NCBI RefSeq assembly: GCF_002843235.3
Contig: NZ_CP031123.2
Span: 2,480,001 to 2,544,000 of the forward strand
Direction of reading: 5' to 3'
DNA from: Providencia huaxiensis
GTDB lineage: Bacteria > Pseudomonadota > Gammaproteobacteria > Enterobacterales > Enterobacteriaceae
Length of the DNA stretch: 64,000 bases
Shown: positions 1 to 64,000 of the stretch, in pieces
Layout: each line of letters begins with the position of its first letter
Position numbering within the stretch: position 1 is the stretch's first letter
Position numbers and translations under genes: made by a program
The notes under the pieces: generated by a model
Database searches by the model: none
What the model saw: only the letters and a program-made list of their open reading frames with translations
What the model was told of the DNA's origin: nothing

Positions 1-1
1 A

Positions 2-1009
2 GGTATGGTAATGGTCGGGGGAGAAATCACCACCAGCGCTTGGGTTGATATTGAAGAAATCACGCGCAAAACTGTTCGCGAAATTGGCTATACCAGTTCC
101 GAAATGGGCTTTGATGCCAATTCATGTGCCGTTTTAAGTGCGATTGGTAAACAGTCGCCCGATATCAACCAAGGTGTTGACCGTGTTGACCCATCAGAAC
201 AAGGCGCGGGTGACCAAGGCCTGATGTTTGGTTATGCAACCAACGAAACTGATGTATTAATGCCTGCTCCTATTACTTATGCACACCGCTTAGTGCAGCG
301 CCAAGCAGATGTTCGTAAAAATGGCACGTTGCCATGGTTACGCCCTGACGCGAAAAGTCAGGTTACTTTCCAATACGACAATAATAAAATTGTGGGTATT
401 GACGCTGTTGTTTTATCTACTCAACATTCTGAAGATATTCAACAAAAAGACCTGCATGAAGCCGTGATGGAAGAAATCATCAAGCCAGTTCTCCCTGCAG
501 AATGGTTATCAAAAGAGACAAAATACTTTATTAACCCAACGGGCCGTTTTGTTATCGGTGGTCCTATGGGTGACTGTGGTTTAACAGGCCGTAAAATCAT
601 TGTAGATACCTACGGCGGTATGGCTCGCCATGGTGGTGGGGCATTCTCTGGTAAAGACCCATCAAAAGTTGACCGTTCAGCAGCCTATGCAGCACGTTAC
701 GTGGCAAAAAATATTGTCGCAGCTGGCCTTGCAGACCGTTGTGAAATCCAAGTTTCTTACGCTATCGGTGTCGCAGAACCTACCTCGATTATGGTAGAGA
801 CGTTCGGCACAGGTAAAGTTGATGAATCACTGTTAATCCAATTAGTTCGTGAATTCTTTGACTTACGTCCTTACGGCTTAATTAAGATGCTGGATTTATT
901 ACACCCTATTTACCAACAAACTGCTTCATATGGCCATTTTGGTCGTTCTCAGTTCCCTTGGGAAAAAACGGATAAAGCAGAAGCATTGCGCGCCGCTGCG
1001 GGCTTGTAA
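2..1009 (+). CDS. metK: S-adenosylmethionine synthase, 5' end outside window
   Basis: MetK makes S-adenosylmethionine from methionine and ATP in the cytoplasm. The window opens inside the gene: the first full codon is Gly at 2-4, and comparison with the remembered 384-residue E. coli protein puts about 50 N-terminal residues upstream. The ATG at 5 is therefore an internal Met, not the start. Visible family motifs are [12 protein letters not shown] (ATP-binding region), [12 protein letters not shown] and GGGAFSGKD, and the C-terminus ends in the usual AAGL. A strong hairpin terminator follows 27 bp after the stop. Identity is near certain; only the 5' end is missing. Confidence 0.98.
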
Positions 1010-1035
1010 TTACTTTAGTAAATAAATTACATACA

Positions 1036-1064
1036 AAAAAACCCATCATTTGATGGGTTTTTTA
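1036..1064. terminator. Bidirectional intrinsic terminator after metK
   Basis: ACCCATCA (1041-1048) pairs perfectly with TGATGGGT (1051-1058), extended by flanking A and T runs on both sides. The T tract serves metK on the plus strand, and the A tract gives a T tract for the convergent minus-strand sulfur-transport operon. Confidence 0.9.
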
Positions 1065-1081
1065 TTGCTCACAATGAACGA

Positions 1082-1492
1082 TTAATTTTTTTGCGTAAAC
1101 TGAAAAATTGCCATTCCAGCAACCATCGCTAATGTGAATATTATTCCTTGCGTTAATCCCATTCCTGTTAACAATAATGCAGGCCCTGGGCAGATCCCGG
1201 CTAGCCCCCACCCCACACCAAATAACACACTTCCAGTGACTAGTTTTTTATCAATCGTTTGATTTGTGGGTATTTGTAATGGGCAGTTAAGTAGGCTAAC
1301 AGAACGTTTTTTGACCCATAAAAAAGTCATTCCACTAATTACCATTCCAACGGCCATCGTAATTAATAAAGAAGGATCCCACGTTCCAGTAATATCTAAA
1401 AACGCTAAAATTTTTGCTGGGTTTCCCATTCCGGCAATGACTAATCCTAGGCCAAATAATATCCCTGAAATTAATGCGATAAGAATAGGCAT
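1082..1492 (-). CDS. YeeE/YedE-family sulfur transporter, second half-size subunit (DUF6691-like)
   Basis: A 136-residue hydrophobic protein with about four membrane segments. It carries the YeeE/YedE-type glycine-rich cysteine motif GWGLAGICPGPA at about residues 94-105. Family members move thiosulfate or other sulfur species across the inner membrane. Here the roughly 350-residue YeeE fold appears to be divided between this gene and its upstream neighbour, which ends 4 bp before this start. Both are co-transcribed with a BigR-type persulfide sensor, so a role in sulfide or sulfane-sulfur handling is inferred. The substrate is unproven. Confidence 0.8.
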   Translation of the reverse strand: MPILIALISGILFGLGLVIAGMGNPAKILAFLDITGTWDPSLLITMAVGMVISGMTFLWVKKRSVSLLNCPLQIPTNQTIDKKLVTGSVLFGVGWGLAGICPGPALLLTGMGLTQGIIFTLAMVAGMAIFQFTQKN

Positions 1493-1496
1493 TGCT

Positions 1497-1934
1497 TTAT
1501 CTCCCTATCCCAAAATGGTTGGCTAGAGCGACAGTCACAAAAGCAACGATCATAAAGAGCAATACTGCAACAATGGAACGACGGGATAACCTTGCCATAC
1601 CGCAGATCCCATGACCGCTAGTACAGCCACTTCCCAGCCGTGAGCCAAAGCCGACAAACAGCCCAGCTAAAACTAAAATAGGTGTGCTGGTCGCAATGTT
1701 AACTTCAGGTGTATACGCCAACCATGTAAATAACATTGGAGCGCTCATCAGGCCAATAATAAAAGCCACTTTCCACGCTGTATCCCCCTTAGTCGGTTTC
1801 AACAACCCGCCTAGGATACCACTGATACCGGCAATACGACCGTTAAATACTAATAAAATTGCAGCGGCTAAGCCAATCAACACTCCCCCAACTGCGGCAG
1901 ACAGTGGCGTAAAATTAGCCCAATCTATGGTCAT
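1497..1934 (-). CDS. YeeE/YedE-family sulfur transporter, first half-size subunit
   Basis: A 145-residue inner-membrane protein with about four hydrophobic segments and the family signature GSRLGSGCTSGHGICGMARL near residues 97-116, whose cysteines are typical of YeeE/YedE transporters. It begins one base after the regulator gene ends and is followed by a second half-size YeeE protein, so the two probably form one heteromeric transporter. The three-gene set regulator-YeeE-YedE is known from bacteria that respond to sulfide or persulfide. The transported species cannot be told from sequence. Confidence 0.82.
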   Translation of the reverse strand: MTIDWANFTPLSAAVGGVLIGLAAAILLVFNGRIAGISGILGGLLKPTKGDTAWKVAFIIGLMSAPMLFTWLAYTPEVNIATSTPILVLAGLFVGFGSRLGSGCTSGHGICGMARLSRRSIVAVLLFMIVAFVTVALANHFGIGR

Positions 1935-1935
1935 T

Positions 1936-2262
1936 TCATTTCTCCTTCACGGGGCAATAAAGCTGATATAACGTATTGAGCAGCGTAAATAATTTCTCAT
2001 CTGCAATCGCATAGTAAATACGCTTTCCTTCTCGGCGCGTCATCACTAAGCCTTCATTACGCAATACCGTTAATTGTTGAGAGAGTGTCGGTTGTAATAT
2101 TCCTAGCTGCTCTTCTAACTCACTAACGCAGGCTTCACCCTGTGTTAACTGGCATAGTAAAATTAAACGATCTGGATTCCCTAGTGTTTTCAGTAACGAA
2201 GCTGTTTCTAACGCGGCCTGCTTCATCGCTAACAGTTGCTGTTCAGAGGTATTATTGTGCAT
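1936..2262 (-). CDS. bigR: ArsR-family persulfide-responsive repressor, BigR/YgaV-like
   Basis: A 108-residue winged-helix protein of the ArsR/SmtB fold. The recognition region QPTLSQQLTVLRNEGLV is close to BigR. Cys37 in the helix after LILL and Cys103 in the C-terminal LYCP sit where BigR/SqrR/YgaV place the two cysteines that form a di- or polysulfide bond when reactive sulfur is present. A third cysteine is at 45. Classic metal-site histidines are absent. It heads an operon with two YeeE/YedE genes and probably represses it and itself. Divergent from sprT. The function assignment rests on the cysteine pair and the neighbours. Confidence 0.82.
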   Translation of the reverse strand: MHNNTSEQQLLAMKQAALETASLLKTLGNPDRLILLCQLTQGEACVSELEEQLGILQPTLSQQLTVLRNEGLVMTRREGKRIYYAIADEKLFTLLNTLYQLYCPVKEK

Positions 2263-2284
2263 ATGTTATGTCTGACATTTATTA

Positions 2285-2322
2285 TATAAAAATACAATAT
2301 ATCTTTCGGTATAATGTATGTC
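2285..2322 (+). promoter_or_regulatory. Probable sprT promoter in the bigR-sprT divergent region
   Basis: A consensus TATAAT at 2310-2315 lies about 54 bp ahead of the sprT ATG in a very AT-rich divergent spacer. No clear TTGACA was seen 17 bp upstream. The bigR promoter on the other strand must share this 106-bp spacer, so repressor binding could affect both. Confidence 0.45.
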
Positions 2323-2368
2323 AATTATTGCTTGTTTATGTCCATTACCTTCACGTATCCTTTACCCC

Positions 2369-2902
2369 ATGAAAACAATCCGTGTGCCACTCTTTTTACA
2401 GCAACAAGTCATGCGCATATTGCGAGAAAAGCTCGCACTTGCAGAGCACAAACTCGAGCAGTCATTTTCGGAACCAACGGTTAATTACAAGCAACGAGGG
2501 ACAACCGCGGGGAGTGCTTATTTAAAAGAATGGGAAATCCGCCTTAACCCCAGTTTACTCATTGAAAATACAGAACAATTTATTGATGAGGTTGTGCCTC
2601 ATGAATTAGCACATCTGTTGGTTTTTCATGTATTTGGCCGCAAAGGTATCGCTCCACATGGCAAAGAATGGAAATGGATGATGCAACATGTACTGGAAGT
2701 CACTGCGAAACGTACACACAACTTTGCGGTTACAACAGTAAAAAGTCGAACATTTCGCTACCGTTGTGCCTGTGAAATGACCCATGAATTAACCATACGC
2801 CGTCATAACAAAGTGTTACGTGGTGAGAACCAATATTTATGTCGAAAATGTGGGGAAGTGTTAAAACAAGAAGAGATTTCTATCGCTGCGACAGAAAATT
2901 AG
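2369..2902 (+). CDS. sprT: SprT-family zinc metalloprotease-like protein
   Basis: A 177-residue cytoplasmic protein. It matches the SprT family throughout: HELAH at residues 78-82 with a following APHGKEWK segment, and a C-terminal zinc ribbon formed by RCACEM and LCRKCGE. SprT-like proteins resemble eukaryotic Spartan, which degrades DNA-crosslinked proteins; the bacterial role is poorly defined. The frame is open from 2318, but the ATG at 2369 gives the family N-terminus MKTIRVPLF and was chosen. Convergent with mgtE, 32 bp apart. Confidence 0.93.
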
Positions 2903-2934
2903 CTTTTCTGCCGCATCAAGTTTGAGGTGTGCGC

Positions 2935-4005
2935 TTAAGCAAACTCCGTCATCACTAATTTTGCGATTTCAAAGTAGATAATTAAGCCAGTTCCATCAAT
3001 AAAAGTCGCAATGAACGGTGCAGAAACAACTGCTGGGTCCACTTTTAACTTCTTCAATACCATTGGAATAATTGAAGAAACAACCGCACTCCACATTGTG
3101 ATAGCAACGATGGTTAAGCTAACCACAATAGTGACCTCGTGGCCAACACCTAAAATCCACGCACGGATTAATGCTGCACCACCGATAGTCACCGCCACTA
3201 AAAATGAGGTGGAGACCTCTTTCTTCAGAACGGTACCAAGGTTGCGTAAACTCACCTCGCCGAGCGCCATTGCACGGACTAATGTCGATGTAATTTGCGT
3301 TCCACTATTACCGCCTGTACCAATCAACAGTGGAATGAAAAACGCTAACGAAATTGCTGCTTCGAGTTGTTCTTCAAACGCTTTTAACACTGTTCCTGTA
3401 TACGCTTCGGCCACAAATAGCATCAACAACCAAACGACACGTTTACGCCATAGAGTTACAGGGCTTGTCGTTAAGTAAGGCTCATCTAACGGGGTGGTCG
3501 CGCCTTGTAACTGCGCATCAAGTGTATTCTCATCTTCAATCAGTTCGGCGATATCTTGCGGACGCAAAACACCCATTAATTTGCCAAATTGCACCACAGG
3601 TATCATATCTAAACCGCTATGATTAATCAGATCATAAACATCATGACGTGACTGTTCCGGGGCAACAGAAAAATAATTGTGTCGCATGATATCAGACACT
3701 AATAAATTTTCAGGTGAAGCTAATAATGATTTGACTGAAAGAATACCATTTAAATAATTGTCGTTGTCGACAACAAATAAATAGGTTGGGATTTGCTCGC
3801 CATCAAGATGCTCAATAAGATTTTGTTTCACGCAAGCTATTGAGTCCGCGACAGATACTGGCAAATATGATTGGCTCATATAAGCACTTACTGTTGCATC
3901 ATCAACTTTTGGTGATTGTGTATTATTGTCTTTGAGGCGTGCGCCTTTCATTGCGGACTGAGCAATAGCAACTGCTCCCGCTTTGTTCTGGGTAGTGAAT
4001 GTCAT
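2935..4005 (-). CDS. mgtE: MgtE-type magnesium transporter lacking the usual N domain
   Basis: A 356-residue Mg2+ transporter of the inner membrane. Two CBS motifs span about residues 37-160, followed by five membrane helices from about 188. Conserved MgtE motifs are PLLIGTGGNSGTQ and DPAVVSAPF...FIDGTGL near the C-terminus, which form the pore and Mg2+ site. The superhelical MgtE_N domain seen in 440-450 residue relatives is absent; only some 35 unrelated residues precede the CBS part. A short MgtE from Providencia stuartii is one of the founding members of the family. The start has a good AGGGACT ribosome site. Expression is probably controlled by the M-box riboswitch upstream. Confidence 0.93.
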   Translation of the reverse strand: MTFTTQNKAGAVAIAQSAMKGARLKDNNTQSPKVDDATVSAYMSQSYLPVSVADSIACVKQNLIEHLDGEQIPTYLFVVDNDNYLNGILSVKSLLASPENLLVSDIMRHNYFSVAPEQSRHDVYDLINHSGLDMIPVVQFGKLMGVLRPQDIAELIEDENTLDAQLQGATTPLDEPYLTTSPVTLWRKRVVWLLMLFVAEAYTGTVLKAFEEQLEAAISLAFFIPLLIGTGGNSGTQITSTLVRAMALGEVSLRNLGTVLKKEVSTSFLVAVTIGGAALIRAWILGVGHEVTIVVSLTIVAITMWSAVVSSIIPMVLKKLKVDPAVVSAPFIATFIDGTGLIIYFEIAKLVMTEFA

Positions 4006-4019
4006 TTTTTAGTCCCTAT

Positions 4020-4042
4020 TACTGTTGGTTACTCAAACAGTA
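4020..4042 (-). promoter_or_regulatory. Leader hairpin next to the mgtE ribosome site
   Basis: TACTGTT and AACAGTA arms form a 7-bp stem with a 9-nt loop, ending directly before the AGGGACT Shine-Dalgarno sequence. It could be part of the expression platform of the M-box, acting on translation, since no terminator with a U tract is visible in the leader. Confidence 0.4.
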
Positions 4043-4081
4043 CTCACATAGGGGCGAAACCAGATGAGAGAATGCAAAAGC

Positions 4082-4249
4082 TATCTCTTCGTCTCGGTTT
4101 TAGCACTATACAACGTATCCTGACTTTAGCAGGAAGTTACATGGGGATATACCTTCGGTCGATATATCCTGTCCTGATCTTGGGCGTCTCTCGACGTCGT
4201 CAGATCAGTAACCTATGTTTGTATAGGAGCCTCGCCTAACGAGATACTG
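4082..4249 (-). promoter_or_regulatory. M-box (ykoK) magnesium riboswitch
   Basis: Read on the minus strand, the leader contains the conserved M-box blocks in order. GTTAGGCGAGGCTCCTATAC is at the 5' end (about 4241-4222), followed by TACTGATCTGACGACGTCGA and GAGACGCC, and the 3' block GTGCTAAAACCGAGACGAAG (4106-4087). The outer stem joins TATCTC near 4249 with GAGATA near 4082. M-boxes sense Mg2+ and shut down Mg2+ transporter genes when it is abundant. The element lies 77 nt ahead of mgtE, a standard target. Confidence 0.92.
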
Positions 4250-4268
4250 CACTTTGGATGCGGCGCGA

Positions 4269-4297
4269 ATTATACCCACTGGTGAATTAATTGCCAC
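4269..4297 (-). promoter_or_regulatory. Candidate mgtE promoter
   Basis: On the minus strand TATAAT lies at 4274-4269, with a weak TGGCAA -35-like hexamer about 17 bp upstream. Transcription would begin near 4262, giving a leader of roughly 255 nt that contains the complete M-box. Confidence 0.5.
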
Positions 4298-4836
4298 CCT
4301 ATATCTACGTTTTTTTACGCATGGGAAACTTATTGTTTAAGTTCTGTTTAAGTTCATATGAATTACATCCACATAATGTAATAAAATGTAACTAATAATA
4401 AAATTAGATATTCAAATTAAAATAAATATATTTAGTTACTTCCCTACAACCAATCCTTGAATAAATCAAAGTAAGATCTGTAATATTATTTAACAAATCT
4501 TATCGATAATTAGTCAAAACTTATCCTTCTATTTACCTTACAATACAAAAATAACAACATAAAGGAGTAAGCATAATTAAATATAAACAATACGCTCTAT
4601 AAGAGTAGATGCAATAACTAATGCCAACTGCCAATTGGTTTTTTATATTAACAATGTGCAAATAAGCAAATAATGAAATAAGAAAATACACTTATGTCGC
4701 TATTTAAATCGACATTGTTATTGGAAAGCATTTTTTTAGATTGTTAATATTTAATATCAAGCATCAATTTAGTATTAAATATTACGGGAATTATCTTAGA
4801 ATATTTTTTATTTTATTTAACAGTGAAAGTTTTATT
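4298..4836. other. AT-rich gap, no gene seen
   Basis: About 540 bp of strongly AT-rich DNA between the mgtE promoter and the HEAT-like gene. Many short A/T runs are present, but I see no convincing ORF, RNA gene or dyad. The promoter of the downstream gene is probably here. Confidence 0.5.
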
Positions 4837-5073
4837 ATGGATAAAGTAATTGTTGGGATGTTAACAAATTTAACATTTCGCGTAAACGATGAAATCAAAA
4901 TTGCAGCTATTTCCGCTTTAGGTGATTTCAAAGCAACGATTGAATATAATGATGCCATCATTCGGATCATAGAGTTATGTCAAGATCCAAACAAAGAAGT
5001 GGCTGTATCAGCGATTAATACACTGAGTAAGCTATCTATTTATTTTTTACGTGGTTCACTACCAGAACATTAA
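4837..5073 (+). CDS. Small HEAT-repeat-like protein of unknown function
   Basis: A 78-residue protein. The ATG at 4837 was chosen over the upstream in-frame ATG at 4741, whose 32 extra residues are AT-driven and unlike a normal N-terminus. Two helix-pair units with the HEAT spacing are visible: DEIKIAAISALGDF and NKEVAVSAINTLSKL, about 41 residues apart. HEAT repeats serve as protein-binding scaffolds; two units alone could cap or regulate a partner. There is no signal peptide. It stands alone between mgtE and hcr and has no assigned role. A hairpin follows 50 bp later. Confidence 0.6.
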   Translation: MDKVIVGMLTNLTFRVNDEIKIAAISALGDFKATIEYNDAIIRIIELCQDPNKEVAVSAINTLSKLSIYFLRGSLPEH

Positions 5074-5125
5074 TTACACTCTCATTCTGAGTACTGTAAA
5101 TAATTACTATGATCTATTTTATAAT

Positions 5126-5155
5126 ACTGTCCCATTAATAATCTAATGAGACAGT
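5126..5155. terminator. Hairpin between the HEAT-like gene and hcr
   Basis: ACTGTCCCATTA (5126-5137) pairs with TAATGAGACAGT (5144-5155) with one mismatch and a 6-nt loop. It lies between convergent genes and is flanked by A/T-rich DNA, so a two-way terminator is likely, although neither side has a long T run. Confidence 0.55.
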
Positions 5156-5174
5156 TTGCGTATATTAAATGGTT

Positions 5175-6179
5175 TTACGCTATTTCAGTGTTACCTTGTA
5201 ATTGGCAGCTGCAAGCTAAAACATAACCTTCAGCGATTTCTGCTTCAGTTAATGTCATTGTGCTTGTTGTTGTGTATTTCCCTGATAGCACTTTTGTTTT
5301 ACAGCTTCCACAAACCCCTGCTCGGCAAGCCGCAATAACGGGCTGTTTATTTTGCTCCAGTGCAGATAATAAAGAAGTACCTACTGGGACTTTAAAATCG
5401 ACCAATCGTTGACGAATTTTTAACGTAAGAATATCTTCACTATCAACAATATCTGGTTCAGTAGAAAAACGCTCCATAAAGAAATGTTCAGTAGGAACAC
5501 CTAAATTCGCAGCAAATTGCTGTGCATTTTTCATATAAGGCACTGGCCCACATGTCATTACAATTCGTGAATCAATATCGGGTACTAAAGCTTTTAGTTT
5601 CTCTTCAGTTAAACGCCCTTGAGCAACATCGCCATTATCGGGAGTTTCTGGCATGACACACAACTGCAATCGTTCTGGGTATAGCTGAACCAGCTTTTGC
5701 CACTCCTGCGCAAAAATAACTTGCTTATCATCGCGAACATTAAAGAGTACTTTTACATGAGAACTCGGACGATTTACCATCAGCCAACGAGTCATTGACA
5801 TAATCGGTGTCACACCACACCCTGCTGCTAACATCAAATACTGAGTATTTTTTAGATTAGCACACGTGAATTCCCCTTGCGCTTCAGAAAGCCAAAGATA
5901 GTCACCCTCTTTAACCGAACGTGTTAACCAATTTGACCCTTGACCATCATCTAAACGCCTGACTGTAATGGATATAAATCGACTTTGCCCGGGTGATGAT
6001 GAAAGAGTGTAAGCACGCATGACATCATCACTATTTTTAATACTGACCAAGGCATATTGACCAGGTGAATATATATAAAAATCATGATTGATAAGATTGA
6101 TTGTCCAGACATCCGATGTTTCTTGGATAATCGAATGAACTTGCATTCTATTTGGACATAAACTGCTTGGCATGGTCAT
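5175..6179 (-). CDS. hcr: NADH oxidoreductase for hybrid-cluster protein
   Basis: Hcr passes electrons from NADH to Hcp. The 334-residue protein has an N-terminal ferredoxin-reductase FAD/NAD module (RAYTLSSSPG for FAD, AAGCGVTPIMSM and VMTCGPVPYM for NAD) and a C-terminal plant-type [2Fe-2S] domain with CRAGVCGSCKTK and a distal CSC. The start ATG has GGAG 7 nt upstream. It lies 75 bp downstream of hcp on the same strand, the usual operon order. Cytoplasmic. Confidence 0.95.
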   Translation of the reverse strand: MTMPSSLCPNRMQVHSIIQETSDVWTINLINHDFYIYSPGQYALVSIKNSDDVMRAYTLSSSPGQSRFISITVRRLDDGQGSNWLTRSVKEGDYLWLSEAQGEFTCANLKNTQYLMLAAGCGVTPIMSMTRWLMVNRPSSHVKVLFNVRDDKQVIFAQEWQKLVQLYPERLQLCVMPETPDNGDVAQGRLTEEKLKALVPDIDSRIVMTCGPVPYMKNAQQFAANLGVPTEHFFMERFSTEPDIVDSEDILTLKIRQRLVDFKVPVGTSLLSALEQNKQPVIAACRAGVCGSCKTKVLSGKYTTTSTMTLTEAEIAEGYVLACSCQLQGNTEIA

Positions 6180-6196
6180 CGCGCTACTCCTTTAAA

Positions 6197-6212
6197 GGGG
6201 GTCGCAGCCCCC
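6197..6212 (-). other. GC hairpin between hcp and hcr
   Basis: GGGGG and CCCCC arms with a 6-nt loop, striking in an AT-rich neighbourhood. It sits between the hcp stop and the hcr ribosome site. It may stabilise the hcp message or cause partial termination, giving more Hcp than Hcr. No real T tract follows. Confidence 0.45.
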
Positions 6213-6254
6213 GGCTTTCACATCGTTTTTAAGCTTTTTCTATCGTTTTATTGA

Positions 6255-7907
6255 TCATGCAGGTAAGATTTCTGCCAGATCTTGCTCAACCGTCGTAATA
6301 CTACGCATGCCAAACTTCTCATTTAGCACATTTAATAAGTTTTCAGTTAAGAAACCCGGTGCTGTTGGGCCGGTATAAATATTTTTCACACCCAACGCTA
6401 ACAATGTTAAGAGGATAACGATCGCTTTTTGCTCAAACCAAGACAGAATCAAACTCAATGGCAAATCATTAATACCACAACCAAGTTTTTCTGATAGATT
6501 CACTGCAAGCATGATTGCAGAATACGCATCGTTACATTGTCCTACATCCAGTAAGCGTGGCAGCCCTTCTAATGTACCGAAATCTAATTTGTTAAAACGA
6601 TACTTACCACAAGCAAGTGTTAGGATTAAGCAATCTTCAGGCACACTACGCGCAAAATCTGTGTAATAGCTACGCTCACCGCGGCTACCATCACAACCAC
6701 CAACAAGGAATACGTGACGTAATTTTTTCTGTGAAACTAAATCAATCACCGCATCTGCCGCGCCTAACAGTGTTTGACGACCAAAACCAACGGTAATTTT
6801 GTGCTCGATTTCAGTATACGGGAAACCGGTAAGCGACTGAGCTTGAGCTATCATTGCAGAAAAATCATCGCCAACTAAATGTTTTGCACCCGGCCAACCC
6901 ACAATACTACGCGTCCAGATACGGTCTTTATAATCTCCAACATCAGGGTCAATGATACAGTTAGAGGTCATCAAGATAGACCCTGGGAATTTTGCAAATT
7001 CCACTTGCTGATTTTGCCAACCGCTACCATAGTTACCGACTAAATGAGGGTATTTTTTCAGTTCTGGGTAACCATGTGCTGGCAGCATTTCACCGTGAGT
7101 ATAAATATTGATACCCGTACCTTCGGTTTGCTCTAACAGCATTTTTAAGTCTTTCAGGTCATGGCCTGAAATCAAAATACATTTCCCAGCGACTGGGCGA
7201 ACGTTGACTTCCGTTGGTGTTGGATGACCAAATTCACTCGTTTCACCTGCATCCAGAATTTCCATGATCTTGAAATTCATCAAACCAATTGCCATGGCAT
7301 TATCAAGCAGCTCATTCATATCTGATGGCAATGTTCCAAGCCAAGCCATAATTTCATGATATTGACCATAAACATCATTATCATACTGGCCTAAAACATG
7401 GGCGTGTTCCATATAGGCTGCTGCACCTTTTAAGCCATACAGGCATAACATACGTAAACCGTGAATGTCTTCACCGACTTCAGCTTTATCAATATCTAAT
7501 GAAAATTGAGCCGCCTGTTCCTGCAAGGTTGGAATATCAGTCCCATTTAATTGCAAATTAATTAATGGGTGATTGAAAGCCACTGCACTATTCACAGATA
7601 GGCAATGTTTGATTAATTTATCACGTAAATAAATAGCTTCACGGGCATAACCAATAATACGCTCTGAATCAAAGTTGACGTTGGTTAAGGTAGAGAAAAA
7701 TGCGCGCGGAGCAAAACTATCAATATCATGGTCAATAATACCCAGTGAGCGAGCAGTGACTGCGCTTGCAGATAAGCTTTGCAATACAGCAACTAATAAA
7801 TCTTGTAGGTCAGATGTTTCTGCTGTTTTACCGCACATACCCTGCGCGTATGCACAGCCATTTCCAGCTGGAGTTCTAATTGTTTGTTCACATTGCACAC
7901 AGTACAT
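6255..7907 (-). CDS. hcp: Hybrid-cluster protein (hydroxylamine reductase / NO reductase)
   Basis: Hcp is an Fe-S protein of 550 residues that removes nitric oxide and can also drive protein S-nitrosylation in anaerobic cells; it reduces hydroxylamine in vitro. The N-terminal cluster motif CVQCEQT with [10 protein letters not shown] is intact, and hybrid-cluster ligands appear in [20 protein letters not shown] and ACGKYRFN. The length equals that of the E. coli class III proteins. The start has an AAGAGG ribosome site. An NsrR-type operator lies 16 bp upstream of the ATG and an FNR-like site about 100 bp upstream, which fits induction by NO without oxygen. Operon with hcr. Confidence 0.97.
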
Positions 7908-7922
7908 GTTGTTGGCCTCTTA

Positions 7923-7945
7923 AAGTTGCATTTCAAATACAACAT
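7923..7945 (-). promoter_or_regulatory. NsrR-type operator at hcp
   Basis: An 11-1-11 dyad: AAGTTGCATTT, one C, then AAATACAACAT. This matches the NsrR consensus of two TGCATTT-like arms around a single base, as at E. coli hmp. NsrR is the NO-sensing Fe-S repressor that controls hcp. A near-identical site precedes tehB in this window. Confidence 0.8.
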
Positions 7946-8003
7946 TAAGACTACGCTCTTTATTAGAATAAAAAAGTGGAATTATTCGTTATCTAACGGT
8001 TTA

Positions 8004-8017
8004 TTGATCTATATTAA
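8004..8017. promoter_or_regulatory. FNR-like site upstream of hcp
   Basis: TTGAT-CTAT-ATTAA differs from TTGAT-N4-ATCAA at one base. It is about 100 bp ahead of the hcp ATG. Oxygen-responsive activation of hcp by FNR is known in E. coli. The divergent clcA start is about 200 bp away on the other side. The rest of the 305-bp hcp-clcA gap is AT-rich with no gene. Confidence 0.6.
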
Positions 8018-8212
8018 TATTCATTGCAAATGAGAACTATTAACAATATTAAAAGTATGCTATTCGTGCTGATTAATTTTATTTTTCACCTTTCTTGCTT
8101 AAATTCCCTATTTTGCATTTTATTTTATTCCTGATAACGTTCTTACGATAACTCTTGTTATACTTACCTATAAGTGTTTGTTATTCCATCGTATAAAGAG
8201 AATCCAATAAAG

Positions 8213-9610
8213 ATGAGCCAAGTAAATTCAGTAAGTAAATCTATGATGAAAAATAGATTGCGGATTTTTAAACGGTTAAAAGAGTCAGATAAAACACCTG
8301 TAAAAATCTTACTACTCGCCGCACTGATTGGTGCAGCAGTCGGTCTTATCGGCTCACTATTTGAATTAGGAACAACTTGGATTAGCAACTATCGCATTCA
8401 ATCGGTGAGTGAATGGGTTGCCCCTAAATGGTTGATGGTTGTGGGGATGTTTTTTATCTCTGCACTTCTTGCCATGTTAGGTTACTACCTTGTTAAACGG
8501 TTCTCTCCTGAATCAGGTGGGTCTGGGATCCCAGAAATTGAAGGTGCATTACAGGATTTACGCCCTGTAAGGTGGTGGAGAGTCATCCCGGTTAAGTTTA
8601 TTGGTGGATTAGGGACATTGGGCTCAGGCATGGTGTTAGGACGAGAAGGGCCAACCGTGCAACTTGGTGCGAACCTTAGCCAAATGTTCTATGATTTATT
8701 TCGTTTAAAAGACAATGAGTCACGCCATACGTTGCTTGCCTCTGGTGCTGCCGCGGGTTTATCCACTGCATTTAATGCCCCTTTAGCCGGTATTTTATTT
8801 ATTATTGAAGAAATGCGCCCACAATTTAAATACAGTTTAATTTCAATTAAAGCGGTATTTATCGGTGTTGTTACCTCCACGATTGTCTATCGGTTAATTA
8901 ATGGGGAAGCTATTGTATTAAATATCGGCCAATTTTCTTCTGCGCCAATGAATACTTTATGGCTTTATTTAATTTTAGGTTTAATGTTTGGTGTCATCGG
9001 TATCTGTTTTAATGGCTTTTTATTGTACTTACAAAGCAAATTTTTAGCATTTTACCAAAATAAAATTTCTCGCTTTGTCTTGATGGGCGGGTTAATTGGT
9101 GGTGCCTGTGGTGCAGTTGGTGTTTACCTGCCTGAAATTGTTGGTGGTGGTTATTCAGTGATCCACCAGATGGTTGCAGGCCAATTCACCATCACATTGT
9201 TATTCATATTTTTTGCTTTACGGTTTTTGACTTCAACGATCAGCTTTAGCTCTGGTGCTCCAGGGGGCATTTTCTCCCCTTTACTCGCCCTTGGGACCTT
9301 ATTTGGTGGTGTTTTCGGCTATGCTGCCCTCGAAATATTCCCTAATTACCAAATTGAAGTGGCTACTTTCGCTATTGCTGGCATGGGAGCTTTATTTGCC
9401 GCAACCGTCAGAGCGCCATTAACGGGAATAGTTTTAGTTTTAGAAATGACAAATAACTACCAGTTAATCTTACCTATGATTATTACCTGCATTGGCGCCA
9501 CAATGGTGGCTCAATTTTTAGGTGGCAAACCGCTTTACTCTGTGTTGTTAGAAAAAACCTTAGCCCGTAGCGAAAAAGAAACCGCTCCCCCCGCCACTGA
9601 CAAACCTTAA
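8213..9610 (+). CDS. clcA: H+/Cl- exchange transporter ClcA
   Basis: A ClC-family antiporter of the inner membrane, exchanging chloride for protons; in enterics it supports extreme acid resistance. The 465-residue product is close to E. coli ClcA over its whole length. Filter motifs are [17 protein letters not shown] (with the gating Glu), GAPGGIF and GGKPLYS (with the chloride-coordinating Tyr), and the internal proton Glu is in FIIEEMRPQ. The frame is open from a GTG at 8174, but the ATG at 8213 yields the expected cytoplasmic N-terminus and was chosen. A strong terminator follows. Confidence 0.95.
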
Positions 9611-9623
9611 ATAGTAGAAGTAA

Positions 9624-9653
9624 AAAGAGTTGCCGACAGTGGCAACTCTTTTA
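9624..9653. terminator. Bidirectional terminator between clcA and tehB
   Basis: AAGAGTTGCC (9625-9634) and GGCAACTCTT (9641-9650) form a perfect 10-bp stem with a 6-nt loop, with A-rich DNA to the left and TTTTATT to the right. It serves two convergent genes. Confidence 0.9.
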
Positions 9654-9680
9654 TTAAGATAACCTATGCTAGTTTCTTAC

Positions 9681-10547
9681 TTATTTTTTCTTGGCAATGA
9701 GTGTCGCAAAGTTTAATTTAATACGGTTACCTTGTGAATCCGTGCGATGTAAGTGACCAGGATTTTCATTATATTTCAAAATATCCCAATCTTTATAGTA
9801 CCCTTCTAGCTCGCCTGGTTTTAAGAAGCATTTGAATGGCACTAAATCCAGTGGTGCATCTGGCGTTTCAACAGCACACACAATAACGTTAACTCCCCCT
9901 GGCAGGGTATGTTCTTGCATATTAGTAATAACATTGGCAATTTTTTCTCTTTGCAAGAACATCAGTACAACAGTGGAAATAATAAGTTCGTAATCCTCTT
10001 GTATCTGGTGACTATTAATGTCGTAAACCGCTGTATGAATATTTTCAACTCCGGCTTGTTTTTTAACAAAGTCAATCGCTTGGATATGTTGAGGGTTAAT
10101 ATCTACCGAGGTCACGTCGTACCCCTGCAAGGCAAGATAAAAACTATTGCGGCCCCGCCCTGAACCTAAGTCCAATGTTTTACATGGCTTACTAAGGTGA
10201 TTCTCACACAAATAGCGCACTTCTGAATGTGGGGTCGTTAGCCCGTGCTCTTTATAAAATTTCAGTTCTGATTTGCATAAAAAATCGAGTTGGCACTCCA
10301 TGTCATCACTACACGCGGAAATGCGGTGCCAAACCTGAGGCTCAATAATAGGCGGTTGGTTATGAATATCAAAGGTAAAGTGTTGCTCGCTGCCATCTTC
10401 ATTAAAAATGATAAAGTCTAAAGAGCCTTTTAGCACTTTCAACTGTGCGTATGTATCCTCTTTTGTATTATGGCGCTCTTGGAACATTAACGGTAAGGAA
10501 TTTTTATTCCAAACTGGCATAGTTTTGTAACACACGAGATCATTCAT
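9681..10547 (-). CDS. tehB: SAM-dependent methyltransferase TehB, long form with cupin-like N domain
   Basis: A 288-residue protein with two parts. Residues 1 to about 85 form a TehB/YeaR-type (DUF1971) domain. From about 105 a class I methyltransferase fold begins with LDLGSGRGRNSFYLALQGYD. The long architecture matches Haemophilus influenzae TehB rather than the 197-residue E. coli form. TehB methylates tellurite and selenite; its normal role is uncertain, but tehB is NsrR-controlled in E. coli. An upstream ATG at 10571 is rejected because it lies inside the NsrR-type operator and the ATG at 10547 has GGTGG in front. Cytoplasmic. Confidence 0.9.
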   Translation of the reverse strand: MNDLVCYKTMPVWNKNSLPLMFQERHNTKEDTYAQLKVLKGSLDFIIFNEDGSEQHFTFDIHNQPPIIEPQVWHRISACSDDMECQLDFLCKSELKFYKEHGLTTPHSEVRYLCENHLSKPCKTLDLGSGRGRNSFYLALQGYDVTSVDINPQHIQAIDFVKKQAGVENIHTAVYDINSHQIQEDYELIISTVVLMFLQREKIANVITNMQEHTLPGGVNVIVCAVETPDAPLDLVPFKCFLKPGELEGYYKDWDILKYNENPGHLHRTDSQGNRIKLNFATLIAKKK

Positions 10548-10562
10548 ATCATCACCACCAAT

Positions 10563-10585
10563 AAGTTGCATTTTAAATACATCTT
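10563..10585 (-). promoter_or_regulatory. NsrR-type operator at tehB
   Basis: AAGTTGCATTT (10563-10573), a single T, then AAATACATCTT (10575-10585): an 11-1-11 dyad even closer to the NsrR consensus than the hcp site, with the same AAGTTGCATTT arm. It ends 16 bp from the tehB ATG, the same distance as at hcp, so the two are probably co-repressed and released by NO. Confidence 0.82.
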
Positions 10586-10642
10586 ATACCGTTAGTTTGC
10601 TATCTGCAAAATATTCATGAATAAACTATCGAGGACTTGATT

Positions 10643-10678
10643 CATATCAACCCCCTAAAGGTAAAGGAGGCTGATATG
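10643..10678. terminator. Imperfect hairpin between tehB promoter and acylase gene end
   Basis: CATATCAACCCCC and GGAGGCTGATATG can pair over 13 positions with two mismatches that become wobble pairs on one strand. It lies 15 bp after the acylase stop. A T tract is lacking, so termination is only a possibility. Confidence 0.4.
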
Positions 10679-10692
10679 CTTTATAAGCGATA

Positions 10693-11772
10693 TTAATATC
10701 TTAATTGTTCCGCGCTTAATCCTAAGAATTCAAAAGGTTTTGAAACGACATAACTGTTGGTCGCATCCCCTGAATAGATATGGCTCTGCTCTTCACCAAG
10801 GTCCAATTTCTTCACTTTTCCCGTTTCAGCCGAAAAGTCAATTTTTGCTAAATCAGTCCAAAAAATATTTGGCGTTAATGCCGATTCAAAAAAGTAGAGC
10901 TGGCGTTTATGGTCAACTAATGTTCGCCAACGTGTAGATGAAATTTCAGGCGAACTTTCGGACGTCAATCCGTAAGGAACGGATACATTACGTACCACAC
11001 TGAAAACGCTAGCTACCGCTTTATTAGGTGTTGTTTTTTGAGGGATTGCATTAATATAAAACTGAGCACGAGCAAATCTATCAGCGGAACGGTTAGTCCC
11101 CGGTAACATGACAGTGCCACCAATACCTTGCCAATATTCCTGCATTGCTAATTGCTTTTCATAAGCCGGTGAGTTAGTCATCACTTGATATTTGCGGCTA
11201 TGATGAATGACCTGTTTACCATCAATATATTCAATAATTGCGCTATCGCCACTCGCATCTGATAATGATAAATGCAACGTTGCTAGTCTATCTTGTCCTG
11301 GAACATTATCCGTTGCGACGACAAGTGGATTTTTTTCTAGGTCAGCTACCGCTTCTTCTACTGTCGCATAATTATCTAGAACATATTGCGCCCATAAAGA
11401 TATCGACAATGCAGGTTGCTTGTTATCGAGTTGAGGGTATTTTGATTCCGCAAGCCAGAGTAAATTAGCAACAAGGCCTTCCTCGTTCACTCCATCAGTC
11501 GTTGAAATGTCATAACCCGAGGCTATCACACTACCGTATTTTGATTTCCATTTTAAAGAGTTAGGCCCTGCAATACCGTCACGCTCCATGCCTCGAGGAA
11601 AGATCCATAGATTGGTACCAATATCATATTTCCAATCCATTGTTCTTCCGGTCATTATTTGTTCATTTTCACCTAAATAAACAACTCGGGTACAAGCTTG
11701 GCTAACTGTAATCGGCATTGATATCGCTGCAGTTGCGGCAAGTGCTACGATACTTTTCTTAATAAATTGCAT
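10693..11772 (-). CDS. Periplasmic Ntn-hydrolase of the choloylglycine hydrolase / penicillin V acylase family
   Basis: A linear-amide C-N hydrolase of 359 residues. A Sec signal peptide ends at SQA|C27, so processing exposes the catalytic Cys at the mature N-terminus. Counting Cys27 as 1, Arg17 and Asp20 of the family are present (GRTMDW), and further conserved residues occur in GVNEEGLVANLLW, MTNSP and NRSADR. Gram-negative members cut penicillin V and long-chain N-acyl-homoserine lactones, so interference with signalling is possible; bile-salt cleavage is less likely. It stands as a single gene. Confidence 0.88.
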   Translation of the reverse strand: MQFIKKSIVALAATAAISMPITVSQACTRVVYLGENEQIMTGRTMDWKYDIGTNLWIFPRGMERDGIAGPNSLKWKSKYGSVIASGYDISTTDGVNEEGLVANLLWLAESKYPQLDNKQPALSISLWAQYVLDNYATVEEAVADLEKNPLVVATDNVPGQDRLATLHLSLSDASGDSAIIEYIDGKQVIHHSRKYQVMTNSPAYEKQLAMQEYWQGIGGTVMLPGTNRSADRFARAQFYINAIPQKTTPNKAVASVFSVVRNVSVPYGLTSESSPEISSTRWRTLVDHKRQLYFFESALTPNIFWTDLAKIDFSAETGKVKKLDLGEEQSHIYSGDATNSYVVSKPFEFLGLSAEQLRY

Positions 11773-11902
11773 GCCATCTCCAAAATAGTTAAAAATAAAT
11801 TTACATAATAAGCATACTACATAAATACGAACTATTTATGCTCAAAGAATAATGTATTAAAAAAAGTGCGATTAACACAATGAAATATAATAAATAATGA
11901 CA

Positions 11903-11936
11903 CAAAATGGCACCCATATTAACCAGTGCCATTTTG
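11903..11936 (-). terminator. Terminator of the unknown membrane-anchored protein gene
   Basis: AAAATGGCAC (11904-11913) pairs with GTGCCATTTT (11926-11935), extended by one C-G pair to an 11-bp stem. On the minus strand it lies right after the stop at 11947 and runs into a T-rich stretch. Confidence 0.75.
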
Positions 11937-11946
11937 CGAGAAAGAA

Positions 11947-12720
11947 TTAATTATTTACTGATGAAAATAAAGAACGTAACAATGCGGCTTTTTTCGGATT
12001 ATCTGGAATCGATAATATTTCATCATAAAAGCTGATAGAAATACGGCAAGCTAGTGCAGGAGATTTCTTCCCAGCCTCTAAATTCCCAAGGATTGCAGTA
12101 TCTGCACCATACTTTGCAGAAAGACCGCTAGCAAGTTGCGTTAACTCATCCGAATACTCTTTAGAGGACATCAACGTCTGTCTTACGCCTTCCTCACTGG
12201 AAATTAAGAGTTCATTAGTTGCCTGAATTTGCTTCAGCAAAACAGCTTGGCTTTTTTGTGGCGGAATAATTTCTGCTGTTTCTCTTAGGTGCGGAAACAA
12301 TGAATAAAAACATGTTTTTCCTGTTGGATCTTCTTCCAATAAGACTTTCAGGTAATCATTCACTCTACTGGTAAAATTAATCACGGAATCATCAGAGGCA
12401 TATTCCATTCGTTCGAGTACTAACTTCATGACATTTCCAACAACCTGATCAAACAGTTGGCGGCGTAAGTCTTCATTAGCTGGGTCGTACTGTGTAATTA
12501 AGTGCTCAAAACTTTGGTAGGTTTCAGGGCTTATTTTCTTAACCGTCGCGATAATCGGCAGCTCTTTTTCTACTTGAGCAAGTGCTTCTGAATGAATGGC
12601 ACTATTATTTTCTGTAGATAACACATTGTTATCTTTACTTAACCAATAAAAACCGAATGCAAATGCAATAAAAATAATGCTAACAATTAATGCGGTTTTA
12701 CGTGAGTTATTTGTATTCAA
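11947..12720 (-). CDS. Membrane-anchored periplasmic protein of unknown function
   Basis: No family recognised. With the TTG at 12720 as start the product has 257 residues. This start is preferred because AAGGCAGGG lies 5 nt upstream; a TTG at 12759 is also in frame but has no such site. One hydrophobic segment (about residues 10-27) would anchor the N-terminus, leaving a mostly helical, acidic periplasmic part. Two cysteines in that part (in KTCFY and LACRI) could form a disulfide. It lies alone between the acylase and yceI. Confidence 0.65.
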   Translation of the reverse strand: MNTNNSRKTALIVSIIFIAFAFGFYWLSKDNNVLSTENNSAIHSEALAQVEKELPIIATVKKISPETYQSFEHLITQYDPANEDLRRQLFDQVVGNVMKLVLERMEYASDDSVINFTSRVNDYLKVLLEEDPTGKTCFYSLFPHLRETAEIIPPQKSQAVLLKQIQATNELLISSEEGVRQTLMSSKEYSDELTQLASGLSAKYGADTAILGNLEAGKKSPALACRISISFYDEILSIPDNPKKAALLRSLFSSVNN

Positions 12721-12989
12721 AGTTACCCTGCCTTTTCTTGGTAAAACGGTTCCCCACAAACACTTTCAAGCTGATTATAGATTGCAAAACTAATTGAATA
12801 TAATGTCATGGCATCTAAAAACGCTAATCTTCATGTATCTAAAGCGCTAATCCATGAATTGATCTATAAAAAGTGATAATGCTTATTTTAGCTTGTATCA
12901 AAGTCGTCTAGCTATAGGAATAAAGGAAATTGCGAGGTTAAGACGAGGGAATTTGCCACAAAGAAGCAATTTATAATACGTTGGATATA

Positions 12990-13027
12990 AAAAAACCTTC
13001 AGGATTCGAAAGCCCGAAGGTTTTTTA
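12990..13027 (-). terminator. Terminator of the yceJ-yceI operon
   Basis: AACCTTC (12994-13000) and GAAGGTT (13016-13022) form the stem, with A and T runs outside. On the minus strand it follows the yceI stop by about a dozen bases. Confidence 0.85.
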
Positions 13028-13038
13028 TGGCAAAAATC

Positions 13039-13617
13039 TTATTTAACTTGAACACCTTCAACTGAAATTAACAGTTGTGCTTCTTGAGATTTAGGCCCCA
13101 AATCAGATTTGATGTTAAATTCTTTCAACTTGATATTACCTTGAGCTTCAAAACCTGCACGGTATCCACCCCAAGGATCTTTACCTTCGCCCATTAATTT
13201 AGCATCTAACGTAATCGGTTTAGTGACACCGTTTAACGTGAAATCACCCGTTATTTTGTATGCTTCACCGTCTTTCTTCACTTCTGTTGAAACGAATTTC
13301 GCTTCAGGGAATTTTGCTGCATTTAAGAAATCACCACTGCGTAAATGTTTATCACGCTCTGCATGGTTAGTGTCAATGCTGCCAGTCTTGATAGTCACTT
13401 CAACTTTATCTTTTGATGGATCTTTTGCATCATAAGTAAAAGTCCCATCAAAGTCTTTAAAACTACCATATACCCAGCTATAACCTAAATGCTGAATACG
13501 AAATTCAATAAACGCGTGTTGGCCTTGCTTATCAAATTGGTAAGTTTCTGCTAATGCTGAACCTGCCGTTAAAAAAAGTGCACCAGTAGCCAGACCAAGA
13601 ACCGTTTTCTTCAACAT
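13039..13617 (-). CDS. yceI: Periplasmic YceI-family lipid-binding protein
   Basis: A 192-residue secreted protein with a Sec signal peptide ending at GSALA|E. The YceI fold is a lipocalin-like barrel that binds isoprenoid chains. Hallmarks include [17 protein letters not shown], the stretch [13 protein letters not shown] and TLNGVTKP. E. coli yceI is induced by high pH. The frame extends four codons further to 13629, but ATG 13617 gives the normal signal peptide. It is the second gene after yceJ with a 13-bp spacer, suggesting that the cytochrome and a quinone-like ligand carrier act together. Confidence 0.94.
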
Positions 13618-13630
13618 AATTATCTCCACG

Positions 13631-14188
13631 TTACTTATCGGGGTTAAAACCCAATATTCTTTTTAATGTAATATCACGATCAAAAAAGTGATGTTTAAAA
13701 GCTGCAAAAGCATGCAACACTGATAATAAAACCACTGCCCAAGCTAAATATAAATGAACTTCACCTGCGGTATCCGCTTGTGTTGCAGCACCAGTAAATA
13801 GTGAAGGTACATCAAACCAACCAAATACACTGATAGGCTGTCCATCAGCGGTTGAGATTAAGTAACCGCTGTTCAAAATACTGAATAAAATAATATAAAT
13901 CAGAATTTGAACAATAATAGAGCTAGCTTTCGTTAATTTACTGTAGCTTGCTAATGGCTTCGGTGGCGGTGAAATAAATCGCCAAATCACACGAAATGCC
14001 ATAACAATAAATAATAATATTCCTATACTTTTATGTATCTCTGGAGCTTGATGATACCAACTATCATAATAACCTAGTGTCACCATCCATAAACCTAAAG
14101 CGAACATTCCATATACGACAATTGCGACCAGCCAATGTACGAGCAAAGAGATATGCCCATAGCGGCTTGCATTATTTTTCCATTGCAT
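13631..14188 (-). CDS. yceJ: Cytochrome b561 family protein YceJ
   Basis: A 185-residue inner-membrane diheme cytochrome b with four helices. Heme-ligand histidines lie in [22 protein letters not shown] and VLHAFAAF. Such proteins exchange electrons with the quinone pool. ATG 14188 was chosen because it starts the family N-terminus MQWKNN; ATG 14200 is possible. It heads the operon with yceI, the E. coli arrangement. Confidence 0.92.
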
Positions 14189-14200
14189 GATAAAAACCAT

Positions 14201-14569
14201 TTAGAGAAGAAGGTAATATTTTATTAACTAAGCCGTAATAATCATAAGGTGAAATTAATTTTATTCCTATCCCAAAGTTAAACAAATATTTTGTTGAAGA
14301 TATTCAAATACGATCAACATAATAAAAAATAGATTACTATTTGATTTTGTCTAGTTTTAATTATAAAAGTTGAATAAAGATTCTTCCACTTTTGTAAATG
14401 GTCGTAACTAAATACTTAGTTCATTTATTTATTAATTTCAATTAAATCTAACTTATTCCTAATGGATATAAGCTATTTTCGATAAAATAACATTTGTAGG
14501 TCTGCCTTTTTCCCCATACATTGGTATTCTTCCTTTTAACATTGCGAACTGACTGATAGGTTAAATACT
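14201..14569. other. AT-rich gap between yceJ and the GST gene, no gene seen
   Basis: A 369-bp divergent spacer. I see no reading frame, RNA gene or strong dyad; it must carry the promoters of yceJ-yceI and of the GST gene. Confidence 0.5.
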
Positions 14570-15199
14570 ATGTATAAACTTTGGATAGCAAATAAAAACT
14601 ACTCTTCATGGTCATTGCGCCCATGGGTTTTACTAAAGGTATTACAAATCCCGTTTGAAGAAAATTTGTGTTTATTTGAAAACGGTAAAAGCAGCCATGA
14701 AAAATTCAGTCGTTTTTCCCCTACCGGTTTAGTCCCTTGTTTAATCGATGAAACCCAAACAATATGGGATTCTTTAGCCATTTGCGAATATATTGCAGAA
14801 GACTTTCCTCAAGTCTGGCCAAAAGATCGCAAAGCCAGAGCATGGGCTCGAAGTGCTAGCGCAGAAATGCACTCAGGTTTTAGTGCACTACGCCAGCAGT
14901 GTCCTATGGATGGTGCTCATAATGCACCACTTAATAATATTTCAATTGAATTACAAACTGACTTAAACCGCTTGCAGAAATTATGGCAAGATGGGCTAAA
15001 CCAATTTGGTGGCCCTTGGCTTGCAGGTAGTGAATTTACGGCTGTAGATGCTTTTTTTGCACCAGTTGCCTTCCGAATTCGCAGTTATCATTTACCTGTA
15101 AACCCAGCGGCTAAACAATGGGTTGACCGAATTTTAGTTTTACCCGCAATGAAAGAGTGGCATGAAGCCGGCTTACAAGAGCCGAATATTGAGCATTAA
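14570..15199 (+). CDS. Glutathione S-transferase family protein
   Basis: A 209-residue cytosolic GST. The N-terminal thioredoxin-like half starts with ANKNYSSWSLRPW, where the serine/tyrosine cluster would face the glutathione thiol. The cis-Pro/Glu-Ser type glutathione site appears as TGLVPCLID and WDSLAICEYIAE. The C-terminal helical half has the fold-stabilising Asp in FTAVDAFFAP. The SSWSLRPW start is typical of maleylacetoacetate-isomerase-like enterobacterial GSTs. Substrate unknown. A good terminator follows. Confidence 0.88.
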   Translation: MYKLWIANKNYSSWSLRPWVLLKVLQIPFEENLCLFENGKSSHEKFSRFSPTGLVPCLIDETQTIWDSLAICEYIAEDFPQVWPKDRKARAWARSASAEMHSGFSALRQQCPMDGAHNAPLNNISIELQTDLNRLQKLWQDGLNQFGGPWLAGSEFTAVDAFFAPVAFRIRSYHLPVNPAAKQWVDRILVLPAMKEWHEAGLQEPNIEH

Positions 15200-15210
15200 A
15201 ATGGGCGAAT

Positions 15211-15238
15211 AAGGAGGCAATATGTGCCTCCATTTTAT
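15211..15238 (+). terminator. Terminator of the GST gene
   Basis: GGAGGCA (15213-15219) and TGCCTCC (15225-15231) form a perfect stem with a short loop, followed by ATTTTATTTG. Confidence 0.82.
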
Positions 15239-15339
15239 TTGATTAGAAAAAAATCACCTGCTCGAACATCAAAATTAATATTTAACCAATTTGCTGGCTA
15301 TTCAAACCACGATAGGTTATTTAACAGACAATTAACCGC

Positions 15340-15960
15340 CTATAGCTTTTCATCCCAAGGGTCTGACGTCATCACGTCGCCAAGTGGTGTATGTAATGTA
15401 ACTTGTTCATTTTTAAACCACTCAGCTAATGAAAACCCACCTTTAGGGGTTTCGATATGAATATCAATTGGGCAATAAGGAGTATTCGCCTTAATAGCAA
15501 ACTCAGCAAAATCCTCTTTTTCTTGAGGATGTGGGCAGCGAATGACCACATCAAGGTCGCAGTCTGACAACATACTTTGGATATCTGTCGCTAAAGTGTA
15601 AGCACAACTCCCTGCAACTCCCCATTGCCAAGGCCATTTAGTCTGTGAAATTATCCATAAAACTTGAACTGGCGGTAATGCAATAAACATAGAACGTTGT
15701 AATTCAACTGAATTAGCAACCAGTGACTCAACATTCATAATGTGAGTGATCGCCGATTTTTCAATCTGAGTGGTCACACGTTGATGTGGTTTTATGCCTC
15801 TGATAGCAACTGTTAGCTTGTTATTTTCTGCTTTATCTCGATAAACAGTTAGAGGGAGTTTATTATTCCACTGTGAGGCGACCCATTCTGGAAGTGTATC
15901 TAGCGCAACGTCTTCATTACTACCAACCCAAACAAAATCATGCGGATTAATTATTTGCAT
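15340..15960 (-). CDS. mdcG: MdcG-type phosphoribosyl-dephospho-CoA transferase
   Basis: MdcG attaches the 2'-(5''-phosphoribosyl)-3'-dephospho-CoA group to the acyl carrier subunit of malonate decarboxylase. The 206-residue protein shows the nucleotidyltransferase core WQWGVAGSCAYTLAT with DCDLDVVIRC, whose two Asp residues bind metal, and a conserved ending PWDEKL. It starts the family way with a short Pro-His-Asp motif. No malonate decarboxylase subunits, mdcB or citG/citX lie next to it in this window, so its partner must be elsewhere or the gene is a remnant. No frameshift is visible. Confidence 0.85.
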   Translation of the reverse strand: MQIINPHDFVWVGSNEDVALDTLPEWVASQWNNKLPLTVYRDKAENNKLTVAIRGIKPHQRVTTQIEKSAITHIMNVESLVANSVELQRSMFIALPPVQVLWIISQTKWPWQWGVAGSCAYTLATDIQSMLSDCDLDVVIRCPHPQEKEDFAEFAIKANTPYCPIDIHIETPKGGFSLAEWFKNEQVTLHTPLGDVMTSDPWDEKL

Positions 15961-16170
15961 TTTATTCCCTTTATGATTGCTACGACTGCTCCCCCCTATT
16001 ATGCCTTTTTTGTCACATAAAAACAGAATATCGCAACCAACAATTTCACTGATGCCATTTAATGATAACTTGTCATAAATACTGAGTTTTCACCTTGAAA
16101 TTTCATACCATATATTATCTAATTATGTTATTAATTAATAAGTTAGGTATCTTTTTTTGAGCATCGCATT

Positions 16171-17139
16171 ATGAGAACGTTTCCTGCTATCCACGATGGC
16201 GTTATTTTTACCAGTTGTATGTTTTTTAGTGCCGCAACCGCTTTTGTGATTTTAGATGCACAAGCCGCAATGTGGGCAACATTCTCAACACTGTATTCAT
16301 TCAATTTATTTAATGCGGCAAAAGAATATAAAAACTATGCCTACACGGCTTGTTGTTTGTTGATGATTTTAGTGGCTATTTTTATTGGCGATACCTTACG
16401 TCTCGGTACAGCATATTATATTTATCTCGCTATTTTTTCGTTCATTTATTACCAACTGTATGGCACAGATCCCGCGATGGATTTAACCATGAAGTTTATG
16501 ATCATCATGTCAACAATTGGGACCATATTACCTGATATATCGAAGAGCTTGGCGTTAGGCTTTATTATTGGCAGTGGAGTCACGTTGATTACGTATTATG
16601 TCCTTAGCCATAAAATGACACGCCATAGCGTAATTACGAGTGCTTTAGTTGAACAAAATTTGTTTACCTTAAGAAAAAACATTATTCCACGTTCAATGAT
16701 TTATACTTTCGGGCTATTACTCACACTAGCCATTCCACGCAGTATAGATCTAGGGCACTTTTATTGGACATTACTGACCTTCGTTTTTGTATTGCACCCA
16801 AAATCACAAAGTATCGTTAAAATTACTTTGCAGAGGGTCTTAGGCAGCCTCATTTCTGTCTTATTACTATATTTTCTGTTCAATTTACCCTTTATGCCAT
16901 ACATCGGTTTAATTGCAGTTGTGGTATTCGCCTTTTTAATGCCAATGAGTTTTCATCACGGATATACATTTATGACGTTTGTCGTGACAAGCTTAATTTT
17001 GTCCATTCTTGAGCTCGTTGTATATTGGCGTCACCCAACCTATGAACTATTGTTTGACCGCGTTCTTGAAACTGCCTTAGGGGGAGCCATCGCCATTATG
17101 ACGAGTATTATCTTGAAGTTATTTAGAGAAACAAAATAA
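16171..17139 (+). CDS. FUSC-family inner-membrane protein
   Basis: A 322-residue polytopic protein with about ten hydrophobic segments arranged as two similar halves (from residues 10 and 170). The pattern resembles the FUSC/aromatic-acid exporter membrane region without the cytoplasmic domain of AaeB. The second half has the FUSC-type run LGHFYWTLLTFVFVLHP, then QRVLGSLIS and DRVLETALGG. Export of a small molecule is inferred from the family; the substrate is unknown. No adaptor (AaeA-like) gene is adjacent. Confidence 0.75.
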   Translation: MRTFPAIHDGVIFTSCMFFSAATAFVILDAQAAMWATFSTLYSFNLFNAAKEYKNYAYTACCLLMILVAIFIGDTLRLGTAYYIYLAIFSFIYYQLYGTDPAMDLTMKFMIIMSTIGTILPDISKSLALGFIIGSGVTLITYYVLSHKMTRHSVITSALVEQNLFTLRKNIIPRSMIYTFGLLLTLAIPRSIDLGHFYWTLLTFVFVLHPKSQSIVKITLQRVLGSLISVLLLYFLFNLPFMPYIGLIAVVVFAFLMPMSFHHGYTFMTFVVTSLILSILELVVYWRHPTYELLFDRVLETALGGAIAIMTSIILKLFRETK

Positions 17140-17149
17140 ATTTAGGTAT

Positions 17150-17176
17150 AAAAAAAGCCGGTAAATATTTACCGGC
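17150..17176 (-). terminator. Terminator of the iol operon
   Basis: GCCGGTAAAT-ATTTACCGGC (17157-17176) is a perfect dyad; on the minus strand it is followed by seven T residues. It lies 44 bp after the iolB stop and ends the inositol transcript. Confidence 0.88.
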
Positions 17177-17219
17177 AAAGATAGATAACAGAACTTAATT
17201 CACATATTACTGTTTTGAC

Positions 17220-18050
17220 TTACTTTTCACGGTGTTTAGCAGCATAGGCTTCGCTATTCACCCAGTTATGGTCTTTTTCCCATGTAAATAACCACTTACG
17301 TGTTGGCCCTGCCATCACATTAAGGTAATAGTTATCATAACCCGCCACAGTCGCCATTGGATGATACCCTTTCGGTACCATGACAACATCTTTGTTATAC
17401 ACCGCCATACACTCATCTAACTCTCGGTCATCCGTATAAACGCGCTGCATGCAGAAACCTTGAGATGGGTTTAAACGATGATAATAGGTTTCTTCTAGAT
17501 AAGTTTCATTGGGTTCATTATCGGTGTCATGTTTATGACTTGGATAAGAACTAGTGCAGCCTTCGTCTGTAAAGACCTCCACAACTAATAAGCTGTCAGC
17601 CGCTTTATTATCCGGCAAAATATTATGCACATAGCGTTTGTTATAACCATGGCCACGTTGTTCCGCACTAATATCATCAGGGCCAATTAAACGAGTTGGA
17701 TACGTTCCTTTTCCTTTAGCCTTACAAACTGCCAATTCAAGGTCGGTATCTGCGATGACTTCAGCAAACTCTTGTGCTGTAACATAGACCGCATAAGGTT
17801 TCTTGCGTTCGAAAGGCTCCATACGGTCGCCAATATTTTCAAACGTTTGATTAGGCGTTTTAATCGTCGCTTTCCCCGCCACCAGCACTAAGCACATTTC
17901 GTTTTCAGAAGCAGGCAAAGAGATTGATTCGCCTTGTTTTAATTCAAATACATCAAAGTGAACATATCCCCAGCTAGCAATTTGTGGAGTGATATGCTGA
18001 GTACGCTTATGTGCATCTGGAGCATGGTATTTCGACAGTAATTTTGACAT
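17220..18050 (-). CDS. iolB: 5-deoxy-glucuronate isomerase
   Basis: IolB converts 5-deoxy-glucuronate to 2-deoxy-5-keto-gluconate, the fourth step of myo-inositol breakdown. The 276-residue protein is a double cupin with the metal-site cluster SYPSHKHD, ETYLEETYYHR and the C-terminal GYHPMATVAGYDNYYLNVMAG. An AGGAAAG ribosome site precedes the ATG. It is the last gene of the minus-strand cluster, set apart from iolE by a 140-bp spacer with a long hairpin. Confidence 0.96.
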   Translation of the reverse strand: MSKLLSKYHAPDAHKRTQHITPQIASWGYVHFDVFELKQGESISLPASENEMCLVLVAGKATIKTPNQTFENIGDRMEPFERKKPYAVYVTAQEFAEVIADTDLELAVCKAKGKGTYPTRLIGPDDISAEQRGHGYNKRYVHNILPDNKAADSLLVVEVFTDEGCTSSYPSHKHDTDNEPNETYLEETYYHRLNPSQGFCMQRVYTDDRELDECMAVYNKDVVMVPKGYHPMATVAGYDNYYLNVMAGPTRKWLFTWEKDHNWVNSEAYAAKHREK

Positions 18051-18121
18051 AACTTTCCTCTGACACTTTTTAGGTTATAGATAGGTAATTCTTTTCAGCC
18101 ACTAACCTTTTTATCAATTAA

Positions 18122-18181
18122 ATATTTCAGTTTGTGGCTAGAGTTGGCAAACGAAGCCAACAACGCCACAGACTGAAATAT
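18122..18181. repeat. Long two-tier inverted repeat between iolE and iolB
   Basis: Outer arms 18122-18138 and 18165-18181 pair over 17 positions with one mismatch (ATATTTCAGTTTGTGGC against its partner). Inside, GTTGGC (18143-18148) and GCCAAC (18156-18161) form a second perfect stem with a 7-nt loop. No T tract follows on either strand, so mRNA stabilisation or partial read-through control of iolB is more likely than full termination. Confidence 0.75.
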
Positions 18182-18190
18182 GACGACGAT

Positions 18191-19084
18191 TTAGATTAAA
18201 CCTGCATCCTTAGCAAACTTAGACAGATTTTTATAACCCAGTGTGGCATAAGTCAACGGGTGTGCAATCGCAGGGTCTTGCTCTGCTTCAACCACTAGCC
18301 AACCATTTTCATATTGGCTATTTTTCAATACTTTAAACACTTCGGGATAGTTAACACAGCCATCTCCAGGTACCGTGAACACCCCTGCTAATACTGCATC
18401 TAAGAAGCTGGTTTTACGGTTTTTAACATCTTTTAGGACATCTGCACGGACATCTTTGCAATGCACGTGATTGATACGTTTTGCCCAACGTTTTGCCACT
18501 TCAACAGGGTCTGCGCCAGCAAAGGTTAAATGGCCAGTATCTAGCAATAAACCGACCTCATCACCCGTGTGCTTCATTAAATTATCCACATCCTCTGCAG
18601 ACTCGATCACAGTTCCCATATGGTGGTGATAGGCAATTTTCACACCTTGAGATAACGTATATTTTGCGAATTCAGTCAGTTTCTTGCCGTATTCTTCCCA
18701 TTGGTCGGCTGGGAACAATGGACGCATATGAACAGGTTTATTTTGATCGCCATGAATACAATGGGTCACTTCCGCAAAAACCATCACTTTAGCGCCTAAA
18801 TCACGCAATAACGCTAAGTGCTCTTGTACCGCTTCAATTTCTTCTTCCACACTGCGAGATAATAATTCTCCCGAATACCAGCCTGAAACCAGTTGTAAGT
18901 CATGCTGTTTTAAAATCGGCCCTAAAATTTCCGCTTTACGTGGAAATTTATTACCTAACTCAAAACCAGCGAAACCTGCTTGACGGCCTTCAGTTAAACA
19001 TGTTTCTAGAGACGTTTCTGCCCCTAAAGTGGGTAAATCATCATTCGTCCATGTCAACGGGTTGATACCAAGTTGGATTGCCAT
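18191..19084 (-). CDS. iolE: Myo-inosose-2 dehydratase
   Basis: IolE removes water from 2-keto-myo-inositol to give 3D-(3,5/4)-trihydroxycyclohexane-1,2-dione. The 297-residue TIM-barrel protein of the xylose-isomerase-like family starts with LGINPLTWTNDDLPTLG and has metal-binding residues in MVFAEV, YHHHMGT, LLDTGHL, NHVHCKD and VVEAEQD. A CAGGAG ribosome site precedes the start. It lies 30 bp after iolC. Confidence 0.96.
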   Translation of the reverse strand: MAIQLGINPLTWTNDDLPTLGAETSLETCLTEGRQAGFAGFELGNKFPRKAEILGPILKQHDLQLVSGWYSGELLSRSVEEEIEAVQEHLALLRDLGAKVMVFAEVTHCIHGDQNKPVHMRPLFPADQWEEYGKKLTEFAKYTLSQGVKIAYHHHMGTVIESAEDVDNLMKHTGDEVGLLLDTGHLTFAGADPVEVAKRWAKRINHVHCKDVRADVLKDVKNRKTSFLDAVLAGVFTVPGDGCVNYPEVFKVLKNSQYENGWLVVEAEQDPAIAHPLTYATLGYKNLSKFAKDAGLI

Positions 19085-19114
19085 GATGAAGCTCCTGTGT
19101 AGGTAAAAGTAATA

Positions 19115-21019
19115 TTATTTACGCTGACGCCATAGGGCTATCAGGTTTAAGTAATTAGTTTTGATTTTCTGTACCAGCTCATCGTCATTGATTTCACCTT
19201 TCATCCACTCCAACGAAGGCTTACCAAATAAAGTCCGGCCAACGGCAAATCCTTTGACGATTGATTTACCTGCTGCTGCATTGAAACCAGCTTGTAACTC
19301 AGCTTGTGGTGCATCAAGCCCTAAGAGCACGACACCGCGGCAATAAGGATCACGTTCTTGAATTAATTGATCAACGGCATCCCAGTTTTCCGCTTGTAGT
19401 GGTGGCAATTTCCACCAGTCAGGCTTGATACCTAAGTTATAGAAGCGTTTGATTGCGCGTAAGTACAGCTCATCGTTGCGTTCCATATCTGCGGGCAATA
19501 TCACCTCGAGCAATAATTCATGCCCTGATTGGCAGCATGCGCTATACACTTCTTGAACGGTTTTTTCTTGCTCTAAGCGCAGTGGATGGTTGTCTTCTGG
19601 GTGGAAAAATACCAAACATTTCACAATATGCTCTTTTGGCCAGCTAATCAGCTGAGAGCCGATATTGCCATGCTCTAAACATAATGGTCTTGAGGCAGGT
19701 AGCTCGATTGGGCGGCCTATCCACCAACCACGTCCGGTCACATCATTCAATACGTCTTGGCCAAATGTACTATCACAGAGTAACCCTGCTTTTCCCTGCA
19801 GATTTGCCTCTTCGGCCACTTCACTACTAGCGCGGTAAATCAATTTTTTCAGGGTTGGAATGCAAGAAATATCAACCCCTGCGAGGCGTGCCATGTCAAC
19901 AAATTGAATGCGATGGTCGAATGCCATGACACAAAGTTCATTCCATTGTGTGCTGCGTGTGGTTACACGGTGCAAATGGTTAAGCATCGGGTCGAGATCT
20001 GGGCGAGGAACTGCCGCAGCACGTTCAAGGTAATTATCTAACTCGATTTTTGTTGGCATTGCAGGCGCACAGCCATGGCGCGAAACCACTAAAGCCCCAC
20101 AAGCATTCGCGTAGGCGCAGGCTTTTTCCCAACCATCACCGTTTAAATAACCGCGTAGTAGGCCAGACATAAATGCATCGCCAGCACCTAATACGTTAAG
20201 TACTTCAACTCTCACACCATGAACGGTGATCCCTTCGTCCAGCGTTTCAGGGATCGCACCGCTAAATACGGAGCAGCCAAGAGAGCCACGTTTACACACC
20301 AGTTCCGCATCCGTTAATTGGCGAATGTTCTTGAGTGCTTGTACAGTATCCGTTGTCCCACCTGCAATATGAAACTCCTCTTCTGTCCCGACAATCAAAT
20401 CGAACATCGATAACACATCTTGCAGTTGTTGCGTGACACTATCGGAAGCAATAAAGCGCGTTTCACCATCACCCAAAGAGGTCAGCCCCCATAAGACTGG
20501 GCGATAATCGATATCAATAGCTGTTTTGACGTTATTACGTTTAGCATATTCCAATGCTTTCAATACTGCAGCGCGAGTTTTTGGATTAGATAAATGCGTT
20601 CCTGTAATTGCCAAGCAACGTGCGGATGCAATATATTCTTCCGTAAAATCATTTGGCGTAATCGCCATATCAGCACAGTTATCACGATAAAAAATTAATG
20701 GGAAAGTATCCTGATCTTTGATCCCTAAGATAACTAATGCCGTTAATCTGTCTTTGTCTGTTATAAGATGGCTGGTATCACAACCTACACGCTGTAATTC
20801 CTCACGTAAAAAACGCCCCATGTGCTCATCCCCCACACGGGCAAGCATTGATGATTTCAATCCTTGTATTGCAGTGCCGAATGCAACGTTTCCTGAAGAG
20901 CCGCCTAAATATTTGGCAAACGAGCTCACATCTTCTAAACGAGAACCTATCTGTTGTCCGTACAGGTCAACGGCAATACGACCCATACAGATAACATCTA
21001 ACTTCTTCTGCTTATCCAT
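19115..21019 (-). CDS. iolC: Bifunctional 5-dehydro-2-deoxygluconokinase / DUF2090 aldolase
   Basis: A 634-residue fusion. Residues 1 to about 330 are a PfkB-type kinase (GGSSGNVAFG substrate region and GAGDAFMSGLLRG with the catalytic Asp) that phosphorylates 2-deoxy-5-keto-gluconate. From about 335 a DUF2090 TIM-barrel domain begins (VMAFDHRIQF), thought to cleave the product to dihydroxyacetone phosphate and malonate semialdehyde. No separate iolJ is present in the cluster, in keeping with the fusion doing both steps. The fusion is common in Gram-negative iol operons. AAGGGG ribosome site; 25-bp spacer from the oxidoreductase gene. Confidence 0.95.
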   Translation of the reverse strand: MDKQKKLDVICMGRIAVDLYGQQIGSRLEDVSSFAKYLGGSSGNVAFGTAIQGLKSSMLARVGDEHMGRFLREELQRVGCDTSHLITDKDRLTALVILGIKDQDTFPLIFYRDNCADMAITPNDFTEEYIASARCLAITGTHLSNPKTRAAVLKALEYAKRNNVKTAIDIDYRPVLWGLTSLGDGETRFIASDSVTQQLQDVLSMFDLIVGTEEEFHIAGGTTDTVQALKNIRQLTDAELVCKRGSLGCSVFSGAIPETLDEGITVHGVRVEVLNVLGAGDAFMSGLLRGYLNGDGWEKACAYANACGALVVSRHGCAPAMPTKIELDNYLERAAAVPRPDLDPMLNHLHRVTTRSTQWNELCVMAFDHRIQFVDMARLAGVDISCIPTLKKLIYRASSEVAEEANLQGKAGLLCDSTFGQDVLNDVTGRGWWIGRPIELPASRPLCLEHGNIGSQLISWPKEHIVKCLVFFHPEDNHPLRLEQEKTVQEVYSACCQSGHELLLEVILPADMERNDELYLRAIKRFYNLGIKPDWWKLPPLQAENWDAVDQLIQERDPYCRGVVLLGLDAPQAELQAGFNAAAGKSIVKGFAVGRTLFGKPSLEWMKGEINDDELVQKIKTNYLNLIALWRQRK

Positions 21020-21044
21020 TAATTACCCCTTAACTACAACAGAA

Positions 21045-22178
21045 TTAATTGATTTCTTTAACGTTAACCCAACGTTGTTCATCATATGAACGTGCTATCG
21101 CGTCTAATATTCGTGATACTTTCCAGCCTTCTTCAAAATCAGGCCACATTGGTTGCCCTGTTGCAACACCATCAATTAAATCGCGTACTTCGACCGTTTT
21201 TTGGTCATTGAAGCCAATACCATGACCCGCACCATTACAAAATGGCGCGTAATCTGGGTGCTCTGGCCCAACAAAAATGGTTTTAAAGCCTTGGCGGTTG
21301 CTAGGTTCATCATGACGATAGAGCTTTAGCTCTGCCATTCGTTCTTGAGTGAAAGACAGCGTTCCTTTGGTGCCTGTCACCACATAGGTTAGCCCCATTT
21401 TACGGCCAGCTGCGATGCGTGAAGTTTCAATGACGCCCATGGCGCCGCCAGCAAAACGTACCATGGCATGCGCTTGGTCTTCATTTTCAACCGTAACCAT
21501 AACGGTTGAACCCGCCTTTTCAGGACGCTGTTTAATCACAATTTCCATATCACCACAGACGGTTTCAATATCGCCTACTAGGAATTGCGCCATATTGATA
21601 ATGTGTGCAGATAAGTCCCCTAAAGCACCTAACCCTGCTTTTTCTTTAAAACAATGCCAGTGAATTGGCGCGCTAGGGTCAGCCATATAATCTTCATTAT
21701 GGGTGCCATAAAAATGGATAACTTCGCCGATTTCACCATTAGCAATAATTTCTTTGGCTAGTTGCGAGGTGGGGTTTTTCATATAGTTAAAACCCACTAA
21801 CGTTAGGACGCCAGCCTTTTTAGCCGCTTCGACCATTTCTTTGGCATCTTCAGAATTGAGCGCTAATGGTTTTTCACAATAAACATGTTTACCATGCTTG
21901 ATAGCTTCCATTGCCATTTCTTTGTGCAGGAAATTAGGCGAACAAATATCCACTACATCAATATTTGGATCTGCAACTAATTTGCGCCAGTCATCTGTTG
22001 CACGGTTAAACCCCATTTCCTGAGCTCGGGTTTGTGCTAGCTCAGGGGTAATTTCTGCAATCATTTCGCGAACCAATTTCCCCTGCAATGGAAAAACGGT
22101 TGGAGCTTGTGCATAAGCAATGGCATGAGCTCGCCCTATATAGCCAGTACCTATCATCCCGATACGGATCTCTTTCAT
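21045..22178 (-). CDS. Gfo/Idh/MocA-family oxidoreductase of the iol cluster
   Basis: A 377-residue NAD(P)-dependent sugar or cyclitol dehydrogenase. The Rossmann start IGMIGTGYIGRAHAIAY, the catalytic CEKPLAL lysine and GDLSAHIINMA with the active-site His are all intact. It is distinct from iolG upstream, being longer and having a different C-terminal half (EEGWKVSRILDAIARS). In Salmonella-type clusters such second dehydrogenases are called iolG2 and may act on scyllo- or D-chiro-inositol; the substrate here is inferred only. Ribosome site GAGAGG. First gene of the distal iol block. Confidence 0.9.
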   Translation of the reverse strand: MKEIRIGMIGTGYIGRAHAIAYAQAPTVFPLQGKLVREMIAEITPELAQTRAQEMGFNRATDDWRKLVADPNIDVVDICSPNFLHKEMAMEAIKHGKHVYCEKPLALNSEDAKEMVEAAKKAGVLTLVGFNYMKNPTSQLAKEIIANGEIGEVIHFYGTHNEDYMADPSAPIHWHCFKEKAGLGALGDLSAHIINMAQFLVGDIETVCGDMEIVIKQRPEKAGSTVMVTVENEDQAHAMVRFAGGAMGVIETSRIAAGRKMGLTYVVTGTKGTLSFTQERMAELKLYRHDEPSNRQGFKTIFVGPEHPDYAPFCNGAGHGIGFNDQKTVEVRDLIDGVATGQPMWPDFEEGWKVSRILDAIARSYDEQRWVNVKEIN

Positions 22179-22493
22179 CTGTTCTACCTCTCGCTCATTT
22201 CCTGTAGTGCAATGGCTGGCCCAATATTCGTTCCAGATTTTATTTCAATAATCATGTTATACGGAACATTCATTTCACTTTCAATATTATTGGAAATATT
22301 AATTTCATTATGTGATCTGACGTTAACTTTTGATGTAATCAGTTAATATATAAGAAAATAAACATTCAATTCAGAGGAATAGAAAACAGTAGGGACGTAA
22401 TAAAGCGGAATGAAATGAAATAGAATAACTAGAAATGAAATTTATTGAGTATGGGATCCGGCAAAAATCCCATACTCTCTTCAAAAGCAAAAA
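22179..22493. promoter_or_regulatory. iol intergenic region with two candidate IolR operators
   Basis: Gap of 315 bp ahead of the IolG-like gene. It holds GGAA-CATTCA-TTTC (22263-22276) and GAAA-TATTAA-TTTC (22293-22306), the second a perfect dyad with arms GAAAT and ATTTC. The spacing agrees with the GGAA-N6-TTCC motif known for the RpiR-type IolR of Sinorhizobium. A separate promoter for the distal genes is likely. No gene is seen. Confidence 0.6.
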
Positions 22494-22928
22494 CTAGCGA
22501 TGAAGAATACTTAAAAACTCTTCCTTACTTGACGTCAGAGACAATGCATTGGCAATAAATTCATCACTAAAAATCAATGCTATTTCCCTAAGTACATCAA
22601 TATGTTCCCTTGATTTTGCAATCACACCTATTGCGATAAACATCACATTGGTTCTGTCCCATATCACACCATCAGGGAATTGAAAAATTTCAACACCAGT
22701 ATGCAAGATAATATCATTGGCCGACTTAGGGAGATGTGGCAATGTGATACCATTCCCCAAGAATGTTGATATCTGTTGTTCCCTTTCCGTTAAGAAATGG
22801 ACACAGTCCCTATCAACATAACCTTTATTTTTAAATTCCGTACCAACCATTTTGAGTACTTCAGCTTTATTTCTTGCCTGACAACCTAAATGCAAATTAC
22901 TTGTGGTTAGTTGTTCTATCATATCCAA
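22494..22928 (-). CDS. Lone PTS EIIA component, mannitol/fructose type
   Basis: A 144-residue EIIA of the fructose-mannitol (type 2) fold. The phosphorylatable His is His65 in STFLGNGITLPHLP, the family active site. Normally it receives phosphate from HPr and hands it to an EIIB, but no EIIB or EIIC gene is near. It lies 48 bp after iolT on the same strand. A regulatory role, or service to a distant permease, seems more likely than transport by itself. The sequence looks intact. Confidence 0.88.
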   Translation of the reverse strand: MDMIEQLTTSNLHLGCQARNKAEVLKMVGTEFKNKGYVDRDCVHFLTEREQQISTFLGNGITLPHLPKSANDIILHTGVEIFQFPDGVIWDRTNVMFIAIGVIAKSREHIDVLREIALIFSDEFIANALSLTSSKEEFLSILHR

Positions 22929-22976
22929 CCCTCGATTAAGTTAATTAGGTATATTCACACCACCAATAAGTAATAA

Positions 22977-24383
22977 TTACATTGATGAGAGCTCTTCTTC
23001 TAATTGCTCTAATGATTTGTTTGATGTTTCTGGCAATAACTTCACCACAAAAACGATAGCTAAGTAGTTTATTACTGCAAAAATTAAGAATACTGGGCCT
23101 AAACCAAGTTCTGCTTGTAATACAGGGAATAAATAACTCACAATCGCATTCATAATCCACATAAAGAAGACCGAGATCCCCATGGATAACCCGCGAATTT
23201 TAAGTGGAAATAGCTCTGCAAGAACAACCCACGTTAAAAAGCCCATCGTTCCTTGCATAACCCCAACAAATACCGCACCAAGTAACCAAATTAATGTGGC
23301 TTTAACATCCCCTGTTAAGAAGTAATCTGTTGCTGCAATCAATAAGTGTAGCGATGCCATTAGTGCAAAACCACCAACTATCAGTGTTTTACGTTTGAAT
23401 CTGTCAACAAGGAATAACACCCCTATCACCATACCACCAACAGAAAAAACACCATTTAATACGTTGAAAACTAAAGAGGTTTGCTCAGAAAAACCCGCTG
23501 TTTTGAGAATTTCTGTACCATAATACATAATAACGTTAACCCCGGTCGTTTGCTGTAATGCCGCCCACACCATCCCAATTAATACCAATTTAAAAATCCA
23601 AGGCGTATTAAAAATTAACGCTAAATTTTGTTTATTGGCATTCGGATGACGTTTAGCTTCCGCAGCTTCAACATCTAACAAGGTCACGATATCTTCATAT
23701 TCTTGAATGGCACGCTTTTCAGGGCGAATTTGCTTCAGTATTTTCAAGGCTTCTTCACGACGGTTTTTACTCATTAACCAACGCGGGCTTTCAGGTGCTT
23801 TCCACATACCAAATAGCAGGCACAGTGCGGGCACAGCTTGTACTAACAGCATATAACGCCAAACATCAGGAAGGTGGCCCCAAATTGAACCAATAATCGC
23901 ATTGATAGCAAATGCCGCTAACTGCCCGATAACAATAGCAACTTCATTTAGCCCGGTAAGTTTTCCCCGCATTTCAGTCGGAGCCACCTCAGAGATAAAT
24001 GTCGGTGCCGTCACAGAGGCCCCCCCCACCGCAAAGCCCAATATAAACCGAGCAATAAGAAGAATTTCAATATTTGGGGCTGCTGCAGATAAAAATGCCC
24101 CAAATAAAAACAGAAATGAGAGATAAAGCAAATAAGTCCGACGTCCAATAAAATCTGCTACACGTCCACCACACACACTGCCTAATGCCGCGCCCACTAA
24201 TAGGACACTCATCACCAGCCCTTCCGTGGTTGGCGTTAAGCTCATGTTTTCTTTCAATGATGAAAATGCACCGTTAATGACGCCTGTATCATAACCAAAT
24301 AGTAATCCACCAAAGGTTGCAACCAAGGTTATTTGGTGCAACCTTTTTCTCTGTTGTTGATTGAGATTCATGATTAATGACAT
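22977..24383 (-). CDS. iolT: Myo-inositol MFS transporter
   Basis: A 468-residue sugar-porter-family protein with 12 predicted helices. Signature motifs are FGYDTGVINGA in helix 1, GGRVADFIGRR between helices 2 and 3, PESPRWLMSKNRREEA before the central loop, QQTTGVNVIMYYG in helix 7 and LLPETSNKSLEQLEEE at the end. Position inside the inositol cluster makes inositol uptake by proton symport the likely job. Ribosome site AAGG 8 nt before ATG 24383. Confidence 0.93.
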   Translation of the reverse strand: MSLIMNLNQQQRKRLHQITLVATFGGLLFGYDTGVINGAFSSLKENMSLTPTTEGLVMSVLLVGAALGSVCGGRVADFIGRRTYLLYLSFLFLFGAFLSAAAPNIEILLIARFILGFAVGGASVTAPTFISEVAPTEMRGKLTGLNEVAIVIGQLAAFAINAIIGSIWGHLPDVWRYMLLVQAVPALCLLFGMWKAPESPRWLMSKNRREEALKILKQIRPEKRAIQEYEDIVTLLDVEAAEAKRHPNANKQNLALIFNTPWIFKLVLIGMVWAALQQTTGVNVIMYYGTEILKTAGFSEQTSLVFNVLNGVFSVGGMVIGVLFLVDRFKRKTLIVGGFALMASLHLLIAATDYFLTGDVKATLIWLLGAVFVGVMQGTMGFLTWVVLAELFPLKIRGLSMGISVFFMWIMNAIVSYLFPVLQAELGLGPVFLIFAVINYLAIVFVVKLLPETSNKSLEQLEEELSSM

Positions 24384-24773
24384 ATTATTACCTTATTATT
24401 TGAATCATTATGTCTTACCAAAAAAACAATTCTTCAATATTTAAATAAATGTTTAATGTTAAAGATTAAATAATGAAATGATTTCTGGCACTCTGGTTTG
24501 AATCGCTACTTTGCTAGCTTTAGGCCTGTTCTATAAACTTATTAAAAATAGTTTTCGCAAATTTAAAATAATAAATACAGCAGCTAAATTAAAAAAATAA
24601 GATTACAACAGCCTCAATTAATCTCTGTTCATTGAAAGCCTAAAGAGTATTAAATAAAATGTAAGGTCAATATTTTATATATTCATTGATAAATAAATAT
24701 ATTCACTATTGCGGCCAAAAAGCGTTTTTTAACCGCAAGTTTATAACCAAGTTAAATAGTATTATCGTATTAA
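24384..24773. other. Spacer between iolG and iolT
   Basis: A 390-bp AT-rich gap without a gene. It probably holds the iolT promoter. A weak relative of the iol motif, TAAA-CATTTA-TTTA, can be read on the minus strand near 24445-24458. No clear terminator for iolG was found. Confidence 0.4.
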
Positions 24774-25760
24774 TTACAATTTAACTTCTTTACCTGTTTT
24801 GAGTGACTCCAGTGCTTTGTCTGCAAGATATAAAGCTAGCTCGCCATCGGTACCTGTCGTTTCAGGCACCGTACGACCTGCTAAGATATCAACAAAATGC
24901 TGCCACTCTGCTTTGTATGCTTCGTGGTAACGTTGCAGGAAAAAATATTCTGGCTTAGCAGATAAGCACCCAACTTCACTTAAAAGCGCAACGCTATTCT
25001 CTTTGATATTTCCTGCCGTTAATAAGCCCTTTTCACCATGCAATTCAATCCGTTGGTCATAACCATAACCTGAACGACGGCTATTAGAAATTGTCGCCAT
25101 TGCACCAGATGGGAATTTTAAGATAATAAACGCGGTATCAATATCACCTGCTTGACCAATAGCAGGGTCTACAACATTACTGCCTTGTGCGTAGACAGAA
25201 CAAGGCTCTTCACCAATCATAAAGCGAGCCATATCAAAATCATGAATAGTCATATCTCTGAACATACCACCAGAGACTTTAACGTATTCTGCGGGTGGTG
25301 GTGATGGGTCGCGAGACGTGATAATTAAAGATTCTGCTTTACCAATTGCGCCTTGTTGGAATAAATTTTTCAAGTGGCGAAATTGAGGGTCATAGCGACG
25401 GTTAAAACCAATGAACAGTGGAACATTATGGTCTTTCACACTTTTTAAACACTGTTTCACACGCTCAAGGTCTAGATGAACCGGTTTTTCACAGAAGATC
25501 ACTTTTTTATGTTTAGCGGCTAGTTCGATTAAATCAGCGTGAGTATCTGTGGCTGATGCAATTAAGACACCCTGTACATTAGGGTCTTGCATCGCTTCTT
25601 CTGTCGTCTGCACTTTTGCTTGGTATTTTTCAGCCAAGGCAACCGCATTCGGTTGGTAAGGGTCGATGACAGAATAAAGTTTAGTTTCTTTATGGCCGGC
25701 AATATTAACAGCATGAACCTGTCCGATACGTCCTGCGCCGAATAGTGCTATATTGAACAT
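24774..25760 (-). CDS. iolG: Myo-inositol 2-dehydrogenase
   Basis: IolG oxidises myo-inositol to 2-keto-myo-inositol with NAD+, the first step of the pathway. The 328-residue Gfo/Idh/MocA protein has ALFGAGRIGQVHA (NAD site), CEKPVHLD with the catalytic Lys, FNRRYDPQF, and DMTIHDFDMARF with the active-site Asp and His. Ribosome site AAGGAG 7 nt before the ATG. It appears to be its own transcription unit with an operator-like dyad 58 bp upstream. Confidence 0.95.
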   Translation of the reverse strand: MFNIALFGAGRIGQVHAVNIAGHKETKLYSVIDPYQPNAVALAEKYQAKVQTTEEAMQDPNVQGVLIASATDTHADLIELAAKHKKVIFCEKPVHLDLERVKQCLKSVKDHNVPLFIGFNRRYDPQFRHLKNLFQQGAIGKAESLIITSRDPSPPPAEYVKVSGGMFRDMTIHDFDMARFMIGEEPCSVYAQGSNVVDPAIGQAGDIDTAFIILKFPSGAMATISNSRRSGYGYDQRIELHGEKGLLTAGNIKENSVALLSEVGCLSAKPEYFFLQRYHEAYKAEWQHFVDILAGRTVPETTGTDGELALYLADKALESLKTGKEVKL

Positions 25761-26063
25761 TCAAATGCTCCTTGATACCTTAAATCCACTATTTGGATAT
25801 TATGGAATATACCAAATAAAACATTCATTTCAATTTATAATTTTTTGAAAGTTATATTTTTGGGCTCTGGATAACAAATGTTATATTAAAGTGTATTTTT
25901 AGTGTTATTCAGATCACAAATTGACAATGTAAGCGAGAAGCATTTAACAATAAAGTCTGTGTTTGCTGGCATATTAATTTTTCATAGCCTCTTTTTTAAA
26001 TTTTTACCCACCCCCAAATAAAACATATATTTCAATTATGCATTTTTTAAACTATAAGAATCA
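25761..26063. promoter_or_regulatory. iolG upstream region with a repeated operator-like block
   Basis: Contains AAAA-CATTCA-TTTC (25818-25831) and AAAA-CATATA-TTTC (26020-26033). Both are set in almost the same block (CCAAATAAAACAT, two variable bases, then ATTTCAATT), about 200 bp apart. The same half-sites recur before the IolG-like gene and iolA, so these are candidate IolR operators. No gene is seen. Confidence 0.6.
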
Positions 26064-26087
26064 TAAAAAACCCAGCCTAAACTGGGT
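26064..26087 (-). terminator. Intrinsic terminator downstream of iolD
   Basis: ACCCAG (26070-26075) and CTGGGT (26082-26087) form the stem; on the minus strand six T residues follow. It would stop iolA-iolD transcripts about 280 bp after the iolD stop, ahead of the iolG promoter. Confidence 0.7.
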
Positions 26088-26162
26088 ATATGATCCAAAT
26101 AATTCGAGTTAAACGTAGGCGACTAGCGTAGCGCAGTTCCCCATGCAACTTGAAGTATGACA
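26088..26162. repeat. Short interspersed repeat with imperfect inverted ends
   Basis: The ends read ATCCAAATAATTCGAGTT on the left and CAACTTGAAGTATGAC on the right. These resemble the ends of a non-coding repeat family scattered through enterobacterial genomes, in which AATTCGAGTT and CAACTTGAAGTATGA terminate a palindromic unit. Between them is GC-richer DNA with AGCGTAGCGC. Non-coding. Confidence 0.6.
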
Positions 26163-26189
26163 AATATAGAACGACAAGTAATAACCACT

Positions 26190-26225
26190 ATGTAAATTAA
26201 AACCAAAATGTAAATTAAAACCAAA
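26190..26225. repeat. Perfect 18-bp tandem duplication
   Basis: The unit ATGTAAATTAAAACCAAA occurs twice in direct succession (26190-26207 and 26208-26225). It is probably a replication-slippage product in non-coding DNA. Confidence 0.85.
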
Positions 26226-26298
26226 GCAATCCTTGCTAAATTTCCAATAACTACCCTACTTAGTTACATCAGACTCATTAAGAAAACGAAGAACATTC

Positions 26299-26321
26299 CT
26301 CGACGGTAAAACACCGTCGAG
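26299..26321 (-). other. Hairpin just after iolD
   Basis: CTCGACGGT and ACCGTCGAG form a perfect 9-bp stem with a 5-nt loop, 38 bp beyond the iolD stop. There is no T tract, so it may protect the 3' end of the message or aid termination. Confidence 0.6.
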
Positions 26322-26359
26322 TTATTTCGATAATATAAAGCACTACCGCAATAGATTGA

Positions 26360-28297
26360 TTAATAAAGACGAACTTTATGCTCAATCATTTGTTTAATTT
26401 TTTCAGCGGAAGCAACTATTTGAGGCTTTTTAGAAACTTGTGCTGTTCCTGTCCTCCACCACGCTTCATAACCATCTGTCATTGTTTTTGGGAGTACTTT
26501 AATATCAATCAATACACAGCCTGAATGAGATTTAGCATCTTCCAGGGCCGCAATCAATTGTTTCTCATCATGTACCCGATAACTTTTACAGCCATAACTT
26601 TCTGCATTTTTGGCAAAGTCCACCTTCACTAACGGCCCATCCATCAAGCCCGTTTGTGGGTTCCTGTAGCGGTTTTCTGTACCAAAACTCCCCATTCCTT
26701 GGCTCATCTGCAGGTTATTAATACAACCAAATCCTGCATTATCAAACAGTAAGATGGTGACCTTGATATTCTCCTGAATCGCGGTTTGTAATTCGCTGTG
26801 TAACATCAAATAAGAACCATCTCCGACCATCGCATAAACAGGTTGCTTCGGCGCAGCAATTTTAGCCCCAACAGCGGCCGCAATTTCGTACCCCATGCAT
26901 GAATAGCCATATTCAAGATGATAGGTATCTCTTTGTTTTGGTAGCCAAATACGTTGTAAATCACCCGGTAATGAACCTGCTGCCCCGACAATAATGGCAT
27001 CGTCTTCCATGTATTGTTGCATCAAACCTAATACCCGTGTTTGCGCCAGCTCTGTACCTAACGTTTTACTGTATTCTTCAAGCTTATCATCAAGATGGCC
27101 TGCAATCTCAGGAACAAAATCCAATGGGCGATACTGAATACTAAATAATCGTTCTAGCTCATCCTTCCACTGTTGCTTAGCCTGCTGAATTTCATCCCCC
27201 CATTGAGTTTCATAGTGAGGATCTTTCAATTTTATACTCAGTGCTTGTAATGCTTCTTTGGCATCCGCAACCACTTTCAATGCATCTAACTTACTTGCAT
27301 CAAACTCCGCAACATTGATATTCAAGAACTTCACATTTGGATGACTAAATAAAGACTTTGATGCGGTGGTAAAATCAGTAAAACGCGTACCGACACCAAT
27401 AACTAAGTCGGCCTCTTTAGCTAACAAGTTTGCGGCTAACCCACCTGTCGTCCCAATTCCCCCCATATTCAAGGGATGGCTGGCAACCACAGTACTTTTA
27501 CCCGCTTGGGTTTCACCAAATGGAATCTGATAATCTTCAGCAAATTGCAAAAATGCTTCGTGAGCTTCGGAGTAACGTACACCACCGCCACACACAAGCA
27601 GTGGTTTTTTCTTACTGCGGATCAAATTTACGGCTTCTTCGATACTCACCGTCGTCGGTGGCCTACGCTCAATACGATGAACCCGTTTTTCAAAAAAGTA
27701 ATCAGGGTAATCCCACGCCTCACCTTGAACATCTTGCGGAAGGCAAATGGTTACTGCACCAGTATCTGCAGGGTCAGTTAACACTCGCATCGCATTGATC
27801 ATGGCCGTCATCAATTGCTCAGGCCGTGAGATCCTATCCCAATAACGTGAAACAGGACGAAAACAGTCATTGGTGCTTATTGTTCCGTCACCATACTGTT
27901 CAACTTGCTGCAAAACGGGATCTGGCTGACGTGTTGCAAAGGTATCGCCTGGTAGTAATAACAGTGGGATGCGATTCGCCGTTGCTGTTGCTGCAGCTGT
28001 GATCATATTCGCAGCACCAGGGCCAACAGAGGACGTAACCGCAAAAATTTGTTTACGTTTTTTTTGCTTTGCAAAGCCTGTGGCAATATGTGCCATGCCT
28101 TGCTCATTGCAACCTTGGTAAACACGTAGATGCCCAGGCGCCTCTTCGAGCGCCTGACCTAAACCCACAACGTTGCCATGGCCAAAAATCGTAAATACTC
28201 CCTGAATAAACGGATACTGCTCACCATCAACATCAACGTATTGTTGGTTTAGAAATTTAACCAACGCTTGAGCTGTCGTCATTTTCTGCTTATTCAT
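26360..28297 (-). CDS. iolD: 3D-(3,5/4)-trihydroxycyclohexane-1,2-dione acylhydrolase
   Basis: IolD opens the six-carbon ring to 5-deoxy-glucuronate using thiamine diphosphate. The 645-residue protein has the three-domain layout of ThDP enzymes: the conserved Glu-containing [16 protein letters not shown] region, a central FAD-like domain with GGGVRYSEA, and the cofactor motif [12 protein letters not shown] followed by the NN-type end FDNAGFG. GGAG ribosome site. It follows iolA by 12 bp, so the two are co-transcribed. Confidence 0.96.
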
Positions 28298-28309
28298 ACG
28301 GGTCTCCGT

Positions 28310-29821
28310 TTATTCCATGGTAGGCATTGTGAAACTACTTTCATGGTGTTCTAAGCGAACGCTTGCAGGCCAACGGCTAGTGACTGTTTTCATGCGAGTA
28401 TAGAAGCGAACACCGTCATTTCCATGTACATTTAATGGACCAAAAATAGAGCGTTTCCAACCACCAAAACTGTGGAATGCCATCGGTACTGGAATCGGAA
28501 TATTGATGCCAACCATTCCCGCTTGGACATTTTCTTGGAATTCACGCGCAGTTTCACCATCACGGGTAAAAATCGCTGTTCCATTACCATATTCATGTTG
28601 GTTAATTAGTTTCAAACCTGTTTCGAAATCTGGAACACGCACCACCGCTAATACAGGCCCAAAAATTTCTTCTTTATAAATGTCCATTTCAGGGGTGACA
28701 TTATCAAATAATGTTGGCCCTACAAAATAACCATTTTCGAAGCCTTTAACTTTAAAATCACGGCCATCAACCAATAAAGTTGCACCTTGTTTTTCACCGC
28801 TGGTAATATAGTCACAGATTTTAGCTTTATGCTGTGCTGAAATGACGGGTCCCATGTCATTTTCTTTGCCTTCGGTAATACCAGGACCAACGGACATTTT
28901 AGCAATTTGGCCTTTCAAGTTAGCAATGAGTGTATCTGCTGTTTCATCACCGACTGCCAAGACGACGGATAATGCCATGCAACGCTCACCTGCAGCGCCA
29001 AATGCCGCGCCCATAATAGCATTAGCTGCCTGCCCCATGTCCGCATCCGGCATTAAGATACAGTGATTTTTTGCGCCACCGAGTGCTTGGCAGCGCTTGC
29101 CATGAGCAGATGCCGTCGTGTAAATATATTCAGCAATAGGCGTTGAACCAACAAAACTAACTGCCTGAACTTCTGGCGCAGTTAAGAGCACATCGACAGA
29201 TTCTTTGTCCCCTTGAACAACGTTAAATACGCCATCAGGTAAGCCAGCTTCTTTTAACAATTTAGCTAATGCTAAAGCTAAAGAAGGATCTTTTTCTGAC
29301 GGTTTTAAAACAAAGGTATTTCCTGTTGCAATAGCCACAGGGAACATCCACATCGGTACCATTGCTGGGAAATTAAATGGCGTGATCCCCACACAAACGC
29401 CCAAAGGCTGCATTAATGAGTGGCTATCAACCCCTGTAGCAACATTGGCTGAGTGCTCACCTTTTTGTAAGTGAGGAATACCACATGCAAATTCAACAAC
29501 TTCCAAGCCACGAGTTAATTCACCTACCGCATCAGAAAAAACTTTACCGTGTTCCTGTGATATTAAACGCGCCAGTTCATCCATATTCTCTTCAAGCAAT
29601 GCTTTAAATTTGAATAAGATCCGAGAACGTTTCAAAGGAGAAAGTTTTGACCATTTAGGAAATGCTTTATTCGCAATTTCAATGGCTTTTTTTGTTTCAT
29701 CGGCACTGCTAAGCACAACCTGAGCACTTTGCTCCCCCGTTGCTGGGTTGAATACGGGCGCAAAACGCCCACTTTTACTGGATACTATTTCACCACCAAT
29801 AAAATTATGAATCTGTTCCAT
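28310..29821 (-). CDS. iolA: Methylmalonate/malonate-semialdehyde dehydrogenase (CoA-acylating)
   Basis: IolA turns malonate semialdehyde into acetyl-CoA and CO2, the last step of inositol catabolism, and can also take methylmalonate semialdehyde. The 503-residue aldehyde dehydrogenase has the catalytic Cys in AAGERCMALS, the NAD loop FVGSTPIAEYIY and the family QGDKESVDVLLTAP. The usual catalytic Glu region is replaced by ALGGAKNHCIL, as is normal for CoA-dependent members. AGAGAGG ribosome site. First gene of the iolA-iolD operon, divergent from iolR. Confidence 0.96.
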   Translation of the reverse strand: MEQIHNFIGGEIVSSKSGRFAPVFNPATGEQSAQVVLSSADETKKAIEIANKAFPKWSKLSPLKRSRILFKFKALLEENMDELARLISQEHGKVFSDAVGELTRGLEVVEFACGIPHLQKGEHSANVATGVDSHSLMQPLGVCVGITPFNFPAMVPMWMFPVAIATGNTFVLKPSEKDPSLALALAKLLKEAGLPDGVFNVVQGDKESVDVLLTAPEVQAVSFVGSTPIAEYIYTTASAHGKRCQALGGAKNHCILMPDADMGQAANAIMGAAFGAAGERCMALSVVLAVGDETADTLIANLKGQIAKMSVGPGITEGKENDMGPVISAQHKAKICDYITSGEKQGATLLVDGRDFKVKGFENGYFVGPTLFDNVTPEMDIYKEEIFGPVLAVVRVPDFETGLKLINQHEYGNGTAIFTRDGETAREFQENVQAGMVGINIPIPVPMAFHSFGGWKRSIFGPLNVHGNDGVRFYTRMKTVTSRWPASVRLEHHESSFTMPTME

Positions 29822-30214
29822 GTTGCCTCTCTTTAGCTGACAGAGTTACCTAGTTACTCAATGTATATGAAATATTTGTTTCATTTACAACTAAATTTGA
29901 AATAACATTCAATTTATGTGATCTAGACAAAGTTTTTATGCAATTTCTAATAGTGACGAAAAAACACCAGACTTAAACTTACTTTCATCACTTATTTATT
30001 GGCTATTTGGCTGTTGTGTTGAGCAAAATATGTCTTGCTTTCAATCAAGAAAACAAGAGAACAAATTGATGTAAGCTGTTCAATTTATTATCCCAAATTC
30101 AAATTATTTTGAGATTTCAAGAAAAGAAAATTTTTAAATATGAACTAAGTGTTTCAAAAAGATTCGACTAACGCCGTAAAACAACTACAATTAGAGCCAA
30201 ATTCTGGAGGTTAT
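29822..30214. promoter_or_regulatory. iolA-iolR divergent control region
   Basis: A 393-bp AT-rich spacer with divergent promoters. TGAAA-TATTTG-TTTCA (29868-29883) is a perfect 5-bp dyad with the GAAA-N6-TTTC layout, 47 bp ahead of the iolA ATG. A related half-block TTGAAATAACATTCAATT follows. These are candidate IolR sites; no gene is seen. Confidence 0.65.
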
Positions 30215-31051
30215 ATGTCAAGTGCATCAAATTTAAATGAGTTTCAAGAGCAGGTTCGCTCGCGATACGACGAATTAAGTAAACGGCTACAGCAAGTGGC
30301 ACGCTACGTATTAGACAATACGAATAGCGTCGCATTTGATACTGTCGCCGTCATTGCGAAAGAAGCGAAAGTTCCGCCTTCGACACTGATCCGTTTTGCA
30401 AATGCGTTTAATTTCAGTGGGTTTAATGAAATGAAACAATTGTTTCGTATGAACCTTGTTGAAGAAACCGCCAGCTATACCGATAGAGCGCGCATGTTTC
30501 GTGAAATGGATGGCTCTCAAGAACTAAGTGATGATCCTTCACAAATTTTGAAGGAATTCGCGCACTCTAACGCCCAAGCTTTGCAACAAATGGCAGCTAG
30601 AACTCCCGCAGAGGATATCGAAAAAGCGGTATCGTTATTAGCGAACGCACAAAATATCTACATTATCGGTTTGCGTCGCTCATTCAGCGTTGCAACGTAT
30701 TTGAGCTACGCCCTTAGCCATTTGGAATGTCGCCCAGTACTCATTGATGGACTTGGTGGGATGTTCAAGGAGCAGATCAGCCGGATCAGTGAAAATGACG
30801 TTGTTATTTCAATCAGTTTCACACCTTACGCCTCGGAAACGGTCATGGTAAGTGAGAAAGCAGCTCAAGCAGGCGCACAACAGATCGTTATTACTGACAG
30901 CCAAATCAGCCCGTTGGCAAGTTTCAGTGATGTTTGTTTTGTTATCAAAGAAGCCCAAGTAGATGCATTTCGTTCGCAATCAGCCACCTTATGTTTAGCA
31001 CAATCACTGACAGTGGCATTAGCCTATCGCCAGGGCAGCAGCTTAGTCTAA
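30215..31051 (+). CDS. iolR: RpiR-family transcriptional regulator of inositol genes
   Basis: A 278-residue regulator. An N-terminal HTH_6 domain (about residues 10-85, with VAVIAKEAKVPPSTLIRFAN as recognition region) is followed by a SIS sugar-phosphate-binding domain (IYIIGLRRSFSVATYLSYAL and VVISISFTPYASETV). ATG 30215 has TGGAGG five bases upstream and was chosen over the GTG at 30149. RpiR-type IolR repressors are known from Sinorhizobium and Salmonella and are released by an inositol-pathway intermediate. Divergent from iolA-iolD. Confidence 0.9.
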   Translation: MSSASNLNEFQEQVRSRYDELSKRLQQVARYVLDNTNSVAFDTVAVIAKEAKVPPSTLIRFANAFNFSGFNEMKQLFRMNLVEETASYTDRARMFREMDGSQELSDDPSQILKEFAHSNAQALQQMAARTPAEDIEKAVSLLANAQNIYIIGLRRSFSVATYLSYALSHLECRPVLIDGLGGMFKEQISRISENDVVISISFTPYASETVMVSEKAAQAGAQQIVITDSQISPLASFSDVCFVIKEAQVDAFRSQSATLCLAQSLTVALAYRQGSSLV

Positions 31052-31285
31052 GTTATACGGCTCTGTAATTAAACACCTCCATTAATTCAGAGCCTCTTCC
31101 AATCCTCTCCCTCATTAACATAAACGTATTTATTGAATGTTAATTAAGTTTCATCTTTTTCTTGGATTTGTGAATCTCATCAGAAAATACAAATTCTAAA
31201 AAGACAATCAAATGAAATTATTATTTCACCCTGCTATGTTGGGATTATATCTCGCGTTAGATAAAACCAAGAATGAGGGCTAAGC

Positions 31286-32281
31286 ATGTTAAATACACAC
31301 TTTCTTTATTTACTCGGCCACCTTCGTTTACTTGAAGAACAGCATTCTGTCACGTCAATTAATCGCTCTGGTATTGGTTTAATCGGCACAGCACCTTATA
31401 ACCAACTTTATATTGATGCGATAAAATGCTGCACCCATCATAGTGAGCTAAAGTCAATTTGCCATTTGACTCCATCACTCCCTTCTATGACTGACTTTAT
31501 GTGCCAAAAGAAAAAGATAGAAGAACTGATCAATAATGACGATGTTGATTGCATCATAATGACGTCCACTTGCAGTGATGAGTTACTAAAATTTGCTATT
31601 CAGATGGCTGTAACAGCAGGAAAAGATATCCTATTAAATGATATCCCCAACTATAGTGAAAGCGAATTGAAGGAAGTATTAAAGAAAGCAATATTCCATG
31701 ACACATTGATTAACTATAGCCAGCCTCTTAGCTTTGATTACCAGTTCAACCAAATAAAAACGTCATTAATGTCTAAACGTGGCACAGAAACAGGGTTATT
31801 ACGTATCGTAACACACAGAATATTAGAGACTGAAAACCAATTGCCATTCAATACATTACGAAACACTATCGCAAAAAATATAGAACTATTGTTATCTTTA
31901 ATACCTGATGTTGTACTTTCAAACCCTGCGATCCAATACTCACATCCCTTTACGAAAAGAGCTGATGGCGATGTATTGATGATTAACTTTCGCCAAGAAG
32001 GTGGTTTATTGATTTCATTTGAAATCTTTTTCAATACAGGAAAGGTTTCAGACAAACTGTCTTTAAAACAATGTAATAACCGATATGAAGTAGAGAAAAA
32101 TCTCCCTTTTAATGAAAGAAATCAAGAAATTAATCAAAATAATTTTATTGTAGAGCAACTCGACCAATTTGTTTTAAGACTCGGTAGCAACACAAAGTTA
32201 GCTAAGATTAATCAATGGAGTCGCGCTAATGAACTAACAGATAAAGTAATAAAACAGCTAAATACCTATGGATATATTTGA
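31286..32281 (+). CDS. Degenerate Gfo/Idh/MocA-like protein
   Basis: A 331-residue protein with the layout of IolG but without its active site. A Rossmann start GIGLIGTAPYNQLYIDAI, the strand-helix run VDCIIMTSTCSDELLKFA, and a C-terminal sheet region DVLMINFRQEGGLLISFEIF correspond in order. The CEKP lysine motif is replaced by LNDIPNYS, the glycine pattern GxGxxG is broken, and the HDxD region is not found. About 30 extra residues precede the fold. It is probably catalytically inactive and may sense a cyclitol or nucleotide. GAGGG ribosome site; same strand as iolR, 234 bp downstream. Confidence 0.7.
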   Translation: MLNTHFLYLLGHLRLLEEQHSVTSINRSGIGLIGTAPYNQLYIDAIKCCTHHSELKSICHLTPSLPSMTDFMCQKKKIEELINNDDVDCIIMTSTCSDELLKFAIQMAVTAGKDILLNDIPNYSESELKEVLKKAIFHDTLINYSQPLSFDYQFNQIKTSLMSKRGTETGLLRIVTHRILETENQLPFNTLRNTIAKNIELLLSLIPDVVLSNPAIQYSHPFTKRADGDVLMINFRQEGGLLISFEIFFNTGKVSDKLSLKQCNNRYEVEKNLPFNERNQEINQNNFIVEQLDQFVLRLGSNTKLAKINQWSRANELTDKVIKQLNTYGYI

Positions 32282-32380
32282 TTTCTATAAAATATAAAGA
32301 TAACCCTAATAGTAACAAGTAATATTATTCTACAAGTAAATAATGCAATATTATTTGTAACACACCTAAATCACTTATAA

Positions 32381-32635
32381 TCAATGTATTGAGCTATATG
32401 TACCACCATTTACATTTACGACGCCATATAAAAAAGACGTAGGATCAACATTGAAAAGATAAGCAAATTGAAATAATGAATCAACATCAATGCAACTTTC
32501 GCCAGTCTCGAATCGATTCATTTCTTCTTCTGTTACACCGATTAAGCTTGCCATTTTTTCTATCGATATTTTATGGTTTTCTCGCTGTTTTCGGATTTTT
32601 ATCCCTAGCATTTTAGCAATGCTTTCCTTGCCCAT
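32381..32635 (-). CDS. XRE-family helix-turn-helix protein
   Basis: An 84-residue DNA-binding protein. The HTH covers about residues 12-66: KIRKQRENHKISIEKMASLIG, the turn VTEEEMNRFETGES, and LFQFAYLFNVDPTSFLYG. The size recalls the small MrpJ-type regulators of fimbriae and motility in Proteus and Providencia, but no fimbrial genes are near. Target unknown. Confidence 0.8.
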   Translation of the reverse strand: MGKESIAKMLGIKIRKQRENHKISIEKMASLIGVTEEEMNRFETGESCIDVDSLFQFAYLFNVDPTSFLYGVVNVNGGTYSSIH

Positions 32636-33543
32636 AATAACCTCTACTAAATATTAAAATGAATATTATCAACCGGTGCGTAAATTATCACCAACCGTAA
32701 ATTTATAAATTGACTTAAAATAATAAAACTCTGATTAAATGAATCGTTTTAAGACAATCCATTAATGAAAAACAAACAGAAAAACCAGATAAGCAGATGA
32801 TATAATTAGATTATATCTATTTCATTGTTACATTTTAGTTGTGATGGTCATCACATAACATTTTAAGACCCAATAAAGATAGAAACTAGGTTATAGTCAG
32901 TCACCAGCTAATAAATTGTATTTCCAATTTAATTTAAATTCTAGCTTACATTTCCAATTTGATAAAACTATATTGCCAAATTTAATGTTATAACCTTAGG
33001 AAATTCGTGACAATTTGTATTCATCCGTATCAATAAGTTTCCACAAAGCAATTATAATAAAGAAAAATTTTTTTCATCATAAAAAAAGACGTTTTTTTTT
33101 ATTTATTAGTCGAAATAACAAGATTAGATTCAGGTAATAATAATAAGACATTCTATATTACGCTTATAAGGTTAAAGCACTTTTAAGATTAGTAAGTTAC
33201 ATTATTTCAATCTTATTTTGAATCTCTAAAATAGATTACTATAACAGATCGTCTTAGATGTAAATAAAATTATGTCTCACACTTATGCCATATTCATTAC
33301 TTTCAGTCTATACACAGTATGTAAAAATTAGGCAAATTACGTAAACGCCTAACAAGTGTATTTAAGCATTCAATCTAACCCCTCCCTTATCAAAACTTAC
33401 TTAACTTCACATCTTTTTAATAAAATTGTCAGTTAGCATGCTATCCTATTACGAGCACCTATGAATACTTACCAGTCATCACACTGAGTTATTATATGAC
33501 CTCTTATTTTATTGGTAAGTAAAAGAGACCTGAAAGGATAATC
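32636..33543. other. Long AT-rich gap between the XRE gene and the rob-like pseudogene
   Basis: About 900 bp with no gene. Three related copies of a TTTCCAATTT-like word (about 32930, 32951 and, degenerate, 32974) lie within 60 bp. ACTTACCA (33467-33474) and TGGTAAGT (33513-33520) form an inverted pair in front of the rob-like gene and might flank its promoter. Otherwise nothing recognisable. Confidence 0.5.
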
Positions 33544-33959
33544 ATGCTACAAGAAAGTGTTATCAGGGAAATCATTCTCTGGATAGAACAAAATTTAGAA
33601 TCTCGCCTATCCCTAGATACTGTTGCCGATAAATCAGGATACACAAAATGGCACTTTCAGCGCCTATTTAAAAACCAAACAGGACTCGCACTTGGCTCCT
33701 ATATCCGAGCAAGACGTCTTTCTTGTTCTGCTGTCGCATTACGGCTAACAAATGACAGCATAATGGACATTTCTCTAAGATACCGCTTTGACTCGCAACA
33801 AACTTTTTGCCGCGCGTTTAAAAAGCAATTTAATCTGACCCCTTCTGAATATAGAAAACGAGAAGGATGGAAAGTTGAAGGGTTCTGTTTACCTTTACGA
33901 GAGAGTAAAGAGCTCAGTGTTCAAGTTAAATTGGCTCAGTTACCCGCAATCAACTTACT

Positions 33960-33965
33960 CGGAAC
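33960..33965 (+). repeat. Left copy of candidate target-site duplication
   Basis: CGGAAC here and again at 35601-35606 bracket the insertion. Both copies lie in the same reading frame of the rob-like gene, as expected if one target was duplicated. Six bases is more than the usual 3-5 for IS3-family elements, so chance may have extended the match. Confidence 0.7.
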
Positions 33966-34037
33966 CCCCCTGTGTCAGGATAGTTGTCGCCTCAGTTTTT
34001 CATAAAAATATAACAGGGAGCGGTAAGTTAGATATTA

Positions 34038-34529
34038 GTGAAGCATTATCCTGAAGATCATAAGAAAGCCATCATTAGAAAGCTGGTTGAAAGTGGCTTA
34101 TCATTACGCCAATTCGCAAAGCTAGAAAGTATCAACTTATCTACTTTGTATTCATGGCGAGATAAGTATTTAAAAGCAGGTTCTAGTTTGGCTGATAGCA
34201 ATAGTTCAGATGGTTGGTCACCAGAGCAAAAGTTCTCAATTGTTTTAGAAACAGCAGCATTGAGCGAAATTGAGTTAAGTGAGTATTGCCGTGAAAAAGG
34301 GCTTTACCCTGAGCAAGTTAAAGAATGGAAGCGAAGCTGCATTGCAGGCAATCAAACTAAAGCCCAGCAACGTAAGCAATTAACCCAAGAGCGAAAGGAT
34401 GATCGTAAGCGGATTAAAGAGTTAGAAAGAGAGTTAAAGCGCAAAGATGCTGCGCTTGCTGAAACGGCAGCGTTGTTGGTGCTCAGAAAAAAGTTAAATG
34501 CCTACTGGGGGGAAGACGAGGACAATTAA
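34038..34529 (+). CDS. IS3-family transposase OrfA
   Basis: A 163-residue protein with a GTG start. Two HTH-like units (LSLRQFAKLESINLSTLYSW and LSEYCREKGLYPEQVKEW) bind the IS ends, and a leucine-zipper-like coiled coil (about residues 110-150, KRIKELERELKRKD) allows multimer formation. A slippery A AAA AAG lies 37 bp before the stop, so part of the ribosomes should enter orfB. Confidence 0.9.
   Translation: MKHYPEDHKKAIIRKLVESGLSLRQFAKLESINLSTLYSWRDKYLKAGSSLADSNSSDGWSPEQKFSIVLETAALSEIELSEYCREKGLYPEQVKEWKRSCIAGNQTKAQQRKQLTQERKDDRKRIKELERELKRKDAALAETAALLVLRKKLNAYWGEDEDN
34487..34493 (+). other. Programmed -1 frameshift site of the IS
   Basis: A AAA AAG stands in the right phase to orfA (AGA AAA AAG). 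Slipping back one base leads into the orfB frame, which is open from here through 35569. This is the classic IS3-family way to make the OrfAB transposase. Confidence 0.8.
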
Positions 34530-34621
34530 CCTCACTCACAGATAGGCAGCATTACGCATCTCTGATTGATGAAGCAGTCGGCTCAGGTGCTAGAAAAGAG
34601 AAAGCCTGTGAAGAAGTTGGT

Positions 34622-35569
34622 ATGTCTGTACGCACATTACAACGCTGGCAGGAAAGCGGTGAAATCAGTGGTGACAAAAGACCTACAGCTGATAGGCCAG
34701 AACCGAGTAACAAGCTCACTGAGGAAGAGCAGCAAGCGATATTAGCTACCTGTAACCAAGAAGAATACGCCAATTTAGGGCCAAGTCAGATAGTGCCAAT
34801 GCTGGCAGATAACGGGCAATATCTCGCGTCTGAATCGAGCTTTTATCGTGTGTTGAAAGCCAATGACCAGCTAGCCCATCGAGGTAAAGCAAAACCTAAA
34901 GGTAGCCGAGCTAAACCTAAGGGGTACACAGCGACAGCGCCAAACCAAGTGTGGACTTGGGATATTAGTTACTGCCCGTCAACGGTCATTGGTCGGTTCT
35001 TCTACCTCTACATGATAATCGACATCTTCAGCCGTAAGGTTGTCGGGTGGGAAGTTCATGACAGTGAATCAGGTGAACATGCTGCCCAATTGCTTGAGCG
35101 CACGCTCTGGTCTGAGAAATGCGTTAAAAAAGACGTGGTATTGCATTCAGATAACGGTAGCCCGATGAAATGTTTGACGATGCAAGCCAAAATGCTTGAT
35201 ATGGGTGTCATTGGCTCTCGTAGCCGCCCCGGTGTCAGCAATGATAATCCGTACTCAGAATCATTGTTCCGCACGGTCAAATACAGTCACCGCTGGCCAA
35301 GCGAAGGCTTTAAAAGCCTTGAAGATGCAAGAGCTTGGATGAAAGGCTTCGCTCAATGGTACAACACTGAGCACAGGCATAGTCGCATCAAATTCGTGAC
35401 ACCAGCGCAACGCCATAATGGTGAAGATAAAGCGATATTGGCAAGACGCCATGAGCTATATACCAAAGCGCAAAAAAAGAACCCTAACCGCTGGTCAAAG
35501 GGTATTAGAAACTGGGAGGAAATCGGTGATGTGAAATTAAACCCAGAGAACAAAAAAGAAGCTGCTTAA
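34622..35569 (+). CDS. IS3-family transposase OrfB (DDE integrase domain)
   Basis: 315 residues from the ATG at 34622, though the frame is open back to the slippery site, so the active product is most likely an OrfA-OrfB fusion. The rve catalytic triad is complete: Asp in VWTWDISYC, Asp in LHSDNGSPM and Glu in YSESLFRTVKY. The segment VRTLQRWQESG before it is a helper HTH. No stop or frameshift interrupts it, so the element may still be active. Confidence 0.92.
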   Translation: MSVRTLQRWQESGEISGDKRPTADRPEPSNKLTEEEQQAILATCNQEEYANLGPSQIVPMLADNGQYLASESSFYRVLKANDQLAHRGKAKPKGSRAKPKGYTATAPNQVWTWDISYCPSTVIGRFFYLYMIIDIFSRKVVGWEVHDSESGEHAAQLLERTLWSEKCVKKDVVLHSDNGSPMKCLTMQAKMLDMGVIGSRSRPGVSNDNPYSESLFRTVKYSHRWPSEGFKSLEDARAWMKGFAQWYNTEHRHSRIKFVTPAQRHNGEDKAILARRHELYTKAQKKNPNRWSKGIRNWEEIGDVKLNPENKKEAA

Positions 35570-35600
35570 CAGCTCAGGCGACAACTACCTTGAAAAACGC

Positions 35601-35606
35601 CGGAAC
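35601..35606 (+). repeat. Right copy of candidate target-site duplication
   Basis: Second CGGAAC, directly at the right border of the insertion sequence; see the left copy at 33960-33965. Confidence 0.7.
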
Positions 35607-36060
35607 TAAGCATCGTTATACTAAAGATATTAATGAGTGGAACCTAAAAACCGATGAACTGCGCCGATACTATTGGAGGGCTTTTTTTGAGAAAAACCCT
35701 TATGTCACGCAGCATTTATATGCTATCCATGGTATTGACCAAAGCGCTAATGCAGAAGGGCATTTCCTATATACCACGGCTCTAGATGAACAAGATGTTA
35801 GTATTGCGCTTCCGCAAGCAACTAACTTACAGTTACCCTCAGGAAATTATTTAGAAATCAAAATCACTAGTAGCCTTCATGGTATAGATTATAATGATAT
35901 TATCTATACTGCTTATGGGAAGGTGCTTGCTGAAATGGATATCGTCCGTGGTGAAGGGCCAGATGTTGAGCAATATGTCCTAAAGTCTAAACCCTCTTAT
36001 GAGGCATTCATTAATGATTCACGCCATTTCATTCAAGAACTAAATTATTATATTCCCGTT

Positions 36061-36120
36061 ATTATTTAACGACTAGGTATTTAACAAATAGCTATTTAAC
36101 AACTAGCTATTTAACAACCA
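36061..36120. repeat. Four tandem 15-bp units after the rob-like stop
   Basis: Units begin at 36061, 36076, 36091 and 36106; the third and fourth, GCTATTTAACAACTA and GCTATTTAACAACCA, differ by one base. The first is degenerate and overlaps the rob-like stop codon. All share TATTTAAC. Confidence 0.85.
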
Positions 36121-36168
36121 GCCAGCAAGCAACCCACACAAAAGTTGTATGGGTTGTTGAGCTAATAA

Positions 36169-38202
36169 TTAAAAAGTCACATTCATTTTTGCCCAGAAAT
36201 TTCTCCCTGGTTCATTCACTGGCACGTTGGATGAATAGCCAAAACCGCTGTTTCCAGCTAAATTAAGGTGCTCGCTATAGGTTTTGTCAAAAAGGTTATC
36301 AACACCTGCGCTTAATTTCATGTTTTCATTAATTTTATACGCTGTATTTAATGAAAAAATTGTGAAACCCGCACTTTTGCTAAAATCTTTACCCACTACA
36401 TTACCATCATTAATGGCAACGCGATTTTGGCGGCTCACGACTCGTACTAAGCCTGTCGTGGTCCAATCGCCTTTTTCCCACGATAAGCCAAATCGGCTTT
36501 CCAACGGTGGCATTTGCGGTAATGCCTTTCCATCTGTACGGTTTTCGCCCCATGAATACGCAAGGCTTGCATCCGCTTTCCACTCATCACTGAGTTTTTG
36601 TGCAACACCGAGTTCTCCTCCCATAATTAACGCATCCACATTTTCCACCTGGCTCATTCTTGGATTTGTTGCGCTATAACGGAAGAGAATAAAATCATCA
36701 ACACGCCCTACATATGCAGAAACCCATGCATTGGTGTCTTCATGGCTATATTTAGCACCAATATCTAGCTGAGTCGTTTTTTCAGTTTTTAGCTTATCAA
36801 ACACATTATTGCTACCATCCGGGCCGAGTTTAGGCGAGAACAATTCCCAATAATCAGGAAAGCGTTCTGTATAACCGACACCTGCATATAACATAACAGG
36901 CGTACCCGATAAAGAATGCTCATAACGCGCAAAGCCTGCTGGCATCACAGTATTACGCCCTGAAGAACCTACTCCGGTATTATTTTCGACTATCACGCGG
37001 TCTAAACGTACCCCGCTGACCACTTTGCCTTGCTCAGTTGGATGCCAAGTTAGCTCGCTAAAAACACCATAATCTTGAAATTGTGCATCTTTTTTCCAGC
37101 TATTGTGATTGTTTTTTCGATGCTTATTGGTTTGCATGTCTGCGCCGGCACGCAGTTCATAGTCTGACCATAACCATGTTCCCATCGTTCGCCCCCCCAT
37201 GGTTTCACGGTCAACTCGCATTTTCATTGGCATATTCATCATGCCATGGCCACCATGCCCCATATGACCACCACTCATTCCGCCACCTGATGGAGAACGA
37301 AGCGAGTAGTTATCCATTATATGATCGGCATAATTGTAATAGACATTCGCTTCAATTTTATCTAACACATCGCTGAGATTACTTTTCTCAAAGCGCAATC
37401 CTAAGCTTTCGCGTTTAAACTGAGAGCCATCCATTCCCCTCCCCGCATAGCGAGCTTCCCCATCGCCTTTACCAGCAGTCAACTCTAATAATGTGTATTC
37501 ATCAGGAGTCCAACCAACCGCAATATCAGTATTCCATTTGTCCCATTTAGACGGTACTTTGTCCCCATTACCATCTTTATAATCATTAGAACGTGACTTA
37601 TTGCCAATAACGCGAATGTAGCCAGACTCATTACCTAAACTCACATCTGCATTGCCATCCCAACGCTCATTAGATGCGGCTAAAACACTCGCGTTTCCTT
37701 TCATTCCTGCTTCAGTAAATAGCGGTTTTTCACGTTCAAAACGGATGGTTCCCGCAGAGTTCCCAGGCCCCCATAAAACAGTTTGAGGGCCTTTAATCAT
37801 ATTCAGTACATCAAAGTTTTCCGGTGAGATATAAGATGTAGGCGCATCCATACGAGAAGGACATGCACCTAACATCTCGCTATCATTGGTCAAAATACGC
37901 AAACGCGAGCCGAACATGCCACGAAAAACAGGATCACCGTTAGTCCCACCGTTTCGTATTTGTGAAAAACCCGGAATAGTTTTGAGATAATCAGAACCAT
38001 CACTCGCAGGGACGGGCTGCCTTGGTGTTTTAGGTGATGTCGTAATGGTTAATGGTGAATCAACTGGCGCAGTCACAATCATCACTGAGCTATCTGAGAT
38101 TGGGCTTTGGTTAATTTCAGCTTTAGCGGCTGTAGACGCCGTAAAAATTGCACTAATTACCAGTGTTGCAATAGGAGCCACTTTAAAAATGTGTGTGTTC
38201 AT
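36169..38202 (-). CDS. TonB-dependent copper receptor
   Basis: A 677-residue outer-membrane protein with a Sec signal peptide (cut near AKA|E29). A TonB-box-like stretch leads to the plug (LKTIPGFSQIRNGGTNGDPVFRGM, GPQTVLWGPG), then a 22-strand barrel ending in NVTF with a terminal Phe. It follows the NosA/OprC copper-receptor subfamily, including ACPSRMDAPTSYISPENFD. A surface loop rich in Met, His and Gly (SGGHMGHGGHGMMNMPMKM, about residues 312-330) is a likely Cu binding site. The DUF2946 gene is 181 bp upstream on the same strand. Confidence 0.9.
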   Translation of the reverse strand: MNTHIFKVAPIATLVISAIFTASTAAKAEINQSPISDSSVMIVTAPVDSPLTITTSPKTPRQPVPASDGSDYLKTIPGFSQIRNGGTNGDPVFRGMFGSRLRILTNDSEMLGACPSRMDAPTSYISPENFDVLNMIKGPQTVLWGPGNSAGTIRFEREKPLFTEAGMKGNASVLAASNERWDGNADVSLGNESGYIRVIGNKSRSNDYKDGNGDKVPSKWDKWNTDIAVGWTPDEYTLLELTAGKGDGEARYAGRGMDGSQFKRESLGLRFEKSNLSDVLDKIEANVYYNYADHIMDNYSLRSPSGGGMSGGHMGHGGHGMMNMPMKMRVDRETMGGRTMGTWLWSDYELRAGADMQTNKHRKNNHNSWKKDAQFQDYGVFSELTWHPTEQGKVVSGVRLDRVIVENNTGVGSSGRNTVMPAGFARYEHSLSGTPVMLYAGVGYTERFPDYWELFSPKLGPDGSNNVFDKLKTEKTTQLDIGAKYSHEDTNAWVSAYVGRVDDFILFRYSATNPRMSQVENVDALIMGGELGVAQKLSDEWKADASLAYSWGENRTDGKALPQMPPLESRFGLSWEKGDWTTTGLVRVVSRQNRVAINDGNVVGKDFSKSAGFTIFSLNTAYKINENMKLSAGVDNLFDKTYSEHLNLAGNSGFGYSSNVPVNEPGRNFWAKMNVTF

Positions 38203-38383
38203 TTTTTACCTGTTTCTTAGAGTATAGCTACGCTGCTTTCGCCTCTTAGCTTGCAAATACATTTTCAGCCCTCAAGGGGGAACCTCTTAAAAATCAAAGA
38301 AATTCAAGATGAACGAAAACGCTTTGCACAATAAAAGCAAAAGTAGCAATTTAATTAATTTGAAAATTTATAATATTAAGAAA

Positions 38384-38809
38384 TCAGGAGATTGGTGGGG
38401 CTCGAGCGAGATGTAATGACCATGGTCTAAATAACCAAATGTGAGTGCAACTCTCAAAGGGAATAAATAGAGTTAGCGTGGCAAATTGCCGAATAACCGC
38501 AGCAATAAGTAAGATAAGAAATGGGAAGTGGATCAATAATTGGCAGTAACCACATGCAATATCTTCCATCGGAGACTGCCCTATCCCCGTCATTAACATA
38601 TGGTTCATTGGTATAGAAACGTCACAGCCTTCAGACATAGGCATACTGTGATGCGAATGCATAGAAGAGTCTACCCTCTCACTTTGTATATCTGTACAAG
38701 TGTCCATATGCACCATGGACTTAGAAACCAAAGGTGCAATAAACAACATTGCAATGGCAAGCAAAGCAAGATAAGCGGATAGCTGTTTGATAAAAGGGCG
38801 CAGGTGCAA
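38384..38809 (-). CDS. DUF2946-family membrane protein
   Basis: A 141-residue protein. An N-terminal hydrophobic helix (LALLAIAMLFIAPLVS) is followed by a Met/His/Cys-rich periplasmic part (MHSHHSMPM) and a CGYCQLLIH motif just before a second helix, the DUF2946 pattern. Members accompany copper receptors and copper-handling genes. The reading frame begins with TTG at 38809; the ribosome site is poor, so the start is uncertain. Probably co-transcribed with the copper receptor gene. Confidence 0.75.
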   Translation of the reverse strand: MHLRPFIKQLSAYLALLAIAMLFIAPLVSKSMVHMDTCTDIQSERVDSSMHSHHSMPMSEGCDVSIPMNHMLMTGIGQSPMEDIACGYCQLLIHFPFLILLIAAVIRQFATLTLFIPFESCTHIWLFRPWSLHLARAPPIS

Positions 38810-39061
38810 CGTTTTTCCGTCATCTCAGTATGAATTTTATAGTGCGGAATTGTATCTTATTTGGAAGGGTGTTGTTATTTATTTTCAGAATTAATGTTAA
38901 CCACAGCGCAGCATCGCATACAAAAGACTAAAAAACAGACAATTGCTGATTAAAATCAATCTATTGATTAAATCTCTATTCTCAATACAACAGATTGAAA
39001 TTAAAGTAAATAATAAGCTCATTATTTACTTTAACATTATTTGGCTATTAACCATCTAACC

Positions 39062-39802
39062 CTAGCGATTTAGATGAGACCATTTTGTGTTAACCATTAC
39101 CTTGGTTATCTCTTCTTTAGTTTGAATTGGCTTGAGTTTATCCAGTTCAATCCAAACCGTTTTGGTTGATTGAAATCGGTTATCTGGCGTCAAACCACTC
39201 AATTTAATCTGTAAATATTGCTCTTTTTCTTTATCGCTAACACCTTGTTTAAATTCTTCATAAGCAACCATATATTTTTTTACTTCCTTGCCAGCTAACC
39301 CTTTTCTGAAAGTGACCAAAATTTTATAGCTGAGCTTTTCGTTAAGAAAATTTTTAACCACATCAGAGAGTGATTGATATGCGGCGATCTTGTCGTCTTT
39401 TGCTTTTTGAATATATTGTGGGCTTCTTGGAGCCTGACTTGGCTGATAATTAGGTTGCGCTCTCGCTAATGTCCTCTTTTGAACTGGCGTCCTGTGGGAG
39501 CGATTTAGATTGCTTGGCTCCGAAGCCGACCGATTTAATGCCAATGCCCCTGATATATTTTTTTGATGAATACTTGAAGGCTCTGAATAGGCGCGCCTTA
39601 AAGTAAAAACCCGAGTGGGAATTTTTGACCCTATCAGGTCAATCTGTTTTTTTTTAATACTACCAGCAAATTTATTTAATTTTAGCTGCTGATTCACAAG
39701 CTTTGTTTTAACTTCTTTATCTAATGGGAGTTTATTCAAACCTGATACGACTGGGTGAGAGATATTGGTTTGATGATAATTACGCATTAGTCGAGTGGCC
39801 AT
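39062..39802 (-). CDS. Unknown basic protein with Ser-Glu-Pro-Ser repeats
   Basis: No family recognised. The 246-residue product has a basic, disordered-looking first half and a more regular C-terminal domain (about residues 135-246). Twice it shows the same short pattern: RRAYSEPSS (about 69-77) and NRSASEPSN (about 90-98). There is no Sec signal or membrane helix. The composition is unlike the neighbouring housekeeping genes, suggesting acquired DNA. A secreted effector is conceivable but not shown. It stands alone beside the ccm operon. Confidence 0.6.
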   Translation of the reverse strand: MATRLMRNYHQTNISHPVVSGLNKLPLDKEVKTKLVNQQLKLNKFAGSIKKKQIDLIGSKIPTRVFTLRRAYSEPSSIHQKNISGALALNRSASEPSNLNRSHRTPVQKRTLARAQPNYQPSQAPRSPQYIQKAKDDKIAAYQSLSDVVKNFLNEKLSYKILVTFRKGLAGKEVKKYMVAYEEFKQGVSDKEKEQYLQIKLSGLTPDNRFQSTKTVWIELDKLKPIQTKEEITKVMVNTKWSHLNR

Positions 39803-39910
39803 ATTGCTTCCTTTTATCTAGTTATAAACTCAAACTATATTAAAAGAATTGATATCAGCTATCTTTAACAAACCGAAGTAATCAAAATCGTGGATTGTAA
39901 TATGAAAGGG

Positions 39911-39942
39911 AGTGTTATACAGGCGAACACCTGTATAACACT
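39911..39942. terminator. Hairpin at the end of the ccm operon
   Basis: AGTGTTATACAGG (39911-39923) and CCTGTATAACACT (39930-39942) form a perfect 13-bp stem with a 6-nt loop, 15 bp beyond the ccmH stop. A modest T run follows on the minus strand. Confidence 0.75.
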
Positions 39943-39956
39943 ATCAGTGAAAAAAC

Positions 39957-41027
39957 TTACTTATCGGAAGGCTGCCCTTTCTTTTCATGCACCATCATCA
40001 GAGCTTGTTCAACACTGCGTTCGATAATAGGACGACGTTGGTCATTCTCTGGCAGCAGTTTTAGCATCATTTGCCAAGCAGAAATGGCTTCAGCGTAGCG
40101 TTCTTGCTCAAATGCATTGAATGCAAAAATACTCAACGCTTTCACATTAGTGCGGTCTTCTGCGATCAGCTTTTTAAGTAATTCTGCACCTTGGCGGTTA
40201 TCTTCAGGATCAGAAGAGCGCGTCAAAACCTCCGCATATCCCATCACTACATTTTCATTTTTAGGGGCTAGGCGATAAGCACGGCCATAGGCATCGGTTG
40301 CCATAGTAGCATTCCCCAACACCATACCAATACGGCCTAGCATTTCCCACGCTTCTACATTTTGCGGGTCTTCCTGCAATCGAGTGCGTAACCCTAAAGC
40401 AAGGTGTTCCATTTCCGCATTATTGAGTGGCGGCTCAGATGGGTCTAGTGCTCTATCTAACAAAGCAGGGGCTTGTTGATAGGCATTATTCCAATCTGCC
40501 ACTTTCTCGTAACTGCCTACCTGATAATAAGCCCCACCCGCAACACCTAATGCGATGATAAACCCGGGTAAATAAACCCAATTGCTGGTACGAGAGGCCT
40601 CAGGCAATGCTTCCTCATCACCCTGCTCAACCTGTTTTAATCTAACGCGTTTTTTAGAACGGGCAAAAATGATCCAGCCGCCTACCGCTATAGCAACAAA
40701 TGGTAACCCCCATAGCATCACCGTGAGCGGTGTCAGAGGTGGGTTATAAGTGACGAAGTAACCATAGCGCGCAACCATATAATCAACGATTTCATCGCGG
40801 TTTTTGCCTTCTTTCATTAACTCATACACTTTTTGACGCAAGTCCAGTGCAATCATTGAGTTAGAATCCGCAATACTGTTGTTTTGACATTTAGGACAAC
40901 GCAGCTCTTCGGTTAACTTACGGAATTGCTGCTCTTGCTGTTCATTATCGAAAGTAAACACTTCTGTCGATGCATATGTCACCGTTGCACTTAACGCTAA
41001 CATCAATAAACCCAATAAATACCTCAT
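39957..41027 (-). CDS. ccmH: Cytochrome c maturation protein CcmH (CcmH-CcmI type fusion)
   Basis: A 356-residue inner-membrane protein. After a signal helix the periplasmic part has the redox motif LRCPKCQNNSIADSNS, which reduces the apocytochrome heme-binding cysteines, and ARYGYFVTYNPP. Two membrane segments and a C-terminal TPR region (from about 200) that holds the apocytochrome follow. The E. coli protein is also a fusion of this type. It overlaps ccmG by 4 bp. Confidence 0.95.
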   Translation of the reverse strand: MRYLLGLLMLALSATVTYASTEVFTFDNEQQEQQFRKLTEELRCPKCQNNSIADSNSMIALDLRQKVYELMKEGKNRDEIVDYMVARYGYFVTYNPPLTPLTVMLWGLPFVAIAVGGWIIFARSKKRVRLKQVEQGDEEALPEASRTSNWVYLPGFIIALGVAGGAYYQVGSYEKVADWNNAYQQAPALLDRALDPSEPPLNNAEMEHLALGLRTRLQEDPQNVEAWEMLGRIGMVLGNATMATDAYGRAYRLAPKNENVVMGYAEVLTRSSDPEDNRQGAELLKKLIAEDRTNVKALSIFAFNAFEQERYAEAISAWQMMLKLLPENDQRRPIIERSVEQALMMVHEKKGQPSDK

Positions 41028-41581
41028 TGGTTCGCCTCCTGATTATAGCGCTCCCAAAGGGGTTTAAATTCTTTTTCCCAAACGCGCTCGTCCATTGCCC
41101 CTGCGTGACGATAACGGATCACACCATTGCCATCAATTAAGAACGTTTCAGGTGCACCATATACCCCTAAATCAAGGCCTAACATACCTTCACCATCAAA
41201 TAAACTCAGAGCATAAGGGTTACCCAACTCACGTAACCACACAATGGCCTTATCCCGTTTATCTTTATAATTCAACCCGACCACACGGACACCTTGTGCA
41301 GACAATTTATTCAAATATTGATGTTCTGCACGGCATGTTGGGCACCATGTTGCCCAAACATTCAACAAGATAGGTTGCCCTTGTGTTAGCACATCCGATT
41401 CATAATGTTGACCGGGGTTTTCTAGTGACTCAAGGCGAAAAACGGGCACTGGCTTACCAATTAAAGCGGATTCTAATAAGCGAGGGTCATCCCCTTCTGC
41501 ATTACGCATCAATTGCCATAACAGAACCGCAGCAATTCCTGCAAAAATAATAAAAGGAATTAAGAAGACTTTGCGGTTCAT
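41024..41581 (-). CDS. ccmG: Thiol:disulfide interchange protein CcmG/DsbE
   Basis: A 185-residue membrane-anchored thioredoxin-like protein facing the periplasm. The active site is WATWCPTCRAEH, with the family-specific GAPETFLIDGNG after it. It keeps CcmH and apocytochrome thiols reduced. It overlaps ccmF and ccmH by 4 bp each. Confidence 0.96.
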   Translation of the reverse strand: MNRKVFLIPFIIFAGIAAVLLWQLMRNAEGDDPRLLESALIGKPVPVFRLESLENPGQHYESDVLTQGQPILLNVWATWCPTCRAEHQYLNKLSAQGVRVVGLNYKDKRDKAIVWLRELGNPYALSLFDGEGMLGLDLGVYGAPETFLIDGNGVIRYRHAGAMDERVWEKEFKPLWERYNQEANQ

Positions 41582-43509
41582 GCGGTTTCCCCTTGTAATT
41601 TACGACGACGATAACGTGGGTCAAACAAGCAAAATAACGCACCTATAGCCATTAATACGCCACCAGACCAGATCCAACGAACAAACGGTTTATAATACAA
41701 ACGCATCGTCCACGTATCTTTAGCAATTTCCTCACCCAATGCGGCATATAAATCGCGAGTAAAACCGCCATCAATCGCGGCTTCGGTCATAACAGCTCGG
41801 CTAACGCTATAAAAACGTTTTTCTGGCATTAAAACACCGATGACTTTGTCTTTCTCTTTCACTGAAATACTGCCAATAACGCCTTGGTAGTTAGGGCCAT
41901 CAGCCTCTTTTACCCCATTAAATACAAAGGTATAAGCACGAATTGAAATGCTATCACCCGGCTTCATTTTCACATCACGCTCAATACTGTAATTTTGGCT
42001 AAAGGCAATACCGACGATGGTTACCGCTAAACCTAAGTGCGCCAGTACCATTCCCCAATAACTTGGCGTGAGCTTGATTTTCTTACTGATGCGCACTCGC
42101 ATTTCCGCGAACGCAAGAATAGCTATCCAGCACGCCATCATTAAGCCGACAACCGTCAGCGCTTCTACCCTATCTTCCATTAATAATGGCAAGGCAAAAG
42201 AGAGAATAACGGTTAATACCGTTGCAATGATTAATAATTTTTTGATAGCCGCAGGGCGGTCACGCCCCCAGCGTACGAGTGGGCCAATTCCAAGTAACAA
42301 GGCAAATGGCACCATCAACGCGATAAACATGGTATTAAAGAACGGTTCACCAATGGAAATCGTACCCAGACCAATTTGTTTATGGACCAACGGTAGCAAT
42401 GTACCGAGTAACACGACTAACATCGCTGCTGTTAGGATAACGTTATTGCCCAATAACATGGATTCACGAGACCATAGCGCATTGTTAACTCTTGAGCGTA
42501 CTTTGTGCCCACGCAGTGCAAACACCAATAAAGAGCCGCCAATCACTAACACCATGAAGGCTAAGATGAATAACCCTCGAGATGGGTCTGAGGCAAAGGC
42601 GTGTACAGAAACCAATACCCCTGAACGGACTAAGAAAGTCCCGAGTAAACACAGTGAGAAAGCAAAAATCGACAATAATAGTGACCAGGCTTTAAACGTG
42701 GCTCGCTGTTCAGTAACGGAAAGTGAGTGGATCAATGCCGTCCCCACTAACCATGGCATAAAGGAGGCATTTTCCACTGGGTCCCAGAACCACCAGCCTC
42801 CCCAGCCTAATTCGTAATAGGCCCATGCGGAACCTAGCATGATCCCCAGTGTTAAAAAGAACCATGCTGCCATCGTCCAAGGGCGAGCGAAGCGCGTGAA
42901 AGAGCTATCTAACCGGCCACTTAACAATGCCGCAATCGCAAAGGCAAATGCCACTGAGAAGCCGACATAGCCCATATATAACAATGGTGGGTGGAAAATC
43001 AGCCCGGGGTCTTGCAGTAATGGATTGAGGTCACGCCCTTCAATCGGAAAGGCGGGTAGCGTGCGCGAAAACGGATTTGAAGTGAAGATGATAAACAGTA
43101 AGAAACCAACGCTAACCATCCCCATGACGGCCAAAACACGGGCGACAATGTCGAGAGGCATTCGGTAACTGCAAATTGCTACCGCAAATGTCCAGCCGCT
43201 CATTAATAATACCCAAAGTAATAATGAGCCTTCGTGAGCTCCCCATGTTGCAGCAACACGATACCAAATTGGCAATTGCGTATTCGAGTTATTGGCAACA
43301 TAAGTGACTGAGAAATCATTAACAACAAAGGCATTCACTAATACTAGGAATGCCCCTGTTACACAGAGAAAAAGTAACCATGCTAATGGACGCGATGATG
43401 CCATCAGGCGGGCATCATTGCGAGCCACTCCCCATAGCGGGTAAAAAGACAGCAAAACGGCAAGACCTAATGCCAAACACAGTAAAACGCTACCAATTTC
43501 AGGGATCAT
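41578..43509 (-). CDS. ccmF: Heme lyase subunit CcmF
   Basis: A 643-residue polytopic inner-membrane protein that transfers heme from CcmE to apocytochrome c together with CcmH. The tryptophan-rich WWD domain [18 protein letters not shown] and the conserved His-bearing [11 protein letters not shown] are present. Overlaps ccmE and ccmG by 4 bp. A paralogue, nrfE, lies in this window. Confidence 0.96.
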
Positions 43510-43997
43510 GATGCATTGTCCTTATAGGCAGCAGCTGGCCTGCGATGGTTTTCCTGCATCGCCTTTTCAACCTCTGGTGGCGTATAGTTTTCATCATGTT
43601 TAGCAAGCACTTCTTTCGCTAAAATATGATTATTCTCTTGTAATTCCCCTTGAACAACAACACCTTGCCCTTCTTTGAATAAGTCAGGCAAAATTCCATG
43701 ATAACTTACGTCCACTTCACCTTCGGCATCATAAACTGTGAAAGTAATATTGACGGCATTAGAGACGGGGTAAGAATCACGTACCACACTACCGGGCATC
43801 ACCATGCCGCCAACGCGCAAACGCTGCCCAACTTCAGGGATTTGCTGAGTTTCCCGCTTACCGTAGATGATTTCACCGGGGGTATAAAACAAGTCAATAC
43901 TTGAGCGCAATGCGTAGAGAATCAATGCGAGGGTTAACCCCACGCCAACCAATATGGAACAGATCAACCAAAGTCGGTTACGACGACGAATATTCAC
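43506..43997 (-). CDS. ccmE: Heme chaperone CcmE
   Basis: A 163-residue protein with one N-terminal membrane helix and a periplasmic OB-fold. The covalent heme-binding His is in [13 protein letters not shown] near residue 130. It carries heme from CcmC to CcmF. Overlaps ccmD and ccmF by 4 bp. Confidence 0.96.
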
Positions 43998-44206
43998 ACT
44001 CCCTCCCTACGCGCTCTTGCTGCTTTTTGTCTTACTTCACGAGCTTGCTGTTGAATAATTGCATTTATTATCATTTTTCTTTGTATGTATGTATGCAAAC
44101 AGAGTAACAAAATAGGTATTAATGTCAGCGCAACCGCCAGCCATACATAAAAACCATAGCCGCCCATCGCCCAAAACTCACTCCAAGATGCAAATGCGCT
44201 AGTCAT
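43994..44206 (-). CDS. ccmD: Heme exporter protein CcmD
   Basis: A 70-residue small membrane protein with a single helix (about residues 18-38) and a basic cytoplasmic tail. CcmD sits in the CcmC-CcmE complex and helps release holo-CcmE. Overlaps its neighbours by 4 bp. Confidence 0.92.
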
Positions 44207-44943
44207 GATTGACGTCCTTTTTTATTCACAATATCTAATACCCATGGACGGTTACGTTCTAACATCAATAATTGGCTACGTAAACGGATTAACGTTAATG
44301 AGATAAAAAGAAATAGGTAACCAAGGATAGCTAAACGAAGTGGTGTACGCATAGCAGGGTTGATGCTTTCTTGCATACGTGTAGATGGTTGGTGCAAGGT
44401 TTGCCACCATTCAACTGAATAATGAATGATAGGTAAGTTAATCACACCAATTAATACTAAAATTGCAGCGGCCTTTCCTGCTGTACGGCGGTCATCAAAC
44501 GCATGCCATAAAGCAATAATCCCCACATACAGAAAAAACAGAATTAATTCAGAAGTTAAACGTGCATCCCATACCCACCATGCCCCCCACATTGGTTTAC
44601 CCCATGTCGCACCGGTAACCAATGCGATAAAGGTAAATACCGCCCCGACAGGCGCCATTGCAGCTATCGCCAATTCAGAGACTTTCATTTGCCATACGAG
44701 ACCGACAAAAGCGGTGATCGCCATGGTGGCATAGATCCCCATTGACCACATTGCAGCAGGCACATGGATATACATAATACGATAACTTTGGCTTTGGACT
44801 TTATCGGTTGGCGCAAAGCCAAATCCCCAAATCCATCCCACTGCTAAACAAATTACACTCAATATGATAAACCACGGTATTAGACGCCCACATAACCGGT
44901 AAAGGTTAACTGGGATGGCAAGTTGATGAAGCTTTTTCCACAT
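44203..44943 (-). CDS. ccmC: Heme-handling protein CcmC
   Basis: A 246-residue protein with six helices and the WWD motif WGKPMWGAWWVWDARLTS, flanked by heme-ligand His residues in MYIHVPAAMW and IIHYSVEWW. It loads heme on CcmE. As the first ccm gene here it is preceded by napC, not by ccmA and ccmB as in E. coli. Confidence 0.95.
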   Translation of the reverse strand: MWKKLHQLAIPVNLYRLCGRLIPWFIILSVICLAVGWIWGFGFAPTDKVQSQSYRIMYIHVPAAMWSMGIYATMAITAFVGLVWQMKVSELAIAAMAPVGAVFTFIALVTGATWGKPMWGAWWVWDARLTSELILFFLYVGIIALWHAFDDRRTAGKAAAILVLIGVINLPIIHYSVEWWQTLHQPSTRMQESINPAMRTPLRLAILGYLFLFISLTLIRLRSQLLMLERNRPWVLDIVNKKGRQS

Positions 44944-45140
44944 AGTTTAATTACCCTGATTTATTATATTGTTAGTAAATGCTGCGCGACAGAATCATAC
45001 AATACACATTAAAAAAGCAAATATATTGATTTAACACAAATATAACTTAGGCTGATCATACTCAAACGCATAACCAGCCTATTTATTGATCATTACTTAT
45101 AATTCATCGGTATAACTCATCATAAAATGATTACCTTAAA
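44944..45140. other. Spacer between napC and ccmC
   Basis: A 197-bp AT-rich spacer at the place where ccmAB lie in E. coli. AGGCTG and CAGCCT arms near 45051-45084 give a weak hairpin behind napC. No remnant of ccmA (Walker motifs) or ccmB is visible. The ccm genes probably have a promoter here. Confidence 0.55.
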
Positions 45141-45779
45141 TTAAAAGCCAGGTTCAACTTCACGCATGTCCGGCAACTTATGGGCGATCCCTTTATGGCA
45201 ATCAATGCAGGTTTTGCCATCCGTGATGGCTTGGTCATGCATTTTAGCTGCAACCCCTTTTTGTGCCGTGAAATCCATATACTCAAAGTTGTGGCAGTTA
45301 CGACACTCTTGTGAGTCGTTATTTTTCATCCGTCGCCACTCGCTTTGCGCCATCGCTAACCGATGGTCTTCAAATTTTTGAGGCGTGTCGATGATGCCAA
45401 AAATTTTTCCGTATAACTCCTTGCTCGCTTGAATTTTACGCACCATTTTGGGGCCGAACTCATGCGGTACGTGACAATCTGGGCAAGTTGCACGGACACC
45501 ACTACGGTTAGTATAGTGAATAGTATCCATATATTCTTCATAGACATTCTCACGCATTTCATGGCAGCTAATACAGAACTCTTCCGTATTGGCCATTTCC
45601 ATACCCGTATTGAAGCCGCCCCAGAAGATAACACCACTCACGAAACCAATCAGTAATAAGGTTCCTAATGCTAAACGGCTTGGCCTACGCCACCACCGCC
45701 ATACTCGGCCGATTAGCCCAAACAAACCCTTTTTCTTCGGCTTGTCATCATGTGTTTGCTTATCATTGTTATTTGACAT
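45141..45779 (-). CDS. napC: Tetraheme c-type cytochrome NapC
   Basis: A 212-residue membrane-anchored periplasmic cytochrome that takes electrons from quinol and passes them to NapB/NapA. One N-terminal helix (about residues 36-56) and four heme motifs: CISCH, CPDCH, CRNCH, CIDCH. Last gene of the nap operon. Confidence 0.96.
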
Positions 45780-45788
45780 AATTCCCCC

Positions 45789-46238
45789 TTATTTCCCAAA
45801 ACCTTTGGATGGGGTAAATGTGTTATCAACAATCGGTGCTGTGTCTGATTGCGGCACGTGGCACTGTAGACAGAAGTAACGGTTTGGTGCGACTTCGCCG
45901 AGGACTTTGCCTGTTGCATCCATAAAGTGCGTTGGGCTAACTCTTGGTGCCCCTGTGGTACGATAATTTTCCACGCCATGGCATTGCAAACAACGATTAG
46001 TATTAGTGGTAATTTGATAACCTTCAACACTATGTGGGATCATTGGTGGCTGATTCACATAGTTTAATGCCATTCTTTCTTGCTCTTTCGGAATATGAAT
46101 GCTTCCTTCTGACGTACCGGATACTTCTGGTGATTGGGTCAGGTCTACACCATTAGCAGCCCAAACAAGACTGCTTACAACAAAGGCCATTCCAGCCACC
46201 CAACGGCTGATCGTCTTTTTCAGGACAGGATTTTTCAT
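45789..46238 (-). CDS. napB: Diheme cytochrome NapB
   Basis: The small electron-transfer subunit of periplasmic nitrate reductase. A Sec signal peptide (cut after VWA) and two CLQCH heme sites; conserved IPHSVEGYQIT and PTHFMD. ATG 46238 starts the normal leader MKNPVLKK and lies almost on top of the napH stop; an in-frame codon at 46259 would add seven residues inside napH. 149 residues. Confidence 0.95.
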   Translation of the reverse strand: MKNPVLKKTISRWVAGMAFVVSSLVWAANGVDLTQSPEVSGTSEGSIHIPKEQERMALNYVNQPPMIPHSVEGYQITTNTNRCLQCHGVENYRTTGAPRVSPTHFMDATGKVLGEVAPNRYFCLQCHVPQSDTAPIVDNTFTPSKGFGK

Positions 46239-47098
46239 GATTTCGCTCCCGAACTCCATCTTAGTGTTATTTTAAAAACATCCTCAGAACAAACATCGAT
46301 GCAACGACCGCAAGTGATGCAATCCTTATCTGATATCTGCGCTGGAGCTTGTTTATCTAGGACCGGTGCGCGCAGAACTTGCGGCTCCGGGCAAATGTGG
46401 AAACAGTCCATACAACGGCTACAGTTTTCTTTATTTTCCGCTGTAACAACCAATGCGCCTTTACACCCAGCTACGCCATATAGCGCACCTAATGGACAAA
46501 GGTGACCGCACCAACCATGTTCCACAACTAATAAATCGAATAAAAACAGTGCAACTAAAACCAATGCACCGCTGCCAAAACCAAAAATTAAACTGCGCCC
46601 CATTAATGAAACGGGATTAAGCCATTCCCAAAGTAAGGTGCCTGTAATCGCAGAGCCGATCAGGATCACCACCAGCAATACATAGCGAATATTGCGGGGT
46701 ATGGTTGCAGACTGGTTAAAATCAAACTTACGTCTTAACCACGCTGCAGCATCCGTCACTGGGTTTACAGGGCAGACCCAACTACAGAAAATGCGCTTAC
46801 CCAACAGTGCATAAACCCCAAATACGATAGCAGCCCCAATTAGCGCGGAGATCCCCGGTAAGTAACCACTTGCTAAGCTCTCTAACGTAATTAAGGGATC
46901 AGTCAAAGGTACGGTGTCTAACAATAAGCTACTGCTGTAGTTACCATGTAAAATCCACACCCCAAACCAAGGCCCACTTAGGAACATCGCTAACACCAGC
47001 AATTGGCTTATGCGTCTAAACACCAACCATTTGTGGCTTTGCCACCAGCCTTTTTTTGCCTGAGCTTCACGTCCGGCATCACGTTTACGATTCGCCAT
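46235..47098 (-). CDS. napH: Quinol dehydrogenase membrane component NapH
   Basis: A 287-residue inner-membrane Fe-S protein with four helices, CSWVCPVNP and CGHLCPLGA cysteines, and two cytoplasmic [4Fe-4S] motifs: [12 protein letters not shown] and [11 protein letters not shown]. With NapG it links ubiquinol oxidation to NapC/NapB. ATG 47098 gives the family start [13 protein letters not shown] and overlaps napG by 14 bp; the frame is open to 47119. Confidence 0.96.
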
Positions 47099-47795
47099 TG
47101 TTACCCTCCAGCCAACCAAAGCGGTAATGGTGCCCTAACTCACCTTTTGCCAACGACCTTGGTAATACCTTGATAGCTGCCTCTTCCAATACACAGGCTT
47201 GTTCACATTTACCGCATCCGGTGCAGTAGTTGCTATTGACTGTGGGTAAGAAGCGCGCGTGCTTACCGGTTCGGTGGTTTTGTTCCAGTTCCAATGTGAT
47301 GGCTTCATCAATCAGTGGACATACGCGGTAGCATACATCACACCTTAGCCCTTGAAAATTCAGGCAGTTTTCCTGATCGAGTAAAACGGCTAACCCCATG
47401 CGTGCATCGTTAATCGACTCAATGTCTTTATCCAATGCGCCACTTGGGCAAACCTTAGCGCAAGGAATGTCCTCACACATTTCACACGGGTTTTCTCGAG
47501 CGATGAAGTATGGCGTTCCAGAAGCCAAGCCTGATGCCAATGTCGCTAACTTCAACATGTCATACGGGCAGGCTTGAACGCATTGCCCACAACGGACACA
47601 TGCACTGGCAAATGTTTTTTCATCAAGGGCGCCCGGCGGGCGGAGCTTGACGCCACTCGCACGGGAAGTTTGTTGCTGAAGCCCCAGCACCACACCAACA
47701 GCCGCCAACCCGCCCGCAGTGCGGGCGACATCGCGTAAAAAGCGACGACGGCTGTTCTGGGACTTAGCCTGTTGAGACTTAGCTTTCTGGGGCAT
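47085..47795 (-). CDS. napG: Ferredoxin-type protein NapG
   Basis: A 236-residue periplasmic Fe-S protein with a Tat signal (NSRRRFLRD) and four [4Fe-4S] motifs including [26 protein letters not shown] and [11 protein letters not shown]. It works with NapH. ATG 47795 is preferred to an in-frame TTG at 47801. The start lies 7 bp after the napA stop. Confidence 0.95.
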
Positions 47796-47801
47796 GAGCA
47801 A

Positions 47802-50288
47802 TTACACCTTTTCCAGTTTAACGGCACATTTTTTGTAATCCGTTTCTTTTGAAAGCGGATCGGTTGCATCCAGTGTTAAGTTATTCACTAGCTGCGCAGC
47901 GTCAAAGAACGCCATGTAAACTAAGCCTTTTGGTGGTCTGTTACGGCCGCGTGTTTCAACAATTGTTGTCACATCACCACGACGTGAAACCACTTTGACT
48001 TTATCACCACGGCGTAAACCTCTCTCTTTTGCATCGATTGGATGAATAAACACTAGAGATTCAGGGAAAGCACGGTGTAATTCAGGAACACGACGAGTCA
48101 TACTACCGGTGTGCCAATGTTCTAAAACACGACCTGTTGATAACCATAAGTCATATTCTTTATCTGGCGATTCAGCAGCAGGCTCAAATGGCAGTGCAAA
48201 AATTACCGCTTTACCGTCGGGTTTACCGTAGAATTGATAGCCAGCACCAGCTTCAACATAAGGGTCATTTCCTTCGCTGTAACGCCACTGAGTTTCTTTG
48301 CCATCAACCACTGGCCAACGGATACCGCGCGCTTTGTGATAGTCATCAAAATCCGCTAAGTCATGACCATGACCGCGACCAAAGCCTGCGTACTCTTCGA
48401 ATAGCCCTTTTTGTAAGTAGAAGCCTAATTCACGTGATTCATCGTTAAGTTGGTCTTCTGCTAACTCGCTCACAGGGAACTTCGTTACCGCTTGGTTAGC
48501 GAATAACACGTCATACAACGTTTTACCGCGTAATTCAGGTTTTTTCGCGAGTAACTCTTCAGGCCACACTTCATCCGTTGTAAAGCATTTTGAGAACAAC
48601 ACCATCTGCATTAAGTCAGATTTCGCTTCGCCTGGTGCTTTAACTTGTTGGCGCCAAAATTGAGTACGACGTTCCGCATTACCGTAAGCGCCTTCTTTTT
48701 CTACCCACATTGCCGTCGGTAAAATCAAGTCAGCAGCTAACGCACTGACCGTTGGATAGGGGTCAGAAACCACGATAAAGTTGCGTGGGTCACGCCAACC
48801 AGGCATACGCTCTTGGTTGATATTCGGGCCCGCTTGCATGTTGTTGTTACACATAACCCAGTAAAAATTCAATTTACCGTCTTTTAAAGCACGGTCTTGG
48901 GCAACGGCGTGTAAACCGACTTTTTCAGGGATCGTCCCCGCGGGTAGTCCCCACACACCTTCGACTTTCTCACGGTGTTTTTCATTGGTAACCACCATGT
49001 CAGCAGGTAAACGGTGCGAGAACGTACCCACTTCACGTGCAGTACCACACGCGGATGGCTGGCCTGTTAATGAGAATGGCCCACAACCCGGTTGAGAAAT
49101 TTTGCCTGTCAGTAAGTGCAGGTTATACGCTAAGTTATTTGCCCAAACACCACGAGTGTGCTGGTTAAAGCCCATGGTCCAGTAAGAAACCACTTTAGTT
49201 TTAGGGTCTGCGTAAAGTTTAGCTAACTCTTCTAACTGATCTTTTGGAACACCCGTCATTTCTGCGGTTTTGTCTAAAGTATATTCCGCAACAAAGGCTT
49301 TATATTCATCCCACGTCATTGGCTCAGATGCATCAGAACCTGCATTTTTCGCGTTTTGTTCGAGTGGGTGAGTTGGACGTAATCCATAACCGATATCTGT
49401 AGCACCACGACGTAAATTCACGTGTTTATCGAGGAATTCCTGATTAACTGCATTGTTTTGAATAATATAGTTTGCAATATAGTTCAGGATCACTAAGTCA
49501 GATTGTGGTGTAAAGACGATGCCGTTATCGGCTAATTCAAAGCTACGGTGTTTGAAAGTCGATAACACGGCAACACGCACGTCAGGGTTAGACAAACGGC
49601 GGTTAGTAATACGAGACCACAAGATTGGATGCATTTCTGCCATGTTTGAGCCCCAAAGGACAAACGCGTCAGCATGCTCAATGTCATCATAACAGCCCAT
49701 TGGTTCATCCATACCGAAAGTACGCATGAAGCCCACTACCGCAGAAGCCATACAGTGGCGTGCATTAGGGTCTAAGTTATTAGAACGGAACCCACCTTTG
49801 AACAGTTTTGATGCTGCATAGCCTTCCCAAACTGTCCACTGGCCCGAACCGAACATACCGATCCCTTCTGGGCCTTTTTCTTTTAATGTGGTTTTGACTT
49901 TTTCTTCCATAACATCAAAGGCTTGTTCCCACGTAATCGGTGTGAACTCCCCATTTTTGTCATATTCACCGTCTTTCATACGCAACATTGGCTGCGTTAA
50001 ACGGTCTTTTCCGTACATGATTTTTGGTAAGAAATACCCTTTGATACAGTTTAAACCACGGTTTACTGGCGCTTCTGGGTCACCTTGGCTGGCCACAATG
50101 CGACCATTTTGAGTTCCCACCAGTACCCCACAGCCTGTCCCACAAAAACGGCAAGGGGCTTTGTCCCATTTAATACTTTCTTGTTGACCAACCACTGCTT
50201 TCGCAATGCTCGGTGCGCCAATACCTGCCGCCGCAGCAGCGGCCGCTATCGCATTGGCTTTCATAAAGCTACGACGACTGAGTTTCAT
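47802..50288 (-). CDS. napA: Periplasmic nitrate reductase catalytic subunit NapA
   Basis: NapA reduces nitrate to nitrite using a bis-MGD molybdenum cofactor and one [4Fe-4S] cluster. 828 residues, the same as in E. coli. Tat signal SRRSFMK; cluster cysteines in CRFCGTGC and LNCIKGYF; Mo-ligand Cys in [13 protein letters not shown] 50288 starts MKLSRRSF; the frame is open to 50336 but that part lies within napD. Overlaps napD by 20 bp. Confidence 0.98.
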
Positions 50289-50547
50289 AATCTTCCTCAC
50301 CTTGCTCTTCCTGCTGGTGGTAAACCAGCGAAACATCTAGTACGCCGTCAATATCGCGTACTAAATCAATAGTATCTAACAACGTTCTACTACCTTGCCC
50401 TTCAACAACCACAATCAGTTTTCCGTTTTCTGGGGCGCTTAACGCCACCTCACAATTAGAAAATTGATTAATTTCTTCGGCCACAGTAGACAGTCGCTCA
50501 CTTTTTACTTGTACTATTAAACTGCACACTTGATAGTTACTGTGCAT
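50269..50547 (-). CDS. napD: NapA signal-peptide chaperone NapD
   Basis: A 92-residue cytoplasmic protein that binds the Tat signal of NapA during cofactor loading. Matches E. coli NapD ([31 protein letters not shown]). Two ATGs lie close together; the one at 50547 has GGAG at the proper 7-nt distance. Overlaps napF by 11 bp. Confidence 0.95.
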
Positions 50548-51028
50548 GTTCATGCTCCACGGTAATGGCTGAAACTGGGCAACCTGCTACACAAGCACCA
50601 CAGCCTGTACAACCTGGTGTTTCTACTTTTGGCTGGTATATACCTGCCATTGACGGACGAAAAGAGATGACTTCAGGCTCACAACTGTCTTGGCAACGAC
50701 GACATTCAATCGAAAGATAAGCAAGACAATTTTGGCCAATCGAAATTGAGATATCCCAAGGTTGGGAATGTTTTGGAAGGAAAATAGGTTCTGGACATGC
50801 TGTTGCACATGCATAGCAAAATGTACATTCACCACGCTTAAAATCAACAACAGGGTAGCCCCCTGCTCCCGGTTGGATAATTGCCGTTTCGCAACTCTCA
50901 ACACAGGCATTGCAACGGGTACACAATTCAATAAATTGCGTTTCACTACCACTCCATGGCGGCCGAACCACTGGAGCCGCGCTGCGCCACGCACCAGTTA
51001 ATACTCCCCGACGGGTGAGATCAACCAT
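50537..51028 (-). CDS. napF: Ferredoxin-type protein NapF
   Basis: A 163-residue cytoplasmic Fe-S protein thought to help assemble the NapA cluster. Motifs CTRCNACVESC, CTFCYACATAC and CTGCGACVAGC each bind a [4Fe-4S]; RPPWSG and CRRCQDSCEP are typical. ATG 51028 fits the family start; the frame is open upstream only by chance. First gene of napFDAGHBC. Confidence 0.96.
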   Translation of the reverse strand: MVDLTRRGVLTGAWRSAAPVVRPPWSGSETQFIELCTRCNACVESCETAIIQPGAGGYPVVDFKRGECTFCYACATACPEPIFLPKHSQPWDISISIGQNCLAYLSIECRRCQDSCEPEVISFRPSMAGIYQPKVETPGCTGCGACVAGCPVSAITVEHEHAQ

Positions 51029-51833
51029 GTTTTTTTCCTTTACATTGCCAACAAAAAAACTAAAACGTATTGATAAACCGCATTTTTTATATGTGTATTT
51101 ATGAGAAATATTAACGATAGCAGCTATAAAAATACATACTACCAAGTAGGTAAAAGAGGTAATTCCCCGTATACGACTAGAAATAACCAGATTTACGCTA
51201 TTTGCTATGCATGACCTCAAAACAGCCTTAAAATGATAAAGGAATAGGGGTTTTTAATTATTTATTAACATTTTTTTAATGTGGATTATTAATTTAAACT
51301 CAATTTTTAATTTTTTAAATTATAACATCAACCAAAAACTACCACTAAAGTGGTATATGCAATGTCATTTAGCAAAAAAATATATGCATTTTTTTTGATA
51401 TTAAACAAATTTTGTTTGTCACTTTTTTTTAAAAATAACCCAGAAATATTAAAGATAAAAAATTAATTAAAAATCAACAAACTACAACAAGCAAATGTAG
51501 AATGTCAAAATAAGAATCATTACTAATTAATTATTGGAACTAACAATTTAGAACTATTAAAAAATAACTATATCAATTTCAATAATACCTATTTTTTATT
51601 ATTTTTTCACATTCTATTTCCTTATTCCAAATTAACTCTTGATCAAAAACAATATTTTTAGTGTGGTTTTTTGTTACACATATAAATTGGCAATGTCTTG
51701 ATAGTCTCTGTGCGCTTACTATCAAACCTAAATAACAAAAAGATACCCAAAATAGTTCGAGTCATAGGTCACAATACAAAAACAACTCGAAAAATGAAGG
51801 GATGACTGGCTAAAATTACTCGAGGCCCTTTTT
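51029..51833. promoter_or_regulatory. nap-nrf divergent regulatory region
   Basis: An 805-bp AT-rich region without genes, holding the promoters of napF (minus) and nrfA (plus). Two 7-2-7 dyads of NarL/NarP type occur: TACTACC-AA-GTAGGTA (51137-51152), at a fitting distance for napF, and the perfect TACCACT-AA-AGTGGTA (51340-51355). A single heptamer TACCTAT is at 51586-51592. An FNR-like TTGAT-CAAA-AACAA (51639-51652) precedes TATAAA (51681-51686), a likely nrfA -10. The layout fits control by oxygen and by nitrate/nitrite. Confidence 0.65.
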
Positions 51834-53267
51834 ATGGCAAACATAAGAAATAATGCACTATGCTTATTGAGTCTGGTTGCAGGAATATTTCTCTTTACCT
51901 CTGTTCATGCTCAAACTCCTACCAAAGATAGTACATCCACTATTAACGCTCGAAATGAAACTTTCGAAGCTGCTCACCCTGATCAATACCACTCTTGGCG
52001 AGCAACATCCGAGCAATCAAACCGTGAAGATGCATTAGCGGAAGACCCTCGCTTAGTCGTACTGTGGGCTGGATACCCATTCTCACGCGACTACAACAAA
52101 CCACGTGGCCACGCTTATGCCATTATCGACGTCCGTGAAACCTTACGAACCGGTGCACCGAAAGACGCCCAAGATGGCCCGCTCCCGATGGCATGTTGGA
52201 GCTGTAAAAGTCCCGATGTGGCGAGGCTAATCCAAGAACATGGCGAAGATGGTTATTTCGAAGGTAAGTGGGCAAAAGGTGGCCCTGAAGTGGTTAATGT
52301 TTTAGGCTGCGCTGACTGCCATAAAACAGATTCTGCAGATTTTGCAAAAGGCAAACCAGAGCTAACGCTTTCTCGCCCTTATGCGGAGCGTGCAATGGAA
52401 ACGATTGGCAAACCGTTTGATAAAGCCAGCCGATTCGACCAACAGTCCATGGTGTGTGGCCAATGTCACGTGGAATATTATTTCTCTGGCGATAAAAAAG
52501 CCGTGAAATTTCCATGGGATAACGGCACCAAAGTTGAAGAGATGGAAGTTTACTACGACAATGTTGGTTTCTCTGACTGGACCAACTCATTGTCGAAAGC
52601 ACCGATGCTGAAAGCTCAACACCCTGAATATGAGACTTGGAGTGCAGGTATTCATGGCAAAAATAATGTGACCTGTATTGATTGCCATATGCCAAAACTG
52701 CAAAACGAAAAAGGCGAACTGTATACCAGCCATAAAATTGGTAACCCATTCGACAATTTCGAACAAACCTGTAGCACTTGCCATACCCAGAGCAAACAAC
52801 AGCTGCAAGATGTCGTTGCTGAACGTAAAGTCGCTATCCAAGAGATGAAAATCAAAGCGGAAGACCAATTGGTTCGAGCTCACTTTGAAGCGAAAGCCGC
52901 ATGGGATGCAGGCGCAACAGAAGATGAAATGAAACCAATCTTAACGGATATTCGTCATGCACAATGGCGTTGGGATTTAGCTATCGCTTCCCACGGTATT
53001 CATATGCATGCACCAGATGAAGGCTTGCGCATGTTAGGTGGTTCGATGGATAAAGCCGCAGATGCACGAACCAAACTCGCTCGTCTATTAGGTTCAAAAG
53101 GCATCACCCATGAAATTGCCATTCCAGATATTTCAACTAAGGAAAAAGCGCAACAAGCTATCGGTTTAGATATGCAAAAAATCAATGCGGAGAAACAAGA
53201 GTTCTTAAAAACTGTGGTTCCGCAGTGGGATGAACAAGCTCGTAAAAATGACCTATTAGCCAAATAA
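51834..53267 (+). CDS. nrfA: Ammonia-forming cytochrome c nitrite reductase NrfA
   Basis: A pentaheme periplasmic enzyme that reduces nitrite to ammonium with six electrons and also detoxifies NO. The 477-residue protein has a Sec signal (VHA|Q), the special CWSCK heme site with lysine ligand (Cys121-Lys125) and four CXXCH motifs: CADCH, CGQCH, CIDCH, CSTCH. The catalytic [12 protein letters not shown] region is intact. First gene of nrfABCDE(FG). The CXXCK site needs the NrfEFG lyase, which is encoded downstream. Confidence 0.98.
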
Positions 53268-53314
53268 CCATGATTTGCCCCAAATAATGGGGCAATACAA
53301 CCAATGGAGTGAAT

Positions 53315-53884
53315 ATGAGCGTACTACGTTCGTTATTAACTGCTGGGGTGCTGGCAACAGGCTTATTATGGGCAACAGCCGCATCCACAACCCCACAAAT
53401 GGCCCAAGAAAATGCAGAAGGCCGTTGGGTTGTTACGCAGCAACGCAGTGCTGACAAAGCCTGTTTAGACTGCCATAAGCCTGACCAAGAAGGCATGCAT
53501 GGTACCCACGCAGAAGTGATTAACCCTAACAATAATTTACCCGTAACTTGCACCAATTGCCACGGTAACCCAGGGCCTGATCACCGTGAAGGCGTCAAAG
53601 ATGTCATGCGCTTTAACAACCCAATGTATACCGTTGAGCAACAAAACAGTGTCTGTCTATCATGTCACTTGCCAGAACAACTGCAAAAAGCGTTCTGGCC
53701 TCATGATGTCCACGTCACTAAAGTGGCCTGCGCAAGTTGCCATGACCTTCACCCGAAACAAGACACCATGAAGGTACTGACTGATAAGGGCAAAGTAAAA
53801 ATCTGCGTCGATTGTCACTCAGACCAACGCAATAACCCTGATTTCAACCCAGCAGCGGTGAAATTGCGTAAGGAGCAGCCATGA
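53315..53884 (+). CDS. nrfB: Pentaheme cytochrome NrfB
   Basis: The electron donor to NrfA. 189 residues with a Sec signal and five heme motifs CLDCH, CTNCH, CLSCH, CASCH and CVDCH. ATG 53315 has GGAG at 5 nt; an in-frame GTG at 53309 overlaps that ribosome site and was rejected. Overlaps nrfC by 4 bp. Confidence 0.96.
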
Positions 53885-54552
53885 GTTGTTCTCGTCGTCA
53901 ATTCATTATCTACTCAGGAGCACTGGCGGCGGTAGGAGGAGTTGCTAGCCATGCGCTAGCTAACACCATGAAAATAGATGGCGTTCGCTACGGCATGGTG
54001 CACGATGAAAATCTGTGCATCGGCTGTACGGCGTGTATGGATGCATGCCGAGAGGTTAACCAAGTGCCGGAAGGTGTTTCGCGGTTAACTATCATCCGTA
54101 GTGAGCCTATTGGCCAGTTTCCTGATGTTAAATACCGTTTTTTTCGCCACTCCTGTCAACATTGTGAAAGTGCACCTTGTGTCGATGTTTGCCCTACTGG
54201 TGCCTCTTTTATTGATAAAACGACAGGGATTGTTGATGTCAACCCCGACTTATGTGTCGGCTGCCAATATTGTATTGCGGCCTGCCCTTATCGCGTCAGG
54301 TTTATTCACCCCATCAATAAAACCGCAGATAAATGCGATTTCTGCCGTAAAACGAATCTAAAACAGGGTAAGCAGCCGGCTTGCGTCGAATCTTGCCCGA
54401 CCAAAGCATTAACCTTTGGTAATTTAGATGACCCTAAGAGCGATATTTCGTTGATGCTAAAAGAAAAACCGACTTATCGATTCAAAATTGCACTCGGTAC
54501 TCACCCCAAAATGTATCGAGTTCCGTTCAAATATGGGGAGGTTAGCCAATGA
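53881..54552 (+). CDS. nrfC: Ferredoxin-type protein NrfC
   Basis: A 223-residue periplasmic Fe-S protein with a Tat signal (SRRQFI) and four [4Fe-4S] motifs such as [25 protein letters not shown] and [12 protein letters not shown]. With NrfD it forms the quinol-oxidising unit that feeds NrfB. Overlaps both neighbours by 4 bp. Confidence 0.96.
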
Positions 54553-55505
54553 CAACAGCTTCTGCTTTCCATTTTGAATCCTTAGTGTGGGACTGGCCCA
54601 TTGCGGTTTACTTATTTTTAATTGGTATTTCAGCTGGGCTCGTGGTTCTTGCGGTGCTTATACGCCAGTATTATCCCACTGCGGCTGGCAGTGATAGCAC
54701 AATCATGCGCACAACACTGATTTTGGCGCCGACCACGATCATCTTTGGGTTATTGATCTTAATTCTCCATTTAACGCGTCCATGGACGTTTTGGAAATTA
54801 ATGTTTCATTACAGCCCAACTTCAGTGATGTCGATGGGGGTGATGTTATTCCAAGTATATATGGCGGTACTTGTTATTTGGCTGGCTAAAATCTATGAAA
54901 AAGAGCTCATTGTTTTACAGCAAAAATGGCTGCCAAAATTGACGCTGATCCCAAGAGTATTAACCCTACTAAACCGTGCGATGCGTTTTCTCGATATTGT
55001 AATGCTAATATTGGCTGTTTTGCTTGGGGCTTATACTGGTTTTTTACTTTCAGCATTAAAATCTTATCCATTCTTAAACAACCCATTATTACCGGCTTTA
55101 TTCCTATTCTCAGGAATATCTTCAGGTATCGCGGTATCGTTAATGGCAATCGCATTGCGCTATCGTAAAAATATCCATAATACTGAAACCGCATTTTTAC
55201 ATCGTATCGAAGGCTTTGTGATTTGGTTGGAGATATTCCTATTAGCGGCCTTTTTCGTCGGGCTAGCATTAGGAGACGATGGGAAAATTCGCTCATTAAT
55301 TGCCGCATTAGGTGGTGGTTTCTGGACTTGGTGGTTTTGGATTGGCGTTGTTGGGTTTGGTTTTATTATTCCTCTTCTATTCAAAAAATGGATGGATAAA
55401 GGGCAAGGTGCAGTAAGAGTATTGATTATCAGTGGTGCAAGCCTACTGGGTGTCTTCTGCTTACGCTTTTTTGTGTTATACGCAGGGCAGTTGACCGTTG
55501 CATAA
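54549..55505 (+). CDS. nrfD: Membrane quinol dehydrogenase NrfD
   Basis: A 318-residue inner-membrane protein of the NrfD/PsrC family with about eight helices. Family pattern: WPIAVYLFLIGISAGL in helix 1, LHLTRPWTFWKL, and a final helix ending RFFVLYAGQ. It oxidises menaquinol and passes electrons to NrfC. Confidence 0.95.
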   Translation: MTTASAFHFESLVWDWPIAVYLFLIGISAGLVVLAVLIRQYYPTAAGSDSTIMRTTLILAPTTIIFGLLILILHLTRPWTFWKLMFHYSPTSVMSMGVMLFQVYMAVLVIWLAKIYEKELIVLQQKWLPKLTLIPRVLTLLNRAMRFLDIVMLILAVLLGAYTGFLLSALKSYPFLNNPLLPALFLFSGISSGIAVSLMAIALRYRKNIHNTETAFLHRIEGFVIWLEIFLLAAFFVGLALGDDGKIRSLIAALGGGFWTWWFWIGVVGFGFIIPLLFKKWMDKGQGAVRVLIISGASLLGVFCLRFFVLYAGQLTVA

Positions 55506-55529
55506 TTCACTCAACAATAAGGGTAATCA

Positions 55530-57404
55530 TTGGAACTAATACTCCCAGAAATTGGCTTTCTCTGCCTAACATTGGCACTTTGTATTGCCTGTTTTCAAGC
55601 ATCATGTGGAGTTATTGGTTTTTTACGCCATATTCCGAGGCAAATGCCTCGGAATGTCCTTTGGACCTACTTACAATTTCTTTTCTTACTCGTTGCTTAT
55701 TTTTGTTTAACCATCAGTTTTATTCAAAGTGACTTTTCTGTCGTATATGTGGCGCAGCATAGTCACAGGTTATCACCACTATATATTAAAATTGCGGCAG
55801 TATGGGGAGGCCATGAAGGGTCAATATTTCTTTGGTTGCTGTTTATTTCAGCTTGGAGTTGTCTATTTGCTTGGCGTTATCGTCGGCAAACTCACCCTGT
55901 ATTTCCCCTCACATTAACCCTACTTGCCATTATTAGTGCAGCATTACTACTGTTTATCGTCTTTTATTCCGACCCTTTTGTACGCATTTTCCCACCCGCT
56001 ATAGAAGGACGAGATCTCAACCCAATGCTGCAACATTGGGGGCTAATATTGCACCCTCCGCTACTTTATTTAGGCTATAGCGGGTTAATGGTCGTGACCG
56101 CCTTGGCACTTGCATCCACGCTGTGCGGGCAATTTAACCAAACTATTTCAGGACTTTGTTGGCGCTTTGTCGTTCCTAGTTGGTGCATACTCACTTTGGG
56201 TATCACTTTAGGGTCATGGTGGGCATACAGCGAACTTGGTTGGGGAGGATGGTGGTTTTGGGACCCCGTTGAAAATGCGTCGCTGTTGCCATGGTTAAGT
56301 GCAACCGCGTTACTCCACAGCCTCAGCGTTACATACAAAACAGGTCATTATCGCCATTGGTCAATACTACTGGCGATCCTCACGTTTATTTTATCTCTAT
56401 TGGGCACGCTGATTGTCCGTTCAGGTATTTTAATGTCTGTCCATGCGTTTGCTTTGGATAACGTTAGGGCTGTTCCCCTCTTTTTATTGTTCAGTTTTCT
56501 GAGTTTCGGTGCTTTATGTATATATGGCTGGAAAGCTAAAAATATTGATGATTCACCAACCAACATTAATCGCCGTCAGCTTTACTTATTACTCACGTTA
56601 ATCCTATTTTCAACTGTATTATTTATTGTCCTGACGGGCACACTTTACCCGATGATTTACACATTATTTGGTTGGGGAAAAATATCGGTTGGGGCACCTT
56701 ATTTTAATCAAACATTATTACCATTTGGTATTTTGATGCTAATTATAATGGCGGTCAGTGCCATTTACCCGCAGAACAAAACTCGCATTAAACCCCGATG
56801 GCGTATTCTTTTAATCATACTTCCCAGTATGTTATTAAGCTTCTTTCTTTGGCCTAAAGGGCTTATTATCGCCCTTTCTTGCGGCTTTTTATTTGCAATT
56901 TTGCTTATCTTTTGGCTACGTCCTATACATGCTATTCGACAACAATTCCCATCCCTTATTGCTCATACAGGAGTTGTGATTTTTGCAGCTGGCATTGCCT
57001 TGTCAGTTGGTAGCCACCACGAAACCAGTGTTAGTCTTTCTATTGGGCAATCTATTTCTCTCGCAGGTTATCAATTTCAATTCAACGAGCTGCAGCTTGG
57101 TGCTAAATCTAACTACACAACCGAAAAAGCCATCATACAAATTAGCAAAGCGGATCAACCGTTACACCAGTTAATCACTGAGCGCCGGTTTTATACCGCT
57201 CGTCAGCAATTAATGATTGAACCCGGTATATATTGGGGGTGGCTACGTAATTGGTATGCGGTATTAGGTGAGAAAACGGGAACAAATAGTTATGCAATAC
57301 GTCTTTACGTCCAAGATGGCATTCAATGGATTTGGAGCGGTGCATTTGTGATGTGTTTTGGCCTATTAATAAGCTGGATAAAAAGGAGGATAAGAAATGC
57401 TTAA
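55530..57404 (+). CDS. nrfE: NrfE heme lyase subunit (CcmF paralogue)
   Basis: A 624-residue inner-membrane protein required to attach heme to the CXXCK motif of NrfA. WWD domain [18 protein letters not shown] and HPPLLYLGYSG are as in CcmF. The frame starts with TTG at 55530, supported by AAGGG 7 nt upstream; no ATG fits the N-terminus. It overlaps the next gene by 8 bp. Confidence 0.93.
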   Translation: MELILPEIGFLCLTLALCIACFQASCGVIGFLRHIPRQMPRNVLWTYLQFLFLLVAYFCLTISFIQSDFSVVYVAQHSHRLSPLYIKIAAVWGGHEGSIFLWLLFISAWSCLFAWRYRRQTHPVFPLTLTLLAIISAALLLFIVFYSDPFVRIFPPAIEGRDLNPMLQHWGLILHPPLLYLGYSGLMVVTALALASTLCGQFNQTISGLCWRFVVPSWCILTLGITLGSWWAYSELGWGGWWFWDPVENASLLPWLSATALLHSLSVTYKTGHYRHWSILLAILTFILSLLGTLIVRSGILMSVHAFALDNVRAVPLFLLFSFLSFGALCIYGWKAKNIDDSPTNINRRQLYLLLTLILFSTVLFIVLTGTLYPMIYTLFGWGKISVGAPYFNQTLLPFGILMLIIMAVSAIYPQNKTRIKPRWRILLIILPSMLLSFFLWPKGLIIALSCGFLFAILLIFWLRPIHAIRQQFPSLIAHTGVVIFAAGIALSVGSHHETSVSLSIGQSISLAGYQFQFNELQLGAKSNYTTEKAIIQISKADQPLHQLITERRFYTARQQLMIEPGIYWGWLRNWYAVLGEKTGTNSYAIRLYVQDGIQWIWSGAFVMCFGLLISWIKRRIRNA

Positions 57405-58446
57405 AGCTCTATTCGCACTTTTTTTCCTATTTTGCTCTTTTATATCCAATGCTCAAATTGTTGATGTGTGGCAATTTAATTCCATTGAAGAACAAGAATA
57501 TTCTTTGCAGATAGCCTCACAATTACGTTGCCCTCAGTGCCAAAACCAAAACTTACTCGAATCTAATGCCCCGACAGCTGTCAGTATGCGTCATCAAGTC
57601 TTCAAAATGGTCGCTGAAGGGAAAGATAAAGCACAAATTATGCACTATATGACCGAGCGATATGGTGATTTTGTACTGTATAATCCACCGCTGACTTTTG
57701 GAACTGCCCTGCTTTGGGTTTTACCTGGAATTGCTTTAGTTGGAATTTTTTATTTAACGTTCAAATTCAACCGGTCACATAAACAACGGATCATAGAGAA
57801 CAACTTTAGCCATCGACAGATATCCGAACAGTTATTATCCTCAGATACAACAACACCATCAGCTGTCCGGCTACAGCATGTTAATAAAGTACTTACCATA
57901 TTCATTGTGTCGATCGTTGTTGGTTACTTTTTCTCACCTCGATTTGAATTAGCCTATCAGGAATACCAACGTATTTCCGATCCCTTGCTATCATTCACAC
58001 CATTACAGCAAGAACAAAATGATTTATTACGTTTGCAAAATGATATTCGCCAATCACCTAAAAACAGTGAGCTTTGGGCTACACTAGGTGAATATTATCT
58101 CTATCAAAATAGTTATGATAATGCACTGATTGCTTATCAGAGAGCTCTAAAATATGGAGGGGAAAATGCTCAAATATATTCCGCTATTGCAACCGTACTA
58201 TATTATCAAGCAGGCCAACACCTAACAGATGATGTTAGAGTTGTAATCAATAAAGCATTAGAGATTGATAATCAAGAAGTTACTGCTTTGATGCTAGTCG
58301 CTTCAGATGCCTTTATGAATGCAAATTATGAGCAAGCAATTGATATTTGGCAAAAGTTATTAGATAGTAATAGTTCCCGTATTAATCGCTCTCAGCTCAT
58401 TGAAGCTATTCATATGGCAAAAATAATGAAGAATAAAAAAGGCTAA
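57397..58446 (+). CDS. NrfF-NrfG fusion, heme lyase accessory subunit
   Basis: A 349-residue protein whose first part equals NrfF (signal peptide, redox motif LRCPQCQNQNLLESNAP, ERYGDFVLYNPP) and whose second part is a TPR region equal to NrfG (NSELWATLGEYYLYQNSYDNAL). In E. coli these are two genes; here they are joined, giving the same layout as CcmH. It binds the C-terminus of NrfA and works with NrfE. A very good ribosome site AGGAGG lies within the end of nrfE. Confidence 0.92.
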   Translation: MLKALFALFFLFCSFISNAQIVDVWQFNSIEEQEYSLQIASQLRCPQCQNQNLLESNAPTAVSMRHQVFKMVAEGKDKAQIMHYMTERYGDFVLYNPPLTFGTALLWVLPGIALVGIFYLTFKFNRSHKQRIIENNFSHRQISEQLLSSDTTTPSAVRLQHVNKVLTIFIVSIVVGYFFSPRFELAYQEYQRISDPLLSFTPLQQEQNDLLRLQNDIRQSPKNSELWATLGEYYLYQNSYDNALIAYQRALKYGGENAQIYSAIATVLYYQAGQHLTDDVRVVINKALEIDNQEVTALMLVASDAFMNANYEQAIDIWQKLLDSNSSRINRSQLIEAIHMAKIMKNKKG

Positions 58447-58774
58447 TCTTATTTTTATTATTAACTTTGTTACTTTAGGGATTAATACATAATAAATTAT
58501 CACAATAGTGATTAAATATCCCTTAATGAAATGTCTATTTATTTAAATGTGTAATTTTTCGTTTCTTATTGATTACCATTGTTTCCCTTCTATATTACTT
58601 CAAATAATCTTATGTTAGATTGGCTCCAGTTAATTACCCCAAATGTAATTCAAGTATATCCACCTAAGTGAAATTAACAATTAAATTTAGCTTAAGTGCG
58701 GAATATTTCATTTCCTTTATATATTTTGGCATTCTTTGGGGATATCAAAAATAATTACATAAGAAATAAACACT
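58447..58774. other. Gap after the nrf operon, no gene seen
   Basis: A 328-bp AT-rich stretch. No convincing terminator for the nrf operon and no RNA gene were recognised; the promoter of the following secreted protein should be here. Confidence 0.45.
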
Positions 58775-59173
58775 ATGAAAAATAAAATATTTTCATTTTT
58801 AGTCGTCGGCTTAATTGCGGGCGCTTCCTTTATAGGAGGCGTTGTAAGTAACTATACACCTGATTTAGATATCGTAGAAAAATCTCAAAAAGCAGTTGAG
58901 GATTTTTTAGCATTCCCCAAAACAGCTGAATATAAAAATGTTAAATATCATGAGATAAGAGAAACCTTAGATCATGGTATGCTAGGCTATGTATGTGGTG
59001 AGGTACTTATTTTCACTAGCCAAAACTCATATTCATTTCAGCGCTTTGTGGTCAAAACCTACCTTCATAATGATGGGCGTAATGTTGTTTCTATTCCATT
59101 AATAGATAGAGATGATAAAGAGTTTCCTGATAATGATTTTAATGTTATTTGGAATAAGTATTGTAATAATTAA
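58775..59173 (+). CDS. Secreted or membrane-anchored protein of unknown function
   Basis: A 132-residue protein with an N-terminal hydrophobic segment (residues 6-24) that may be a signal or an anchor. The rest is a small mixed fold with AVEDFLAFPKTAEYKNVKYHEIRE and two cysteines (in YVCGEV and NKYCNN) that could pair. The pattern 'residue deletion - FPKTAEYKNV - YVCGEV' is known from hypothetical enterobacterial proteins without a function. Confidence 0.65.
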   Translation: MKNKIFSFLVVGLIAGASFIGGVVSNYTPDLDIVEKSQKAVEDFLAFPKTAEYKNVKYHEIRETLDHGMLGYVCGEVLIFTSQNSYSFQRFVVKTYLHNDGRNVVSIPLIDRDDKEFPDNDFNVIWNKYCNN

Positions 59174-59355
59174 AGAGATATAAGACCCAGTTTTTTAATA
59201 AGATATTTCCGAGAGTCACTTTTAATACTTCATTAATATATTAAGAAAATTTCAATTAAGTGATTACTTATATTTAATACATAAATAGCTATAAAAAATA
59301 TTTACCATATTATTATTTACAGATTATCTCACACCACTGTATATATTAAGATAAA

Positions 59356-59607
59356 CTAACAAATATCTTTTGAAGAACAACAGCATGCCAGTCCTCCAGT
59401 TAACATTACTTCTTGTATTGGAGGACATTTTACTGACCCATATGAACAAAAAACACAGCAATCCCCCTTTAATGGCTTTAATAATACCCCACAGTGCTTA
59501 CATTCATAAAACCATTGGCAAGCGTCTGTCGACATTTCCTCGACTTGTTTAAAATGACACTCTGGACATGTTAGTTCTGATTTCAGTTCTATATGAAATT
59601 TACTCAT
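59356..59607 (-). CDS. GDCCVxC-domain cysteine-rich protein
   Basis: An 83-residue protein with 14 cysteines. It has the GDCCVFCSYGSVKCPPIQ block that names the GDCCVxC (seleno)protein family, preceded by zinc-ribbon-like pairs CPECHF and CKHCGV, and a CCC run near the end. Relatives often lie near metal or mercury genes, and some use selenocysteine; here normal Cys codons are used. ATG 59607 gives the family start MSKFHIELKS. Metal binding is likely, the role unknown. Confidence 0.8.
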   Translation of the reverse strand: MSKFHIELKSELTCPECHFKQVEEMSTDACQWFYECKHCGVLLKPLKGDCCVFCSYGSVKCPPIQEVMLTGGLACCCSSKDIC

Positions 59608-59827
59608 CGACTTTCCCATAATTTTTTATCACACAGGTAGCTAAAAGCAGCATCTATTGAATACTAAATTCATCGAGATTTCTTTGCGCTTATACCCTAT
59701 TTAGTGCCAATTCATACTGTTTTCCTCGTCACGCACCTAGCGTACATCACCCATCTTTTAATAGTAATTCATTGTTGCTTGATATAAAGTCTCAGCCTTT
59801 TTTCAAAATCGTTATTTTGGAGGCGAA

Positions 59828-61180
59828 ATGTTTATTGGTTTTGATTACGGTACATCTAACTGTGCTGTCGCGGTCATGAAAAACGGGGTACCCACACTAT
59901 TACCATTAGAAGGCGATAGTGTTTATATCCCATCAACCTTATGCGCGCCAACAAGAGAATCAGTCTCTGAGCATTTATTTCGCCATTGCAAAATATCCCC
60001 TTCAAATGAAATCGGGCAGCAAATTTTAAAAAGATCTATCGCGTTTAACCGTGATGAAGGGATCGATTTAATGCCTGAAGACATCGTATTTGGACAAGCC
60101 GCTTTAGATTTATATTTAAGCGACCCTAGAGATGTTTATTATGTAAAATCTCCGAAATCATTTTTGGGGGCGTCTGGCTTACATGATACCCAAATTAGTT
60201 TTTTTGAAGACCTTGTCTGCGCCATGATGAAAAATATAAAAGACACTGCAGAACAAAAGTTACAACAGATTATTGATGATACTGTCATTGGCCGACCTAT
60301 TAACTTTCATGGCCGTGGGGGAGAACTCTCGAACCAACAAGCTGAATCAATACTCTATCGTGCCGCAAAGCGCACAGGGTTTAATCATATTGCTTTTCAA
60401 TTTGAACCTGTTGCTGCAGGACTTGAATATGAATCAACATTGAATAAAGACCAGATTATCCTAGTCGTTGATATTGGTGGAGGAACAACAGATTGTTCAT
60501 TAATCCAAATGGGGCCAACTTATCGAAATGCACAGGACAGAACACAATCCTTACTTGCTCATAGTGGGCAACGAGTGGGCGGAAACGACCTTGATATTTA
60601 CCTTGCATTGAAACAATTGATGCCGCTATTTGGGATGGAGAGCCAATCTTTATCAGGTATTAAAATGCCATTTCTACAATTTTGGAACCCTATTGCCATT
60701 AATAATGTTGAAGCACAAAAAGAATTTTACTCACGACAAAATTTAACTGCGTTAACACGACTAAAACAAGATGCAAAAGAGCCTCAAAAAATAGCTCGAT
60801 TGTTAGAAGTCTATAATGAAACACTAGGTTATAGCTTAGTACGTAAAGCTGAAGAGGCTAAAATTGCATTATCAGATACGCCTAGTTATTTAGCTCAAAT
60901 TAAATTAGCTTCTGAAAAACTAGAGGTGGATATTCCACATGAATACATGGTGGAATCAATTGAATCACCGAAAAGTAAAATGATTGAGTTAGTTAAAGAA
61001 GCAGTCAAGCAAGGAGGAGTCAAGCCAGATGCCATTTACATTACAGGCGGGAGTGCTCGCTCACCAGTATTACACCAGGCTATTAGCCAAGAATTACCTA
61101 ATATTCCGATAGTACGTGGGGACGACTTTGGTTCCGTTACCGCAGGATTAACACGCTGGGCTGAAACGTGTTTTAAATAA
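59828..61180 (+). CDS. yegD: Hsp70-family protein YegD
   Basis: A 450-residue actin-fold ATPase, the same length as E. coli YegD. Phosphate motifs GFDYGTSNCAVAV and LVVDIGGGTTDCS, and ADENOSINE-site IYITGGSARSP, are present. The substrate-binding domain of DnaK is missing, so it is an atypical Hsp70 with unknown client. GGAGG ribosome site. Stands alone. Confidence 0.93.
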   Translation: MFIGFDYGTSNCAVAVMKNGVPTLLPLEGDSVYIPSTLCAPTRESVSEHLFRHCKISPSNEIGQQILKRSIAFNRDEGIDLMPEDIVFGQAALDLYLSDPRDVYYVKSPKSFLGASGLHDTQISFFEDLVCAMMKNIKDTAEQKLQQIIDDTVIGRPINFHGRGGELSNQQAESILYRAAKRTGFNHIAFQFEPVAAGLEYESTLNKDQIILVVDIGGGTTDCSLIQMGPTYRNAQDRTQSLLAHSGQRVGGNDLDIYLALKQLMPLFGMESQSLSGIKMPFLQFWNPIAINNVEAQKEFYSRQNLTALTRLKQDAKEPQKIARLLEVYNETLGYSLVRKAEEAKIALSDTPSYLAQIKLASEKLEVDIPHEYMVESIESPKSKMIELVKEAVKQGGVKPDAIYITGGSARSPVLHQAISQELPNIPIVRGDDFGSVTAGLTRWAETCFK

Positions 61181-61247
61181 ACAACAGAAACACTAATAGC
61201 GCAGAATAAATAAGATTCATATTTAGACTGCGCTATTGGTACAAATC

Positions 61248-61727
61248 TTATTTCTTAACTTTATGAACAATATCAAAGTACTTATCTTTATTATCTTGCT
61301 CTGGATAAATACGATATGTGTATTCTTCTGGGGTTACTGTGACATTTTCGACAACACGAGTAAATAAGACTTTACCATCGCCATCTTTTGCTGTTAATGA
61401 GCGGCTTTTGCCATTTTCATCAAATGACCAGTCACCTTTCATTTTAGGCTTTCCATCAAACGTGGTCATATTAAATGTACCATCTGGATAATACTCCGCT
61501 AAACCAAAAAAGTTAGCGACTTGTTTATCATCCGCATTAACTTCTTTTTTATCTTGATCTAAAGCTTCTGTCGTTGTCCAAACTTTGCCTACCATAATTT
61601 CTTCGTAAGCATTTAATTTATGTTCCGCACTCTGCGATTGGCTTGCTGCTGGAGTTGTCGCTGCCTGAACAGCAAATGACATAGTAGATACAACAGCAAA
61701 AAGTGTAGGTACTAATAATTTTTTCAT
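61248..61727 (-). CDS. Secreted DUF4822-like protein
   Basis: A 159-residue secreted protein with a Sec signal peptide (cut near VQA|A). The main part is a small beta-rich fold: YYPDGTFNMTTFDGKPKMKGDW, then LTAKDGDGKVLFTRVV and EYTYRIYPEQDNKDKYFDIVH, as in DUF4822 proteins. Function unknown; a ligand-binding lipocalin-like role is only a guess. Single gene. Confidence 0.75.
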   Translation of the reverse strand: MKKLLVPTLFAVVSTMSFAVQAATTPAASQSQSAEHKLNAYEEIMVGKVWTTTEALDQDKKEVNADDKQVANFFGLAEYYPDGTFNMTTFDGKPKMKGDWSFDENGKSRSLTAKDGDGKVLFTRVVENVTVTPEEYTYRIYPEQDNKDKYFDIVHKVKK

Positions 61728-61906
61728 TTTTATCCTCTAATAAATTAACTCAAACAACAATTTGATTAAGTTCAGATTAGCGATATAAAACCAATTTTTA
61801 AAATTATATTACGTTTATTTACAAGATAACATCTTATTACATTTAATATATATTGTTTTACAATATAAAATATATCGAAAATTAACAACTTTTAGCATTA
61901 ACAATC

Positions 61907-62767
61907 TTAATCTTGGCTATTAAGCAACTTATTGACCAACCAATAACCGGCTTTTCCCGGTGGATTATTCTTAGACCAAACTAAATCCACATCAATTTTT
62001 CGAGGCCATAAATCATAATTAATACTCACCAAACGATTATGGCCAAATTGCTTAACTAACCATGTCGGTAATATAGCCCACCCAGCACCTTGTTCTGCCA
62101 TTTCTAATAATAGTAAATAATTAGGTGCAAACCAGTTCTTTTCACTATTAATAATCATTTGGCTACTACTGCTTAGCCGTAGTTGGCGTGTCATTGTTAA
62201 ATGCTGATAAGTTATTTTTTTCTCTTTAGCTAATGGATGGCTATTTAATACATACAAACCTAGTTCACCTTGAATAGGTAAACGAGAAAAGGAAATATCC
62301 GCAGGATATTCTGTTCGGGATTCCATCATTCCAACATGAGCTTGCTGGTTTTGGATCATTTCGATAACGTCATTATTTTCTGCAATTAAAAATTCGAATT
62401 CAAGATGTGGAAATTGCCTATCTAACGTCGTTAAAATATGCTCAGCATGTGGAGGTTGATAAATATCTGAAAAAGCACAACTTAGTCTAGGTTCAATATC
62501 TGGCAGTAATTCAACTCTTAGCGCTTGAAGACGCTCGTCTGCCGATAAAATATCCTCAACTAAACTCAAAACTTTTCTACCCGCAAAAGTTAATGTTGAT
62601 TCACGCCCCTGCCTATTAAACAGCACAAACCCTAAATCATCTTCAAAACCACTGATCGTTGAGCTGACGGTTGATTGGCTTTTATTCAATTTACGTGCTG
62701 CAGCAGAAAATGATTTTAAGGATGCTGCCTCCACAAAGGTACGCAACGTTTCTATAGAATAATTCAT
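61907..62767 (-). CDS. LysR-family transcriptional regulator
   Basis: A 286-residue LTTR. The N-terminal HTH lies in LRTFVEAASLKSFSAAARKL / NKSQSTVSSTISGFEDDLG, followed by a periplasmic-binding-like effector domain. ATG 62767 gives the family start MNYSIETLRTF; the frame is open to 62821. It is divergent from a PACE efflux gene with a 109-bp spacer, the same arrangement as AceR-AceI of Acinetobacter, so it probably controls that pump. Confidence 0.9.
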   Translation of the reverse strand: MNYSIETLRTFVEAASLKSFSAAARKLNKSQSTVSSTISGFEDDLGFVLFNRQGRESTLTFAGRKVLSLVEDILSADERLQALRVELLPDIEPRLSCAFSDIYQPPHAEHILTTLDRQFPHLEFEFLIAENNDVIEMIQNQQAHVGMMESRTEYPADISFSRLPIQGELGLYVLNSHPLAKEKKITYQHLTMTRQLRLSSSSQMIINSEKNWFAPNYLLLLEMAEQGAGWAILPTWLVKQFGHNRLVSINYDLWPRKIDVDLVWSKNNPPGKAGYWLVNKLLNSQD

Positions 62768-62876
62768 AAGGTATCGCTTTTTTCGATGGCTGCCATTTTG
62801 TATATATATAAAAAATAGCAAATAATTGCACCCGATTTTTACCCAAAAAATAATTTTCTATATCTTTGAGGTAGTT

Positions 62877-63347
62877 ATGAGCAAGCATACAAAAACATTA
62901 ACTGAACGAATTTTTCATGCAGTTTCATTTGAAGTCATTGCTATCGCAATAACTGCACCGGTCAGTGCGTGGCTTTTAGGACGCTCAATTTTCCAAATGG
63001 GAACAGTGGCGATTGTCTTATCAACACTAGCAATGCTATTAAACGTAGTTTATAACATGATCTTTGACCATTATTGGCCTTTGTCTAAGGGGCCTCGCCC
63101 AGCCAAAGTGCGCGTTTTTCACGCCATTGGTTTTGAATTAAGCTTTGTTATCATGGGTGTACCCATGTTGGCGTTTTTACTCAAAATGTCATTCTTAGAT
63201 GCATTCTTACTTGAAATCGGCTTTTTTGCCTTTTTCTTATTTTATACCTATGCATTTAACCTCGGATATGACAACTTACGTGACCGTTGGTTTGCGAATA
63301 AAGAGAACACAATACACGTATCAGAAACAGTGGTTAAACGCTCTTAA
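62877..63347 (+). CDS. PACE-family multidrug/biocide efflux transporter (AceI-like)
   Basis: A 156-residue inner-membrane protein made of two bacterial-transmembrane-pair repeats, four helices. Repeat starts are RIFHAVSFEVIAIAI and RVFHAIGFELSFVIM; the Glu19 of the first corresponds to the proton-coupling Glu of AceI. The motif WPLSKGPRPAKVR joins the repeats. PACE pumps export chlorhexidine and other cationic biocides, and probably natural polyamines. ATG 62877 has GAGG upstream; the frame from 62826 is longer only by chance. Confidence 0.9.
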   Translation: MSKHTKTLTERIFHAVSFEVIAIAITAPVSAWLLGRSIFQMGTVAIVLSTLAMLLNVVYNMIFDHYWPLSKGPRPAKVRVFHAIGFELSFVIMGVPMLAFLLKMSFLDAFLLEIGFFAFFLFYTYAFNLGYDNLRDRWFANKENTIHVSETVVKRS

Positions 63348-63370
63348 TTTAAAATATTAATTAAATATTC

Positions 63371-63409
63371 TAACGCCGTGTAGCTTATTATCTACACGGC
63401 GTTATTTGT
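63371..63409 (+). terminator. Strong hairpin after the PACE gene
   Basis: TAACGCCGTGTAG (63371-63383) and CTACACGGCGTTA (63392-63404) form a perfect 13-bp stem with an 8-nt loop. The T run after it is short. Confidence 0.8.
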
Positions 63410-63737
63410 ATTTCAAGACACCGATAAAGACGCCAAAATAATTCTCTTTTCTTTTGTGAATGTAAAATGATGAATGCGTTTTATGCACTCATCATTTGCA
63501 TAGATATCAATTTTATCATTGAACACGATCACCTATATTTACGGCATCGCAATGATTATTTCTACGATAACTTTATAAAAATACAGCTTAGATAGTTTAT
63601 CTATTCAATAACATACCTAAGATAGAGTGTGAAAATGGGCGTTAAAAATGCTTTGCCTTCATTTTTGAGAACTTATTTATATAAAGTTATCCATTATTTT
63701 GTCCAAAATATAGGCAATGTTATTTAAAGGTATTCCG
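63410..63737. other. Gap with a hairpin, before the last gene
   Basis: About 330 bp without a gene. AAATGATGA (63465-63473) and TCATCATTT (63489-63497) form a 9-bp stem, with a short TGC/GCA pair inside the loop. Its role is unknown. Confidence 0.5.
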
Positions 63738-64000
63738 ATGAACAAATTATTTATTTCCTCTGCATTTTTATTGGTATTTAGTCTAAGTGCTCAAGCAGAC
63801 GTAACTGCCCATAAAAATGCCATTATTTCTCTCAATTTTATTGAAAATAATACCGCTTATGCAAACCAAGCGGCTATTGCTAACCATGCAAAAGCCGCTA
63901 ATTTATCTCCTAATGGTATTCAAGGTGTTACGAAATCTTTTGCACAAATGAATTTGCATGAAAAAGCAGTTACTGCATTAAGTTTCAATGAAAATAGTAT
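63738..64000 (+). CDS. Secreted protein of unknown function, 3' end outside window
   Basis: The frame is open from ATG 63738 to the window end (87 codons). AAAGG lies 7 nt before the start. A Sec signal peptide is clear: MNKLF, then a hydrophobic run and SAQA|D. The mature part is Ala/Asn-rich, with two similar stretches SLNFIENNTAYAN and ALSFNENS about 55 residues apart. Too little is visible to assign a family. Confidence 0.7.
   Translation, partial: MNKLFISSAFLLVFSLSAQADVTAHKNAIISLNFIENNTAYANQAAIANHAKAANLSPNGIQGVTKSFAQMNLHEKAVTALSFNENS

What the first reader, a model, noticed from the sequence alone, without database searches (positions are those of the whole stretch)
33544..36069. Rob-like regulator cut by an IS3 element; excision at CGGAAC restores the full frame
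The left ORF is the double HTH of Rob plus the first part of its GyrI-like domain; the ORF beyond the IS carries the rest. CGGAAC occurs at both borders in the same phase, and joining there gives 294 codons with Rob-like spacing. The split leaves a 153-residue protein that resembles the one-domain activators MarA, SoxS and AarP. The insertion may thus have turned a two-domain regulator into a free DNA-binding activator, which could alter efflux and resistance expression.
Basis: partly seen in the sequence, partly recalled or inferred. Interest (0 to 1): 0.72.

Follow-up and report, generated by a model that had tools for sequence, protein, structure and literature searches.

The report
Rob-like regulator split by IS element
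A mobile DNA element recently jumped into a Providencia gene regulator related to E. coli Rob and cut off its signal-sensing half, which is an ordinary kind of event, although the DNA-binding half that is left looks intact and might still be active.

Summary
One 294-codon Rob-like gene is interrupted inside codon 141 by a 1637-bp IS3-family element (33966-35602). The target duplication is the 4-bp GAAC (33962-33965, 35603-35606), not CGGAAC: the right-hand CG is the element's own end. The genome holds nine identical copies, each with a 4-bp duplication; none was found in 23 other genomes of the genus. The gene is not RobA: it belongs to a Morganellaceae sister clade ("Rob2"), and an intact RobA lies elsewhere in the genome. 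The cut lies in the second strand of the ligand-binding domain. The modelled 153-residue remnant keeps all seven DNA-binding helices and has a mostly disordered tail. Upstream region and start are intact. Whether the remnant is a free MarA-like activator or a quickly degraded stub cannot be decided here. The other eight insertions hit varied places and both halves show low dN/dS, so nothing shows selection for the truncation. An ordinary IS interruption with one testable regulatory twist.

The parts
33230..33543 (+). Upstream region and ribosome-binding site of the Rob-like gene, unbroken
   Evidence: Alignment of own sequence with four close relatives: 88% mean column identity, 33395-33434 invariant, GAGACCTGAAAGG just upstream of the ATG invariant
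33544..33963 (+). Left piece of the Rob-like gene: codons 1-140, complete AraC-type double HTH domain plus start of the GyrI-like domain
   Evidence: Pfam HTH_18 E 4.8e-20; PDB Rob E 1.9e-42; seven helices predicted with high confidence
33962..33965 (+). Left copy of the 4-bp target-site duplication GAAC
   Evidence: 9 of 9 copies in the genome have matching 4-bp flanks
33966..35602 (+). IS3-family insertion sequence, 1637 bp, nine identical copies in the genome
   Evidence: NCBIfam transpos_IS3 189.9 bits against a cut-off of 160 for orfB
33964..34005 (+). IS-derived tail of the 153-residue remnant protein (about 12 residues and stop)
   Evidence: ORF 33544-34005; pLDDT below 50 at residues 137-153
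34032..34529 (+). orfA of the IS (open frame; GTG start at 34038)
   Evidence: HTH_Tnp_1 E 4.1e-13; frame limits
34463..35569 (+). orfB of the IS (stop-to-stop frame, -1 relative to orfA; ORF list gives ATG 34622), integrase core
   Evidence: rve E 3.1e-18; frame overlap 34463-34529
34487..34493 (+). A6G slippery run inside the orfA/orfB overlap, as used for -1 frameshifting in IS3-family elements (recalled)
35603..35606 (+). Right copy of the 4-bp target-site duplication GAAC
35607..36069 (+). Right piece of the Rob-like gene: last base of codon 141, codons 142-294 and stop; most of the GyrI-like ligand-binding domain
   Evidence: Cass2 E 6.8e-9; Rob C-terminal domain; 96% and 94% identical to the same part of the intact genes of G015 and G011

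Best explanation
A recent transposition of an IS3-family element into codon 141 split a conserved two-domain AraC/GyrI-type regulator (a Morganellaceae paralog of RobA, here called Rob2). Shown: the element, its ends, its duplication, the single-frame gene in relatives, and the preserved DNA-binding half. Inferred: the strain has lost ligand-responsive Rob2 function. What can still be made is a 153-residue DNA-binding fragment with a disordered tail, from the native upstream region. Because the domain that in E. coli Rob controls activity and shields it from proteolysis is gone, the fragment is most likely short-lived and of little effect (my estimate 0.7), less likely a signal-independent activator (0.2), otherwise a competitor at mar-type sites (0.1).
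For: Nine identical 1637-bp copies, each with a 4-bp duplication; 0 of 23 other genus genomes match the element at E <= 0.001 (in most genomes 14 first-look candidates were scored). Gene halves abut in 23 of 23 relatives, one 294-295-codon frame in 22 of 23. Of 32 named Morganellaceae loci 26 were translated, and 26 of 26 give uninterrupted 294-301-residue proteins; the six not translated there include the frameshifted P. stuartii NCTC11800 (L110); the Providencia ones overlap with the 23 genomes. The model of an intact homolog is Rob-like (Foldseek 1d5y E 2.6e-24) with strands at 126-133 and 136-146, so the cut after residue 140 lies inside the second strand. Remnant model: seven helices, residues 121-130 and 137-153 below pLDDT 50; best matches Rob, MarA, SoxS. 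Upstream region and ribosome-binding site conserved. A review passage says Rob has a moderate effect and needs very high overexpression for a phenotype (PMC7216687).
Against: No expression, stability or binding data. In an E. coli evolution experiment rob truncations rose in frequency; expressing the H48-frameshift form raised fitness about 14% under isoprenol where deletion gave no gain, though strong induction made it negative (PMC7653855, passages read), so truncated Rob can have activity. Simulations of Rob without its C-terminal domain show MarA-like binding to both boxes (PMC8279559, passages read).
Confidence: 0.78

Rival explanations
1. Gain of function: the insertion frees the DNA-binding half from control by the ligand-binding half, giving a constitutive one-domain activator like MarA, SoxS or AarP that raises mar/sox-type promoters.
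For: Residues W36, H37, Q39, R40, Q86 and T99 are present in the remnant; all but T99 are invariant in 40 aligned homologs and T99 is at 90% or more. Remnant fold like MarA (1bl0, TM by target 0.88). Upstream region conserved. Precedents in E. coli: PMC7653855 and simulations in PMC8279559.
Against: Loss of the domain said to prevent degradation in vivo (PMC13335620 passage); clustering of Rob said to prevent Lon degradation, and rob overexpression said not to be seen in clinical isolates (PMC7216687 passage). Rob2 DNA targets are unknown. Mar-box pattern at up to 2 mismatches: 23 found, 24.5 expected, none between 32636 and 33543. The eight sibling insertions show no targeting of regulators (one of eight is in a MocR-like gene). 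dN/dS of the left piece against G015 is 0.052, within the 0.030-0.077 of three relative pairs, so no sign of change after insertion, though the insertion may be too young to tell.
Confidence: 0.2
2. Two separate genes (a MarA-like gene and a stand-alone GyrI-like gene) that happen to flank an IS.
For: Both are open frames of sensible length; stand-alone GyrI-like proteins exist (3gk6, 1jyh).
Against: 23 of 23 relatives have the pieces abutting, 22 of 23 in one frame; GAAC duplication in matching phase; the right frame's only listed start is a TTG at 35590 inside the IS end.
Confidence: 0.01
3. Assembly artefact: repeats of the IS joined wrongly.
For: The element is in nine identical copies, which short reads can misjoin.
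Against: Each of nine copies has its own matching 4-bp duplication on both sides, which misjoins would not give; the genome is in 6 contigs, the chromosome contig 4.57 Mb.
Confidence: 0.02

Closest known systems
RobA (right origin-binding protein), E. coli and Enterobacterales
   Same: Two-domain layout, 58% identity to 1d5y over the DNA-binding domain in the structural alignment of the remnant, same overall fold of the intact homolog
   Different: Separate Morganellaceae clade (100/100); the close intact relative scores 275.7 against the RobA model cut-off of 380; this copy is interrupted; a second, intact gene of the same genome groups with RobA
MarA / SoxS / RamA / AarP one-domain activators
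   Same: Length scale, double HTH, predicted fold of the remnant (AarP recalled, not compared)
   Different: The remnant carries about 47 extra residues after the HTH domain, mostly disordered from 121 on, about 12 of them from the IS; the left piece scores below the MarA, SoxS and RamA model cut-offs
Truncated Rob variants in laboratory evolution (PMC7653855)
   Same: Loss of the C-terminal domain of a Rob protein by a single mutation (passages)
   Different: Those arose in E. coli rob by stop or frameshift under isoprenol; here an IS in a paralog, with no phenotype known
IS3-family elements such as those annotated IS1240 and ISAs20
   Same: orfA/orfB with -1 overlap and A6G run, integrase core, short duplication
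   Different: 57-59% protein identity to the best listed plasmid copies, 87-88% to entries named Thalassotalea and Shewanella; outermost 5 bases CCCCC/CGGCG are not repeats of each other

Membership tests
RobA (NCBIfam NF012228 / NF011701) | Whole-protein score above the curated cut-off (380 / 426 bits) | tested here: not met
   Close intact relative L054: 275.7 and 267.1 bits; the own pieces, taken apart, score 198.7 and 65.3 on NF012228
RobA | Branches inside the RobA clade | tested here: not met
   27 Rob2 rows and 15 RobA rows separated by one branch, 100/100. The earlier tree with six more rows, one of them very long, gave the Rob2 side only 90/70 and RobA 99/97. The interrupted gene itself was in neither tree; its relative G015 stood in for it
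Rob-type AraC + GyrI-like architecture | Double HTH followed by GyrI-like ligand-binding domain | tested here: met
   In the two pieces taken apart and in an intact homolog; in this strain the two domains are physically separated
MarA/SoxS/RamA one-domain activators | Curated model cut-off (MarA 250 or 202, SoxS 174, RamA 180 bits) | tested here: not met
   Left piece of 142 codons: MarA 110.7 and 112, SoxS 124.4, RamA 122.4 bits
MarA/SoxS/RamA one-domain activators | Binds mar-type boxes and activates transcription on its own | not testable with these tools
   Needs binding and reporter assays; contact residues are conserved
IS3-family element | IS3 transposase model | tested here: met
   orfB 189.9 bits, cut-off 160; orfA alone 46.9 bits over the first part of the model
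IS3-family element | Two ORFs overlapping in -1 phase with slippery run (recalled) | tested here: met
   34032-34529 and 34463-35569, A6G at 34487
IS3-family element | Short direct duplication of target, 3-5 bp (recalled) | tested here: met
   4 bp at 9 of 9 copies
IS3-family element | Terminal inverted repeats with TG...CA ends (recalled) | tested here: inconclusive
   An imperfect inverted repeat lies just inside the ends; the outermost bases are CCCCC and CGGCG and do not match

The most novel reading that the evidence does not exclude
A natural conversion, by one transposition, of a ligand-gated two-domain Rob-type regulator into a signal-independent one-domain activator, i.e. a live example of how MarA/SoxS-type proteins could arise from Rob-type ancestors, acting on a still unknown Rob2 regulon.
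Probability: 0.15. Interest if true: 0.5.

Novelty: new member of a known kind. Interest (0 to 1): 0.24.

Why it matters
It corrects the identity of the gene: a Rob paralog found in Providencia, Moellerella, Proteus and Morganella, separate from RobA, with an intact GyrI-like half in nearly all relatives examined. Of two searches of the held library meant for it, one found 0 papers and the other 28, none of whose 10 listed titles and abstract starts concerned it. [quoted passage not shown] If it is inert, this is one of nine hits of a recent IS burst.

Tried and rejected
Two-separate-genes reading: rejected. Hexamer CGGAAC as duplication: rejected by comparing nine copies. Functional link to the neighbouring TonB-dependent copper receptor: it starts within about 0.25 kb downstream (convergent) in 17 of 23 genus loci, 1.8-4.7 kb away in 5 and was not seen in 1, but tblastn at E 1e-10 found it in 0 of the 20 named Moellerella, Proteus and Morganella loci within the fetched flanks (about 4 kb a side, less at contig ends), so linkage is not a property of the gene family. 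Mar-box scan: as many hits as shuffles give. Outward promoter from the IS right end into the right piece: no + strand hit there. Selection from dN/dS: uninformative. Do natural truncations of Rob2 keep the DNA-binding half? In one search I looked at 10 proteins picked by eye from the 120 listed (of 125). Four end or shift in the C-terminal domain or right after the HTH domain (P0040, P0075, P0121, P0123), two shift inside the HTH domain (P0144, P0202), P0051 ends late in the C-terminal domain, P0122 and P0050 look by eye like a contig end and an adapter artefact, and P0197 is a different short protein; so no trend. The first tree had a very long row, the island Rob-like gene, and was rebuilt without it, the long row P0029 and four further rows. 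IS name: no near match on plasmids; the whole locus gave none in phages. Paper searches listed nothing that I recognised as being on this locus; only titles and abstract starts of the listed papers were seen there.

Full report
What is there. The nearest named carrier of this gene is Providencia rettgeri YPR31, whose protein is 94% identical to that of the intact relative G015. Between a small HTH gene (32381-32635, minus) and a TonB-dependent copper receptor (36169-38202, minus; TIGR01778 823.6 bits) sits a Rob-like gene in two pieces, 33544-33963 and 35607-36069, with an IS3-family element between them.

The insertion. The genome has nine copies of the element. All nine are identical over 1637 bp and each is flanked by its own 4-bp direct repeat. 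From this the element is 33966-35602 and the duplication here is GAAC. The codon phase of the two copies is the same, and 140 whole codons, one split codon and 153 codons give 294. The element has orfA and orfB overlapping in -1 phase with an A6G run at 34487. It matched in 0 of 23 other genomes of the genus at E 0.001 (in most of them 14 first-look candidates were scored) and was not found on plasmids at megablast level. It is not confined to this genome: the identical transposase stands for a 90% cluster of 107 sequences on 54 contigs, the longest of which, 4,117,520 bases, is not the contig of the window. Beyond that cluster the closest entries bearing a name are Thalassotalea (88%) and Shewanella (87%). 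A recent arrival followed by a burst is the natural reading.

The empty site. In 23 of 23 other genus genomes the two pieces lie next to each other. In 22 of 23 they form one frame of 294-295 codons. The exception, G010, whose contig has the length of that of Providencia stuartii NCTC11800, is frameshifted here and its copper receptor gene also lies in several frames, which points to sequence quality or decay, not to two genes. Two relatives, G008 and G023, have the same bases immediately around the target with a single copy of it; the other six relatives printed differ at or next to it. In a search of 295 genomes of the family the 14 non-own matches with E up to 3e-78 all lie in one open frame of 301-325 codons, while the own genome gives two separate pieces (only the best matches were listed).

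Which gene it is. The own genome has two further full-length Rob-like genes (C6:70337-71218 and C6:3934608-3935447) and three short one-domain relatives at 41-50% identity. A tree of 42 rows separates 27 rows of this gene's family from 15 RobA rows with 100/100 support; the own gene at C6:70337 falls with RobA. This tree leaves out six rows: the island Rob-like gene and P0029 for their long branches, and four others (P0042, P0046, P0052, P0055). With all 48 rows the Rob2 side had only 90/70 and the RobA side 99/97. G015 stands in for the interrupted gene in both. The intact relative scores below the RobA equivalog cut-off (275.7 against 380). So the split gene is a Morganellaceae paralog, here called Rob2, present in Providencia, Moellerella, Proteus and Morganella. 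The name Rob2 is mine.

What is left of it. A model of an intact homolog (P0001, 40 rows, mean pLDDT 87.8) has helices up to residue 105 and strands at 126-133 and 136-146, and matches Rob best. The cut after residue 140 therefore breaks the second strand of the ligand-binding domain. The 153-residue remnant keeps seven helices at high confidence; residues 121-130 and 137-153 are below pLDDT 50. Its best structural matches are Rob, MarA and SoxS. Residues W36, H37, Q39, R40, Q86 and T99 are kept. The region upstream, including the stretch 33395-33434 that is invariant in five genomes, and the ribosome-binding site are unbroken. The right piece has no convincing start of its own (a TTG at 35590 within the IS end).

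Does it do anything? In E. [quoted passage not shown] the primary paper, Griffith 2009, is not held, and was seen only as a title that names Lon). Loss of that domain could free the DNA-binding half or expose it to degradation. Precedent for the first: rob stop and frameshift mutations rose in frequency in an isoprenol evolution experiment, and expressing the H48-frameshift form raised fitness about 14% where deletion gave no gain, but strong induction made fitness negative (PMC7653855, passages); that form, though, keeps only the first HTH. Simulations of Rob without the domain bind like MarA (PMC8279559, passages). [quoted passage not shown] Eight of the nine IS copies, this one included, lie in genes and one between genes; the other hits are an RND transporter gene (twice) and genes that look by eye like an OpgB-type transferase, a MocR-type regulator, a fimbrial usher, a phage integrase and a formate dehydrogenase cytochrome b subunit (names recalled, no family search was run on these). 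That is what near-random insertion in a gene-dense genome gives. dN/dS of the left and right pieces is 0.052 and 0.056 against G015, and 0.037-0.054 and 0.050-0.134 against G011, G008 and G023; three pairs of relatives give 0.030-0.077 (left) and 0.047-0.114 (right), so the right piece slightly exceeds that range against G008 (0.134) and G023 (0.123). Four more distant relatives were near saturation, and the near-identical pair G008-G023 was left out of the range. Mar-box-like patterns are at chance level in the window.

Verdict. The identity needs correction (a Rob paralog, not Rob; a 4-bp duplication) and the functional claim is open. I rate loss of regulated function with an inert or short-lived stub as most likely, and a freed activator as a minority reading worth a simple laboratory-strain test.

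Noticed in passing
L078:4585-13813 (own genome C6:3934584-3943812): An RND-type efflux transporter gene is broken in three pieces by two inverted copies of the same IS, beside an intact membrane fusion protein gene, a TetR-type regulator and a third, very divergent Rob-like gene (names by eye except the Rob-like one). Described only.
   Followed up: partly
window 4078-4250, minus strand: M-box (magnesium) riboswitch, Rfam RF00380, 147.4 bits against a gathering score of 44.
   Followed up: no
window 33433-33444: TTAGCATGCTAT, resembling the SlyA palindrome TTAGCAAGCTAA (recalled), lies in the conserved block upstream of the Rob-like gene; G015 has the same letters and G011, G008 and G023 differ. 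The intact gene may be under MarR/SlyA-type control.
   Followed up: no
L076:4699-5584 (G010; Providencia stuartii NCTC11800, L110): The Rob2 gene is frameshifted after about codon 155, leaving a 169-residue product, and the copper receptor gene nearby lies in several frames.
   Followed up: partly
P0075, P0121, P0123, P0144, P0202: Sporadic shortened Rob2 proteins, named as or most like Proteus, Morganella and Providencia entries; some keep the DNA-binding half, some break it.
   Followed up: partly
window 36169-38809: TonB-dependent copper receptor followed by a DUF2946 gene, directly downstream of Rob2 in 17 of 23 genus loci but found near it in 0 of 20 named loci of Moellerella, Proteus and Morganella.
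   Followed up: yes
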